A program made the translations under genes and the position numbers. The notes beneath the pieces are model-generated. The model was not told the origin of the DNA, did not search any database, and saw only the letters and a program-made list of their open reading frames with translations. A stretch of 40,819 nucleotides of DNA from a virus: IMG/VR virus record IMGVR_UViG_3300028030_000003, positions 1 through 40,819 of that record. The stretch is one strand, 5' to 3'. This document shows, in pieces, positions 1 through 40,819 of this stretch (the stretch's first letter is position 1; the number at the start of each line of letters is the position of its first letter).

Positions 1-127
1 TGCCCTTTTTTCTCATCCTTTAAATCCTCTACAAAAGGATTGCCATAAATTCCTTGAACTTCTAAAATGAGATTGTAAATATCAGTAACAATTTGCTTAC
101 TGTTGTTTACATCCTTAGTCATTACCT
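1..127. repeat. 127-bp terminal direct repeat, copy 1 (assembly overlap of a circle)
   Basis: Bases 1-127 are identical to 40693-40819. The large terminase reading frame runs through the joined ends without a break, so the window is a circular molecule of 40,692 bp opened arbitrarily. 127 is a common maximum k-mer length in short-read assemblers, so the repeat is probably an assembly overlap and not a biological terminal redundancy. Confidence 0.95.
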
Positions 128-473
128 TATAATATTTTCGTGTTTTGTCTTTGTCATTTAACAAAGTAAAAACATCAAACAATTTTTTCAGTGATGTTTT
201 GGAACTGCCTCGGAACCCTATATTTAAATAATTTATTTTACCTCTATACGCTTTCACATAATTTAAAACCATTTTGTCGTGAAATTTTGGCGACTTAAAT
301 TTTAAATATCTTACAAACTCACCAACCATAAATAAATTAAATTTCTTTGCTATCATTTTGTCATTATCATCTTTATCAAATCCATAAAGCTCTCTCTTCT
401 CTTCTGGTGTTCCTTCAAGCAATATCTTTTCTATAAGGTCTTGCTTTTCTTTTTTTGATTTCTTTTTGGTCAT
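1..473 (-). CDS. terL: Terminase large subunit, N-terminal part (joins 39606-40819 through the contig ends)
   Basis: First part of a gene split by the opening of the circle. The start at 473 overlaps the small-terminase stop as ATGA. From 473 to 123 it adds 117 codons in frame to the 402-residue portion at the right end, giving 519 residues. This part carries the ATPase Walker A-like loop GFRGSSKTS (residues 86-94), typical of terminase P-loops in which an arginine follows the first glycine. The motor part of the protein pumps DNA into the prohead through the portal. Confidence 0.93.
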   Translation of the reverse strand, partial: MTKKKSKKEKQDLIEKILLEGTPEEKRELYGFDKDDNDKMIAKKFNLFMVGEFVRYLKFKSPKFHDKMVLNYVKAYRGKINYLNIGFRGSSKTSLKKLFDVFTLLNDKDKTRKYYKVMTKDVNNSKQIVTDIYNLILEVQGIYGNPFVEDLKDEKKG

Positions 474-1108
474 TTAAGTAATTCTTTAAGCCTCTTTTTA
501 ATTGCCTTCTTTTTAGCCTCTGGTACTAGGTCTTTTCCTCCAGGACCAGTTAACTCTAACCTCTTGCCAAATTCATCTCTTAGCTTTCTCTCTGCATACC
601 ATTTTGTATTAGGCATATCAGTAGTATTTCGGCTAATTACTCTTTGATTTTCTAATATAAGCGAATTATAGATTGTCCTCTTAGCTACTCTCTCTAAAGT
701 GCTTTTTGCTTCCTCTACTCTTTCGTTAAATCTATATAATGGATGTTCTTTATCATAGTATTTATGCTTTTTATTTGTTACCTGTTTTCCGACTTTTTTC
801 CAATCATAAAAAGTGAAATTACTTAATCCTACAAAGGCCATAGCTTTACTTACAGGCAAACCTGTTTTAATGGCTAAAAGGACATCATTTATCTTTTCTG
901 CTTTTCTGGTCTTCTTTGCTTTGTCTTTTATCTTAACATTTCTATTTCCTCCACTTCTGCCAATCCTCCTTTTTCTGTGTGCTAACAATTCCATTACTTC
1001 TTTTTTAACCATTGGAAGTTTAGCTTTCTTTTTTCCATTCTCCTTCGTTCCTGTTTCCAAAAGTATAGGTTTTTTCTTTCCTAATTTTTTTCCTTTTGCT
1101 TTTTTCAT
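470..1108 (-). CDS. terS: Terminase small subunit (putative)
   Basis: 212 residues. The N-terminal 70 residues are lysine-rich and probably disordered. A helix-turn-helix follows around residues 75-105 (INDVLLAIKTGLPVSKAMAF then a FTFYDWKK recognition helix), like the DNA-binding domain of small terminases. The C-terminal half is charged and helical. It recognises packaging sites and hands DNA to TerL. ATGA overlaps link it to the glycosyltransferase gene upstream and to terL downstream. The call rests on position, size and the HTH; family-level similarity is weak. Confidence 0.75.
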   Translation of the reverse strand: MKKAKGKKLGKKKPILLETGTKENGKKKAKLPMVKKEVMELLAHRKRRIGRSGGNRNVKIKDKAKKTRKAEKINDVLLAIKTGLPVSKAMAFVGLSNFTFYDWKKVGKQVTNKKHKYYDKEHPLYRFNERVEEAKSTLERVAKRTIYNSLILENQRVISRNTTDMPNTKWYAERKLRDEFGKRLELTGPGGKDLVPEAKKKAIKKRLKELLK

Positions 1109-1950
1109 TTGTTTGTTTCTCTTATTATTTTAGGGGCTGTATTATTCCAGTACACCTTATGATGTATCCTAGTATTTTTTGCTTGCATTATTCCAATTTT
1201 TACTGAACTAGGATTTGCTATTACCGAGTAAAATGATTTTATATAAGTACCTCCGTCTAAATAAATTCCTGTCATCCCTCCCTTATTTTGTTGGGTCATT
1301 GTTTGTACTAGGGAAAAGCAATTGTGTGTTAAAAAAAGTTTTCCTCTCATTCCTTCACTTGTATAAGTGTTTACATCTTCATTTATTTTTCCTACAAATT
1401 TTATAGGGTTATCTACATCACAAATAAAACTATTCATTGCTTTTCTAGTGAGCTGTATTTTTTTTCCATAGCTTCCTTGTATCCCTCCAATATAATCTCC
1501 TGCTTGTGCCATTGCTAAAGTCAATGCTCCTGTCTTCTTATAAAAATCAAGCATAATCCCAAAGGCTTTATCTAAATCTTTTACTGCTCTTGTCTTCCAT
1601 TTAAAATTTTCATCTACTCTATAATCAAATCCAACATAGTCATCATCAAACTGCATAAAATATTTAAGGCCTAACTTCCTTGCTATTTCAAACGAAGCAT
1701 TTCTAGCATAAAATATTGAGCCCATTTTATCCTTCTCATATCCAAAGTCATCAAATCTTTTCGCTATATCTTTCTTGTCAAAGACTTTAACTATATCACC
1801 ATATTTTTTAATGTACTCATCTTTTGTTTTGTCTAAATCATCAACAACGAGATAGCATTTTCCCTTATATCCTTTTCGCCTTAATGTTTTCAATGTTTTA
1901 ACATTATTCGGGCGTCCATTTGTTAAAATAAGTATAGCAAAATTATTCAT
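1105..1950 (-). CDS. Glycosyltransferase-like protein, TET-associated (TAGT)-like
   Basis: 281 residues from the start at 1950; an upstream ATG at 1986 would extend it further into the ParB-like gene. The N-terminus (FAILILTNGRPNN, a beta strand then a GRP turn) and the central FDDDY (a DxD-type metal/nucleotide-sugar motif) inside KYFMQFDDDY fit a GT-A-fold glycosyltransferase. The sequence style resembles the phage glycosyltransferases described beside TET/JBP dioxygenases and ParB-like proteins, which glycosylate modified bases. Here a ParB-like gene lies directly upstream and terS downstream. No TET/JBP dioxygenase was found, so the substrate (DNA base, protein or other) is open. Confidence 0.65.
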   Translation of the reverse strand: MNNFAILILTNGRPNNVKTLKTLRRKGYKGKCYLVVDDLDKTKDEYIKKYGDIVKVFDKKDIAKRFDDFGYEKDKMGSIFYARNASFEIARKLGLKYFMQFDDDYVGFDYRVDENFKWKTRAVKDLDKAFGIMLDFYKKTGALTLAMAQAGDYIGGIQGSYGKKIQLTRKAMNSFICDVDNPIKFVGKINEDVNTYTSEGMRGKLFLTHNCFSLVQTMTQQNKGGMTGIYLDGGTYIKSFYSVIANPSSVKIGIMQAKNTRIHHKVYWNNTAPKIIRETNK

Positions 1951-2662
1951 ATTCTTTTTTTTGTAATTCTTGTGTTTTTTTAACAAACTCTACAAATCCA
2001 TTTTCAATGGCCTTATCATAATCAATTATAACAAGGGCTAATTTTTCAAAAAGGTCTTTTACTTTGTCATCTTGCTTTGAGTAAAAATCTGCTATTAAGC
2101 TATAATTAAAAACATTGTGTCTTTGAGCCGACAATAACAAAAACTTTTCAATATCTTTTGGTAACTTCGCTTTTTTAATTTCCTCTGATAATTCGTCTGT
2201 TTTTCCAGTGTTTACTAAATCTTTAATGCTCGGTAATTCTTCTGCTGGCTCATAAATTGGCGTTTGAACTTTTGAGGTGTACAAATCATCTGTCATATCC
2301 GACAACTCAAACCCAGTCAAAATAACTAGGTTTTCATCAAGCATTTTAAGCTCTTCTCTTATTAATTCCATATCCCAACCGCTCTCATTTAACTTGTTGT
2401 CAGCAATTCTTAATGCCTTCACTTGCTCATCTGTTAAATTGTCAACCAAAAGGGTAGGCACTGTTTTTATTTTTCTCAACTTGCTTGCTTCATATCTACA
2501 ATGGCCAATAATTATTTCATTGTTTTTATCAACAACTATGGGCTGAACAAAGCCAAAGGCTTCAATACTATCCGCCACTTGCTCAATTTGTTTTTTGCTG
2601 TGTTTTTTGGCGTTGTTTTTGTATGGCTTTAGCTCCTCTGTTTTTATTTGTTTTATCCGCAT
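1943..2662 (-). CDS. ParB/Srx-fold domain protein
   Basis: 239 residues. The N-terminal 95 residues match the ParB N-terminal fold: ELKPYKNNAKKHS, QVADSIEAFGFVQPIVVD and the ParB box IIIGHCRYEA (GHxR-type). The C-terminal half is helical and unassigned, with no ParB helix-turn-helix obvious. Phage proteins of this type usually act in DNA modification or as CTP/ATP-using DNA-binding factors, not in partition. The start overlaps the previous gene by 80 bp, an unusually long overlap, but the ParB fold needs this start. A GAAAGA motif sits just before the ATG. Confidence 0.85.
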   Translation of the reverse strand: MRIKQIKTEELKPYKNNAKKHSKKQIEQVADSIEAFGFVQPIVVDKNNEIIIGHCRYEASKLRKIKTVPTLLVDNLTDEQVKALRIADNKLNESGWDMELIREELKMLDENLVILTGFELSDMTDDLYTSKVQTPIYEPAEELPSIKDLVNTGKTDELSEEIKKAKLPKDIEKFLLLSAQRHNVFNYSLIADFYSKQDDKVKDLFEKLALVIIDYDKAIENGFVEFVKKTQELQKKEYE

Positions 2663-2873
2663 ATTCTTTCAACAGTTTATTAACAGTCTTAATTATTTTT
2701 CGCCTGTCATTATAGGTCTTTTTGAAAATCTGTTTTTGCAAAATTTCAAAATCTTGTTTGAGCGTTTGTATCTCTGCTTGTTGTCTATCAACAATCAAAT
2801 TCAAATCATAGACCAATCGCTCAAACTCCGCCACAAAATCTACCTTTGGCTTTTTCTTAAAAAAACTAAACAT
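2583..2873 (-). CDS. Small coiled-coil protein, unknown function
   Basis: 96 residues, very basic. After a short start (MFSFFKKKPKVDF), residues 12-50 look like an uninterrupted helix with heptad-like hydrophobic spacing. The C-terminal 25 residues are Lys/Gln/Thr-rich and probably disordered. Its start overlaps the upstream stop by 1 bp (TAATG) and its 3' end overlaps the ParB-like gene by 80 bp, so translation is likely coupled. No family recognised. Confidence 0.6.
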   Translation of the reverse strand: MFSFFKKKPKVDFVAEFERLVYDLNLIVDRQQAEIQTLKQDFEILQKQIFKKTYNDRRKIIKTVNKLLKEYADKTNKNRGAKAIQKQRQKTQQKTN

Positions 2874-3070
2874 TATTTTTTGTTATTTTCTTTAACTGGT
2901 CTTCCTACCTTCCCTTCGTTTTCTCTTAGCTGTCTTAAAATATCCCTATATTCTAATTCAGCTTTGAGGGCTGTTAATTTTGCAACCCAGTACTCAGCTA
3001 CCTCCTTTGAGTTTTTTAATACCTTTTTTTCCACTTTTGGCTCATTCAAAGCCTGTCTTTTCTCATTCAT
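2873..3070 (-). CDS. Small helical protein, unknown function
   Basis: 65 residues, predicted mostly helical and charged; the tail KVGRPVKENNKK looks disordered. A 1-bp overlap with the next gene suggests co-translation. Nothing points to a function beyond position among phage DNA-metabolism genes. Confidence 0.55.
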   Translation of the reverse strand: MNEKRQALNEPKVEKKVLKNSKEVAEYWVAKLTALKAELEYRDILRQLRENEGKVGRPVKENNKK

Positions 3071-3089
3071 AGCTTTTAAGTTTTAATTA

Positions 3090-3332
3090 TTATTTTTTAG
3101 CTACAATTCCCTGGGCGTTTACAATGTACAACCCTTCATAAGGAGTTTTCCAACTTCCTTCTAGTACAATAATTTCATCACCAACTTTAAATCCTTTTTC
3201 TTCTTTATTAACAGCAGTAACAATTGTTTTCTGCGGTAGTGGTTGACCTTTAACTTTTTTAGCCCCTTTAATAGCTTCTTTTTTTGCTATCACGAACCCT
3301 TTTTTAGGCTCAAATTGCTTTGTTGTTGTCAT
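3090..3332 (-). CDS. Small beta-rich protein, weakly GroES-like C-terminus
   Basis: 80 residues with an A/T-only leader. The second half (KTIVTAVNKEEKGFKVGDEI, then YEGLYIVNAQGIVAKK) has the strand pattern and a VGDEIIV turn seen in small barrels such as GroES/Cpn10. The first half is basic. The likeness is weak and lacks the mobile-loop signature, so co-chaperonin activity is only a possibility. No chaperonin gene is present in the genome. Confidence 0.5.
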   Translation of the reverse strand: MTTTKQFEPKKGFVIAKKEAIKGAKKVKGQPLPQKTIVTAVNKEEKGFKVGDEIIVLEGSWKTPYEGLYIVNAQGIVAKK

Positions 3333-3349
3333 TTTTTTATTATTAAAAA

Positions 3350-3694
3350 TTATTTACTTTTTTTCTCTTGTCTTTTAAATCCATACATCAAGGTAACTTG
3401 TCGCCAAGCTCTATCTTTCGCACTCTTAGTTTTTGGAACATATCTAAACAACCCGTAATACCTTTTATTTCTTTGGGCGACTTCCTTCATAAAATGCTCA
3501 CGAAAATCTTTTTCTTGCCTGTTGGTAATTGTGTGTTTTAAATACCATTTTTTGTCATCAAAATCAACATCATCAATATTCACCCCAGCAAACTTGCATT
3601 GGTCTTCCAAATAATTCACCAAAGGTTCTGGCAATGCTTTTTTTGTTTTCCCTACCTTAATTAAATTATCCATTCGCGTTTTATATTTATACAT
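3350..3694 (-). CDS. Conserved-type phage protein, unknown function
   Basis: 114 residues, basic, with aromatic-rich segments (DDKKWYLKHTITN, KRYYGLFRYVP). It overlaps the ninG-like gene by 8 bp. A second ATG at 3673 (MDNLIKVGKT) is equally possible. Small basic proteins of this kind are common beside NinG-type recombination genes; no domain was recognised. Confidence 0.55.
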   Translation of the reverse strand: MYKYKTRMDNLIKVGKTKKALPEPLVNYLEDQCKFAGVNIDDVDFDDKKWYLKHTITNRQEKDFREHFMKEVAQRNKRYYGLFRYVPKTKSAKDRAWRQVTLMYGFKRQEKKSK

Positions 3695-4271
3695 TTTTTT
3701 CTTTTTTTAATTTCTTGTATTTATTTAAATATTTCTTTTTTAATTTCTCTGCGGAGGCTAAATCTTTTTTGACCAGCGGAGGATTGAATTTTAATATTTC
3801 TAATTCCACTACCCTTTCCAATCCTATGTCTTCAATCAAATTATCCCTGAATACTTTCCAGATTGCCTTGTCGTGGTTAAACGAATTGCAATGCCGACAT
3901 TGAGGCCTAACATTGTCTTCATTAAAATAAAAATATTCTGCTTTGCTTTTTGCTATGTAGTGTCCTGCGTCAACTGCCTTCCAATGTAATCGTTTATTGC
4001 AACTGTAACATTTAACCATTCCATAACTATCGGCTTTGTTTAATCTTGCCCACCAGCTAAAATACTTCCAGGCGGTATCTCTTGTTTTTTCTAGTCGGCT
4101 TTCCTTTTTAGCTTTTTTAAATTCATTTTTAGCTCGCTTTTTTTTATTCCGTATATCATTTAAAACTTTTTTATAGTAATCATCCTGACAATTTTTGTGA
4201 ACATTCACAATCGCACTCACTCTGTATAAATCTTCTTCTTCAATTTTTTTTCTGCAGAATTTACATCGCAT
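3687..4271 (-). CDS. ninG: NinG/Rap-like recombination endonuclease
   Basis: 194 residues, close to lambda NinG in length. An N-terminal zinc knuckle (CKFCRKK with HKNC at about 29-32) precedes a basic coiled linker. The core holds CYSCNKRL, DAGHYI, then FNEDNVRPQCRHCN, the HNH-like zinc-bound arrangement of NinG/Rap. Rap trims and resolves recombination intermediates in lambdoid Red recombination. This agrees with Erf and YqaJ genes upstream in the same transcription unit. Confidence 0.9.
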   Translation of the reverse strand: MRCKFCRKKIEEEDLYRVSAIVNVHKNCQDDYYKKVLNDIRNKKKRAKNEFKKAKKESRLEKTRDTAWKYFSWWARLNKADSYGMVKCYSCNKRLHWKAVDAGHYIAKSKAEYFYFNEDNVRPQCRHCNSFNHDKAIWKVFRDNLIEDIGLERVVELEILKFNPPLVKKDLASAEKLKKKYLNKYKKLKKEKNV

Positions 4272-4275
4272 TTTT

Positions 4276-4638
4276 TTATTTAATCAACCATTTTTTGTTA
4301 TTCTTTTTTAAAGCCTCTTCCACCAAATACCCCATTAAATAAGCCTGTGCTTCCGCTACCCCTACACGCCCAAGCAATAAATATTCAGTTAGGCTTTCTA
4401 CTGCGTGATAAAGTTCGTGAACCAACACACTTATTTCAAACTCTTCTATCCAAATAATAATTTCACTTGTCGCCTCGTTACTTAGCATTGCACCAACTTT
4501 CAATGAACTGTCAAATTTTTGTATCTTTTCTTTTTGCCCTACAACTAACCAAACAATCTGGCCATAAATTGGGATTTCAATTTTATTAGCTTCAACGCTT
4601 ATTTCCTCCCCCTCTTTGGTTGCAATTGGTATTTTCAT
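4276..4638 (-). CDS. Small zinc-metallopeptidase-like protein
   Basis: 120 residues. The motif LVHELYHAVE is an HExxH-type zinc/catalytic site (HELYH), and a downstream AEAQAYLMGYL offers a glutamate as third ligand, as in minimal gluzincin-like phage proteins. No signal peptide, so it should act in the cytoplasm. The N-terminal half is beta-rich. Its gene sits between ninG and a conserved recombination-linked gene. Substrate unknown; a role in virion or host protein processing cannot be separated. Confidence 0.65.
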   Translation of the reverse strand: MKIPIATKEGEEISVEANKIEIPIYGQIVWLVVGQKEKIQKFDSSLKVGAMLSNEATSEIIIWIEEFEISVLVHELYHAVESLTEYLLLGRVGVAEAQAYLMGYLVEEALKKNNKKWLIK

Positions 4639-4649
4639 TATAGCATTTT

Positions 4650-5129
4650 TTATTTATTTTGTAAACCTTTTAACAAGTTATCCTGTTTTTCTTTTTGTTC
4701 AAGTAAATCTCTGTTAGGAAACTCTGGCAATTCTATTCCTTTCGCTCGCTTTCCTAACTCCCTATAAATTATATTTAAAATTGGATTGATTTGATGTCTT
4801 TTCATTTCGGTTGTGCTTTCAACTCCATACATTGTTTTTAACAAAGGTTTCCAAATATCCCTTTTTATACTTTCACTTGACCAGGGAATTAAAATTGATG
4901 ATTTTAATATTTTTCGCCTGTCCATTCCTCCCTCATTTAAAACATCTGCAACTTGCTTAAACCAAAGATGTAATGCCTTTGTTTGTTGTGATGTTTTTTT
5001 GGTCCTCTTTTTAACTAATCTTAAATCCTCTAAGCCCCCTATCATTTTTATAATTGGCAATGCACGCTTAACAACCTTGTCAGTCGCTTTAAACTTCATT
5101 TCGTATTGGTGATAATCTTTTTCTGCCAT
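4650..5129 (-). CDS. Conserved phage protein of the recombination cluster
   Basis: 159 residues. The block from TKALHLWFKQVADVLNEGGM through KILKSSILIPW to STTEMKRHQINPIL, ending LPEFPNRDLL, resembles a widespread uncharacterised phage family found next to NinG, SSB or Erf genes. Helical and basic, possibly nucleic-acid binding. Function unknown; position argues for recombination or replication support. Confidence 0.7.
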   Translation of the reverse strand: MAEKDYHQYEMKFKATDKVVKRALPIIKMIGGLEDLRLVKKRTKKTSQQTKALHLWFKQVADVLNEGGMDRRKILKSSILIPWSSESIKRDIWKPLLKTMYGVESTTEMKRHQINPILNIIYRELGKRAKGIELPEFPNRDLLEQKEKQDNLLKGLQNK

Positions 5130-5160
5130 AATTTTAAGTTAAAAAGGCAATATAAATTCT

Positions 5161-5262
5161 TTATTGTAGTATTTTTTTGTTCACTCTTCCTTTTTTCATT
5201 ATTGGGTGTTTGTAAAAATCTTTTAATTTTTTTGTTTTCCCGCACTTAAAACATTTTTGCAT
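5161..5262 (-). CDS. Short CxxC zinc-knuckle peptide, probably truncated
   Basis: 33 residues. It begins MQKCFKCGKTKKLKDFYKHP, the start of a phage zinc-finger family whose members normally continue to a second CxxC. Here the frame stops soon after a run of seven A residues. Dropping one A would extend it by about ten residues, still without the second CxxC. It starts 2 bp after the upstream stop. It may be a remnant or a minimal knuckle. Confidence 0.5.
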   Translation of the reverse strand: MQKCFKCGKTKKLKDFYKHPIMKKGRVNKKILQ

Positions 5263-5264
5263 AA

Positions 5265-5633
5265 TTATTTAAAGAATGTTATTATGTTCGGCAACAAAAA
5301 AATCAAAGCCCAAGCAAACGGCATATCCGACATCGGTATTTCCACTTCCTCCTTTTGCACCGGGCTTTCTGGCTGTTCTACTGGAGGTTTTGGTTTTGCA
5401 GGCATTTCTTTTACTAATCTAAATCCAGGATATTCTTTGCCCTCCTTTGAAACAAAAACATTTTTTAATGCAATTGAAATGTATTGTTTTCCAGTTTTTG
5501 AGGTTTTAACCCAGCCACTTCCAACTTGAAATGTTTCGTAATCTCCATTTGGCAATTTAACACTTGCCGACAGGGAGTACTGCGGTTGTTTTCCTTCTAC
5601 TTTTTCATTTTTAAATAATGCTAGGTGTTTCAT
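5265..5633 (-). CDS. SSB-like OB-fold protein with internal DMPF tip and hydrophobic tail
   Basis: 122 residues. Residues 15-70 (VGSGWVKTSKTGKQYISIAL) resemble small OB-fold proteins of the DUF736/SSB-like group. A Pro/Glu/Gln-rich linker leads to EIPMSDMPF, like the acidic tip of single-stranded DNA-binding proteins that recruits partners. Unusually, the tip is followed by about 16 mostly hydrophobic residues (ALIFLLPNIITFFK), which might anchor it to a membrane or come from a lost stop. It lies downstream of the YqaJ exonuclease, where an SSB is expected. Confidence 0.6.
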   Translation of the reverse strand: MKHLALFKNEKVEGKQPQYSLSASVKLPNGDYETFQVGSGWVKTSKTGKQYISIALKNVFVSKEGKEYPGFRLVKEMPAKPKPPVEQPESPVQKEEVEIPMSDMPFAWALIFLLPNIITFFK

Positions 5634-5634
5634 T

Positions 5635-5868
5635 TTATGTAAAAATAATTATTAAAATTTGTAATATCAATGCAATAATTGCCACTGTTAAAAAAATATT
5701 TCTATATTGTTCTGAGCAATCAGCTTGACCTTCCCAATAAGAAGCTTCCTTGCCTGTAAGCTCTACTCCCTTGTCAAGCAATTCAGTAACATCTTCACCT
5801 GGATTTGCGTATGTTAGTTTTTTTCCTATTTCCTCCAGTTCTTTTTCCCTCTTTTTATGGTCTTGCAT
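5635..5868 (-). CDS. Small tail-anchored membrane protein
   Basis: 77 residues: a charged cytoplasmic part of about 53 residues and one C-terminal transmembrane helix (IFLTVAIIALILQILIIIF). No signal peptide. It sits between the exonuclease and the SSB-like gene, whose product also ends hydrophobically, so the two may meet at the membrane. Function unknown. Confidence 0.65.
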   Translation of the reverse strand: MQDHKKREKELEEIGKKLTYANPGEDVTELLDKGVELTGKEASYWEGQADCSEQYRNIFLTVAIIALILQILIIIFT

Positions 5869-5879
5869 ATTATTATTAT

Positions 5880-6446
5880 TTAAATTTTAATTGTCTTCCA
5901 TAGCCTTCTCGCACTCCTCAATCCAAGCTCAATCTCATCAAAAATATTTTTATCTGGATAAATTCTAATCACAATTAATTTATATTTTGGATGAAACAAA
6001 ACAAAATCATTCCATTTTCTTTCCGACAACATCAATTGCATTTCCATTTGTGATATTACTTTTCTCGGGACTTCTCCTTTCTCCTTGATTTTTAAAAACG
6101 CTTTTTCCTCAAAGCATTTAACTTCAATCATCCCGTCATCTCCTACCAATCTGTCAGGACTAGCTAAGGCTTGCTTATACTTGCTATTGGTAACCGCCCC
6201 TACTTTTTTTGTCTTTACTTTTTTCACATATTCATAGGTCTGTACCGCCCAACCTTCTAAATCATTCCCTCTTTCGGTAGACTTATTACCTTTAAATTCT
6301 TTTTTGGCTTTTTTATCCCTGATATAGGTTTCTAGCCCTAATCCATTTGCCCTGATAACATTCGCCATTGAGGCAGTGAATTTATCCTCTCTCAATTTAA
6401 ACCAGGCCTCACTCCCTTGTTTTTCATTGTGATATTTAACCGCCAT
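5880..6446 (-). CDS. YqaJ/lambda-type exonuclease
   Basis: 188 residues. The N-terminus QGSEAWFKLREDKFTAS, then RGNDLEGWAVQTYE, ASPDRLVGDDGMIEVKC and QMEMQLML match the YqaJ viral recombinase family (PD-(D/E)xK fold): Glu in the RGNxLE helix, Asp before the strand, and ExK of the core. It degrades the 5' strand of duplex ends, leaving 3' ssDNA for the Erf annealing protein encoded nearby. Together they form a two-component recombination system. The start overlaps the preceding gene by 11 bp. Confidence 0.92.
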   Translation of the reverse strand: MAVKYHNEKQGSEAWFKLREDKFTASMANVIRANGLGLETYIRDKKAKKEFKGNKSTERGNDLEGWAVQTYEYVKKVKTKKVGAVTNSKYKQALASPDRLVGDDGMIEVKCFEEKAFLKIKEKGEVPRKVISQMEMQLMLSERKWNDFVLFHPKYKLIVIRIYPDKNIFDEIELGLRSARRLWKTIKI

Positions 6447-6807
6447 AATATGCTCGTATTACTCCACTGATTAGCTCGCCTAATTTTTCACCTGTTTTTC
6501 CACTTCCTACTCCTAGTTTTTCCGAAATGTAGTTTGGATGTAATGGCTCTTTTCTCTCCCTTCCCACAAAAGTTTCTGCCCCTACTCCCATAACTGCCAC
6601 AAATAAATCTGATGAGCGTCTTCCTGCTTGAAAATGCATTGAATTATTTTCTAGCGTGTTTGGGTGGACTGTCATCAAAATATCAAACATCGTACCTACT
6701 CCGTCCGTCCAGCTGAAAAATAAACTTTTTTTATCCTGCAAAATGTCAGATATTTCTTTGTAAGTTTCTGTGCTGTTTTCAACAACATAATAAGCGTCGT
6801 ACTTCAT
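6436..6807 (-). CDS. Conserved phage protein, unknown function
   Basis: 123 residues. Segments such as SLFFSWTDGVGTMFDILMTV and NNSMHFQAGRRSSDLFVAVM have the look of a compact alpha/beta protein; the C-terminus is Gly-rich with LGELISGVIRAYYGG. It overlaps the exonuclease start by 11 bp, so the two are probably co-translated. No catalytic motif recognised. Confidence 0.65.
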   Translation of the reverse strand: MKYDAYYVVENSTETYKEISDILQDKKSLFFSWTDGVGTMFDILMTVHPNTLENNSMHFQAGRRSSDLFVAVMGVGAETFVGRERKEPLHPNYISEKLGVGSGKTGEKLGELISGVIRAYYGG

Positions 6808-6811
6808 ACAG

Positions 6812-7408
6812 TTATAATTTTAAAGTATTAACAATTCTGTATAACCTTAACTCTCCCTCTTTTTCTATCACAATATCGGTGTTTTTGTCAAACCCGTTGT
6901 CATCTAAAAATTTCTTTTCTTTTCCTTTGTTATATTTATCTATTTCAGCTACCACCTCGCTTTTGTCATTTTCTTTTTTAATGGCCTCAAGATATTCAGC
7001 TTGTTTTTCTTTATACAACCGATTAAATTGTGTTGTTGATAACGGCAATAAATCTTTTTTGCTAATCTTAGCACCAACATCAACTAATTTAGCAATCCAT
7101 TCATCAATCCTGCTAAGGTTATCAATCTTATTTTTTTCTCCTGCCAGCATTTCCTCAACTGGTAAAATAATTTCCTTAGCCTCTTTTTCTTTTTTTATAA
7201 CTTCTTTTTGGATACGAACTGCCTCCGCCCTTACTTCTTTGGCTGTTTTGGTTAATCCAATTCTAGCTTCTTTAATTTCTTTCAAAGCATTGCTTACTTG
7301 CACATAGCCAATCTCATCCGTAGCTCCACCAATCTTTAGAACTGCATAATCACTAGCCATTTTTTTAAGCATTGGAATAGAAGGCTTGAACTCTACAATT
7401 TCATTCAT
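6812..7408 (-). CDS. Coiled-coil recombination-accessory protein (DUF1351/Gam-like style)
   Basis: 198 residues, highly charged. Residues 45-100 form a long predicted helix (ALKEIKEARIGLTKTAKEV onward). The helical hairpin with a following Lys/Glu-rich part resembles phage proteins annotated as DUF1351 or nuclease-inhibitor-like that sit between Erf/RecT and the exonuclease, as here. It may bind ssDNA or DNA ends; this is inferred from context. Confidence 0.55.
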   Translation of the reverse strand: MNEIVEFKPSIPMLKKMASDYAVLKIGGATDEIGYVQVSNALKEIKEARIGLTKTAKEVRAEAVRIQKEVIKKEKEAKEIILPVEEMLAGEKNKIDNLSRIDEWIAKLVDVGAKISKKDLLPLSTTQFNRLYKEKQAEYLEAIKKENDKSEVVAEIDKYNKGKEKKFLDDNGFDKNTDIVIEKEGELRLYRIVNTLKL

Positions 7409-7417
7409 TTTTTTAGC

Positions 7418-8092
7418 TTAATTATTATCTACTAGCTCTTGCTGTCTTGCGACAAATAACTTCGTGGCTTCCTTGTCATTAACATACGGCTGATATGCTT
7501 CTGTTAATTCTTTTGTTGTTTTAATTCCTGCAACTAATTTTTTAACCTCGTCAATTGGCTTTTTTGGAAAAACAATATTTTTCCCAGCCTTGGTATTATC
7601 CTTAGTGTCTTCATCCTTCTCATCATTAAGCAAAAACAAATTACTTAAAGCATATTTAATTGCATAGGATGAACTTGAACCTGTAATTTGGGCTTCGTCC
7701 ATTCCCTTTTTTTCTTTTGCTTCCCTGGCAAATCCGAAAGCTCTAATTTCTCCAGGTGCAAGACTGAGCGATAAAACAACCTCTGCTTGCACATAATATC
7801 TAACCCCTACTTTAATAATATCAACCTTAATGTCTAGGTGGGTCAACCCCTTGCTGATTTTTTTGTACGCTTTTAAAATATCATCAGCACTTCTATAATT
7901 AAAGCCACCATATTCATTTATTTGACTTTTAGGCACTCTCATTTCTTTCCTTAGCCTTTCAAGCTCTGCATAAACTGTCAACTCCTTTAATACCACTTTA
8001 TTTTTTTTAACTCGTTTTTGGGCTGGTTTTTTGGTAGCTTTTTTAACCGTTTTTTTTGCTACTCTTTTTACTGCCCCCTTTTTCTTAGGCAT
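7418..8092 (-). CDS. erf: ERF-family single-strand annealing protein with H1-like basic tail
   Basis: 224 residues. The core (GGFNYRSADDILKAYKKI, RYYVQAEVVLSLS, MDEAQITGSSSSYAIKYALS, LFLLNDEKDEDT) matches the ERF family: the QITGSSSSYAIKYAL helix and the acidic end are its hallmarks. ERF proteins anneal complementary ssDNA. The N-terminal 33 residues are Lys/Ala/Pro-rich like a histone H1 tail (KKTVKKATKKPAQKR), an addition not needed by the fold and likely to add DNA affinity. It works with the YqaJ exonuclease downstream. Confidence 0.92.
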   Translation of the reverse strand: MPKKKGAVKRVAKKTVKKATKKPAQKRVKKNKVVLKELTVYAELERLRKEMRVPKSQINEYGGFNYRSADDILKAYKKISKGLTHLDIKVDIIKVGVRYYVQAEVVLSLSLAPGEIRAFGFAREAKEKKGMDEAQITGSSSSYAIKYALSNLFLLNDEKDEDTKDNTKAGKNIVFPKKPIDEVKKLVAGIKTTKELTEAYQPYVNDKEATKLFVARQQELVDNN

Positions 8093-8102
8093 ATTTTTAA
8101 AA

Positions 8103-8384
8103 TTACTTTTTAAATTTTTCTAACAAATTAATTATTTTTTCTATGTCTTTAACCTCTGCCCCTTGTTTTGCTAAAAGTTTAGCAATCTCTCCTAGCTCTT
8201 TTCCTCCATTCTCTTTTTCATTGATTTGTACAACATCACAATCGCCCTCATCAAGAGCCATCTCATCACATATTACTCTTGCGACTTGTGAAGGAATTAA
8301 TATCTCATTATCTCCTTGTGTCAATCTACAAATTGTTTTCTTTTTATTAAACCCCAATTCAAGGGTCTTTGTTACTACTTCCAT
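8103..8384 (-). CDS. Small alpha/beta protein preceding erf
   Basis: 93 residues: a beta-rich first half and a helical C-terminus (LGEIAKLLAKQG, IEKIINLLEKFKK). It is the first gene behind a consensus promoter (8412-8440), so it heads the recombination operon. Acidic overall. No family recognised. Confidence 0.6.
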   Translation of the reverse strand: MEVVTKTLELGFNKKKTICRLTQGDNEILIPSQVARVICDEMALDEGDCDVVQINEKENGGKELGEIAKLLAKQGAEVKDIEKIINLLEKFKK

Positions 8385-8411
8385 AATCTTATTTTTAATA
8401 ATTATATTTTT

Positions 8412-8440
8412 ATTATATACTATTCTTTAATTGATGTCAA
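8412..8440 (-). promoter_or_regulatory. Consensus sigma70-type promoter of the recombination operon
   Basis: Minus strand: -35 TTGACA (8435-8440), 17-bp spacer, -10 TATAAT (8412-8417). Both hexamers are exact consensus. The -35 and spacer lie inside the 3' end of the upstream gene. The transcript would start about 20 nt before the 93-residue protein gene. Confidence 0.9.
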
Positions 8441-8713
8441 CACTTCTTTTACAAATTCTACATAATCAAAATTAACAATTATATTGTCTATAAAAGACAT
8501 AATGTCTTGGACTTTTCCATTCTCGTCAAAGTCTTCTAATATATCATTAAATCTTTCAATTATTTCATTTTGTATATCGTGTGTAATCAATTTGTAATCC
8601 TCATTTTCATTTACCCATTCCATAGCGTCAAGCAACTTATTCTCAATATCCTGGGCTGGTGTATCTGTTAGGTTGGTTGCTCTCATATAACCATAATCTA
8701 TAATCTTAGTCAT
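8420..8713 (-). CDS. Small acidic protein, unknown function
   Basis: 97 residues, strongly acidic and helical (NDILEDFDENGKVQDIMSF). Its last codons contain the -35 and spacer of the next promoter, a compact arrangement. The A/T-only leader contains AAATTATAAAAATG, recurrent in this genome. No family recognised. Confidence 0.6.
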   Translation of the reverse strand: MTKIIDYGYMRATNLTDTPAQDIENKLLDAMEWVNENEDYKLITHDIQNEIIERFNDILEDFDENGKVQDIMSFIDNIIVNFDYVEFVKEVLTSIKE

Positions 8714-8729
8714 TTTTATAATTTAATAA

Positions 8730-8903
8730 TTAGCCCTCTAAAAACAATACCAGGTCAACTGAATTTTTAATTTTATGCTTTTTGGTCAACTGGGATAATT
8801 CACCCCACTTTTTTTCTGCGGTCAATTGCTCTTTAAGCCTTCCATAAAATCCTTGGCTACAAGCTAAAGCTCCTATAATTTGTTTCAGTTCTCTTATACT
8901 CAT
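8730..8903 (-). CDS. Conserved small phage protein (LACSQGFYGRL type)
   Basis: 57 residues. The block LKQIIGALACSQGFYGRL, followed at the end by SVDLVLFLEG, is typical of a small protein widespread in phages of diverse hosts, usually in early regions. Helical, cytoplasmic. Function unknown. Leader AAATTATAAAGATATG, without an SD sequence. Confidence 0.75.
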   Translation of the reverse strand: MSIRELKQIIGALACSQGFYGRLKEQLTAEKKWGELSQLTKKHKIKNSVDLVLFLEG

Positions 8904-8921
8904 ATCTTTATAATTTAATTA

Positions 8922-9110
8922 TTAATTAATATAATCCATTATCGTTTGCAACAGGTGGTCATAATCTCCAGTCCGTGCCTCATCTAAAACTTCATCAATC
9001 TCTTCTTTGCTCCAACCTTCTCTTCGGGCTTGCTTGCTAAACGCCCCCATAATTGCGAAAGCGTTTCCGTCAATCCCTTCTAATTCTAAATCTATTTTTT
9101 TATCTACCAT
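8922..9110 (-). CDS. Conserved small phage protein (DGNAFAIMGAF type)
   Basis: 62 residues. IDGNAFAIMGAFSKQARREG followed by WSKEEIDEVLDEA and GDYDHLLQTIMDYI is the signature of a very common uncharacterised phage family. Acidic and helical. It and the next gene (8730-8903) form a pair of conserved early genes. Confidence 0.78.
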   Translation of the reverse strand: MVDKKIDLELEGIDGNAFAIMGAFSKQARREGWSKEEIDEVLDEARTGDYDHLLQTIMDYIN

Positions 9111-9120
9111 ATTTTTTAAA

Positions 9121-9438
9121 TTACTTATTATGCTTTTTTTTATACGCCTTAGTATATTTATACAAATTTTTTATTCTATCTAGGGTTTGTTGGCTTCTCT
9201 CATATCTAACTTTATGCCCCTTCTTAAATCTTGTAGCAACTCCACCCTCAATAACATTACGAACGGTGCCATTTGTTAGGGTGTGTTTTCTCATTATTGC
9301 CCTATCTTTTTCACTTATCAATCCACGCTTCAAATCTAATCCAAACATTTTTTTATATTCCCTTGCGGAAATTTTATGCTTTTGCCTGATATGAGTACAC
9401 ACCCTATCAAATTTTTTACCACAAATTTTACACTTCAT
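9121..9438 (-). CDS. ROS/MucR-like C2H2 zinc-finger regulator
   Basis: 105 residues. An N-terminal C2H2 finger (Cys3, Cys6, His16, His21) is followed by ISAREYKKMFGLDLKRGL, the layout of ROS/MUCR transcriptional regulators and related phage proteins. The C-terminal half is very basic, suited to DNA binding. It is the only clear transcription-factor-like protein in the early region and may control the nearby consensus promoters. No operator was identified. Confidence 0.72.
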   Translation of the reverse strand: MKCKICGKKFDRVCTHIRQKHKISAREYKKMFGLDLKRGLISEKDRAIMRKHTLTNGTVRNVIEGGVATRFKKGHKVRYERSQQTLDRIKNLYKYTKAYKKKHNK

Positions 9439-9453
9439 TTTGTTTTGTTAAAA

Positions 9454-9720
9454 TTAAAATTCTTTTTTCAATTCATACTCTACCAGCCCAATAAGTTCAG
9501 CGCCCTTTTCCCTTTCATAACTTCCTGCCTCTTCTGTCATCTGGTCGACTGCTTTTTTAATTTTACTCATCAATTTATCCCTTAAGTCTTTTTTTATCAC
9601 CTGCTCCATTTCATAAATAGCACCCCTCAAAAATCCTGTTCCAACACCGCCTAATTTCATAAGGTTAGAATATTTATAAATGATATCTTCTTTATCTTCA
9701 TATTTATCAAATTTTTTCAT
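9454..9720 (-). CDS. Small charged helical protein, unknown function
   Basis: 88 residues, about 40% charged. Mostly helical, with a Gly-rich turn (KLGGVGTGFLRG) in the first third. A/T-only leader. Part of the early operon started near 10.46 kb. No family recognised. Confidence 0.55.
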   Translation of the reverse strand: MKKFDKYEDKEDIIYKYSNLMKLGGVGTGFLRGAIYEMEQVIKKDLRDKLMSKIKKAVDQMTEEAGSYEREKGAELIGLVEYELKKEF

Positions 9721-9730
9721 AAATTTATAA

Positions 9731-9994
9731 TTATTTATTGCTTAGACTTTCTAAAAATTTTTTCATATCAACTTTATTTAAATCAATTTTTTTCAATAAT
9801 GTATCTGCAACATCTCTATACAATTGGTTTCTCCAAATTGGCATTAATTCATCCATTTCTTCTTTTGTATATATGTCCCCACAATCTTTTAGATGTTTTT
9901 TAATCTTTTTATCCACTGTCTTTTCAATCGCTTTATTTTGAATTGTTGCTATTTTTTTAGCCAATTCTTCAATTTCTTTTTTATTAATTATCAT
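9731..9994 (-). CDS. Small charged helical protein, unknown function
   Basis: 87 residues, helical throughout, Lys/Glu/Asp-rich. Preceded by a conserved hairpin element (about 10012-10063) and the leader TAATTATAAATTAATG. No domain recognised. Confidence 0.55.
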   Translation of the reverse strand: MIINKKEIEELAKKIATIQNKAIEKTVDKKIKKHLKDCGDIYTKEEMDELMPIWRNQLYRDVADTLLKKIDLNKVDMKKFLESLSNK

Positions 9995-10011
9995 TAATTT
10001 ATAATTACTTA

Positions 10012-10063
10012 TTAAAATTCTTTATCTGCCCCCTTACTTTAAGGGGGCTTAAAAAAAATTCTA
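10012..10063 (-). repeat. Duplicated 3' hairpin element, copy B
   Basis: Contains a perfect 9-bp stem GCCCCCTTA/TAAGGGGGC with a 3-nt loop, flanked on the minus strand by AGAATTTTTTTT before and ATAAAGAATTTTAA after. The same flanks and a similar G/C stem recur at 10476-10522. It begins at the stop codon of the 113-residue gene. The T-run lies 5' of the stem, so it is not a standard intrinsic terminator. Confidence 0.75.
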
Positions 10064-10402
10064 CATCTCATCTAACATCTCCATTGCAATCCATTCATAA
10101 GCAAACCAAGCTAATAGATTTTTTTCCTGTGTGATATCTCCTACATTCTCACTACCTCTCATTTTGCTGATTGTATCCATTCTGTTTTTACCTCCAGTCA
10201 TATCTCCCCACTCTTTTACTAGGTCCTCAATTTCCTCTTCCATTAAATCATAAAATCTTGTAGTATCGTTATAATAGACTAATCCATTAATCACTCCGCT
10301 TACTCCTCCGTGTTCCACTACCTCTTTTAAATATTGTTTTTTCTCTTCCTTTGTTTCATAATCTTTTAAATCCTCTTTGATATAATCTTTAATTGTTTGC
10401 AT
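10061..10402 (-). CDS. Conserved early phage protein (DUF7222-like)
   Basis: 113 residues, acidic. IKDYIKEDLKDYETKEEKK, then HGGVSGVINGLVYYNDTTRF, YDLMEEEIEDLV and NLLAWFAYEWIAMEML resemble an uncharacterised phage family with a GCxSGxVxxLIYYxDTxxFY core. It is the first gene behind a consensus promoter (10432-10460). Strong early expression and acidity fit an anti-host or anti-defence factor, but this is inference. Confidence 0.6.
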   Translation of the reverse strand: MQTIKDYIKEDLKDYETKEEKKQYLKEVVEHGGVSGVINGLVYYNDTTRFYDLMEEEIEDLVKEWGDMTGGKNRMDTISKMRGSENVGDITQEKNLLAWFAYEWIAMEMLDEM

Positions 10403-10431
10403 TTGTTTATTCTTAATAATTAACTAATTAC

Positions 10432-10460
10432 ATTATATCATATATTTAAAATGTTGTCAA
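10432..10460 (-). promoter_or_regulatory. Consensus sigma70-type promoter (early cassette B)
   Basis: Minus strand: -35 TTGACA (10455-10460), 17-bp spacer, -10 TATAAT (10432-10437). The promoter and the bases after it are nearly identical to those at 10720-10748, showing duplication. Confidence 0.92.
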
Positions 10461-10475
10461 CCCCTTTTATCCCTC

Positions 10476-10522
10476 TTTAAAATTCTTTATTTGCCCCCCG
10501 TAGGAGGCTCAAAAAAATTCTA
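10476..10522 (-). repeat. Duplicated 3' hairpin element, copy A
   Basis: Minus strand TAGAATTTTTTTG, an imperfect G/C stem (GCCTCC...GGGGGGC), then ATAAAGAATTTTAA. It matches copy B at 10012-10063 in both flanks. It lies just after the 55-residue gene and just before the next promoter. Possible processing or transcript-protecting structure. Confidence 0.7.
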
Positions 10523-10523
10523 A

Positions 10524-10691
10524 TTACATATCTTCACCTTCTGCATAATCTCCTTCGTTCCTTTCCCATTTTTCCCTCTCCCATTCGTCTTCTGTTGGCT
10601 CATCAATTTCAGGTTCTTCTTTTCTATCTCCTTCTAGCCCATTAAATAATTCAACTGGGCTAGGTAAATAATCAAATAATGTTTCGCTCAT
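10524..10691 (-). CDS. Very acidic 55-residue early protein
   Basis: 55 residues with 21 Asp/Glu and only 5 Lys/Arg, a net charge near -16. The C-terminal half is almost a continuous acidic stretch (DEPTEDEWEREKWERNEGD). It is alone behind an exact consensus promoter and is followed by a hairpin. Small, acidic, strongly expressed early proteins are often DNA mimics or inhibitors of host enzymes. No family is recognised, so this role is a hypothesis. Start chosen as the only ATG giving this frame, with leader GGTAATTATATG. Confidence 0.65.
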   Translation of the reverse strand: MSETLFDYLPSPVELFNGLEGDRKEEPEIDEPTEDEWEREKWERNEGDYAEGEDM

Positions 10692-10719
10692 ATAATTACC
10701 TTAATATTTAACTATCTAC

Positions 10720-10748
10720 ATTATATCATATATTTAAAATGGTGTCAA
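10720..10748 (-). promoter_or_regulatory. Consensus sigma70-type promoter (early cassette A)
   Basis: Minus strand: -35 TTGACA (10743-10748), 17-bp spacer, -10 TATAAT (10720-10725), directly after a terminator. It drives the acidic 55-residue gene. Confidence 0.92.
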
Positions 10749-10765
10749 CCCCCTTTATATTAAAA

Positions 10766-10789
10766 AAAGGGCTTCATTCTAAGCCCTTT
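10766..10789 (-). terminator. Intrinsic terminator of the replication operon
   Basis: 9-bp stem AAAGGGCTT/AAGCCCTTT with a 6-nt loop, followed on the minus strand by a run of seven T. It overlaps the stop codon of the 57-residue zinc-ribbon gene and is followed at once by the next promoter. Confidence 0.88.
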
Positions 10790-10961
10790 AGTCATCCCTC
10801 ATTTCCGCCAAATTAATTTTACAGTATCTTTCCTTATAATTTTCTTTGTCGCAAATTGGGCACCTTAACGAATAAACCTCTCTGTCCTTGTTATCTCTTT
10901 TCATTATAATTTTTTTATAATTCCAATCTAAAATAAACTTTTTACAGTGTTTACATTGCAT
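10788..10961 (-). CDS. Small zinc-ribbon protein
   Basis: 57 residues with CKHCKK near the start and RCPICDKENY at about 33-42: two CxxC knuckles that would bind one zinc. Last gene of the replication operon, starting 2 bp after the prim-pol stop; its own stop is inside the terminator stem. Possible partner of primase or helicase; function unknown. Confidence 0.72.
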   Translation of the reverse strand: MQCKHCKKFILDWNYKKIIMKRDNKDREVYSLRCPICDKENYKERYCKINLAEMRDD

Positions 10962-10963
10962 AT

Positions 10964-11848
10964 TTATTTATTTAAAAATTTAACTGCTTCTGGAAAGCTC
11001 TCACCTGTTTGTAACATTCTAATATCTATTGCGTCAAACGAAGCTCCACATCCGTGGCAATAAGCAAAATTCCCTGTAATCTGCATTGACGGGCTTTTGT
11101 CTTCGTGGTCTGGACTTATACATCTAATTAATTTCTCACTCGGGCTATTTAATAAATCCCTAATTGGGAATTGTTTTGCTCTCTCTATCTCGGGAGAATT
11201 GAAATCAATTTTTCTTTTTTTATTCCAATCAACAATCCTTCTCGTTAAATTTTTAATTTGCCTCTTTCCTCCTGGCGTCGGATTTTTTTCATAAGCCTCA
11301 ACCATTTTTTGGAGTTTCTTTTTTTCATCTTCTAGTGTTGGTGGTTTTCCTAAATATTGGTTTGTCAAATACGGCTCTAAAATTTCCCACGCTGTAAATT
11401 TTGCAATTGGTGTTTTATTTTCCCACCAATGATAAAGTTCGTGATATGGATAGGGAGCTTTTATATTTACTAACCCCATATTACTTTTAATATCCAGCTT
11501 ACTGTCATCTCCTCTAGTTATTTTTGCCATTGTTTTGGCTAGGCGTTTATCCCACTTATAAAAAAAATGAAATCCATTTGGCGTTTCCTGAACAGATGTA
11601 GGATTTTCTGTATAAATTTTTTCAGCCATAAGTTTATAATCTGGATGAGTTGGGTCTTTGGTGTCCAGGTCAAAACACATCAAGTTAAATTCCTCTCCTA
11701 ATCTCATCACAACTGTTTGACCTTTTTTGATTGGGACTGTTTTTTTTATTTCCGACCATTTTGGAACGCTAACAATTTTCTTTTTTATTTTTCCATTTAC
11801 TTTTTCATATTTTACGTTCGTGCCAAACAAAACTTTTTTAATTTCCAT
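10964..11848 (-). CDS. Prim-pol-like primase with C-terminal CHC2-type zinc finger
   Basis: 294 residues. The N-terminal 150 residues resemble the bifunctional primase-polymerase (AEP) fold: LMCFDLDTKDP gives the acidic DxD-like pair, followed by ETPNGFHFFYKW and DIKSNMGLVNIKAP. A Lys-rich helical linker leads to a C-terminal zinc finger (CISPDHEDKSPSMQI then YCHGCGASFDAIDI) of the CHC2/DnaG kind, where residues C..H..C..C would bind zinc. It makes primers for the phage fork, next to the helicase gene. DnaG carries this finger at the N-terminus, so the order here is reversed and the polymerase type differs. Confidence 0.82.
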   Translation of the reverse strand: MEIKKVLFGTNVKYEKVNGKIKKKIVSVPKWSEIKKTVPIKKGQTVVMRLGEEFNLMCFDLDTKDPTHPDYKLMAEKIYTENPTSVQETPNGFHFFYKWDKRLAKTMAKITRGDDSKLDIKSNMGLVNIKAPYPYHELYHWWENKTPIAKFTAWEILEPYLTNQYLGKPPTLEDEKKKLQKMVEAYEKNPTPGGKRQIKNLTRRIVDWNKKRKIDFNSPEIERAKQFPIRDLLNSPSEKLIRCISPDHEDKSPSMQITGNFAYCHGCGASFDAIDIRMLQTGESFPEAVKFLNK

Positions 11849-11865
11849 ACCCCTTAAATTAATTG

Positions 11866-13833
11866 TTAAATTTTAAACGAGTTGTCTTCTGTCGGTATTC
11901 CTCCTTGGTACCAGTCCGTTGCTCCTTCATATTGTCCTCTCTCGGCGTCAAAGTCAACTATAATATTTCCACTTGCAAAAGGTATTCTTGTTTTTTGTAT
12001 GTAAAATTCTGTCCTATTCTCTGCCCTGATAATTGTTCCGTCCGATGTTTCATCTGCTTCAACTTCCATTGCCTCCCTATTTCTCCAAAGATGAATTGTG
12101 GTGGTAGCATTTTGAGGAATAGCTTGGGCGTCTTTAAAACTTTCATCAGTCGGCTTTTTCCCTTCCAGTTTTCTATAATGAGCAAGCAAAATTATTCTTG
12201 CTGATGTTTCTTTGACAATCGTGGATAATCTTCGCATAAAACTTTCAATCTCTAATTGCCGATTGCTTTCTGAATAAGATAAATAGTGAAGGTGGTCAAT
12301 AATAATTAAATCCTGCGTTTTTGTTGCTTCTCTAATATCATCTAAAATTTTATCAGGGGTGGCTTCAACTCTTCCTCTTCTCCAGGTCAACCCCTTGTGA
12401 ACTGTTTTGTGTTTTTTTAGTTTTTTAAAATAACTTTTTAGCAGGGTTTTGTCAATTGCTCCTGTCAAAAATGCTTCAAGCGGGAATTTCTTTTTTCCTT
12501 CCTCGTATCTTAATCTGTTTATTGAAAAATAATGCTGTACTTTTTTTGAATTTACAAAATGGTCTTCCAGCATATAATATAAAATCTTTTTATTCTGCAA
12601 ACCAACATTAAAAGCTATATCTCTTGCCAAGGAGGTGTTGTGTGTTACAGTTCCGTCTTTCAATAAAAATCTTCCGTCGCCAGACAATTCAAATCCTGCA
12701 TACTTTCCTTTTTTTAAATTTTTTATTTTAAATCCTGTATTCTGCCACCCAGACTTTGCTGTCCATTTTTTGGCTTTTAATCTTTTAAAAGGTATTTTGT
12801 TGAAATCACCTACAATCAATACCCTCCAATATGTACTACTAAATTTTATTTTTTCAATTTTCCCAATCTTTTTATTTATTGAAGTTCTAAAGCCTAGGCT
12901 ATCTGCTAATAATTTAATGTCTAAGGCAAATTTTTTGCTTTTCTGTGTTATCTCACAAACATTTTTTAATATATATCCGTCAGTATCTAATATACCAGCT
13001 AACAATTCCCTTCTTTGTTTTAAACTAGACATTAAATATTTTTTAGGTATATGTCTGTTATTAAATAAATTTAATCTCCTGAACTCATCAATTAATCTGC
13101 TGTTTATATTTTTTCTATCAACAACTGCAAATGTTATTTTTTCATTTCTTTGTACTATGGAAAAATCAGACAATATTTTTTTTATTTGTTTTCTAACCTT
13201 TTTCTTTTTACTCCCCATACTAAATGTTATTGTACCCTCTCGTTGGTGTCCGTCGCCCAGCCACGCACCTAACACATAAGGATGAACTGATAATTTTTGT
13301 TTAGGCAATTCTCTTGCGACCTTGAAACCCTTCCATAAATGTTTAAAATTTTTAGTTTGTTTAAAATATTTCTTTAAACTAATATCAATTATTTCCCCCG
13401 TAACTGTATGTCTTAAAGTTAAAATATGAGCACTATTTACTATATAATTATCTCCGTAATTTTGCTGTATCTCAAACATTTCATCTTCGCCTGAAGTAGT
13501 GCCTAATACAAATCTAGGTTGATTGTCTGCCCCCATTAACTTTTCACCAACTTTAATATTTTTAATTTTTTTTATATTTCCGTCGGCCATAACAACCTCG
13601 GTATTAGGGTCAAAACACTTCCCCGTACCAGTGCTTCCTCCAACTACAATTAATTCTGCTGGGAATATTCCAATTAATTTTTCATCAAGGAAGGGAAGGC
13701 CAAAGTGTATTATTTTTTTAGGGGTCATCTCAATTAAATCTTTTTCGGTTTCAATTGTCAATTCCTCATCCGTCAAAGATAAAAAATCTGGTTTCATCGC
13801 CTCCTTAGCCTCCTCAATGATTTGGTTGCTCAT
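11866..13833 (-). CDS. DnaB-type replicative helicase interrupted by an intein
   Basis: 655 residues before splicing, 328 after. The extein is a RecA-fold helicase: Walker A GGSTGTGK (65-72) continuing as TSLARD (400 on) once the intein is removed, Walker B LIIIDHLHYL (509-518), and an ARIILLAHYR strand later. The N-terminal helical domain of full DnaB is missing, so this is the short phage form. It starts 2 bp after the initiator stop and is followed by the prim-pol: a complete initiator-helicase-primase module. Until the intein is excised, the P-loop is split and the enzyme should be inactive. Confidence 0.9.
   Translation of the reverse strand: MSNQIIEEAKEAMKPDFLSLTDEELTIETEKDLIEMTPKKIIHFGLPFLDEKLIGIFPAELIVVGGSTGTGKCFDPNTEVVMADGNIKKIKNIKVGEKLMGADNQPRFVLGTTSGEDEMFEIQQNYGDNYIVNSAHILTLRHTVTGEIIDISLKKYFKQTKNFKHLWKGFKVARELPKQKLSVHPYVLGAWLGDGHQREGTITFSMGSKKKKVRKQIKKILSDFSIVQRNEKITFAVVDRKNINSRLIDEFRRLNLFNNRHIPKKYLMSSLKQRRELLAGILDTDGYILKNVCEITQKSKKFALDIKLLADSLGFRTSINKKIGKIEKIKFSSTYWRVLIVGDFNKIPFKRLKAKKWTAKSGWQNTGFKIKNLKKGKYAGFELSGDGRFLLKDGTVTHNTSLARDIAFNVGLQNKKILYYMLEDHFVNSKKVQHYFSINRLRYEEGKKKFPLEAFLTGAIDKTLLKSYFKKLKKHKTVHKGLTWRRGRVEATPDKILDDIREATKTQDLIIIDHLHYLSYSESNRQLEIESFMRRLSTIVKETSARIILLAHYRKLEGKKPTDESFKDAQAIPQNATTTIHLWRNREAMEVEADETSDGTIIRAENRTEFYIQKTRIPFASGNIIVDFDAERGQYEGATDWYQGGIPTEDNSFKI
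12637..13617 (-). mobile_element. Intein with LAGLIDADG homing endonuclease in the helicase P-loop
   Basis: 327 residues (73-399 of the precursor). It begins with Cys73 (CFDPNTEVVMADG, splicing block A), has a block-B-like NSAHIL, and ends VTHN followed by Thr400, giving the Cys nucleophile, penultimate His, terminal Asn and hydroxyl +1 residue. Two LAGLIDADG motifs are present: VLGAWLGDGH (about 187-196) and LLAGILDTDGYI (about 277-288), so the homing endonuclease looks intact. The insertion lies between Lys and Thr of GTGK|T, a conserved site favoured by inteins in ATPases. Confidence 0.95.
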
Positions 13834-13834
13834 T

Positions 13835-14665
13835 TTATTTATTATTTATTTTTAATTGTAACCTGGTATAATTTTTCCAAAACTCATTCGGAGTAATATA
13901 TGCTGGCATATAGCCCTTATTCATCTGGCTGAAAATATAATCTAATTTTTTCTTCGGGTCATCCTGCCAATAATATTTTAATAAGTTTTCCATTGCTCTT
14001 CGCTCTGTTTTATTCAATGGGTTGAGGGCTCTATTGTATTTCTCTTTCCAATATAACATCATTTTTAATATGGGGTCAACCTTTATCGGCTCTTTTCCTT
14101 TTTTAACTCTGGCCCTGTTTGTAAAGGCTCTTGCATTTCTCCCAATTGGTTTTTTTTCTATTCCTTTGTAGCCAGCACCTTGCTTATTTATTAAGGCCTG
14201 CAACTTATCTCTTTTCTTTTTCTTTTCAGCCTCCTTTTCTTTTTCTTTTCCAACAAAAACATCATTATCAGCAAAATTTTTAATTTTGCCCTTATTATTA
14301 TCTTTGTTACTATTAATATCTTTATTACTTATAGGGCTGATTTTCCCACAGTGGGTTTTTCCCACAGTGGGTTTTTCCACAAGTGGCTTTTTATCATAAT
14401 TTATGTAATAAACCATTCGACCACTAGACTTTCTTATTCTTTGCAAATATCCTAATTGTTCCAACTCCTTAATAGCTGTTTTTGTTGAGTCAATTCCGCC
14501 AGCATTATCAAGGGCAATTCTTTTGACTGAAAATTGCCAATCACTTGGCTTGCTGTAAATATAACAATAAACACCCTTTGCCTTCCAACTTAATTTTTTA
14601 TCGTTTAGAACTTTATTGTTTATCTGGGTAAAGCCTGTTGATTGTTTGTTTAATGTTTGCTTCAT
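13835..14665 (-). CDS. Replication initiator with winged-helix N-terminus
   Basis: 276 residues. Residues 10-85 (FTQINNKVLNDKKLSWKAKG, IALDNAGGIDSTKTAIKELE, LGYLQRIRKSSGRM) form the winged helix of phage replication-initiation proteins. The middle is low-complexity and basic. The C-terminal 70 residues are helical and may contact the helicase. Its coding sequence contains tandem 16-bp repeats and an AT-rich tract (14272-14387), as lambda O contains ori. The repeats encode a KPLVEKPTVGKTHCGK stretch. The helicase gene follows after 1 bp. Confidence 0.82.
   Translation of the reverse strand: MKQTLNKQSTGFTQINNKVLNDKKLSWKAKGVYCYIYSKPSDWQFSVKRIALDNAGGIDSTKTAIKELEQLGYLQRIRKSSGRMVYYINYDKKPLVEKPTVGKTHCGKISPISNKDINSNKDNNKGKIKNFADNDVFVGKEKEKEAEKKKKRDKLQALINKQGAGYKGIEKKPIGRNARAFTNRARVKKGKEPIKVDPILKMMLYWKEKYNRALNPLNKTERRAMENLLKYYWQDDPKKKLDYIFSQMNKGYMPAYITPNEFWKNYTRLQLKINNK
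14272..14387. other. Putative replication origin: iterons and AT-rich tract inside the initiator gene
   Basis: Three tandem units with 16-bp period: TTTTCCCACAGTGGGT at 14341-14356 and 14357-14372, then TTTTCCACAAGTGGC at 14373-14387. Each carries a dyad (CCCAC-A-GTGGG, or CCAC-AA-GTGG). The adjoining 14272-14335 is very AT-rich, suitable as an unwinding element. Iterons plus an AT tract within the initiator gene copy the layout of lambda ori in gene O. The third unit also fits the loose DnaA box TTWTNCACA. Confidence 0.75.
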
Positions 14666-14674
14666 ACTTTTATT

Positions 14675-14752
14675 TTAATATTTTAACACCTTTTTTTGAA
14701 TTGCACTTTTTACATAAGGTTTGTAGATTAAATGTTTAATCAGGTCTAGCAT
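14675..14752 (-). CDS. Possible 25-residue peptide upstream of the initiator
   Basis: A short open frame (MLDLIKHLIYKPYVKS...) ends 9 bp before the initiator start. Basic and amphipathic. The leader AAAATAATAAATG resembles those of real genes here, but nothing else supports translation. It could act as an upstream regulatory frame. Confidence 0.3.
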   Translation of the reverse strand: MLDLIKHLIYKPYVKSAIQKKVLKY

Positions 14753-14784
14753 TTATTATTTTTATTTATTTAATCATTAAATAC

Positions 14785-14913
14785 AAAAAAACCAATATTG
14801 GAAGGCTAATAGGCTGTATGTGATAGAACGGTCCAAACTTCCGCTTTGCCATATTCAGCCAACCAATATTGGTTTCTTCGTTCGGATGTAGTCGCTATCA
14901 CACGACATTTATA
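14785..14913 (-). ncRNA. Candidate structured small RNA in the replication region
   Basis: Begins about 7 nt after a consensus -10 (14920-14925) and ends in CCAATATTGG followed by seven T. The palindrome ACCAATATTGG occurs twice (near 14791-14801 and 14862-14872), so the upstream copy can pair with the downstream copy to make a terminator stem or fold on itself. TGTGATAG near 14895 pairs with CTATCACA near 14820, enclosing the middle. A 28-codon open frame (start 14852, end 14766) runs through it, so a peptide cannot be excluded. No known RNA family was recognised. Confidence 0.55.
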
Positions 14914-14919
14914 TTTTCT

Positions 14920-14948
14920 ATTATATATTACTTTTTAAATCTCGTCAA
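14920..14948 (-). promoter_or_regulatory. Strong promoter for the candidate small RNA
   Basis: Minus strand: -35 TTGACG (14943-14948), 17-bp spacer, -10 TATAAT (14920-14925). One mismatch to consensus. It lies just after a terminator and faces a region with no long gene. Confidence 0.85.
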
Positions 14949-14954
14949 TAGTAA

Positions 14955-14963
14955 TTATCCACA
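14955..14963 (+). promoter_or_regulatory. DnaA box
   Basis: TTATCCACA, an exact match to the strong consensus DnaA box, between the small-RNA promoter and the terminator and about 570 bp from the iterons. It could recruit host DnaA to the phage origin or couple the promoter to DnaA level. A single 9-mer can occur by chance; location makes it more likely real. Confidence 0.55.
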
Positions 14964-14971
14964 AATAAAAC

Positions 14972-14999
14972 AAGCCCTTAAAATCAATTTTAAGGGCTT
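14972..14999 (-). terminator. Bidirectional intrinsic terminator
   Basis: Perfect 12-bp stem AAGCCCTTAAAA/TTTTAAGGGCTT with a 4-nt loop. On the minus strand it is followed by GTTTTATTT and on the plus strand by ATTTTTT. It ends the operon that finishes with the 103-residue gene at 15045. The region 14678-15044 otherwise has no recognisable gene. Confidence 0.88.
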
Positions 15000-15044
15000 A
15001 TTTTTTAAAAGCTATACCATACTACATTTTTTGACTTTAATACG

Positions 15045-15356
15045 CTAAAAACTGGCGTTTTTGACTATCTCGCTATCATTATCTATAACCTTGTGTCCTT
15101 CTTTTTTAAAATCAATTCTTAAGTTGTCTTTTTTAAATTTATTATAGACTTCTCCAAGCTCTTCACCGACAATTCTTAGCATTTTTCCTAAAGCAATTTT
15201 TTCTTCATCACTTGTGCCAAATTTATGCAAGGAATATTCTGTGTCCTCAACATCTTCGGCTACAATAATTGTTGTTTCTTTTTTTCCGTCAATATCTGTA
15301 AAGATATTTCTTATTACATAACCATTGTCGGCTTGCGTTATTCTTATTTCTCGCAT
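15045..15356 (-). CDS. Small acidic alpha/beta protein, unknown function
   Basis: 103 residues. A beta-hairpin-like N-terminus (IRITQADNGYVIRNIFTD, then TTIIVAEDVED) and a helical second half (EKIALGKMLRIVGEELGEVY). The first part looks like small phage proteins that begin with a DNGYVI turn. Last gene before the terminator at 14972-14999. Confidence 0.6.
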   Translation of the reverse strand: MREIRITQADNGYVIRNIFTDIDGKKETTIIVAEDVEDTEYSLHKFGTSDEEKIALGKMLRIVGEELGEVYNKFKKDNLRIDFKKEGHKVIDNDSEIVKNASF

Positions 15357-15360
15357 AATT

Positions 15361-15762
15361 TTATTTCAATTTATTAAATCTTTTTATTCTTTCAGGCAAC
15401 ACAACCTTAACATCGCAAAGATTGCAACACAAACCTTCTTTGATTGGGCTTGCATTATTCCCGAAACCCCTAATAGGGTTTCCACAAATAACACATTTCT
15501 GGTCAGCTTTTTTCTCCATACCTGAAAACAAAAACAAAGCTTCCAGCAATGCGTCATTATATCCTACATTATAATCCTCATCTATTTTTCCCTCGAATAT
15601 TGCAGGGTGTAACTTACTATCCGTTGCTAATTCCTTAAGCTTATTCACAAAAACCTCTCTCTGCTCGTCAAGTATTCCCGCTATAAAAGCAATCATTTCT
15701 TGCTTACTTTCCCCTGTCAGGGTTGATAACGGGTATTCTTCAAGCCATTTTAAGTTTTTCAT
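15361..15762 (-). CDS. Conserved phage protein with C-terminal zinc ribbon
   Basis: 133 residues. The helical N-terminal 85 residues have no clear family. The C-terminus KCVICGNPIRGFGNNASPIK then CCNLCDVKVVLPERI is a zinc ribbon found as a small stand-alone phage protein (CxxCGxPI...GNNAxPxxxGxCCxxCN). Here it is fused to a helical domain. Function unknown. Confidence 0.7.
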   Translation of the reverse strand: MKNLKWLEEYPLSTLTGESKQEMIAFIAGILDEQREVFVNKLKELATDSKLHPAIFEGKIDEDYNVGYNDALLEALFLFSGMEKKADQKCVICGNPIRGFGNNASPIKEGLCCNLCDVKVVLPERIKRFNKLK

Positions 15763-15778
15763 TTGCTTATTTTAATTT

Positions 15779-15976
15779 TTAAACATATCTATCACAAACT
15801 TTACATTTTATTTTCTCATCATAAAATCCTACATACTCAAAATTGCAAACTTCATTTCCGTCTTTATCTTTGGTGTATTTTTTAGCTCCACAATGAGGAC
15901 ATTTCTTAGCTGGTTTTGTTGCCCAAATAAGGAATAAAAGGAATAATCCGTAAGCTCCTGCAATTAAATAGCCCAT
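15779..15976 (-). CDS. Membrane-anchored zinc-ribbon protein
   Basis: 65 residues: an N-terminal transmembrane helix (residues 3-20, LIAGAYGLFLLFLIW) followed by a cytoplasmic ribbon with CPHCGAKK and CKVCDRY plus one further Cys. Unknown role; a membrane-tethered zinc ribbon could dock a phage process at the membrane. Confidence 0.65.
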   Translation of the reverse strand: MGYLIAGAYGLFLLFLIWATKPAKKCPHCGAKKYTKDKDGNEVCNFEYVGFYDEKIKCKVCDRYV

Positions 15977-15988
15977 ATTTTTTAAATA

Positions 15989-16285
15989 TTATTTATTAAA
16001 TTCTTTTCTTAAACATTTTTCTAAATCATCATATTCTTGCGAACGATTGTTTTGATTATATAAATTTCTAAATCTTTTCGACGAAGGGAAAACATCAACT
16101 ATAATAGCCCCATTTGTAAATCTGTAATGCCAGGGTGTATATTCAGTCATCTCTAACTCTAAATCGTGAGCCAAATAATGAACTTCATTATTCTGAAAAT
16201 CTTTTAAATTTTTTCTTTTCCACTTTTTCATAGCATTATTTGTCTTTTCCCAATTATTTTTCAATCTTAAAAATACTATATTCAT
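15989..16285 (-). CDS. Conserved-type small phage protein
   Basis: 98 residues from 16285, overlapping the previous gene by 32 bp; a second start at 16231 (MKKWKRKN) would avoid the overlap. YTPWHYRFTNGAIIVDVFPS then SSKRFR is reminiscent of small phage proteins with a WHYRL...DIYPSSKKW core. No SD sequence to decide the start. Function unknown. Confidence 0.6.
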   Translation of the reverse strand: MNIVFLRLKNNWEKTNNAMKKWKRKNLKDFQNNEVHYLAHDLELEMTEYTPWHYRFTNGAIIVDVFPSSKRFRNLYNQNNRSQEYDDLEKCLRKEFNK

Positions 16286-16658
16286 TTGTAATCCTCTTAA
16301 TTTGCAATGCTAATTTTTCAAGCTCCCTCAAAATCTTTTTGTCCGACCACTCCCATTTTTTAATTTTAATATCGTGGGCTGTGTCAAATCCAAACCACCA
16401 ACCACCCCTATTTTTCAATCTTCCTGCAAAAGTCAACCCTCCATAAATTGAAATGTCATTAATAGCCTTTTCTATTGGTCTTAACTTACTGTCTGTATAA
16501 TAATGCTTTTTTCCATTTAAAATTGAATGCTCTGGAACTTTTACATACCCCGTTCCAAATTTCATTTCCAATTTATGCTCACGGAGTAAAATGTTTTGTG
16601 CAATCACAAAATCCAATCCAAATATTTTACCAGTTTTTTTGATGACAGTTTCATCCAT
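16254..16658 (-). CDS. Conserved phage protein (GYVKVPEHS ... WWFGFDTAH type)
   Basis: 134 residues. GTGYVKVPEHSILNG, ISIYGGLTFAG and GGWWFGFDTAHDIK are the conserved blocks of a common uncharacterised phage family, with the usual C-terminal helix. Cytoplasmic, unknown role. Second gene of the operon behind the promoter at 17248-17276. Confidence 0.75.
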   Translation of the reverse strand: MDETVIKKTGKIFGLDFVIAQNILLREHKLEMKFGTGYVKVPEHSILNGKKHYYTDSKLRPIEKAINDISIYGGLTFAGRLKNRGGWWFGFDTAHDIKIKKWEWSDKKILRELEKLALQIKRITNEYSIFKIEK

Positions 16659-16670
16659 TGTTTTATTAAT

Positions 16671-17219
16671 CTAAATATTAAACTTTTTTCTAATTTGATA
16701 AACTCTATTACGAGTTAAATTAAAATATTTCGCAACTACTGTCGGGCTTATTCCCATTCTAATAGCATAAACAATTGCAGTATCTCTGTCTTTCGGCAAA
16801 TCTAAATCTTCAATCTTAACAACTTTAAAATGTTTTTCAATTCTCTTCAACCCCCAGCCCTTGCGAATATAGGTCATCAATGTTGTTGGCGTAATCCCTA
16901 TTCTTTTCGCGACCTCTTCTTTTGTCAAAATCGTTCCGTAATAATCAAAAAACCTTTTTGGCGAAGGTCTATCACCCCAGTAACAATTATTTTTACAAAA
17001 ATCTTTCAAAGGGTTAATCCTAGCAAGGTATTTTCCTTTAGGCTTTTTTCCCATATCCTCTATAAAATTCTCATATTTATCCCAACGCTTACACATTTTA
17101 GCCCCTCCAAAAGCTCCTCGTTTTAATTTATACCTTAATCTAACCCATATTACATAATCGGCTGGTAATTTCTTTTTTCCGTTATATACCCCTTTAAGCA
17201 CTCCGTGTTTTATTTTCAT
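16671..17219 (-). CDS. HNH/AP2-like DNA-binding protein with C-terminal HTH segments
   Basis: 182 residues. The first 85 residues (RLRYKLKRGAFGGAKMCKRW, DKYENFIEDMGKKPKGKYLA, RINPLKDFCKNNCYWGD) match the phage HNH/AP2-like family with a CxRWxxFxNFxxDMGxxPxGxxLxRID...NCRW core. Residues 98-125 (LTKEEVAKRIGITPTTLMTY) and 150-180 (GISPTVVAKYFNLTRNRVYQ) are two HTH segments. The canonical acidic nuclease residue of LDRID is ARINP here, so it may bind DNA without cutting. First gene behind an exact consensus promoter, so it could be an early regulator. Confidence 0.75.
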   Translation of the reverse strand: MKIKHGVLKGVYNGKKKLPADYVIWVRLRYKLKRGAFGGAKMCKRWDKYENFIEDMGKKPKGKYLARINPLKDFCKNNCYWGDRPSPKRFFDYYGTILTKEEVAKRIGITPTTLMTYIRKGWGLKRIEKHFKVVKIEDLDLPKDRDTAIVYAIRMGISPTVVAKYFNLTRNRVYQIRKKFNI

Positions 17220-17247
17220 TCTTATTATTAAATTATTAGATGTCTAT

Positions 17248-17276
17248 ATTATATACTATATTTAAAAAACTGTCAA
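17248..17276 (-). promoter_or_regulatory. Consensus sigma70-type promoter
   Basis: Minus strand: -35 TTGACA (17271-17276), 17-bp spacer, -10 TATAAT (17248-17253), exact consensus. It follows a terminator by under 20 bp and drives the HNH/AP2-like gene. Confidence 0.93.
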
Positions 17277-17294
17277 CCCTTGCCACCAAAAATA

Positions 17295-17316
17295 AAGTGG
17301 CTAGGTTCAGCCACTT
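17295..17316 (-). terminator. Intrinsic terminator at the end of the late/lysis transcript
   Basis: Perfect 8-bp stem AAGTGGCT/AGCCACTT with a 6-nt loop, followed on the minus strand by TATTTTT. It is 5 bp past the HNH gene stop and marks the boundary between the late and the first early unit. Confidence 0.9.
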
Positions 17317-17320
17317 AGGA

Positions 17321-17533
17321 TTAGGTCAAAAAATCTTGTGCAACTTTAATGTAAAAACCTTTTGACTTTCTTTTAAATTGTGGTATTTTTTTTTCTAACT
17401 CATCGTGGCAACTCCTGCATATGAACAGGATTGGCGGGCGTTTTTGCCTGCTAAAAAACCTTAAAGGAAAAATATGATGTTTTGTCGCCGAACGAATTTG
17501 TTTACACTTCGGGCAAAGGATTATCCCTCTCAT
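17321..17533 (-). CDS. Small HNH endonuclease
   Basis: 70 residues from the start at 17533. Two zinc knuckles (CPKC and CRSC) bracket the HNH core: TKHHIFPLRFF gives the HH pair and ICRSCHDELEK the final His. A strong SD sequence GGGAGAG just before this ATG decides the start; the same frame is open upstream to 17629. Last gene before the late terminator, a usual place for HNH nucleases that assist packaging or act as homing enzymes. It overlaps the previous gene by 32 bp. Confidence 0.82.
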   Translation of the reverse strand: MRGIILCPKCKQIRSATKHHIFPLRFFSRQKRPPILFICRSCHDELEKKIPQFKRKSKGFYIKVAQDFLT

Positions 17534-17708
17534 ATTTCTCTCCCAAATAACAGGACAAACAAATTTCGCTAAGTGTCGGTGTGCAATTTTTCCTCTCCTG
17601 GCAATAATGAAATGAAACACATTTATCACAAACCATTATTTTTTTATTTGCCGTTAAGCACCCAACTACCTCTCCACACTTCGGACAACTAATTATTTGA
17701 CTTTCCAT
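17502..17708 (-). CDS. Eight-cysteine zinc-binding protein, copy 2
   Basis: 68 residues. Cys pattern CxxC-x5-C-x9-CxxC-x6-C-x5-C-x6-CxxC nearly repeats that of the adjacent 65-residue protein, so the two arose by tandem duplication. Probably binds two zinc ions or is disulfide-linked. Good SD sequence (AAAGGAG, 9 nt before ATG), unlike most genes here. Overlaps its neighbours on both sides. Function unknown. Confidence 0.7.
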   Translation of the reverse strand: MESQIISCPKCGEVVGCLTANKKIMVCDKCVSFHYCQERKNCTPTLSEICLSCYLGEKYERDNPLPEV

Positions 17709-17886
17709 TTTTTATTCTCCTTTCCATACACTCGGGGCAAATCCCGTGAGTTATATTGCAAGAGCCTTTAATTAAGCAGGCCTTGCCATTATTAACACAG
17801 CGACTACATTCAGATTGAACTGAATTAACAGTGCAACCAAACACAGCTTCACAAATCAAACACTTTCTCAACATCTCAATTTTCAT
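17689..17886 (-). CDS. Eight-cysteine zinc-binding protein, copy 1
   Basis: 65 residues beginning MKIEMLRKCLICEAVFGC. The eight cysteines align with those of the next gene; identities also include the GC after the first knuckle and the IC before the last. Strong SD (GGGAGG, 5 nt before ATG). Its start overlaps the small membrane protein stop as ATGA. Possible DNA- or RNA-binding regulator; unknown. Confidence 0.7.
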   Translation of the reverse strand: MKIEMLRKCLICEAVFGCTVNSVQSECSRCVNNGKACLIKGSCNITHGICPECMERRIKNGKSNN

Positions 17887-18047
17887 TTCAACCTCCCATA
17901 TTGAGTTGGCGTTCTTGGTTCCGCTCCTGCGATGAGAATTGGAACTGCAAACATTGCTATAATCATTAACCCTACAACCAGGGCAATAAAAACACTGTAC
18001 TTGTCTTCTTGACTTATCTTGATAAGACTTGTCTTAATTATTATCAC
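17883..18047 (-). CDS. Small single-span membrane protein of the lysis region
   Basis: 54 residues from a GTG start at 18047. A basic N-terminus (IIIKTSLIKISQEDKY) leads to one transmembrane helix (VFIALVVGLMIIAMFAVPIL) and a short polar C-terminus. ATGA overlap with the 8-Cys gene supports it as real. The position downstream of endolysin and holin candidates suggests an accessory holin or antiholin. No ATG gives the full frame, so the GTG start is inferred. Confidence 0.6.
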   Translation of the reverse strand: MIIIKTSLIKISQEDKYSVFIALVVGLMIIAMFAVPILIAGAEPRTPTQYGRLK

Positions 18048-18225
18048 GCCCAGGCGTGTCATAATTACTTTTGAAGTATCCGTGGGTAGCTTCCATTATT
18101 CCAAGCTAAATAAAGGGGGAATATTTAGCTTGGAGCAACGACAACTACTCCACTAATCCCCGCCACAACGATATTCAATTGAAGCAGGGTGGAGTTCTCA
18201 ATCCCAAAAATACAAAGACAAAATA
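18048..18225 (-). other. Intergenic region with a 12-bp stem hairpin and micro-ORFs
   Basis: Holds a perfect 12-bp inverted repeat CCAAGCTAAATA/TATTTAGCTTGG near 18101-18133 with a C-rich 9-nt loop on the minus strand. No T-run follows, so it is not a standard terminator. Two short open frames flank it: one ending in the hydrophobic NIVVAGISGVVVVAPS without a clear start codon, and one of 20 codons starting at 18096. Neither is firmly supported. Confidence 0.5.
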
Positions 18226-18744
18226 TTATTGTGTTTCTTTTGTTTGTTGGGGTTTGCTAACTTTTTCTAAAACTTTATTTTCTAATCTCAATTGCAATAC
18301 TCCAAAAAACCTGATGAGGAAAAAAACAACCCTGTTCGGCTCTATCTCTTTAACCCTGCAATATTCCACATTGTTTTCCAATATTGATATGAACGCCCCT
18401 ATAATAAACATTAAGGTTGTTACAGTCGGTATTGCGGAAGCAAAAATTCCGATTGTTGTACAATCACGAACTTGCCCCATTAACTGACCAAGGATAAAAT
18501 AAATAACTACTGCAATCAATAATAAAATTGCATACTCTGACATTTTTTGACTTACCCCAGCTCTCATTTTTTTACTTTCCACTTTTCCCTCAAGTCTTCT
18601 TACTCTCATTTTTGTTAGGGTATCTATCATATCCAAAAGTACAAGGAAACACAATAGCCCTAAAAATAAAGGTATTAAATGCCCTCTAAGGACAATACTT
18701 GCTCCCAACGCTGGGATAATTGCTAATGAAGCTCTTATAATCAT
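18226..18744 (-). CDS. Multi-span membrane protein, holin-like
   Basis: 172 residues with about four hydrophobic segments (5-24, 26-44, 70-92, 100-123). A basic loop between the second and third (MRVRRLEGKVESKKMR) and a charged tail fit the Phage_holin_4-like arrangement. An SD (AAGAGG) lies 8 nt before ATG. The gene directly follows a smaller holin-like gene and the endolysin, so it is the main or accessory holin. Confidence 0.65.
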   Translation of the reverse strand: MIIRASLAIIPALGASIVLRGHLIPLFLGLLCFLVLLDMIDTLTKMRVRRLEGKVESKKMRAGVSQKMSEYAILLLIAVVIYFILGQLMGQVRDCTTIGIFASAIPTVTTLMFIIGAFISILENNVEYCRVKEIEPNRVVFFLIRFFGVLQLRLENKVLEKVSKPQQTKETQ

Positions 18745-18745
18745 T

Positions 18746-18985
18746 TTAGTATCCTCTTAAAAATTTTTTAACATCATAAACTCCTCCACCACTAGCTCCA
18801 GCTAAAATTCCTGTAATAGCTCCAGTGATAGATATTTTTCCTGTCGTAGTTACTTCTACAATCAATCCTCCAATCAATCCTCCTACTAAATTAACTAAAG
18901 GAATAAATCTTGACGGCACCCCTGCTTTTTTGATAGCCTCATTTATAACCATTAGCAAGGCTGGAATTGTTGCGTACTCTAACAT
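18746..18985 (-). CDS. Small holin-like membrane protein
   Basis: 79 residues with hydrophobic segments at about 28-47 (PLVNLVGGLIGGLIVEV) and 53-68 (ITGAITGILAGASGGG), glycine-rich and hairpin-like, plus an amphipathic start. The ending DVKKFLRGY is positively charged as in many holins. It starts 1 bp after the endolysin stop. Holins time lysis by opening the inner membrane to the endolysin. Confidence 0.7.
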   Translation of the reverse strand: MLEYATIPALLMVINEAIKKAGVPSRFIPLVNLVGGLIGGLIVEVTTTGKISITGAITGILAGASGGGVYDVKKFLRGY

Positions 18986-18986
18986 A

Positions 18987-19676
18987 TTATTTGCATTTAT
19001 TTTTTAAAATCTTTTCCCACTTTTTTAGCTTCTTTTTGTACTTTTTTACCTTGTGCATAGCTTTCTCGCACTCAACTACACCACCAATTGAAGTACCATA
19101 AGCTCTAAATTGTGCTGGTGTCATTCCTGAATAACTTAAATCTACAAACCCCTTTACTCCTTTTATTATGCCACGACTTGTGTATTGCCACATTACCCAA
19201 AATGGCCAAGCATAGCTTCCTGGCACTTTCCCAGGCCTCCCTAAATTCCAACCATATTTCGCAATCCACAATCCATTATTATTTTCTACTACCTTATCCC
19301 AATTGTTAGCTTTAAGAGTGGCAACATTCAAATAAATCAATGGCTTTGCCCCTGTTAATTTTTCTACCTCTTTTAAAAACCCTAAACACCAATCAACAGT
19401 GTCCGTGTGTTGTATCTCCCAATCAAGCACAATTATTTCCCCCTCTCGGTGGTCAATGGTATTTACAAAATGCAAGGCCTCCTGCTTATAATTCCCGCCT
19501 CTTGCAAAATGATAATAGCCCAAAAGCAAGCCCCTCTTTCGAGCTTGCCTTTGATTGTTTTTAAACTCTGGGTCAACAAAACTAATCCCTTCTGTCGCCT
19601 TCATAATAACAGCGTCAATCTTCAATTTTTTCCAATTAATTGCCCCCTGCCAGTGCGAAACATCTATAATTTTCAT
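18987..19676 (-). CDS. Endolysin, GH25 lysozyme (N-acetylmuramidase)
   Basis: 229 residues. GH25 blocks in order: IIDVSHWQGAINW, AVIMKATEGISFVDPEF, GYYHFARGG, IIVLDWE (Asp85 and Glu87, the catalytic pair), LIYLN and WQYTSRG. It cleaves the beta-1,4 bond of peptidoglycan. No signal peptide, so it depends on the holin genes that follow. The C-terminal 45 residues (after VDLSYSGM) are Lys-rich and may bind the wall electrostatically; no known wall-binding repeat was seen. Confidence 0.95.
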   Translation of the reverse strand: MKIIDVSHWQGAINWKKLKIDAVIMKATEGISFVDPEFKNNQRQARKRGLLLGYYHFARGGNYKQEALHFVNTIDHREGEIIVLDWEIQHTDTVDWCLGFLKEVEKLTGAKPLIYLNVATLKANNWDKVVENNNGLWIAKYGWNLGRPGKVPGSYAWPFWVMWQYTSRGIIKGVKGFVDLSYSGMTPAQFRAYGTSIGGVVECEKAMHKVKKYKKKLKKWEKILKNKCK

Positions 19677-19686
19677 AGGGATTTTT

Positions 19687-20025
19687 TTACTTCTTAGCTT
19701 TTTTCTTTTTTGGCGTTATGATATTGTGTTTGTCTTTAGGCCATATCTCAACTGCCTTGTCATATTTCTTAGCCTCTCTGCTCGTTACCACCACAACATC
19801 TCCGTGAAGTTTTTTAGTAGCTCTCGGCGACTGTAATATTAATTTGTGTTTGATATTGCTTTCAATCAAAAAATCCCAATCGCTGTCTTTGTGAGGCTTC
19901 TTTTTTTTCAACGGGCTTCTACTTCCCAGGATGTAAATCTTTTTTACAAACGGGACTTTCGCAATCATCTCTACCCATTTTCTAGCTTCTGTTTTGCTAT
20001 TTGGTAAATCACTTTTTCTACTCAT
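19687..20025 (-). CDS. Minimal nucleotidyltransferase-fold protein
   Basis: 112 residues. IYILGSRSPLKKKKPHKDSD then WDFLIE is the GSx...DxD signature of the Pol-beta superfamily: GSR on the first turn and Asp residues in DSDWDF. VDVVVVT-like strand DVVVVTSREA follows. The C-terminus is Lys-rich. Similar proteins serve as MNT antitoxins or AMP/nucleotide-transferring enzymes; no HEPN partner is encoded here. It sits between virion genes and the endolysin, an unusual place. Confidence 0.75.
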   Translation of the reverse strand: MSRKSDLPNSKTEARKWVEMIAKVPFVKKIYILGSRSPLKKKKPHKDSDWDFLIESNIKHKLILQSPRATKKLHGDVVVVTSREAKKYDKAVEIWPKDKHNIITPKKKKAKK

Positions 20026-20043
20026 CTTATTGTATTTAATTAA

Positions 20044-21231
20044 TTAACAAGCTCTCGTATCCACTGACGGGATGGCTGTGCCACCTCCGTCCGTAGCCGT
20101 AACAGTGATATTTCCTGCTCCGTCAATTTCGAATTTCCAATCATCACCACCACTATTAGGAGTGTCTGCTTTAGTTGTTAGGTAAATTGTTTCATTTCCT
20201 GGTCCGCTGTATTCAACCCTGACTTCAATCTTGTTGTTACCTCCAGCTTCGCTCGCCACTGTAATATTAAGATTGGTAATCTGATTAACATCTTCAAAAT
20301 ATTTTTTATACATTGAACTTCTATTTGTTCCGTCATAAGTATCAAGGTAATTATAATCTTTTGTTAAATCAGGCCACGAACCTGCGGTAATTGACATCAA
20401 CCTAGCGTCGTTGGCGTCTAATGTTGCTGGGTCTAAAGAAGTGTCAAAAATTTCTGTAATTATACATCCCTGAACCAAAGCACCGTCATTACAATCTCCT
20501 TCGTCGTGCGAAGTTCCAAAGGTAATTCCTCCTAATCCCATATCTCTAGTGGTGAAATTAATAAGGCCATTATTCTGAACTTCAAAAATATATTCATCAC
20601 GATTGTCGTGAGTAACTGTATCATCCCATTTATGAATTTCAAGTGTTGGCGTACCTTGTCCTGCATACCCCAACTGCCAAACTGGGAAACCATTCCCGTC
20701 TTTTCCTGTATCTTGGTGAACTGTCATTAGCCAATCTCCTACACCATTAACAGCTTGGAGCAAAGCGTCATACCAGCTTGCCTTTCCCGTTCCGTCGCCA
20801 CTTGCAAGATAATCAATTGCAACAGTCGCCTCAATATTTCCGTCAACTATAACATCAAAATAATGGAAATTACCTGGAGTTAAGTCTGCTTCTGTAAAAT
20901 AATCAAATCCCCAAAACCTTTTACAACTGGCCAACACTACATCACAATTACTTTCGCAAGGGCAAGTAGTCGGCACTCCATTAATTGTATGCCCTGCTGA
21001 ATTTTCATATCTTAAAAGTTCTGAACCATTAGTAGTCATTAACAAAATAGCCCAGGCTTTTACTTTTCCCGACCCTGTTTGCAAGCAAACTTCTCTTTGA
21101 ATTACATTACCAACATTAAAAGTAGTAGTAAGTGTTGAAGGTATGCAAATTTCATCTCCACAGTCCCCTTGTGTTATTGCCAACGGAGTATTTGGCAAAC
21201 TAACTTTTTTTGTTCTACAACAATCTGACAT
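20044..21231 (-). CDS. Virion-associated protein with Cys-rich N-terminal module
   Basis: 395 residues. The N-terminus MSDCCRTKKVSLP followed by QGDCGDEICIP is nearly shared with the 121-residue protein at 23494-23859. The rest is beta-rich with Gly/Asp/Thr turns, like decoration or receptor-binding proteins, and includes further Cys (CPCESNCDVVLASC). It lies downstream of tail-fibre genes with the ATP-grasp gene between. Probably a surface protein whose Cys module docks to the particle. No known family. Confidence 0.6.
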   Translation of the reverse strand: MSDCCRTKKVSLPNTPLAITQGDCGDEICIPSTLTTTFNVGNVIQREVCLQTGSGKVKAWAILLMTTNGSELLRYENSAGHTINGVPTTCPCESNCDVVLASCKRFWGFDYFTEADLTPGNFHYFDVIVDGNIEATVAIDYLASGDGTGKASWYDALLQAVNGVGDWLMTVHQDTGKDGNGFPVWQLGYAGQGTPTLEIHKWDDTVTHDNRDEYIFEVQNNGLINFTTRDMGLGGITFGTSHDEGDCNDGALVQGCIITEIFDTSLDPATLDANDARLMSITAGSWPDLTKDYNYLDTYDGTNRSSMYKKYFEDVNQITNLNITVASEAGGNNKIEVRVEYSGPGNETIYLTTKADTPNSGGDDWKFEIDGAGNITVTATDGGGTAIPSVDTRAC

Positions 21232-21244
21232 TTTATTTTATTTA

Positions 21245-22045
21245 CTAATTAAGGAGCTTTTTGTTTTGCTCAATTTTATTAATTATCAAGTTTTTAATTA
21301 TTTTGCTCGCCTCTTGGTGAATACCTGTTTTTATAAACTCCCTGTCAAAAACTTGGTTTCCAAAAGGAGCATTGTTGGCGTCTATTACTACCCAACCAAC
21401 TTTAGGGTCTTTTATTAAATCAAGCCTTCCATAATCCATTCCACAATCTTTAGCAATTCCTAGTAATTTTTCTTTGTCTTTTTTAAACAATCTTTGCGTT
21501 TTACTCACATCAAAATAACTAACTTCTTTTACATTCTTTAGTTTGACAAAAAAATCATCCTTGTTTCTGTAATTGTAGGAATAAATTAATTCGCCCATAA
21601 AAAAATATAATCCGTAAATCCCTGTTTCATTCCAATAATCAATTTGGTTGACCCAGCCCTTTTCCCAAATCGGCTCGTCCACTCTCTTATACTCTCCATA
21701 GGTCTGCCACTCTCTTTTAGCAAAAATTTTTCCTTTATAATCTTCACCAAAATATATGTTCAACTTATTGCCAAAATGTTTTTCATACATCTCACCGACA
21801 AAGGTTTTTTGCGATGAGTTCAAACTTCCATTGACTATTTTTTTTGGGTTAATATGGTTCAGTGCTGTGTAACTAGATAATCTTGATAAGTGTCTATCAT
21901 TTATAATCAAATCAAATTTATTTAAATATTCCGCTGTTCTATTGTAGGCGTCGCTCATTATTGTAAGGTCAAAATCCATTTCTAAGATATTAAATAAAAA
22001 TCTCCTCTTTGAATGGTTTTTAGCATTGTACAATAATGAATACAT
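21245..22045 (-). CDS. ATP-grasp-like enzyme
   Basis: 266 residues. The C-terminal half ends with KDCGMDYGRLDLIKDP then GWVVIDANNAPFG, which matches the Mg-ATP-binding end of ATP-grasp ligases (D...D/EVNxxPG-type). A mid segment with VNGSLNSSQKTFV may form the grasp start. Such enzymes join a carboxylate to an amine or hydroxyl; RimK-like members modify proteins. It lies between a beta-solenoid protein and a Cys-rich protein, so it might modify a virion or surface component. Substrate unknown. Confidence 0.65.
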   Translation of the reverse strand: MYSLLYNAKNHSKRRFLFNILEMDFDLTIMSDAYNRTAEYLNKFDLIINDRHLSRLSSYTALNHINPKKIVNGSLNSSQKTFVGEMYEKHFGNKLNIYFGEDYKGKIFAKREWQTYGEYKRVDEPIWEKGWVNQIDYWNETGIYGLYFFMGELIYSYNYRNKDDFFVKLKNVKEVSYFDVSKTQRLFKKDKEKLLGIAKDCGMDYGRLDLIKDPKVGWVVIDANNAPFGNQVFDREFIKTGIHQEASKIIKNLIINKIEQNKKLLN

Positions 22046-22049
22046 AATT

Positions 22050-23492
22050 TTAAAATAAATCTTGCCAATTAGTTCCGTCGTAACATCTTAATTTATGAGC
22101 ATTCCCGTCATAATAAACAGTACCCTCTTCTGGAAAGGAAGGTGTATCTCTTGGGACAAATCTTGCAGTCAACATATACGCCGTGTTAGCTCTTGACGCA
22201 ACAATATCCACCCCTCCTAATATAACACTATTATCTGTAAGCCCTGAATTGATATAATTTCCACTACCTCCTAAAATCGCAGAATTGTTAGAACCAGTTT
22301 GAATTTTATGGTTTCGCCCTCCTAATATAACGGAAGCCTCTGCAAAAGCTCCATAATTATCATTAGTATCTGTAATATAAAAATGAGCAAACGAAGCCAA
22401 CCCACTAGCCTCTACTTTGTGAGCTGTATCCATAGTCCAGCCATACCCTCCAGCGTGTGTTCCTCTTCCTGACGCCTTTGTGTACATCCCTTCAGCGTGC
22501 CCTGCTTCATTTAAAACCTCTGTACCATTTCCTTCGGTATGTCCTGCTATTGCTCCAGCACCTATTTGAGTGTTTACTCCTTCTGCGTGAGCATAACCTG
22601 CTAAAACTGAACATTGAGCCCCTTCCGAGTGAGAATACTCTGCGTCAATCGTGTTTCTATCTCCTTCTATATGCGAACCCCTACCATTCACTGTAATCAC
22701 ATTTCTATTCCCCTCGGCGTGGCTTTGAATAGCCCTGATGTCGTTTCTCTCTCCCTCGGCGTGGCTGTTTTCTCCTGAAATCAAATTTGCCTCTCCTTCT
22801 GCGTGGGAATTTTCGCTGGTTATAGAATTATCTCGCCCCTCGGCGTGGCTGTTTGCTCCTGACAAATTAATATCATTATTATATCCTTCTGTGTGAGAAA
22901 ATATTGCTCTTGCAAAAGAATTTCCCTCGGCGTGAGAATAATCTCCGCCAGCTATTGAGCCAGTCCCTTCTGCGTGGCTTCCCAGCCCTGTCGCTTGCGT
23001 TTGACTTCCCTCGGAGTGAGAATAATTTCCGCCTGCCTGATTTGCATACCCTTCTGCGTGGCTTGCTAACCCCTCCGTCCTTGTCATTTTTCCTTCGGCG
23101 TGTGAATAATTTCCCTCGGCAAAAGTTCCTGAACCTTCGGCGTGTGAAGCATAACCTCCACTGACATATTCATCATTAGGTTTTGTTCCTGTAAAAATTC
23201 CTGTTCTTGTATCTACACCTTCGGCGTGCGAGCCTATTCCTCCAGCCTTATTTACTTGTGTCGGTCCTGAACCTCCTCCGTCTTCTCCGCCTTCTCCACC
23301 CCCACTAATATAAGCTCCACCCTCTGTGTGTGAACACGCTCCAATAGCAACATTCCCATAGCCTTCGGCCACTGAATATTTACCAAGGGCGTCGCCTCCA
23401 CTTTCAAGGTTGGCAGTAGTGGTTAATGAGTAATCTTCTTCTTCCGTGCCATTTTCCCACAATCTATGTTTTGTTGTTTGAATACTTGCCAT
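22050..23492 (-). CDS. SHAEG-repeat beta-solenoid tail/adhesin protein
   Basis: 480 residues from the start at 23492 (the frame is open upstream to 23561). About 19 repeats of 14-20 residues with an (S/G/A)H(A/S/T)EG core run through the first three quarters, the pattern of YadA-head/trimeric beta-solenoid proteins. Then a region with SVILGG/AILGGSGN repeats and a C-terminus KLRCYDGTNWQDLF common in fibre tips. The repeats probably make a long trimeric stalk carrying a receptor-binding end. The start sits 1 bp after the previous stop without an SD. Confidence 0.82.
   Translation of the reverse strand: MASIQTTKHRLWENGTEEEDYSLTTTANLESGGDALGKYSVAEGYGNVAIGACSHTEGGAYISGGGEGGEDGGGSGPTQVNKAGGIGSHAEGVDTRTGIFTGTKPNDEYVSGGYASHAEGSGTFAEGNYSHAEGKMTRTEGLASHAEGYANQAGGNYSHSEGSQTQATGLGSHAEGTGSIAGGDYSHAEGNSFARAIFSHTEGYNNDINLSGANSHAEGRDNSITSENSHAEGEANLISGENSHAEGERNDIRAIQSHAEGNRNVITVNGRGSHIEGDRNTIDAEYSHSEGAQCSVLAGYAHAEGVNTQIGAGAIAGHTEGNGTEVLNEAGHAEGMYTKASGRGTHAGGYGWTMDTAHKVEASGLASFAHFYITDTNDNYGAFAEASVILGGRNHKIQTGSNNSAILGGSGNYINSGLTDNSVILGGVDIVASRANTAYMLTARFVPRDTPSFPEEGTVYYDGNAHKLRCYDGTNWQDLF
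22440..23360 (-). repeat. Coding repeat region encoding SHAEG solenoid turns
   Basis: Degenerate DNA repeats (recurring TCGGCGTG- and TCTGCGTG-type words on the plus strand) with irregular spacing, entirely explained by the SHAEG peptide repeats. Repeat number may vary between relatives by recombination. Confidence 0.8.
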
Positions 23493-23493
23493 T

Positions 23494-23859
23494 TTATTGT
23501 AGGCCAATCCACTGCCAATGACCACCTGAAACGGTAATCGCTGGAAGTGTTTCGCCTTCATCGGTGTTAAAAGTTATGCTGTCATCTCTCCGCCCTGAAC
23601 CTAATTGATAAGTTCCATTAACAATGGTCAATCCACTTCTATTATTGATTGTTACACTCTGCAACCCTGCGGGAATATTACTATCATTTCCTGAAACTAA
23701 GGCTAAGGTGGTTACTGTTCCGCTTCCACCTGGATTAATTAAGTAAACAGGGTCAATATTATGCGGTAAACAAATTTCATCACCACAATCTCCGTTGGTT
23801 ACTGTTAAATCAGCTACACTAGGCAATGGTATTTTCTTTTTTTTGCAACAACTTGCCAT
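23494..23859 (-). CDS. Small beta-rich virion protein with Cys-rich N-terminal module
   Basis: 121 residues. MASCCKKKKIPLP then NGDCGDEICLP matches the N-terminus of the 395-residue protein: the CC pair, KK, LP and GDCGDEIC line up with one gap. The rest is beta-rich (GGSGTVTTLALVSGNDS and on), probably one small sandwich domain. It lies between the two long fibre genes, so it may link them to the particle. Confidence 0.6.
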   Translation of the reverse strand: MASCCKKKKIPLPSVADLTVTNGDCGDEICLPHNIDPVYLINPGGSGTVTTLALVSGNDSNIPAGLQSVTINNRSGLTIVNGTYQLGSGRRDDSITFNTDEGETLPAITVSGGHWQWIGLQ

Positions 23860-23877
23860 TTTTTTATTTTTAATTTA

Positions 23878-26802
23878 TTAAACTACTGTTAATTTTGCAA
23901 TTAATCCCCATTGCAAATCTCTTCCATTTTCTCCGTGGACTGTAAACTCAATATTGTTATTAGCATTTATTCCGATGTCCATTGTTGCGGTCATTCCAGC
24001 AGTTCCTTCATTCAGCGTTACTGATGAAGCTCCATAAAGTTTAACTAGCCCGCTACCTCCTTTTTTAAACACAAAATCGGAAATGCCTGACGAAGGCGTT
24101 AAGACCCTTGTATCTCCAATACTACCAGTTGCTCCTCCTGTCTGTCTGGCAATTACTTTAATCTCCATTAAAATAGTTCTATATCCGTGTATGCCTAACT
24201 CTGTTGCTCCGTTGAGCTCCAATAAGGTAGGAGTATTGTCTGTTGTGGTAACTTCCATTGGTACTCTCTCTTCTTTGGCATTCGCAATCCCATTTGTAAA
24301 AGCTTGGTCGTTTCTTGTTGATATATCCCTACCAAAAACTGTTGAATAATCTTTGCCTGCGGTAACATAAGTTCCGAAAGCAAAAGCCCTATTTCCTCCA
24401 ACTGTTGAATGAAGCCCAAGCCCTACTGAATTGTCGCCTGTAACATTTATAAAATTACCAAGCCCAACTGATTGGTTGCCTAAAACACTATTACTTGCTC
24501 CCATAGCAACCGATGAATTTCCATCAGAAACATTATTCAATCCACTTGCAAAAGAATTGTCACCCGAAGCTGTGTTTCCCTCTCCAAAGGCAACCGACCC
24601 AATTCCAACATTCACATCATCCCAACCATCAGTTGACATCTTTCCAGCCCTAAAAGCTCCTTTCGCCTTGTCAAAAAACATTCTAACGAAATGAGAGCTA
24701 TTTCCGTCATCACTTAAAGTAGGACTTCCAACTATAAAATCTCTGTTGTATCTTCCAGTGCCTAAAGCCTCTCTGATGACTGAATTACTAACTGCACTTT
24801 CAAACACACCTGAGCCACCACCTCCTAATTCTGTCGTACTTTTCCAAACTGCTACACCTGTTCCAGCGTCTAAGCAAACAAACTCTTCATCGCTGGTTGT
24901 GTTATACCACCTTGAGCCAATTTCATATCCTAAACCATTATCACTATTTATGGTTGGGTCAACGGTGTCAATTGTTTGTTTCGCAAGCAATGGCTTATTT
25001 TGAATATAGCTATCTGCTCCAGTATTTGTTTCAGCCCAATCTGACTGAACATTAACCTCGGCTCCGTCTGCAATCCCTGCTAATTTTAATCTCTCTGCAT
25101 TTGTAAAAATCTTAAATCCAGGAGTTTCTGAAATTTGGCTAGCGTCATAATCCCCTGATTGAGCTGTTATCGCTCCAGTCCTTCCAAACACTGAGGGCAC
25201 GCTATCTGTCTGGTCGTGCTTACTCCAATTTCCAGCATAAATAGCAACGCTAGGATTGTCCTGGGTTGCTACTATATTATCACCAACATCAAATTGAACT
25301 CCGTCAACCATTCCAGCAACTGAAACATAGAAAAATGCTCCCTTGTTTGTCGCTACTGGGAAACTTCCACTTGAAGCGTCCCAATCTCCTTCATAGGTCA
25401 TTCCTGAACTTAAAGAATATAAATCTAATTCCATTTGGTCCAAATCAACTGGTTGAGTAACTGTGATGAAGTCTAATTTTTGTGTTTTTGTATCTACATA
25501 GCCCTTGTCAACTAAATTTCTATCCGTCCAACTAGCTGACAAGTCACTGGTATATTTAAACCCTGTTGGGTCAAGCTCTGCTAGTACATTCATACTTACA
25601 TAACTATTTCCAACGACAAATCTTGTCTTCTTGGTATTATCTACCGAACCAATTATCAAGTCCTGGTCGGTCATCAATGCTCCGTTACCTGCTAACTCTG
25701 GCACCCAAAAACTAGCACCATATTTCCCGAAGTAAACATTGTTTGTATAATCTGCTCCTGAACCTTTAAGCTCTAAAACTGCTCCAGCCCCATTTCCTGC
25801 GTCATCATCATTTCTTAATTGTGTCAAGGCATATCCATTGAAATTTTTCTGTACTTTTATTGTGTCAACATTAGTGTCGGAAGGACTTAATGATGTTGCC
25901 GTTTTCGTCCATTCTGAACTTCCACCGCCTGCTCCTGCGACTGCATTGTCAACATAGGCTTTGTCAATCAAACTTCTATCTGTAAAAGTCGCTGAATAAT
26001 CAGTGCTGTATTTAATCCCCTCTCCATTTGTACTTTCCGTCGCTATCATTGAACCGTTATCAACTACAAAACTTGTTTCATTCCCATTATCGACTATTTT
26101 TGACACAATGTTATTTTCAATCCAAAATTCTACTGAACCAACAGCTAATCCTCTGCTGAACCTTACCCTCGCATCAGTTTCAATGTCAAAATTATGAGCG
26201 TTTGTGCTTATTATTCTATCTCCTGTTAAAATTCCGTCTGTCGTATAAATATTTCCTGCTCCAGCTCCTGAAATCGCATTGTCAACATATCTTTTAGTAA
26301 CTAAGCTTTCATTCCCAAAATTGGCTGAATAATCTCCGTCATACTCAATCCCCTTTTGGTCTGCCCCTCCTCGGGTATCAATAAAAACAGCACTCGGTGC
26401 TCCACCGCCTACTGCTGAACGAATTGCAAACTCTAAGCCACTAACTTCTGATAATGAAGCTGAGTGTCCGTTTGCGATTGCTTCTATTTTAGCACTAATT
26501 CCGTCATCAATATATCTAGCTCCTCCTGACAAAGCATTAACTGAACCGTCCTGTAAAATACTTTCATCAAAAACTTCTTGGAGTGTTTGATTTGTTCCTG
26601 GACCACCTGGACCAAAGGCTTTTTCTTCTCCACCAACTCTAATTTTAGTAATTGCTCCACCAGTCTTAATAAACCGCACTCTCTTTTGCGTTAAAATTGG
26701 TCCCCCAGTTCTATTTTTGATAACCTTCTGCTGTTGTTTTCTCTTTTGTAAATCTTTTTTTATTGTTTTGGCTACCTTTTTGTTTATGGTTCTTTTTTGC
26801 AT
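23878..26802 (-). CDS. Large tail fibre
   Basis: 974 residues. A basic N-terminal stretch (1-45, KTIKKDLQKRKQQQKVIKN) may anchor to the virion. Three repeats G(I/F)xY..D(Y/L)SA...L(V/I)xKxYVD occur at about 151-174, 262-285 and 414-437. Residues about 732-826 carry a YadA-head-like series (SVAFGEGNTASGDNSFASGL). The C-terminal 115 residues form a beta-rich knob, likely for receptor binding. Its own extended -10 promoter lies just upstream. Confidence 0.85.
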   Translation of the reverse strand: MQKRTINKKVAKTIKKDLQKRKQQQKVIKNRTGGPILTQKRVRFIKTGGAITKIRVGGEEKAFGPGGPGTNQTLQEVFDESILQDGSVNALSGGARYIDDGISAKIEAIANGHSASLSEVSGLEFAIRSAVGGGAPSAVFIDTRGGADQKGIEYDGDYSANFGNESLVTKRYVDNAISGAGAGNIYTTDGILTGDRIISTNAHNFDIETDARVRFSRGLAVGSVEFWIENNIVSKIVDNGNETSFVVDNGSMIATESTNGEGIKYSTDYSATFTDRSLIDKAYVDNAVAGAGGGSSEWTKTATSLSPSDTNVDTIKVQKNFNGYALTQLRNDDDAGNGAGAVLELKGSGADYTNNVYFGKYGASFWVPELAGNGALMTDQDLIIGSVDNTKKTRFVVGNSYVSMNVLAELDPTGFKYTSDLSASWTDRNLVDKGYVDTKTQKLDFITVTQPVDLDQMELDLYSLSSGMTYEGDWDASSGSFPVATNKGAFFYVSVAGMVDGVQFDVGDNIVATQDNPSVAIYAGNWSKHDQTDSVPSVFGRTGAITAQSGDYDASQISETPGFKIFTNAERLKLAGIADGAEVNVQSDWAETNTGADSYIQNKPLLAKQTIDTVDPTINSDNGLGYEIGSRWYNTTSDEEFVCLDAGTGVAVWKSTTELGGGGSGVFESAVSNSVIREALGTGRYNRDFIVGSPTLSDDGNSSHFVRMFFDKAKGAFRAGKMSTDGWDDVNVGIGSVAFGEGNTASGDNSFASGLNNVSDGNSSVAMGASNSVLGNQSVGLGNFINVTGDNSVGLGLHSTVGGNRAFAFGTYVTAGKDYSTVFGRDISTRNDQAFTNGIANAKEERVPMEVTTTDNTPTLLELNGATELGIHGYRTILMEIKVIARQTGGATGSIGDTRVLTPSSGISDFVFKKGGSGLVKLYGASSVTLNEGTAGMTATMDIGINANNNIEFTVHGENGRDLQWGLIAKLTVV

Positions 26803-26825
26803 TTTGTTTAGGGTTATTTTTTTAT

Positions 26826-26834
26826 ATTATAGCA
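26826..26834 (-). promoter_or_regulatory. Extended -10 promoter upstream of the large fibre gene
   Basis: Minus strand TGCTATAAT (26826-26834): an exact -10 with the TGn extension. The -35 region is poor. About 24 bp lie between the -10 and the fibre start. Confidence 0.55.
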
Positions 26835-26846
26835 CACTTTTGATTT

Positions 26847-27242
26847 TTAATCTACATTAATTTTTTCAATGTAATGTTTTTGAATATAATTTTGAATACC
26901 CCCAGTCATCTCTGCAAAATCATTGCGATTGTGGTCAACAATCAACGGCAATTTAAACTTCTTTTTCTTCGGATTGATTTTTGTTACAAAGTTATAAGCC
27001 TCTTTGTGAGCCTCTTGCCTTGCAATCAAAACTTTCGCTCCTTTTTTCTGGTCAATGTCAATTAACTTTTGGTCTTGGATTGTTAGGACTGCTACCCTCT
27101 CCTCGTAGGGAACTCCGCACCTTTTCATATACTCTTGGCTAACCTTACAAAGTCCACAAAGCCCGCCACTGGTATATATGATAATTGGCTTCATATTTTC
27201 CCACTCCTTTTTAAGCTGATAGCGTATTGTCGTCCACTTCAT
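26847..27242 (-). CDS. Glutaredoxin/thioredoxin-fold protein
   Basis: 131 residues. PIIIYTSGGLCGLCKVSQEY is a thioredoxin-fold start with a CxxC redox site, and KLPLIVDHN gives the cis-Pro strand; QEYMKRCGVPYEE follows as in glutaredoxins. A second start at 27194 (MKPIIIYTS), with GGAG about 9 nt upstream, would give the usual glutaredoxin length. It starts directly after the preceding stop. It could reduce phage ribonucleotide enzymes (none here) or manage cysteines of virion proteins. Confidence 0.78.
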   Translation of the reverse strand: MKWTTIRYQLKKEWENMKPIIIYTSGGLCGLCKVSQEYMKRCGVPYEERVAVLTIQDQKLIDIDQKKGAKVLIARQEAHKEAYNFVTKINPKKKKFKLPLIVDHNRNDFAEMTGGIQNYIQKHYIEKINVD

Positions 27243-27407
27243 TTAATCCTCAATTTTAATTATTACCTGGTCTGGCGGAAGCTGTTCTAAGGCTTCAATC
27301 AATTCGTCAATCTCTTTCTTATTTAGGTCTTTGAGCTTTATTCCAATCTCCTTCTCTAAATAAGCTAAAATATCAACTAAATTTTTTCTGTCAATACTTT
27401 TCGGCAT
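27243..27407 (-). CDS. Small helical protein, first gene after the late promoter
   Basis: 54 residues, two helices (LVDILAYLEKEIGIKLKDLN, KKEIDELIEALEQLP) and an acidic end. Its TAA stop touches the next ATG. Leader AATTAAATTATAAAAATATG is one of the recurrent A/T-only leaders. No family recognised. Confidence 0.6.
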   Translation of the reverse strand: MPKSIDRKNLVDILAYLEKEIGIKLKDLNKKEIDELIEALEQLPPDQVIIKIED

Positions 27408-27435
27408 ATTTTTATAATTTAATTATTAACCACTA

Positions 27436-27464
27436 ACTATAACACATTATAATTAGGGCGTCAA
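27436..27464 (-). promoter_or_regulatory. Promoter of the fibre/lysis block
   Basis: Minus strand: -35 TTGACG (27459-27464), 17-bp spacer, -10 TATAGT (27436-27441); two mismatches in total. The -35 overlaps the last codons of the 1120-residue gene. It would start the transcript that ends at the terminator at 17295-17316. Confidence 0.75.
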
Positions 27465-30400
27465 CCCTCCTGTACCTCCAACTGGTATTTCCTTGTTATT
27501 GATTAAGTCCCATACTGAAATTTGGTTAAATTTTTTGCCTATATTAATTGCCTGACTTTCTTTTGGAACAACAATTACAGTGTCTAAAAATGTTTTTCCT
27601 GAACCCTTGTCATACCAAAGCCCTAGGTTATGTTTTGTCTTAGCAAGCAACTCTCTATTCGTTTTAACATAATCAAGTATTTGTTTTGCAGTCAATCTCT
27701 TCCCATTAATAATTTTTGTTTGGTCTATATAAGGGGAAACAACATATCCTTTTCCAGATGTCAATAACTTGTTTTTAACAACATTATAGGTTGCTCCGTC
27801 ATTTTGCTTGAAGTATTGAATTAATTTATTAAGGGCTTTGTTTGTTGTCTTACTTGGAACACCAAACATTTTTCTTAATAATTGTTTTTGAACTTCTGGT
27901 GATTTTGACTTCACTGCATTATAAGTTTTGCTAGCAACATTTCCAACCATTCTTAATGGACTATGAAGACTTGACGCTGTATTTATTCCTTCCTGAACTC
28001 CCTTGCCTACTTCATTTACTAACGCAGTATCTGTAAAGGTTCCATAGGGCTTTTCAAGGGCTTGAGCAAACAATGCTTGGTCAAGAACATTATCGCCAGT
28101 CTTTATCCCATACTTACCAGCAACTTTCTCCAGCTCATTTAAATATCCTAGTGCCTTATCTCTGGAAACGGAAGCATTGCTAAAAACACTTCGCATTTTT
28201 TGTCCTGCCTTAATCGCTGTTGCCCCACTCTTTCCAAAGAGCTCTCTATTCAATTGAGAAACATTTGCAAGCTCTCTATATTCATTGTTTATTGTAGCAT
28301 ATTTAGGGAAATTAAGGTCTAAGGCATTGTCAGTGGCTTTTCTTAATCCTTTTAATGTCATTTCCGCTGTACCTTTTAATCCCTCGCCTTTCGTTCCATA
28401 ATTTACCAACTCATCAATAGATTTTTTAAATATATGAGCTTGATATGGGTTATCTCCTATCTTGTTTGCTTGCTCAAAAGCCTGAACTAATCTTTTTTGC
28501 AATGAAGGTAAATTTTTGAATACTGAATTGCTGAAATCATAAGCTCCATTATCAAGCACCTTAATACCTAAATCATCCATTGAATTAGCAACGGCTTCTT
28601 TTATTGGCGTACTATCAAAGGTTTTTCCTTGTAAACTTTTAGCAACCTTACCTAGCTTCGCTCCCTTCACTCTCCTCAAAGCGTCAATCTTCGCTTGCTT
28701 TTTAACCATATTTTTTCCAACATAATCAATTGGTCTGGCTGTTATCCTTCCGCTTCCGTCTTCAATCTTATCTGCCAACTGAACCATTTTTTTCGCTACT
28801 GCTCTGTCTTTTGGTTTTAGGGAAGCTATCAGCTTGGCTTGTTTACTTTCAAATCCTGTTTTCTCCGCAACTTTAGCTAATTTTTGTTTACTTGCTCCTG
28901 CTCGTGCTAATCTCCTTGTAACAACTCCTTCGTGGTATTTATCAAGCAACTCACTAGCTTTCCCTCCAACTTTTTCTGTCGTGTCATCAATCACTCCTCC
29001 AGCTTTTGAGGCTAAAGTATTTTCTGTCGCTCCTCCAGAACCAACCTTAGCTTTAATACTATCACTAACATTTTTTACTCTTGGTAATTTTTCCTTCAAG
29101 CTTCCAAAGATATTTTTTGCTCCATTGTATGCTGATTTTGCCGTGTAATATGCAAGTACCCCTTCACCAACTTCTACTAAGTGTTTAATATCTTGAGCTT
29201 TGGCTGGATTTTCTTTTTCATACTCGTGCCACTTCTCCGCTCCGTCCTGGACTGCTTCAAGGGCTTTTTGTCCTCCTTCTGATTGGATAGCTCCCTCAAT
29301 AACATTTCCTAAGGTCTTACTAACAACTTCTCCAGTGGCGTCATCTGCCAATTCAAAACCTGCTCCAACTAAATCCGCAAGCAATTTTCCTGAAGCTCCT
29401 GCAAAATCTAAAGGCGTTATATAATTCTCTTCATCTGGTCTTCGTGTTTTTTCTACAAAATCCGCTAACTGTTGGTCATCCTTATTCACAGCATAATCAA
29501 ATAATTCTTTATATGCTTTCGCACCATTAGCAATATCTTGAGCTGTCCTAACGGCTATACTTGGCAATCTACCTGCAAAATCTCCAACTGCTTTTCCCAT
29601 ATTCTGCAATAAGCCATTTTTTCCAAAGATAAAAGTATCACCTGGTTTCAACCACGCTGTTCCGCCTTCCTCACTTCCTTGACTTCCCTGGTTTCCAACT
29701 CCTCCAATTTCTTTTTCCGTCAAAGTCCCTTTCCCTTTCATTGATTTTCCTGTTACTGGGTCAATCTTTCCCATTTTAACTGCATAAATAAATTTCTCAT
29801 TTTTAGGGTCAAAGGGATTTTTTTCTGCTTCTGCCAAGGTCTTTTGAAAAACTTGTTTAGCTTCCTCATCACTTAATTGGTCTATCTTGCTAAAATCAAG
29901 GTCGGCAACTCCAGCTTGAGCTTCCCTGGACTGGACAGCCTTGTCTAATCTCTCGGTCATCTTTTCTATTTCATTTCTGAAGTCTTTTTCACTTAAATTA
30001 GCGTCGGCTAAAGTGGCCGCGTCTTTTAACATTTTTGTTTCATTATCAGTAATTGTTCCCTGACCTTTAATATCTTGACGAGCTTGAACTGTTAAGATGT
30101 TTATAAATTGGTCAAAAGCATTTCTAAAAGCTGCCGCCTCGGTTCCACTTCTACCTACAACTCTTTTTTCACCTGGCTTTGTTGGGTCTTCAACCTTCTT
30201 TGTTAACAGCCACCCCACTGGGCTTCTTGCTCCTACAATGGCGGAAAATCCTTCATCATTATCCATTCGTCTTTTTAACTCATCTGCTAGCCTTCGTGCT
30301 TCCTTGAAACTGTCAACAACTTTTACTTGAGATTTGATAGCTTTTTCTTTTTCCTCTCGTGCTTTTTGTAATTGTAACGCTCCAGTCAAAGTTAAATTTG

Positions 30401-30815
30401 AAGTATCAAAATTTTGTCCTCCTACATTTACACTACTTGTATTTTGCTGACCAGTACTTGCCAATAAAGTTTTATACTGCTCTAACGCACTATTTATTTC
30501 CGTCAAACTATAAAATCCTGTGGCTTCATTAGCTTTGTATAAGGCTTTGGCAACTTCTATCGGCTGTGCTCCTCTACCAATTCCAGCACTTAAAATACCG
30601 CTCATCAAAGCTGCTTTTTGTTGAGTGGCTTTTGCTAATCTAGGGTTGGCTGATGTTTTTTGTACACTGCTTAACTCATTTTTTGTAACCGTTCCTACTC
30701 CTTGTAATGCTTGTCTTGTTTGAGTTGGCTGAACGCTCCCAAGGGCTGGCAAACTAAAAACATCACCACTTTGGTTATTTAATTTTATTGCATTTTGTTC
30801 GAATAAATTTGGCAT
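27453..30815 (-). CDS. Large internal virion (ejection) protein, putative
   Basis: 1120 residues, largest protein of the genome. Ala/Lys/Gln-rich and mostly helical with coiled segments. A hydrophobic/glycine-containing middle (FAGASGKLLADLVGAGFEL) could form a membrane-active part. The last 90 residues (LGLWYDKGSGKTFLDTVIVV then FNQISVWDLINN, GGTGG) look like a small alpha/beta module found at the ends of large phage internal proteins. No lysozyme or transglycosylase site was seen. Position after the tail genes and absence of a tape measure suggest an ejected core protein of a podovirus-like particle. Confidence 0.6.
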   Translation of the reverse strand: MPNLFEQNAIKLNNQSGDVFSLPALGSVQPTQTRQALQGVGTVTKNELSSVQKTSANPRLAKATQQKAALMSGILSAGIGRGAQPIEVAKALYKANEATGFYSLTEINSALEQYKTLLASTGQQNTSSVNVGGQNFDTSNLTLTGALQLQKAREEKEKAIKSQVKVVDSFKEARRLADELKRRMDNDEGFSAIVGARSPVGWLLTKKVEDPTKPGEKRVVGRSGTEAAAFRNAFDQFINILTVQARQDIKGQGTITDNETKMLKDAATLADANLSEKDFRNEIEKMTERLDKAVQSREAQAGVADLDFSKIDQLSDEEAKQVFQKTLAEAEKNPFDPKNEKFIYAVKMGKIDPVTGKSMKGKGTLTEKEIGGVGNQGSQGSEEGGTAWLKPGDTFIFGKNGLLQNMGKAVGDFAGRLPSIAVRTAQDIANGAKAYKELFDYAVNKDDQQLADFVEKTRRPDEENYITPLDFAGASGKLLADLVGAGFELADDATGEVVSKTLGNVIEGAIQSEGGQKALEAVQDGAEKWHEYEKENPAKAQDIKHLVEVGEGVLAYYTAKSAYNGAKNIFGSLKEKLPRVKNVSDSIKAKVGSGGATENTLASKAGGVIDDTTEKVGGKASELLDKYHEGVVTRRLARAGASKQKLAKVAEKTGFESKQAKLIASLKPKDRAVAKKMVQLADKIEDGSGRITARPIDYVGKNMVKKQAKIDALRRVKGAKLGKVAKSLQGKTFDSTPIKEAVANSMDDLGIKVLDNGAYDFSNSVFKNLPSLQKRLVQAFEQANKIGDNPYQAHIFKKSIDELVNYGTKGEGLKGTAEMTLKGLRKATDNALDLNFPKYATINNEYRELANVSQLNRELFGKSGATAIKAGQKMRSVFSNASVSRDKALGYLNELEKVAGKYGIKTGDNVLDQALFAQALEKPYGTFTDTALVNEVGKGVQEGINTASSLHSPLRMVGNVASKTYNAVKSKSPEVQKQLLRKMFGVPSKTTNKALNKLIQYFKQNDGATYNVVKNKLLTSGKGYVVSPYIDQTKIINGKRLTAKQILDYVKTNRELLAKTKHNLGLWYDKGSGKTFLDTVIVVPKESQAINIGKKFNQISVWDLINNKEIPVGGTGGLTP

Positions 30816-30829
30816 TTTTTTATATTATA

Positions 30830-31576
30830 TTAAAGACCATAGTAACTTAATCCTGAACCCCCATTATCAACTCCATTTCCCCCTCCTGTTATTATAGGAA
30901 ATCTAGGGTCGGTATTTAAATATGGGTTTGAACTTGAAAATCCTGTATCTCCGTTTCCATAAAAAGATTGGTTTTGGTCAAAAAAGGCTCCTGGGTCTAT
31001 CTGAATAATCCCACCACCTGCACCAACTCCACTTCCACTTCCACTTCCAATTCTATTTTGAGCAATATAACTACTAATTCTTTTCATCAATGAGCTTCTA
31101 CTTCCTTTCGTGCTTAATCCTAAGGCCATTGCTTTATTTTTTAATTCCCATTTCTGACTTTTCTTTAAAAGTTTCTCCTGATATTTTCTTTCCTCCTTAA
31201 TCAATCTTTTTTGCTCTCTACTTTGTACCAACATTAAGGACGAATTAAATACATCATTTAAGGTTTTAGCCTCTCTATCTCTTAATCTTGCTAATTTTCC
31301 TTGGTACCCTGAAATTTGATTGAGTGAAAAATCATTATCATCCTGAATAAATCCTAATTGCTCTTGCGTTTGGTTTTCAAATTCTTTCAAGATAGCATTT
31401 GCCTTTCCAGCAAATTCAGTGGTGTCGTCCATTCCTTTATCTTCCCCAAGCCCTCTTAGTTTTTTTTGTAATATTCCTACATTGGTTACCTTAGGGGCGT
31501 CTGCAATGTATCCGCTAAAATCAAAAACTGATTTTGTGCCTAATGGTCCAGTGATAAGTTGATTGTTATTTTCCAT
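30830..31576 (-). CDS. Internal virion protein with coiled coil and SAP-like motif
   Basis: 248 residues. Residues 55-145 are a long charged coiled coil. The segment KNKAMALGLSTKGSRSSLMK RISSYI (about 146-171) has the L..LGLS.KG.R..L..RI spacing of a SAP DNA-binding motif. The C-terminal 75 residues are Gly/Ser/Asn-rich and disordered. Directly upstream of the large internal protein, so it is probably a DNA-contacting ejection protein. Confidence 0.55.
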   Translation of the reverse strand: MENNNQLITGPLGTKSVFDFSGYIADAPKVTNVGILQKKLRGLGEDKGMDDTTEFAGKANAILKEFENQTQEQLGFIQDDNDFSLNQISGYQGKLARLRDREAKTLNDVFNSSLMLVQSREQKRLIKEERKYQEKLLKKSQKWELKNKAMALGLSTKGSRSSLMKRISSYIAQNRIGSGSGSGVGAGGGIIQIDPGAFFDQNQSFYGNGDTGFSSSNPYLNTDPRFPIITGGGNGVDNGGSGLSYYGL

Positions 31577-31587
31577 TTTTTTGTATG

Positions 31588-32025
31588 TTAAATTCCAGCA
31601 TTATTAAGTCTTGTTTCAATATCCGACAACCTTGTTTCTAGGTTGCTACCCCTTAAATAAACTGCCCCTTTATCTGATATTTTAAATAGCTCCGTTCCAT
31701 TCTTATCACAAACAACTAATTCTCTTTCTCTTGTCGCCTCGTCAAGGGTTTCCTTCATTCTTACTCTGAAAAATGGTGTTCCGTCATCCTTTACACTCCC
31801 ACCAGCAAATATTTCTTTTGCAATTTGTTTAAAACTATCATTATATCCTTTGTCTGGTTTCGGTGAAAAGTATCTCTGGCCATAGGGCTCTAGCTCTCTT
31901 TGAAATTGTCGCTCTCCGTCTGACGGTTCTCCTTTATCAATCGCTGGTCTTCCTACAAATTCGCTACCCTGAATATTTTTATTAGGTAGTTTTTTATTCG
32001 GTTTTTGTGTGTTTTCTACTACCAT
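31588..32025 (-). CDS. Tail-associated protein with C-terminal coiled coil
   Basis: 145 residues. A Pro/Lys/Gly-rich N-terminus, then a beta part (TPFFRVRMKETLDE, VVCDKNGTELFKISDKGAVY) ending in a short coiled coil (LETRLSDIETRLNN). This small-domain-plus-trimeric-coil layout is typical of short fibres or their connectors. An ATTATA overlapping its ATG is not a usable promoter for it. Confidence 0.5.
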   Translation of the reverse strand: MVVENTQKPNKKLPNKNIQGSEFVGRPAIDKGEPSDGERQFQRELEPYGQRYFSPKPDKGYNDSFKQIAKEIFAGGSVKDDGTPFFRVRMKETLDEATRERELVVCDKNGTELFKISDKGAVYLRGSNLETRLSDIETRLNNAGI

Positions 32026-32035
32026 TATAACATAT

Positions 32036-33439
32036 TTAAGTACTTAATTCAATGAAGGAACGAACCACAGGAGTTTCCATTTTATTTTCGCTCGGTATTA
32101 ATTCAATTTTTGGCTGAACATAAACCTGACGCCCTTTTGGTTTATATTTAAAACCTCCTCTAATCTCAAAAAATTTCAATAACTTGTCTTTATTCTCCGT
32201 TACATAATCTTTAAAGGTTGTTTCGTGGAGATATGGGTAAGCCTTCTTAATCTTAAATCCTTCATTATTGACATTTGTATAAAGATTTGCTGATGTTCCC
32301 TCGGGAATAATATCGGTGTATAATCTCAAATCTTTAAATTCTACTCCCGTCTTATTATTCGCACTGTCAATCACTGGGTATTCAACAAATCCTTTAGCAT
32401 ATTTCTTATTATTTAATTTATCAACTCCACTTTCTCCGTTGTGATTGGTCCAACTAACAAAAAATACATCTCCTCCAGCGTCCAATTCATCTGGCTCATC
32501 ATAACTACTACTCCAACCGTCAAAACTTCCAGTTAAATTATTTGTCTGGATGTTGCTCATTGAATTAATCCTAGTACCTTCTCCTTGGCTCACTGTAAAT
32601 GGTTGGCACAACACAAAATAATCTCCTTCTTCCTGCTTATGGTAAGTATAAATTCTTTCATCCCAGCCAAACAATGGCATACCACGCCAAACTGTCTGAT
32701 TGTAAGGAGCTGGGTAAGTTTCCTGATTTGGTATTCTCCGTCTGAACCACATTTGGCTTCCATTCTCAATAAACAAATCACCACGCTTTCCATTGGATAA
32801 AAATTTTACATTACTATTTGCACTACCTATATACATATTTGCACCACTATCTCCTGATATACTAGCCCATTTAATTCGGTAGCCTATACTTGTCAATGCG
32901 ACTGCATATTGTCCAGTCGGTAATTCAAGAATATTATTAGTAACATTCCCCTGCTTGTCAATTCTCCCTATAAATGGCCCATTTGTAAAATATAACATTC
33001 CTCTTATTGCGTGAGTATGATTTGGTTGTCCGTCATTTCTTAAACCTACTGCATAACTATAATTTCCTGAACCTTCATTGTCCCACATAAAATATCCGAC
33101 AGTGGTATCAGTGAAAAAATAAATTCTACCAAAATGAAATGTTGCCCCAGTGTGAGCCCCGTTTGGGTTGGAGGTAATTGAACTCCAACCACCACCATTA
33201 TATTTCCAAATCCTTCCGCTTGTTTTACTGAAAAAATAAACTGAACCATTCGGAGTACTCACTATGATTGTTGGCTCATTCACTGGGGAACTCTCATCTT
33301 TTTCTAACAAAGGCATACAACGCAAAGTTCCCTGCTCTGTGAACGGGTCAATATTTACCATATTAGGCACATAGGATAAATTCCAACGACTTCCACTCAT
33401 TCCCAATTGTGCGTCCACTCTCATTAAACTTCTTTGCAT
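32036..33439 (-). CDS. Beta-propeller-like tail nozzle protein, putative
   Basis: 467 residues, beta-rich. Repeated strand-turn units with YFF/YFT (SVYFFSKTSGRIWKYNGG, RIYFFTDTTVGYFMWD, MLYFTNGPFIGRIDKQG) suggest blades of a propeller, as in the nozzle proteins of short-tailed phages (P22 gp10, T7 gp12). The N-terminus SGSRWNLSYVPNMVNIDPFT is like the docking arm of such proteins. It follows the adaptor and collar genes, which fits. Confidence 0.6.
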   Translation of the reverse strand: MQRSLMRVDAQLGMSGSRWNLSYVPNMVNIDPFTEQGTLRCMPLLEKDESSPVNEPTIIVSTPNGSVYFFSKTSGRIWKYNGGGWSSITSNPNGAHTGATFHFGRIYFFTDTTVGYFMWDNEGSGNYSYAVGLRNDGQPNHTHAIRGMLYFTNGPFIGRIDKQGNVTNNILELPTGQYAVALTSIGYRIKWASISGDSGANMYIGSANSNVKFLSNGKRGDLFIENGSQMWFRRRIPNQETYPAPYNQTVWRGMPLFGWDERIYTYHKQEEGDYFVLCQPFTVSQGEGTRINSMSNIQTNNLTGSFDGWSSSYDEPDELDAGGDVFFVSWTNHNGESGVDKLNNKKYAKGFVEYPVIDSANNKTGVEFKDLRLYTDIIPEGTSANLYTNVNNEGFKIKKAYPYLHETTFKDYVTENKDKLLKFFEIRGGFKYKPKGRQVYVQPKIELIPSENKMETPVVRSFIELST

Positions 33440-33444
33440 TTTTA

Positions 33445-34245
33445 TTAAGCGTTAGGGTCATTTAAATTGTCTTCATCCCAATTATTATCATTTAGGGCTG
33501 TCAAAACTGGTATTCCTGATATGTTTACAATATCCCAACCTGCTCGGCAAGAATTAAAAAATAATGTCTTCCCAACGCTTGGTTGCATATTGTTATGAGC
33601 TTGTCCTCCTCCCATATTTTGAATTGTAATACCAGTAACATTAGGCAATACTCTGAAAGTTGTAACCCCTGTCCAAGGAGCTCCTGCATTGCTTGTTGCC
33701 TCACGATGTCCGTCGTCAGCGTCAAGTTTTCTTTTCCTCTGAAAATCGTGTCCGTGTCCTGGGTCTTGCAAATTATGTCCGTGATTTGGCATTTGGTTAA
33801 TCCTTAATCTTGACTTCGCAAATCCAACCTTAGCTCCATTGGCGGTAATTCCTGTCGCCAGCTCATCACTTTGATTTGGAGAAACCAAAACTCTACCTCG
33901 TGCGTCTTCAATCTGCACTAGCTCGGTATCTCCTGTTGTTTGATTTTGATAAGTGATTGTTCGGCCATTAGCTACTAGCCAACATCCATTGTCCATATCT
34001 AAATCCATATACAAGTATCCTCTCCACGGGATAACTTCACCACTTCCACCCCCAGCAAGTAATTCTGCTCGGGTTATTCTTCGCCCCCTGTAATTACAAG
34101 AACCAACGATAGGCTCTTCAATGTACATTTGCCAATCATTGCTAAGCTCTTCATTGGTTGCTTCCCCCAAATCTTGCAACAAAATTCCGTCTTGGTCTGA
34201 AACTAAGGTTTCTTCTTCTGTTACACAATTACAATTACACGCCAT
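33445..34245 (-). CDS. Tail collar-domain short fibre
   Basis: 266 residues from the start at 34245 (the open frame reaches 34326). It begins MACNCNC. The core EVIPWRGYLYMDLDMDNGCWLVANGRTI-like region, then RINQMPNHGHNLQDPGHGHD and GGGQAHNNMQPS, matches phage collar-domain proteins; the HxH clusters bind metal in T4 gp12-type tips. Probably a host-contacting fibre. The CNCNC start echoes the Cys-rich starts of two other virion proteins. Confidence 0.78.
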   Translation of the reverse strand: MACNCNCVTEEETLVSDQDGILLQDLGEATNEELSNDWQMYIEEPIVGSCNYRGRRITRAELLAGGGSGEVIPWRGYLYMDLDMDNGCWLVANGRTITYQNQTTGDTELVQIEDARGRVLVSPNQSDELATGITANGAKVGFAKSRLRINQMPNHGHNLQDPGHGHDFQRKRKLDADDGHREATSNAGAPWTGVTTFRVLPNVTGITIQNMGGGQAHNNMQPSVGKTLFFNSCRAGWDIVNISGIPVLTALNDNNWDEDNLNDPNA

Positions 34246-34249
34246 ATTT

Positions 34250-34489
34250 TTATATGTTATATGTTTTATTAAAAAATTTATTACTCTCAACATCGGTAAA
34301 TAATTTACCTCTCCGACAACCCTCATCTAAAACATCAAGCGTATTACAAGTACCTGCGACGATAAGCCTTGTCCGCCTGAATGAAGGAGTGTCTATTGAG
34401 CTTTTAATTGCCCTATTATTGCATTCACTAAATCTATCTTTAAAATCAACTGTTGACTTAGTACTGCAAGGCTTTTCATATTCTGCCAT
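34250..34489 (-). CDS. Small Cys-containing virion-region protein
   Basis: 79 residues with four Cys (PCST, SECNN, GTCNT, EGCRR), basic and compact. The next gene start lies 4 bp downstream and the adaptor stop 4 bp upstream. The ending NKFFNKTYNI is probably structural. No family recognised. Confidence 0.55.
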   Translation of the reverse strand: MAEYEKPCSTKSTVDFKDRFSECNNRAIKSSIDTPSFRRTRLIVAGTCNTLDVLDEGCRRGKLFTDVESNKFFNKTYNI

Positions 34490-34493
34490 TGGT

Positions 34494-35213
34494 TTAAATA
34501 GTTAACGGCACAGTGGTATGAACTGCGTTCTCTCCGTATTTATTTCTTAGATGTCTTTGCAATTCTATCGACATTCTATTTCTCTCTAATTTTGTTTCGT
34601 CCCACCAATCTTTTGCAAATTGTCCTGTGTGTCTTCGGGCATATCTTAACCCTGCTTCTAATCCTAAAATATCTTCAAATCCGTCAATAAAATCTATCTC
34701 ATCATTTTTACTTTTAATCTTTTTTGGCTTTCTTAAGTACCAAATTTTTGCCATTCCTCTTTTTGTTGGATAAGATGAAATTACCAACAAGTTATTTTCA
34801 ATCTGGTAACATTCACATTCTCCACAACAAACTGAATTTTTATTACAACAGTTATCATAATTTTCACTCTCATCACATCCTGCTAACTCATTTAAATCTT
34901 TTCTTTTAGCATTTTTAAAATCACATTGTCCGTCTTTTGATATTTCAACCCTAACAAAAGTGTATAAATCATCTGGCAAGGTGTATCTCCCTTTATATCC
35001 TTCCATTCCTGGAGTTAAAAGGCTCGCTGGCATTAATTCAATTTCAACGGCCTGAACATAATGGTTATAATCCCTATCCCAATTTAAAACTCTCGGATGA
35101 TATAATTTGATAACTGCATTTAAATCTCTTATAAAAAAATCTATCGGATAGCTATCCTCATTTGTATCTACTAATAGGTCAATGGTGTCTTGGTATAATT
35201 CTTTTACTTTCAT
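34494..35213 (-). CDS. Head-tail adaptor with an 8-Cys insertion
   Basis: 239 residues. The helical N-terminus (LYQDTIDLLVDTNEDSYPID) and the C-terminal helices (LEAGLRYARRHTGQFAKDWW) resemble connector/adaptor proteins of short-tailed phages that sit under the portal. Between them, about residues 98-137, eight Cys occur in some 40 residues (GCDESENYDNCCN, VCCGECECYQ), an insertion foreign to the fold. It may bind metal or cross-link to neighbours. Confidence 0.65.
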   Translation of the reverse strand: MKVKELYQDTIDLLVDTNEDSYPIDFFIRDLNAVIKLYHPRVLNWDRDYNHYVQAVEIELMPASLLTPGMEGYKGRYTLPDDLYTFVRVEISKDGQCDFKNAKRKDLNELAGCDESENYDNCCNKNSVCCGECECYQIENNLLVISSYPTKRGMAKIWYLRKPKKIKSKNDEIDFIDGFEDILGLEAGLRYARRHTGQFAKDWWDETKLERNRMSIELQRHLRNKYGENAVHTTVPLTI

Positions 35214-35240
35214 AAATTTTTGCTTTTAATTAACCTTAAT

Positions 35241-35262
35241 GAGCCACCTGGGAGGGTGGCTC
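35241..35262 (-). other. Strong hairpin after the major capsid gene
   Basis: Perfect 8-bp stem GAGCCACC/GGTGGCTC with a 6-nt loop, just past the capsid stop. No T-run follows on the minus strand, so it is more likely a transcript-stabilising or attenuating hairpin than a full terminator. Confidence 0.6.
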
Positions 35263-35272
35263 TAAAGGGCAA

Positions 35273-36247
35273 CTAGGCACAAGTTAAACCTGCAATATCT
35301 ACTACTGCAAATTTGTTAGCCATATCACAAGGATTATACACATTGTATTTCTTTGTCCAGATATGGTTAATACCGTGGTTACATCCTGTTTCTCTTTGGT
35401 CATAGTAAGTTGGACTATCCCAATAGGTGAAACTTCCTGGCAAACCAATAAACATCTTTCCACTTGGGAAATGATTGTCTGCGTAGAAAGGTACCCCTTG
35501 GAAGTCAAACTGATAAGCTCCTGAGTTCATTCCGTAATTATCACGGAAGGAATTATGAGCACCACTGTCATTATAGTGAGCTCCAGCAACTCTCGGAACA
35601 CTAGCTAAAGTGTGATTTCCGAATACCATTAACTCGGTAACATCAAGACCAAAATTATCTGCTAATTTAGCAAGCAAACAATTAAACTCTTCAACTACAT
35701 TGTCAGCGTCCCAGTTGTTGATTGCATAAGCTGGCTCATTTCCTGCAATAACACCTGAGGAAGCACTAACTACATCAAAGATAGCTTGATTTTCTGCTTT
35801 AGCGAAAGCATAAGCAATTCCCTTCATCTTAAGGTCAGCATATTGTTCCGCTCCACCTGCTCGGTTGATTTCCATTAAAGTATCATCATCACAAACAGGG
35901 TCAAAAGATAAATTCTTGGTTAGAGTTTTATCTTTTTGGATAACCGTTTTTTCCAATGGCATTTCATCCACTGCACAGTTATCAGCAGGGGCACAAACAT
36001 ATTCGTTTGGGGCAGCCAATTCTCCGTGGCACTTGTCAATCCTTACAGCAACATTATCAGTTTCTCTTTTAGCAAGACCTGATGTAATTGCAGTAAATTT
36101 TTCCTCAATGTAGTAAGGCATCATTTTCATTTCTGTCGCCTTAATCCAATCATTTACAGTATCCATTGAGGCAGTACCTGCGTGTCTTGGCAAACCAGCA
36201 ACCAAAGCTGCTCCGTCTGCATATTCATAAGTTCTTAATCCTGGCAT
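35273..36247 (-). CDS. Major capsid protein
   Basis: 324 residues from the start at 36247 (AATAATAAAATG leader). Follows the scaffold gene. The helix MDTVNDWIKATEMKMMPYYI, the hydrophilic E-loop-like part and the long central region (FAKAENQAIFDVVSA, FNCLLAKLADNFGLDVTELM) fit an HK97-fold shell protein of N4/P22-like style. The C-terminus YNPCDMANKFAVVDIAGLTC is beta-rich. Eight cysteines are present, which is many for a capsid protein. Confidence 0.82.
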   Translation of the reverse strand: MPGLRTYEYADGAALVAGLPRHAGTASMDTVNDWIKATEMKMMPYYIEEKFTAITSGLAKRETDNVAVRIDKCHGELAAPNEYVCAPADNCAVDEMPLEKTVIQKDKTLTKNLSFDPVCDDDTLMEINRAGGAEQYADLKMKGIAYAFAKAENQAIFDVVSASSGVIAGNEPAYAINNWDADNVVEEFNCLLAKLADNFGLDVTELMVFGNHTLASVPRVAGAHYNDSGAHNSFRDNYGMNSGAYQFDFQGVPFYADNHFPSGKMFIGLPGSFTYWDSPTYYDQRETGCNHGINHIWTKKYNVYNPCDMANKFAVVDIAGLTCA

Positions 36248-36268
36248 TTTATTATTCTTGCCAACCAA

Positions 36269-37105
36269 CTACTTCGCTATTCTCAAACCTCTAGCAATTT
36301 CTTTCGCCGACATCTTGCTGGCGTTTTGCATAATTTGCTTAGTAGTTATTCCTCCCCCTTGCCCTGCGTCGTTAGCGGTTGACGACATTACATTATTAGA
36401 ATTTTCTTGGGCAAGGCTTTTCGCTCTATTCTTAAAATCATAATCAGCGAATAATCCTTCTCCGTTAAAAACAACATCTGGCATAACATTATTTTGACGG
36501 GCAACACGCAAAACTTCATTCCGCACCTTTGCGAACTCTGGTACCTTGATTTCTAATAAATCAGCTCGGGTTTCCATAAGGTTCGGGTCGATTACTCCAT
36601 TAGGCTGAACCTGCTGTTGTGTCGCTGGAGTGTTATTTACCTCGGTTCCTTGTGGAATACCTGTACCTTGTTGTGGCAAAGGGTTTTGGTCTGTTCCTAA
36701 AGCTTGCTGGGGTTGTTGGGCTTGTGGCTGTACTGCTCCACCCTGCAACTCCTGCAACTTCTGTTCTAGTGCTTTAGCTTCCTGGAAAAATTTAGCACCT
36801 TCTTTAATGCTCTTGGCGACATCTGCGATGTCTTTGTAATTTCTCCCAGTTTCTTCATTTACGCCTTTAAGGAAATTGGCAACTGCTTGAGCTTCAGCAT
36901 TCTTAGCGATTTTGACATAAGCCTCCTCGCCAATCTCTGCTCTTATCTCTTGGATTTCCTCCGCTTCTACTTTTTGGAGGATATCATCCAAACTGTCGTC
37001 ATCTCCTTGTTGTCCGTTATCAAGTCCGCTCGCTTGAGGTGAGGGCATAACAATATTAGGATTGTTTCCCTGCTCTCCGTTAGGAGTATTGATTGGTTCT
37101 TCCAT
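36269..37105 (-). CDS. Scaffolding protein
   Basis: 278 residues. Acidic N-terminus, a helical core (residues 38-115), a Gln/Pro-rich linker (PQAQQPQQALGT) and a C-terminal helical, basic end (NASKMSAKEIARGLRIAK), which in scaffold proteins binds the coat. Located between portal and capsid genes, the standard order. No protease was found, so scaffold exit without cleavage is likely. Confidence 0.82.
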   Translation of the reverse strand: MEEPINTPNGEQGNNPNIVMPSPQASGLDNGQQGDDDSLDDILQKVEAEEIQEIRAEIGEEAYVKIAKNAEAQAVANFLKGVNEETGRNYKDIADVAKSIKEGAKFFQEAKALEQKLQELQGGAVQPQAQQPQQALGTDQNPLPQQGTGIPQGTEVNNTPATQQQVQPNGVIDPNLMETRADLLEIKVPEFAKVRNEVLRVARQNNVMPDVVFNGEGLFADYDFKNRAKSLAQENSNNVMSSTANDAGQGGGITTKQIMQNASKMSAKEIARGLRIAK

Positions 37106-37116
37106 TTTCTTTATAT

Positions 37117-37178
37117 CTTAGTTGTTAAATTGCAAGACAAGGGTGTACCTTCCTTACCTCGCTAGCATAACAACTAAG
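37117..37178 (-). other. 11-bp inverted repeat in the scaffold leader
   Basis: CTTAGTTGTTA (37117-37127) pairs with TAACAACTAAG (37168-37178) across 40 nt that can form an inner AAGG/CCTT hairpin. It lies in the gap before the scaffold start and includes the stop codon of the preceding gene. No T-run follows. Possible translational or stability control of head genes. Confidence 0.6.
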
Positions 37179-37452
37179 TTAAAAATGGACCAAATATTTT
37201 TTTTAATAACTTTATTTTTTCGTGTCTTAATTTCATAGCGTCTTCAATCTTTTGTCCGCTCTTACTAATCTCTTCCGACAAAGTACTTAAACTATCCAAC
37301 GCTTTTAGCTCCTTTTTAATCTCTACTAAAAAATACTTTTTAAAATCTGGGTCTTCTTTCATTCTTTTTATAAACTCGGCTCTCCTATCAATGGCTTTTT
37401 GTATTTTTTTTACTTTCTCTTCATTCATTTTTCTCAAGTCTTTTACCTTCAT
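37174..37452 (-). CDS. Small coiled-coil protein between portal and scaffold
   Basis: 92 residues, basic, with two long helices (EEKVKKIQKAIDRRAEFIKR, KELKALDSLSTLSEEISKSG). TAG stop inside the inverted repeat. A second start at 37428 fits better with the -10 box close to the first ATG. Possibly a minor head protein or assembly factor. Confidence 0.6.
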   Translation of the reverse strand: MKVKDLRKMNEEKVKKIQKAIDRRAEFIKRMKEDPDFKKYFLVEIKKELKALDSLSTLSEEISKSGQKIEDAMKLRHEKIKLLKKIFGPFLT

Positions 37453-37456
37453 TTGT

Positions 37457-37465
37457 ATTATAGCA
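37457..37465 (-). promoter_or_regulatory. Possible extended -10 promoter for the head genes
   Basis: Minus strand TGCTATAAT (37457-37465) with a weak -35 region, in the gap after the portal gene. The transcript would start at about the first ATG of the next gene, so it could serve only the 37428 start and genes further on. Confidence 0.4.
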
Positions 37466-37482
37466 TAAAAATTAAAATTTGG

Positions 37483-39609
37483 CTAGGCAACTGGCATTTC
37501 TGTTGGAGGGATTTCCTCCTGGGCTTGATTGCTTTGTTCTGCTACTTGTTGAGCTGTTTGGTCTGCTACTTTAACCTTGGCTTGATTGATAATTTGCTGG
37601 TCAATCTCTTTTTGCATTTCCTCATCACTTTTATATAAACTTATATCACTTGAATTAGGGAATGTCGCTATCATCTTTTGCGTGATTTTTTCTTTATCTA
37701 ATCTAGGGTCGGCCTGAGCTAACTGTAACATATATTTATACACATCAAGCATTTGTCTATCAACATTATTTTCGGTTGTTACATCAACATCAACAGCAAA
37801 ATCTAAATTCTGCAAAATAAGTTTTTTCCATTTCTTAAATTTGAATGGCAAACTTCCCTCGCCATAAGTATTCGTCAAATCTTTATCAAGGGCTTTATAA
37901 ATATTATCAATATCTGACAACCACGGGTCTTCACCTGTTATCTTTTTGAATTTTCTGTTAAGGGCTTTGTAGTGTTCTCTGTAATGAACACTAAATAGCA
38001 TTTGTCTAATTTTTCTGATATCTTTAGGACTTCCTGACAATAGCATTATATCTCTTTCCGTCAATCTTAGGATTACTTCCTTGAGATATACAAGCAACAT
38101 TTCCTCCAGCATTAATCCTTGTTGCTCTATAAAATAATTTATACTAGACATTTCCCTTCCAACTTCTGCTTCAACTTGGGTAGCTGTTTTTCTAGCACTT
38201 TGCTCATTCGCTCTTAGCTCTGCTACTCCGACCAATTTTAACGCAACACTTTCAAGGTATTGAACATCCGCCAAAAAGTTTTCCAACGGACTTGAAATTG
38301 TTAGCCTTTCCAATTCTTCTGTCGGATTGATTTCAAGCAAAGCACCTGTTTCAATCCCTTCTGACATTTGTGTCCTGATATTATCTTCAACATCAGCACC
38401 TTCATTTCTTTTGTGTATCCAAACACTTTTATAAGCTAATCTGTCTGCCTTTCTCTTAAGGTGAGCCTTTTCTGTCCATTCCTTTTGGATTGCTTCAATC
38501 AATTTAGGTATTCCAAAGCCTATTCTGCAAATATTAGGGGTTGGATTGATAAAGGTTAATTCAAAAAATGGTCTTTGCAAAATTTCCTCTCCGTGCAACT
38601 CTCTTTTATAATCTGAAACATAGCGGTCTATTTCAATATAGACTTCTTCGTTACCTGTTATTTGATAACGCTGGTTGTTTTCCATATTTAAAAGATTTTC
38701 CCTGTTTAAATAAAGGACTGCACTGTCTTTATATTCTCCGTCAATAAGATGGCTGTCCCAGTATTCTACAAAAGAAATTGTTGGCACTCCTTGCGTTCTC
38801 AACCAATCAACTTCAGCTTTTACAATATCAAAACTTTCTTTCCCTTCAAATCTCCTTATAGCTTCATCTAGGGATATTACAATTCTGTGAGCTATCCTGG
38901 GCTTATCTCCTACATCAGTCCAGCCATAGGCTACTATATCATCCCAATTAACTACTTCGGTTTTTCCATTAGCAACTTTCACAATTGTTGTACCATATTT
39001 CAAAGCCTCACCTCTCATTGTATTTAAAAATGTACCAAAATGAGATAATTTAAATTCATTTTGTGTGGCAACATTAAGCAAACTTACAAACGCCCTATTA
39101 ATTCCTGTCATCCTTGCTACCTCGGGCTTAATTAAAATATCCTTAGTGTCCATATCCGTCTGGAAATGGACTGCTCGCCAAACCATAAAAGTTACATTTT
39201 GGTTTAGGATTTCCATATTTGCTTTTTTGTCTAATCCTATATCATCAAAAACCGACAAACTTTCATCTGCATAATCAAACTCGGCTCTTAAATCTCTTTG
39301 CTTTCCATTTGGCAAAGTTATAATTCCCTGGGAATTGGTTTTAATAAAATTTTCCAACATTTCCAAACTCTCTTTCCTGGCTTTTAATTCTTCGGGTTTT
39401 AAGTTTGCAAGTATTGCCTCCAACTCACTAAGCTTTTCATCTGTCTTTAACTTTCTTCTGTGTCTATCTCTTTTTTTATTGCGAAAAATACCCTCATCTA
39501 TTTTGCGGATAACTTTCTTTACTTCTTTTGTTTGTACTCTGTTTTCTTTTTTAATTGGTCTTCGGTACTTACAACTTTTTTTCTTTGTTGTTGTTTTTTT
39601 TGAGGTCAT
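37483..39609 (-). CDS. Portal protein
   Basis: 708 residues, typical of portals of N4/P22-like phages. Follows terL with a 4-bp overlap. Basic disordered start (MTSKKTTTKKKSCKYRRPIK), then an alpha/beta body with MRGEALKYGTTIVKVANGKT, the wing, and a helical stem and crown region (WTEKAHLKRKADRLAYKSVW). The C-terminus is Gln-rich (NQAQEEIPPTEMP). It forms the dodecameric DNA channel and binds TerL and the adaptor. Confidence 0.88.
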   Translation of the reverse strand: MTSKKTTTKKKSCKYRRPIKKENRVQTKEVKKVIRKIDEGIFRNKKRDRHRRKLKTDEKLSELEAILANLKPEELKARKESLEMLENFIKTNSQGIITLPNGKQRDLRAEFDYADESLSVFDDIGLDKKANMEILNQNVTFMVWRAVHFQTDMDTKDILIKPEVARMTGINRAFVSLLNVATQNEFKLSHFGTFLNTMRGEALKYGTTIVKVANGKTEVVNWDDIVAYGWTDVGDKPRIAHRIVISLDEAIRRFEGKESFDIVKAEVDWLRTQGVPTISFVEYWDSHLIDGEYKDSAVLYLNRENLLNMENNQRYQITGNEEVYIEIDRYVSDYKRELHGEEILQRPFFELTFINPTPNICRIGFGIPKLIEAIQKEWTEKAHLKRKADRLAYKSVWIHKRNEGADVEDNIRTQMSEGIETGALLEINPTEELERLTISSPLENFLADVQYLESVALKLVGVAELRANEQSARKTATQVEAEVGREMSSINYFIEQQGLMLEEMLLVYLKEVILRLTERDIMLLSGSPKDIRKIRQMLFSVHYREHYKALNRKFKKITGEDPWLSDIDNIYKALDKDLTNTYGEGSLPFKFKKWKKLILQNLDFAVDVDVTTENNVDRQMLDVYKYMLQLAQADPRLDKEKITQKMIATFPNSSDISLYKSDEEMQKEIDQQIINQAKVKVADQTAQQVAEQSNQAQEEIPPTEMPVA

Positions 39610-40819
39610 AATAAAGTTACTTTAATGCCCCTTTGTTGGTTAGCTTCATTTTTCATCTGCCAGGCAATGCAGGCTGATGTTAAAATATCAAAATGTCGTG
39701 TAATTACTTTTGATGTACTTCTGTTTATAAAATCTGCTTTTGTATAGTGTAACATCTCCGTCAATAATTCCTCACTATAAATTTTTATTTCTCCTGCTTC
39801 AAAGGCTTTCTTAAAGTCATAAAACATTATCGGTTTTGTTTTTCCATTTGTTATCCAACCTATCCTTTTTATTTTAGTATCATTTATTTGGTCAAGGATT
39901 GTGGTGTGATAAATCTTCCCATACTGTGCATTTTTGACTGCGGATAATGTTGCGTGTCCTGTGTTGTTTTTTTCTACCGCCAACAAACACTCACCATATA
40001 ACCTGCCAATATTAACACTTTCTAGCCCAAAATCATCAGGGGCAATTTCATTGTTATGGTATATTCCTATTATAGCACTTTTTGTAAAGTTTATCAAGAC
40101 ACTAGCATTACTATCATTTCCTATCCCTTCTGCGGTATCACATCCTAAAGCATATTTTTCTCCTGGAAAATAATTTTGCCAAAGTTTCATTCCCCTAACT
40201 TCCTTGATTGGCTTGGTGGTATGCTTCAATGCTTCTTTTACTTTTTCTATATTAAAAAACTTTCCTTTTCCTGTTGTCGGGTCGCATAAATAATCACCCT
40301 CCCAATCTAAAGCGTCTGTTTTTACTTTTTTAATCTTGTGCGGAGGGTATTTTTCTGCCCAGGTTGCTTTCCCCTTTTTGTCTATGATAGGAATTATTGT
40401 TGTTTTAATATCTTTCTTTTGTTTAATCCATTCAATAACTCCTTCATCACTTATATAATTTGCTGTACAAACAAAATTACCATCTTCCGACATACCTTGT
40501 ATGGCTTCATCAACCTTGGCTACAATTTTTTCAGTCAATATTACTGACTTAACAACTGTGCTGTCCTCAATGTCTTCAAACCAAATATAATCAGGTCTAT
40601 TAGCGTCTGCCACTTGACCACGAACTGTTTGACCTACTGTACCACCTGCATATTTCCTTCCGTCTTTAAAATCAAACGCCGACATTGTCTTTTGCCCTTT
40701 TTTCTCATCCTTTAAATCCTCTACAAAAGGATTGCCATAAATTCCTTGAACTTCTAAAATGAGATTGTAAATATCAGTAACAATTTGCTTACTGTTGTTT
40801 ACATCCTTAGTCATTACCT
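39606..40819 (-). CDS. terL: Terminase large subunit, main part (ATPase and nuclease)
   Basis: Continuation of the gene starting at 473; numbering refers to the joined 519-residue protein. The ATPase has Walker B YIWFED at about 193-198 and a TAN coupling motif at about 234-236. The RNase H-fold nuclease domain shows GCDTAEG (Asp 343), AVEKNNTG (Glu 398) and HFDIL (Asp 493), which fit the three acidic positions of the headful/cos nuclease. The last codons overlap the portal start by 4 bp (39606-39609). All expected catalytic positions are present and the length is normal for the family. The packaging type (headful, cos or direct repeats) cannot be told from the sequence. Confidence 0.95.
   Translation of the reverse strand, partial: VMTKDVNNSKQIVTDIYNLILEVQGIYGNPFVEDLKDEKKGQKTMSAFDFKDGRKYAGGTVGQTVRGQVADANRPDYIWFEDIEDSTVVKSVILTEKIVAKVDEAIQGMSEDGNFVCTANYISDEGVIEWIKQKKDIKTTIIPIIDKKGKATWAEKYPPHKIKKVKTDALDWEGDYLCDPTTGKGKFFNIEKVKEALKHTTKPIKEVRGMKLWQNYFPGEKYALGCDTAEGIGNDSNASVLINFTKSAIIGIYHNNEIAPDDFGLESVNIGRLYGECLLAVEKNNTGHATLSAVKNAQYGKIYHTTILDQINDTKIKRIGWITNGKTKPIMFYDFKKAFEAGEIKIYSEELLTEMLHYTKADFINRSTSKVITRHFDILTSACIAWQMKNEANQQRGIKVTLL
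40693..40819. repeat. 127-bp terminal direct repeat, copy 2
   Basis: Exact copy of bases 1-127. Joining the copies restores an uninterrupted large terminase gene, which is direct evidence that the sequence is circular or circularly permuted. Confidence 0.95.

Follow-up and report, generated by a model that had tools for sequence, protein, structure and literature searches.

The window, that is, the whole stretch of DNA analysed here, is a virus record of 40,819 nt, and all evidence on it is computational. A direct repeat occurs at both of its ends and, given this repeat, its map is probably circular. All recognised genes of the window lie on the minus strand. An intergenic gap of 379 bp, bordered by an upstream minus-strand operon on one side and by a replication operon on the other, holds a leader locus, the elements of which are all located on the minus strand, the DnaA box excepted. 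The features of this locus and of the replication operon are given below, where P1 and P2 are the two helices of one fold (P), and T is the terminator-like hairpin of the other.

14972–14999, no strand assigned: hairpin terminator of the upstream minus-strand operon, with a 12-bp stem and a 4-nt loop; its T-run was called on the plus strand
14955–14963, plus strand: perfect DnaA box TTATCCACA, 6 nt upstream of the −35 element of the leader promoter
14920–14948, minus strand: predicted leader promoter TTGACG-17-TATAAT, matching 11 of 12 consensus positions
14785–14914, minus strand: leader RNA of about 130 nt, its start inferred from the promoter and its end from the U-run
14895–14902, minus strand: 5′ strand of P1, UGUGAUAG, pairing with CUAUCACA
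14880–14886, minus strand: 5′ strand of P2, UCCGAAC, pairing with GUUUGGA
14855–14908, minus strand: possible 17-codon leader frame MSCDSDYIRTKKPILVG, read from the sequence, with its ATG 11 nt behind the −10 element
14852–14877, minus strand: 5′ arm of the terminator hairpin (T5′), AGAAACCAAUAUUGG-UU-GGCUGAAUA
14832–14838, minus strand: 3′ strand of P2, GUUUGGA, inside the T loop
14819–14826, minus strand: 3′ strand of P1, CUAUCACA, inside the T loop
14785–14811, minus strand: 3′ arm of the terminator hairpin (T3′) with U7 at 14791–14785
14766–14852, minus strand: 28-codon frame of chance-level length
14666–14784, no strand assigned: A+T-rich stretch from the terminator to the initiator gene, GC about 18%
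13835–14665, minus strand: initiator gene (HTH_36; PHROG replication initiation)
14341–14392, no strand assigned: three 16-bp iteron-like palindromic repeats TTTTCCCACAGTGGGT inside the initiator gene
11866–13833, minus strand: DnaB-type helicase gene with an intein that carries a LAGLIDADG endonuclease domain
10964–11848, minus strand: primase-like gene with a CHC2 zinc finger

The terminator of the upstream operon is nearly symmetric and possibly bidirectional. The repeats inside the initiator gene are likely to be the replication origin. Close relatives of the window initiator and helicase were not found in IMG/VR. Elsewhere in the window, a 339-nt gap behind the lysis genes (17887–18225, minus strand) shows a strong fold (z −4.8) without a promoter or Rfam match. 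Four perfect TTGACA-17-TATAAT promoters (17276, 10748, 10460 and 8440, minus strand), each 27–29 nt before an ATG, suggest a host with a standard sigma-70-type factor.

The original prediction, made from the letters of the window, described a near-consensus promoter facing about 130 bases that end in a palindrome and seven T, and both elements were found again on the minus strand, the promoter at 14948–14920 and the U-run directly behind the hairpin. By weighted score, the promoter is the fifth best site of the window (13.5 bits), and the GC content is 43% in the transcribed stretch versus 18% in its flanks. The distance from the leader end to the initiator start is 119 nt, and no good promoter was found in this interval (14666–14784), the best site of which scores 8.4 bits and is equalled by 99 window sites. 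The perfect DnaA box said to lie just upstream is indeed there and is the sole perfect one in the window. The palindrome CCAATATTGG occurs in exactly two copies (14792–14801 and 14863–14872), as had been stated; the wording that ACCAATATTGG is present twice is literally true of the plus strand only, and the second copy reads UCCAAUAUUGG in the transcript sense. A role of the palindromes as DNA operators was considered and rejected, there being two copies in all and none at other promoters. The outer stem TGTGATAG/CTATCACA is also present (14895–14902 and 14819–14826).

The folding of this RNA clearly exceeds chance. The stretch 14914–14780 folds at −46.7 kcal/mol compared with a shuffled mean of −25.9 kcal/mol (z −6.5), and none of 200 shuffles reaches that value, so the proposed comparison with shuffled controls came out in favour of a structured RNA. 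Two structures are concerned. In the hairpin T, the arms stand about 40 nt apart and are followed by U7; in a scan for long-loop U-hairpins, it ranks first among 1099 U-run sites of the window. In the other structure, P1 and P2 pair the 5′ part of the RNA with the loop of T at −22.6 kcal/mol, a value attained in 9 of 5000 dinucleotide shuffles and at 17 of 5803 equally spaced genomic positions. Both folds of the earlier two-fold claim beat shuffles, and P2, a second helix of 7 bp that had not been listed, adds strength to it.

The mutual exclusion of these folds, which was also claimed, holds in a modified form. The helices of P and T are interleaved (1:3 against 2:4) and use different bases, and they would be incompatible by nesting and sterics rather than by nucleotide sharing; complete exclusivity is presumed. 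Since the stems are long and the linkers at one junction or at both are short, P and T would hardly coexist in full. When folding of the growing transcript was predicted, P prevailed until nt ~115, and T appeared only once the last bases were present. Of the two folds, T taken by itself is the stronger in each member examined.

Searches for sequence relatives of the leader gave little. Rfam returned no matches at gathering score in the window or for the leaders of its relatives, and DNA similarity with phage and plasmid records was restricted to A+T-rich promoter stretches. Pattern scans of IMG/VR with the RNA, the palindrome pair and the apical loop found nothing or chance matches in repetitive or coding DNA. 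No terminase relatives were found in bacterial genomes. Distant relatives of the phage were obtained via terminase-based searches, and several of them, namely G004, L023, G003 and G005 with its sibling G006, carry a promoter-like site and a long-loop terminator hairpin ahead of the initiator gene or operon.

One such arrangement belongs to G004, reached by a search for DnaA boxes and HTH_36 genes among the terminase relatives. Its order is a perfect DnaA box, 6 nt, the promoter TTGATT-17-TATAAT, the leader, a gene of 78 aa and the initiator. The leader contains a 21-bp hairpin with U7 (z −4.85), and its 5′ part pairs with the hairpin loop through TGTCTAA/TTAGACA and CAACAAG/CTTGTTG, sequences unrelated to those of the window. 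A topology scan of 590 kb placed the window first and L023 third; in L023, a 67-aa gene begins 12 nt beyond the end of the element and is followed by two small frames and then a DnaD-like initiator gene. A second topology scan found G008, where the element is present without an identified initiator. The initiators of G003 and G005 were pointed out by protein comparison, and each is directly preceded by a sequence resembling a promoter and by a strong hairpin with a long loop and a U-run. Interleaved pairing in G003 consists of TGGAAC/GTTCCA and CGATCAA/TTGATCG. G005 and G006, which have an identical leader, show no significant P pairing in comparison with shuffles.

By dinucleotide shuffles, the p-values for P are 0.0025 in the window, 0.0075 in G004, 0.0105 in L023, 0.003 in G008, 0.037 in G003 and 0.63 in G005, and those for T are 0.0005 in five members and 0.004 in G003. 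L023 and G008 were selected by structure and hence are not independent; the fair tests of P are G004, G003 and G005, for which Fisher's method gives about 0.008. The order of folding, P and then T, is also predicted in G004, L023, G003 and G008. The leader hairpin ranks first or second among the U-run sites of the contig in five relatives (first in G004, second in G003 and G005), and the better-ranked site in G003 and G005 belongs to the same locus. This hairpin lies no more than 300 nt ahead of the initiator gene or operon in G004, G003 and G005 (p about 0.004, 0.048 and 0.009, respectively). A covariation-type count of pairs, which the original prediction had proposed and which covers L023 and G008 only, gave two double changes, and 147 of 500 shuffles equal that. 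Several scans came before the pattern was recognised, and single p-values need caution; the evidence least touched by selection is the position ahead of initiators and the spacing of the DnaA box.

Only 3–18 nt separate the U-run from the next start codon in G003, G005, L023 and G004; there is no room for a promoter after the U-run in these four phages, and the gene would therefore have to be reached by read-through. The control consisted of six cultured phages whose initiators are the nearest, a seventh such phage being without annotation; they have 0–53 nt before the initiator gene, which means that such initiators do not in general have this leader.

Several other structures were noted in the related phages. 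In G001 (L005, 13309–13516, minus strand), there is a structured RNA of about 207 nt (z −5.8) with the promoter TGTTATACT and a local terminator. The phage has a single perfect DnaA box, which is located about 70 nt upstream; as a homologue of the leader, this RNA was rejected, having a local terminator and a different fold. In G003 (L063, 1985–2085), two perfect DnaA boxes in inverted orientation flank another long hairpin (z −6.6), which immediately precedes the initiator leader. G008 (L072, 19190–19330) has a pair of long inverted repeats that interleave, AAATCATTATTTTGA/TCAAAATAATGATTT and CTGGACTTCTTGGAAA/TTTCCAAGAATCCAG, and this is the strongest long-loop hairpin of its contig. A group I intron was found in a related phage contig (L008, 9773–9990). 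The sole new contig from a scan with the L023/G008 stem-base pattern, L077, proved to be a chance match in coding DNA and was discarded.

The perfect DnaA box is situated 6, 6 and 7 nt upstream of the −35 element in the window, G004 and G003, respectively, and no box occurs at that place of the promoter in G005, L023 and G008. The chance of a perfect box in a given 4-position slot is about 2e-4. In the window, the box is reversed relative to transcription. Such a position next to the −35 element probably lets host DnaA act on the leader promoter and, by analogy with other promoters, DnaA bound there would add host control of the initiator transcript.

In our opinion, the RNA is fairly probably a cis-acting 5′ leader of the initiator–helicase–primase transcript that carries a conditional intrinsic terminator, i.e., an attenuator. 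RNA polymerase would start at the promoter adjoining the DnaA box, and the 5′ end of the nascent leader would pair with the future terminator loop through P1 and P2. As the last ~20 nt emerge, the more stable hairpin T would compete with P. If T wins, transcription would stop at U7 and leave the ~130-nt RNA only; should P hold out, or should T5′ be blocked in some other way, transcription would continue into the initiator gene. The supply of initiator, and hence phage replication, would thereby be limited. That termination happens and is regulated, that P serves as an antiterminator and that DnaA has any effect are parts of this scheme that we infer. The balance might be tipped by a ribosome occupying one of the short leader frames, by a protein that binds RNA, for example the initiator itself, or by intrinsic kinetics.

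As should be the case for an attenuator, the promoter lies upstream and the gene downstream on the same strand with the terminator between them, both in the window and in its relatives; the window hairpin with its U-run exceeds chance, and an alternative fold beyond chance is present in the window, G004, L023, G008 and G003 and absent from G005. A conditional-terminator leader is favoured because start codons lie too close to the U-run in four relatives and sites after the leader in the window are weak. Against it speak G005 and G006 without significant P, and G008, the element of which has no identified initiator; a promoter that escaped detection in the 119-nt gap of the window is possible. 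Among the three roles first suggested for this RNA, that of an attenuator is supported by the sense orientation of the leader and the recurrence of the layout before the initiators of relatives, and that of an antisense regulator is not, the RNA not being antisense to the initiator.

It is unlikely that the RNA is instead a stand-alone small RNA acting in trans on phage or host RNAs, with the initiator transcribed from another promoter. Its strong promoter, compact fold and U7 make it look like a discrete unit, the initiator of the window starts only after the A+T-rich stretch, and G001 has its own stand-alone-looking RNA with a promoter and local terminator; but no phage target scores above the reversed-query null, the window offers no good initiator promoter and four relatives no room for one, and the element holds its position before initiators while its sequence is replaced. 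A plain, unregulated terminator with a long loop, P arising by chance and the initiator being expressed by general read-through, would agree with T as the stronger fold in every member and with G005, which has T without significant P. This explanation is improbable in view of the 40-nt loop, which is unlike the 4-nt loop of the local terminator at 14972–14999, and of the significance of P in the window, G004 and G003.

Attenuation driven by an antisense RNA of the pT181/pIP501 type, in which formation of the terminator is favoured by a plus-strand transcript running across the leader, is a known mechanism for plasmid initiators (PMC4981023, PMC5703833) and would suit an initiator leader with a terminator and an alternative fold. 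We regard it as quite improbable here: over the leader, no plus-strand promoter of at least 9/12 was found, and the best site (6.7 bits) is equalled by 294 window sites. Conservation could also reflect a short coding region, the 17- or 28-codon frame, or peptides as the product, since ATG frames run through the leader in G004 (42 codons), L023 and G003 too. This is very hard to believe: the 28-codon frame, which does exist as predicted, is at chance level (634 of 3000 shuffles hold one as long), the first ATG of the leader stands 11 nt behind the −10 element versus 27–29 nt at four other strong window promoters, and the peptides encoded in different phages show no relationship to each other. 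A coding role on its own was rejected on the former two grounds; the short peptides may still matter as leader peptides for ribosome-controlled attenuation.

Returning to the conditional terminator, its layout, retained with differing letters, suggests an RNA brake on phage DNA replication. We tentatively propose, with more doubt than confidence, a leader family in a lineage of uncultivated tailed phages that is set by topology and not by sequence, namely by two long interleaved helices without shared bases, some members being coupled to a promoter under host DnaA control, so that replication would be set by host replication status and co-transcriptional folding. Attenuation of the initiator would then be an architecture that recurs within one phage lineage in unrelated sequences. 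Regulatory RNAs missed by sequence and covariance searches may be findable by topology and position, and it becomes testable whether nascent-leader folding and host DnaA at the promoter time the start of phage replication. Passages of a review on phage small RNAs make no mention of attenuation (PMC12197685).

RNA control of replication initiators is already well known in plasmids. In pIP501 repR and pT181 repC, leader attenuation is driven by the antisense RNAs RNAIII and RNAI, respectively (PMC4981023, PMC5703833). The locus resembles them in having a replication-initiator leader with a terminator deciding read-through, and it resembles pT181, whose origin is inside the rep gene, in having iteron-like repeats inside the initiator gene. 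It differs from both in the absence of a detectable antisense promoter, in helices interleaved 1:3 against 2:4 without shared bases and in being part of a phage operon that also contains helicase and primase-like genes. Like trp-type attenuators and Salmonella mgtCBR, which has two leader frames (PMC3641672), the locus has alternative folds close to a U-run and, possibly, short leader frames; unlike in trp-type attenuators, the frames here are not conserved in sequence and show no regulatory codon run, and there is no shared strand for which P and T would compete. The lambda OOP RNA, as described in passages of the above review (PMC12197685), is likewise a short phage RNA of the replication region, but it is antisense to cII, whereas the RNA considered here would lead the initiator operon in sense orientation. 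Among the known DnaA-regulated promoters with such boxes are those of mioC and dnaA, and a proposed DnaA-dependent his attenuator joins DnaA and attenuation (PMC5835720, PMC10989985). A consensus DnaA box at the promoter is common to these cases and to the present one, in which, unlike them, the operon is that of a phage initiator, and the candidate box lies 6–7 nt upstream of the −35 element.
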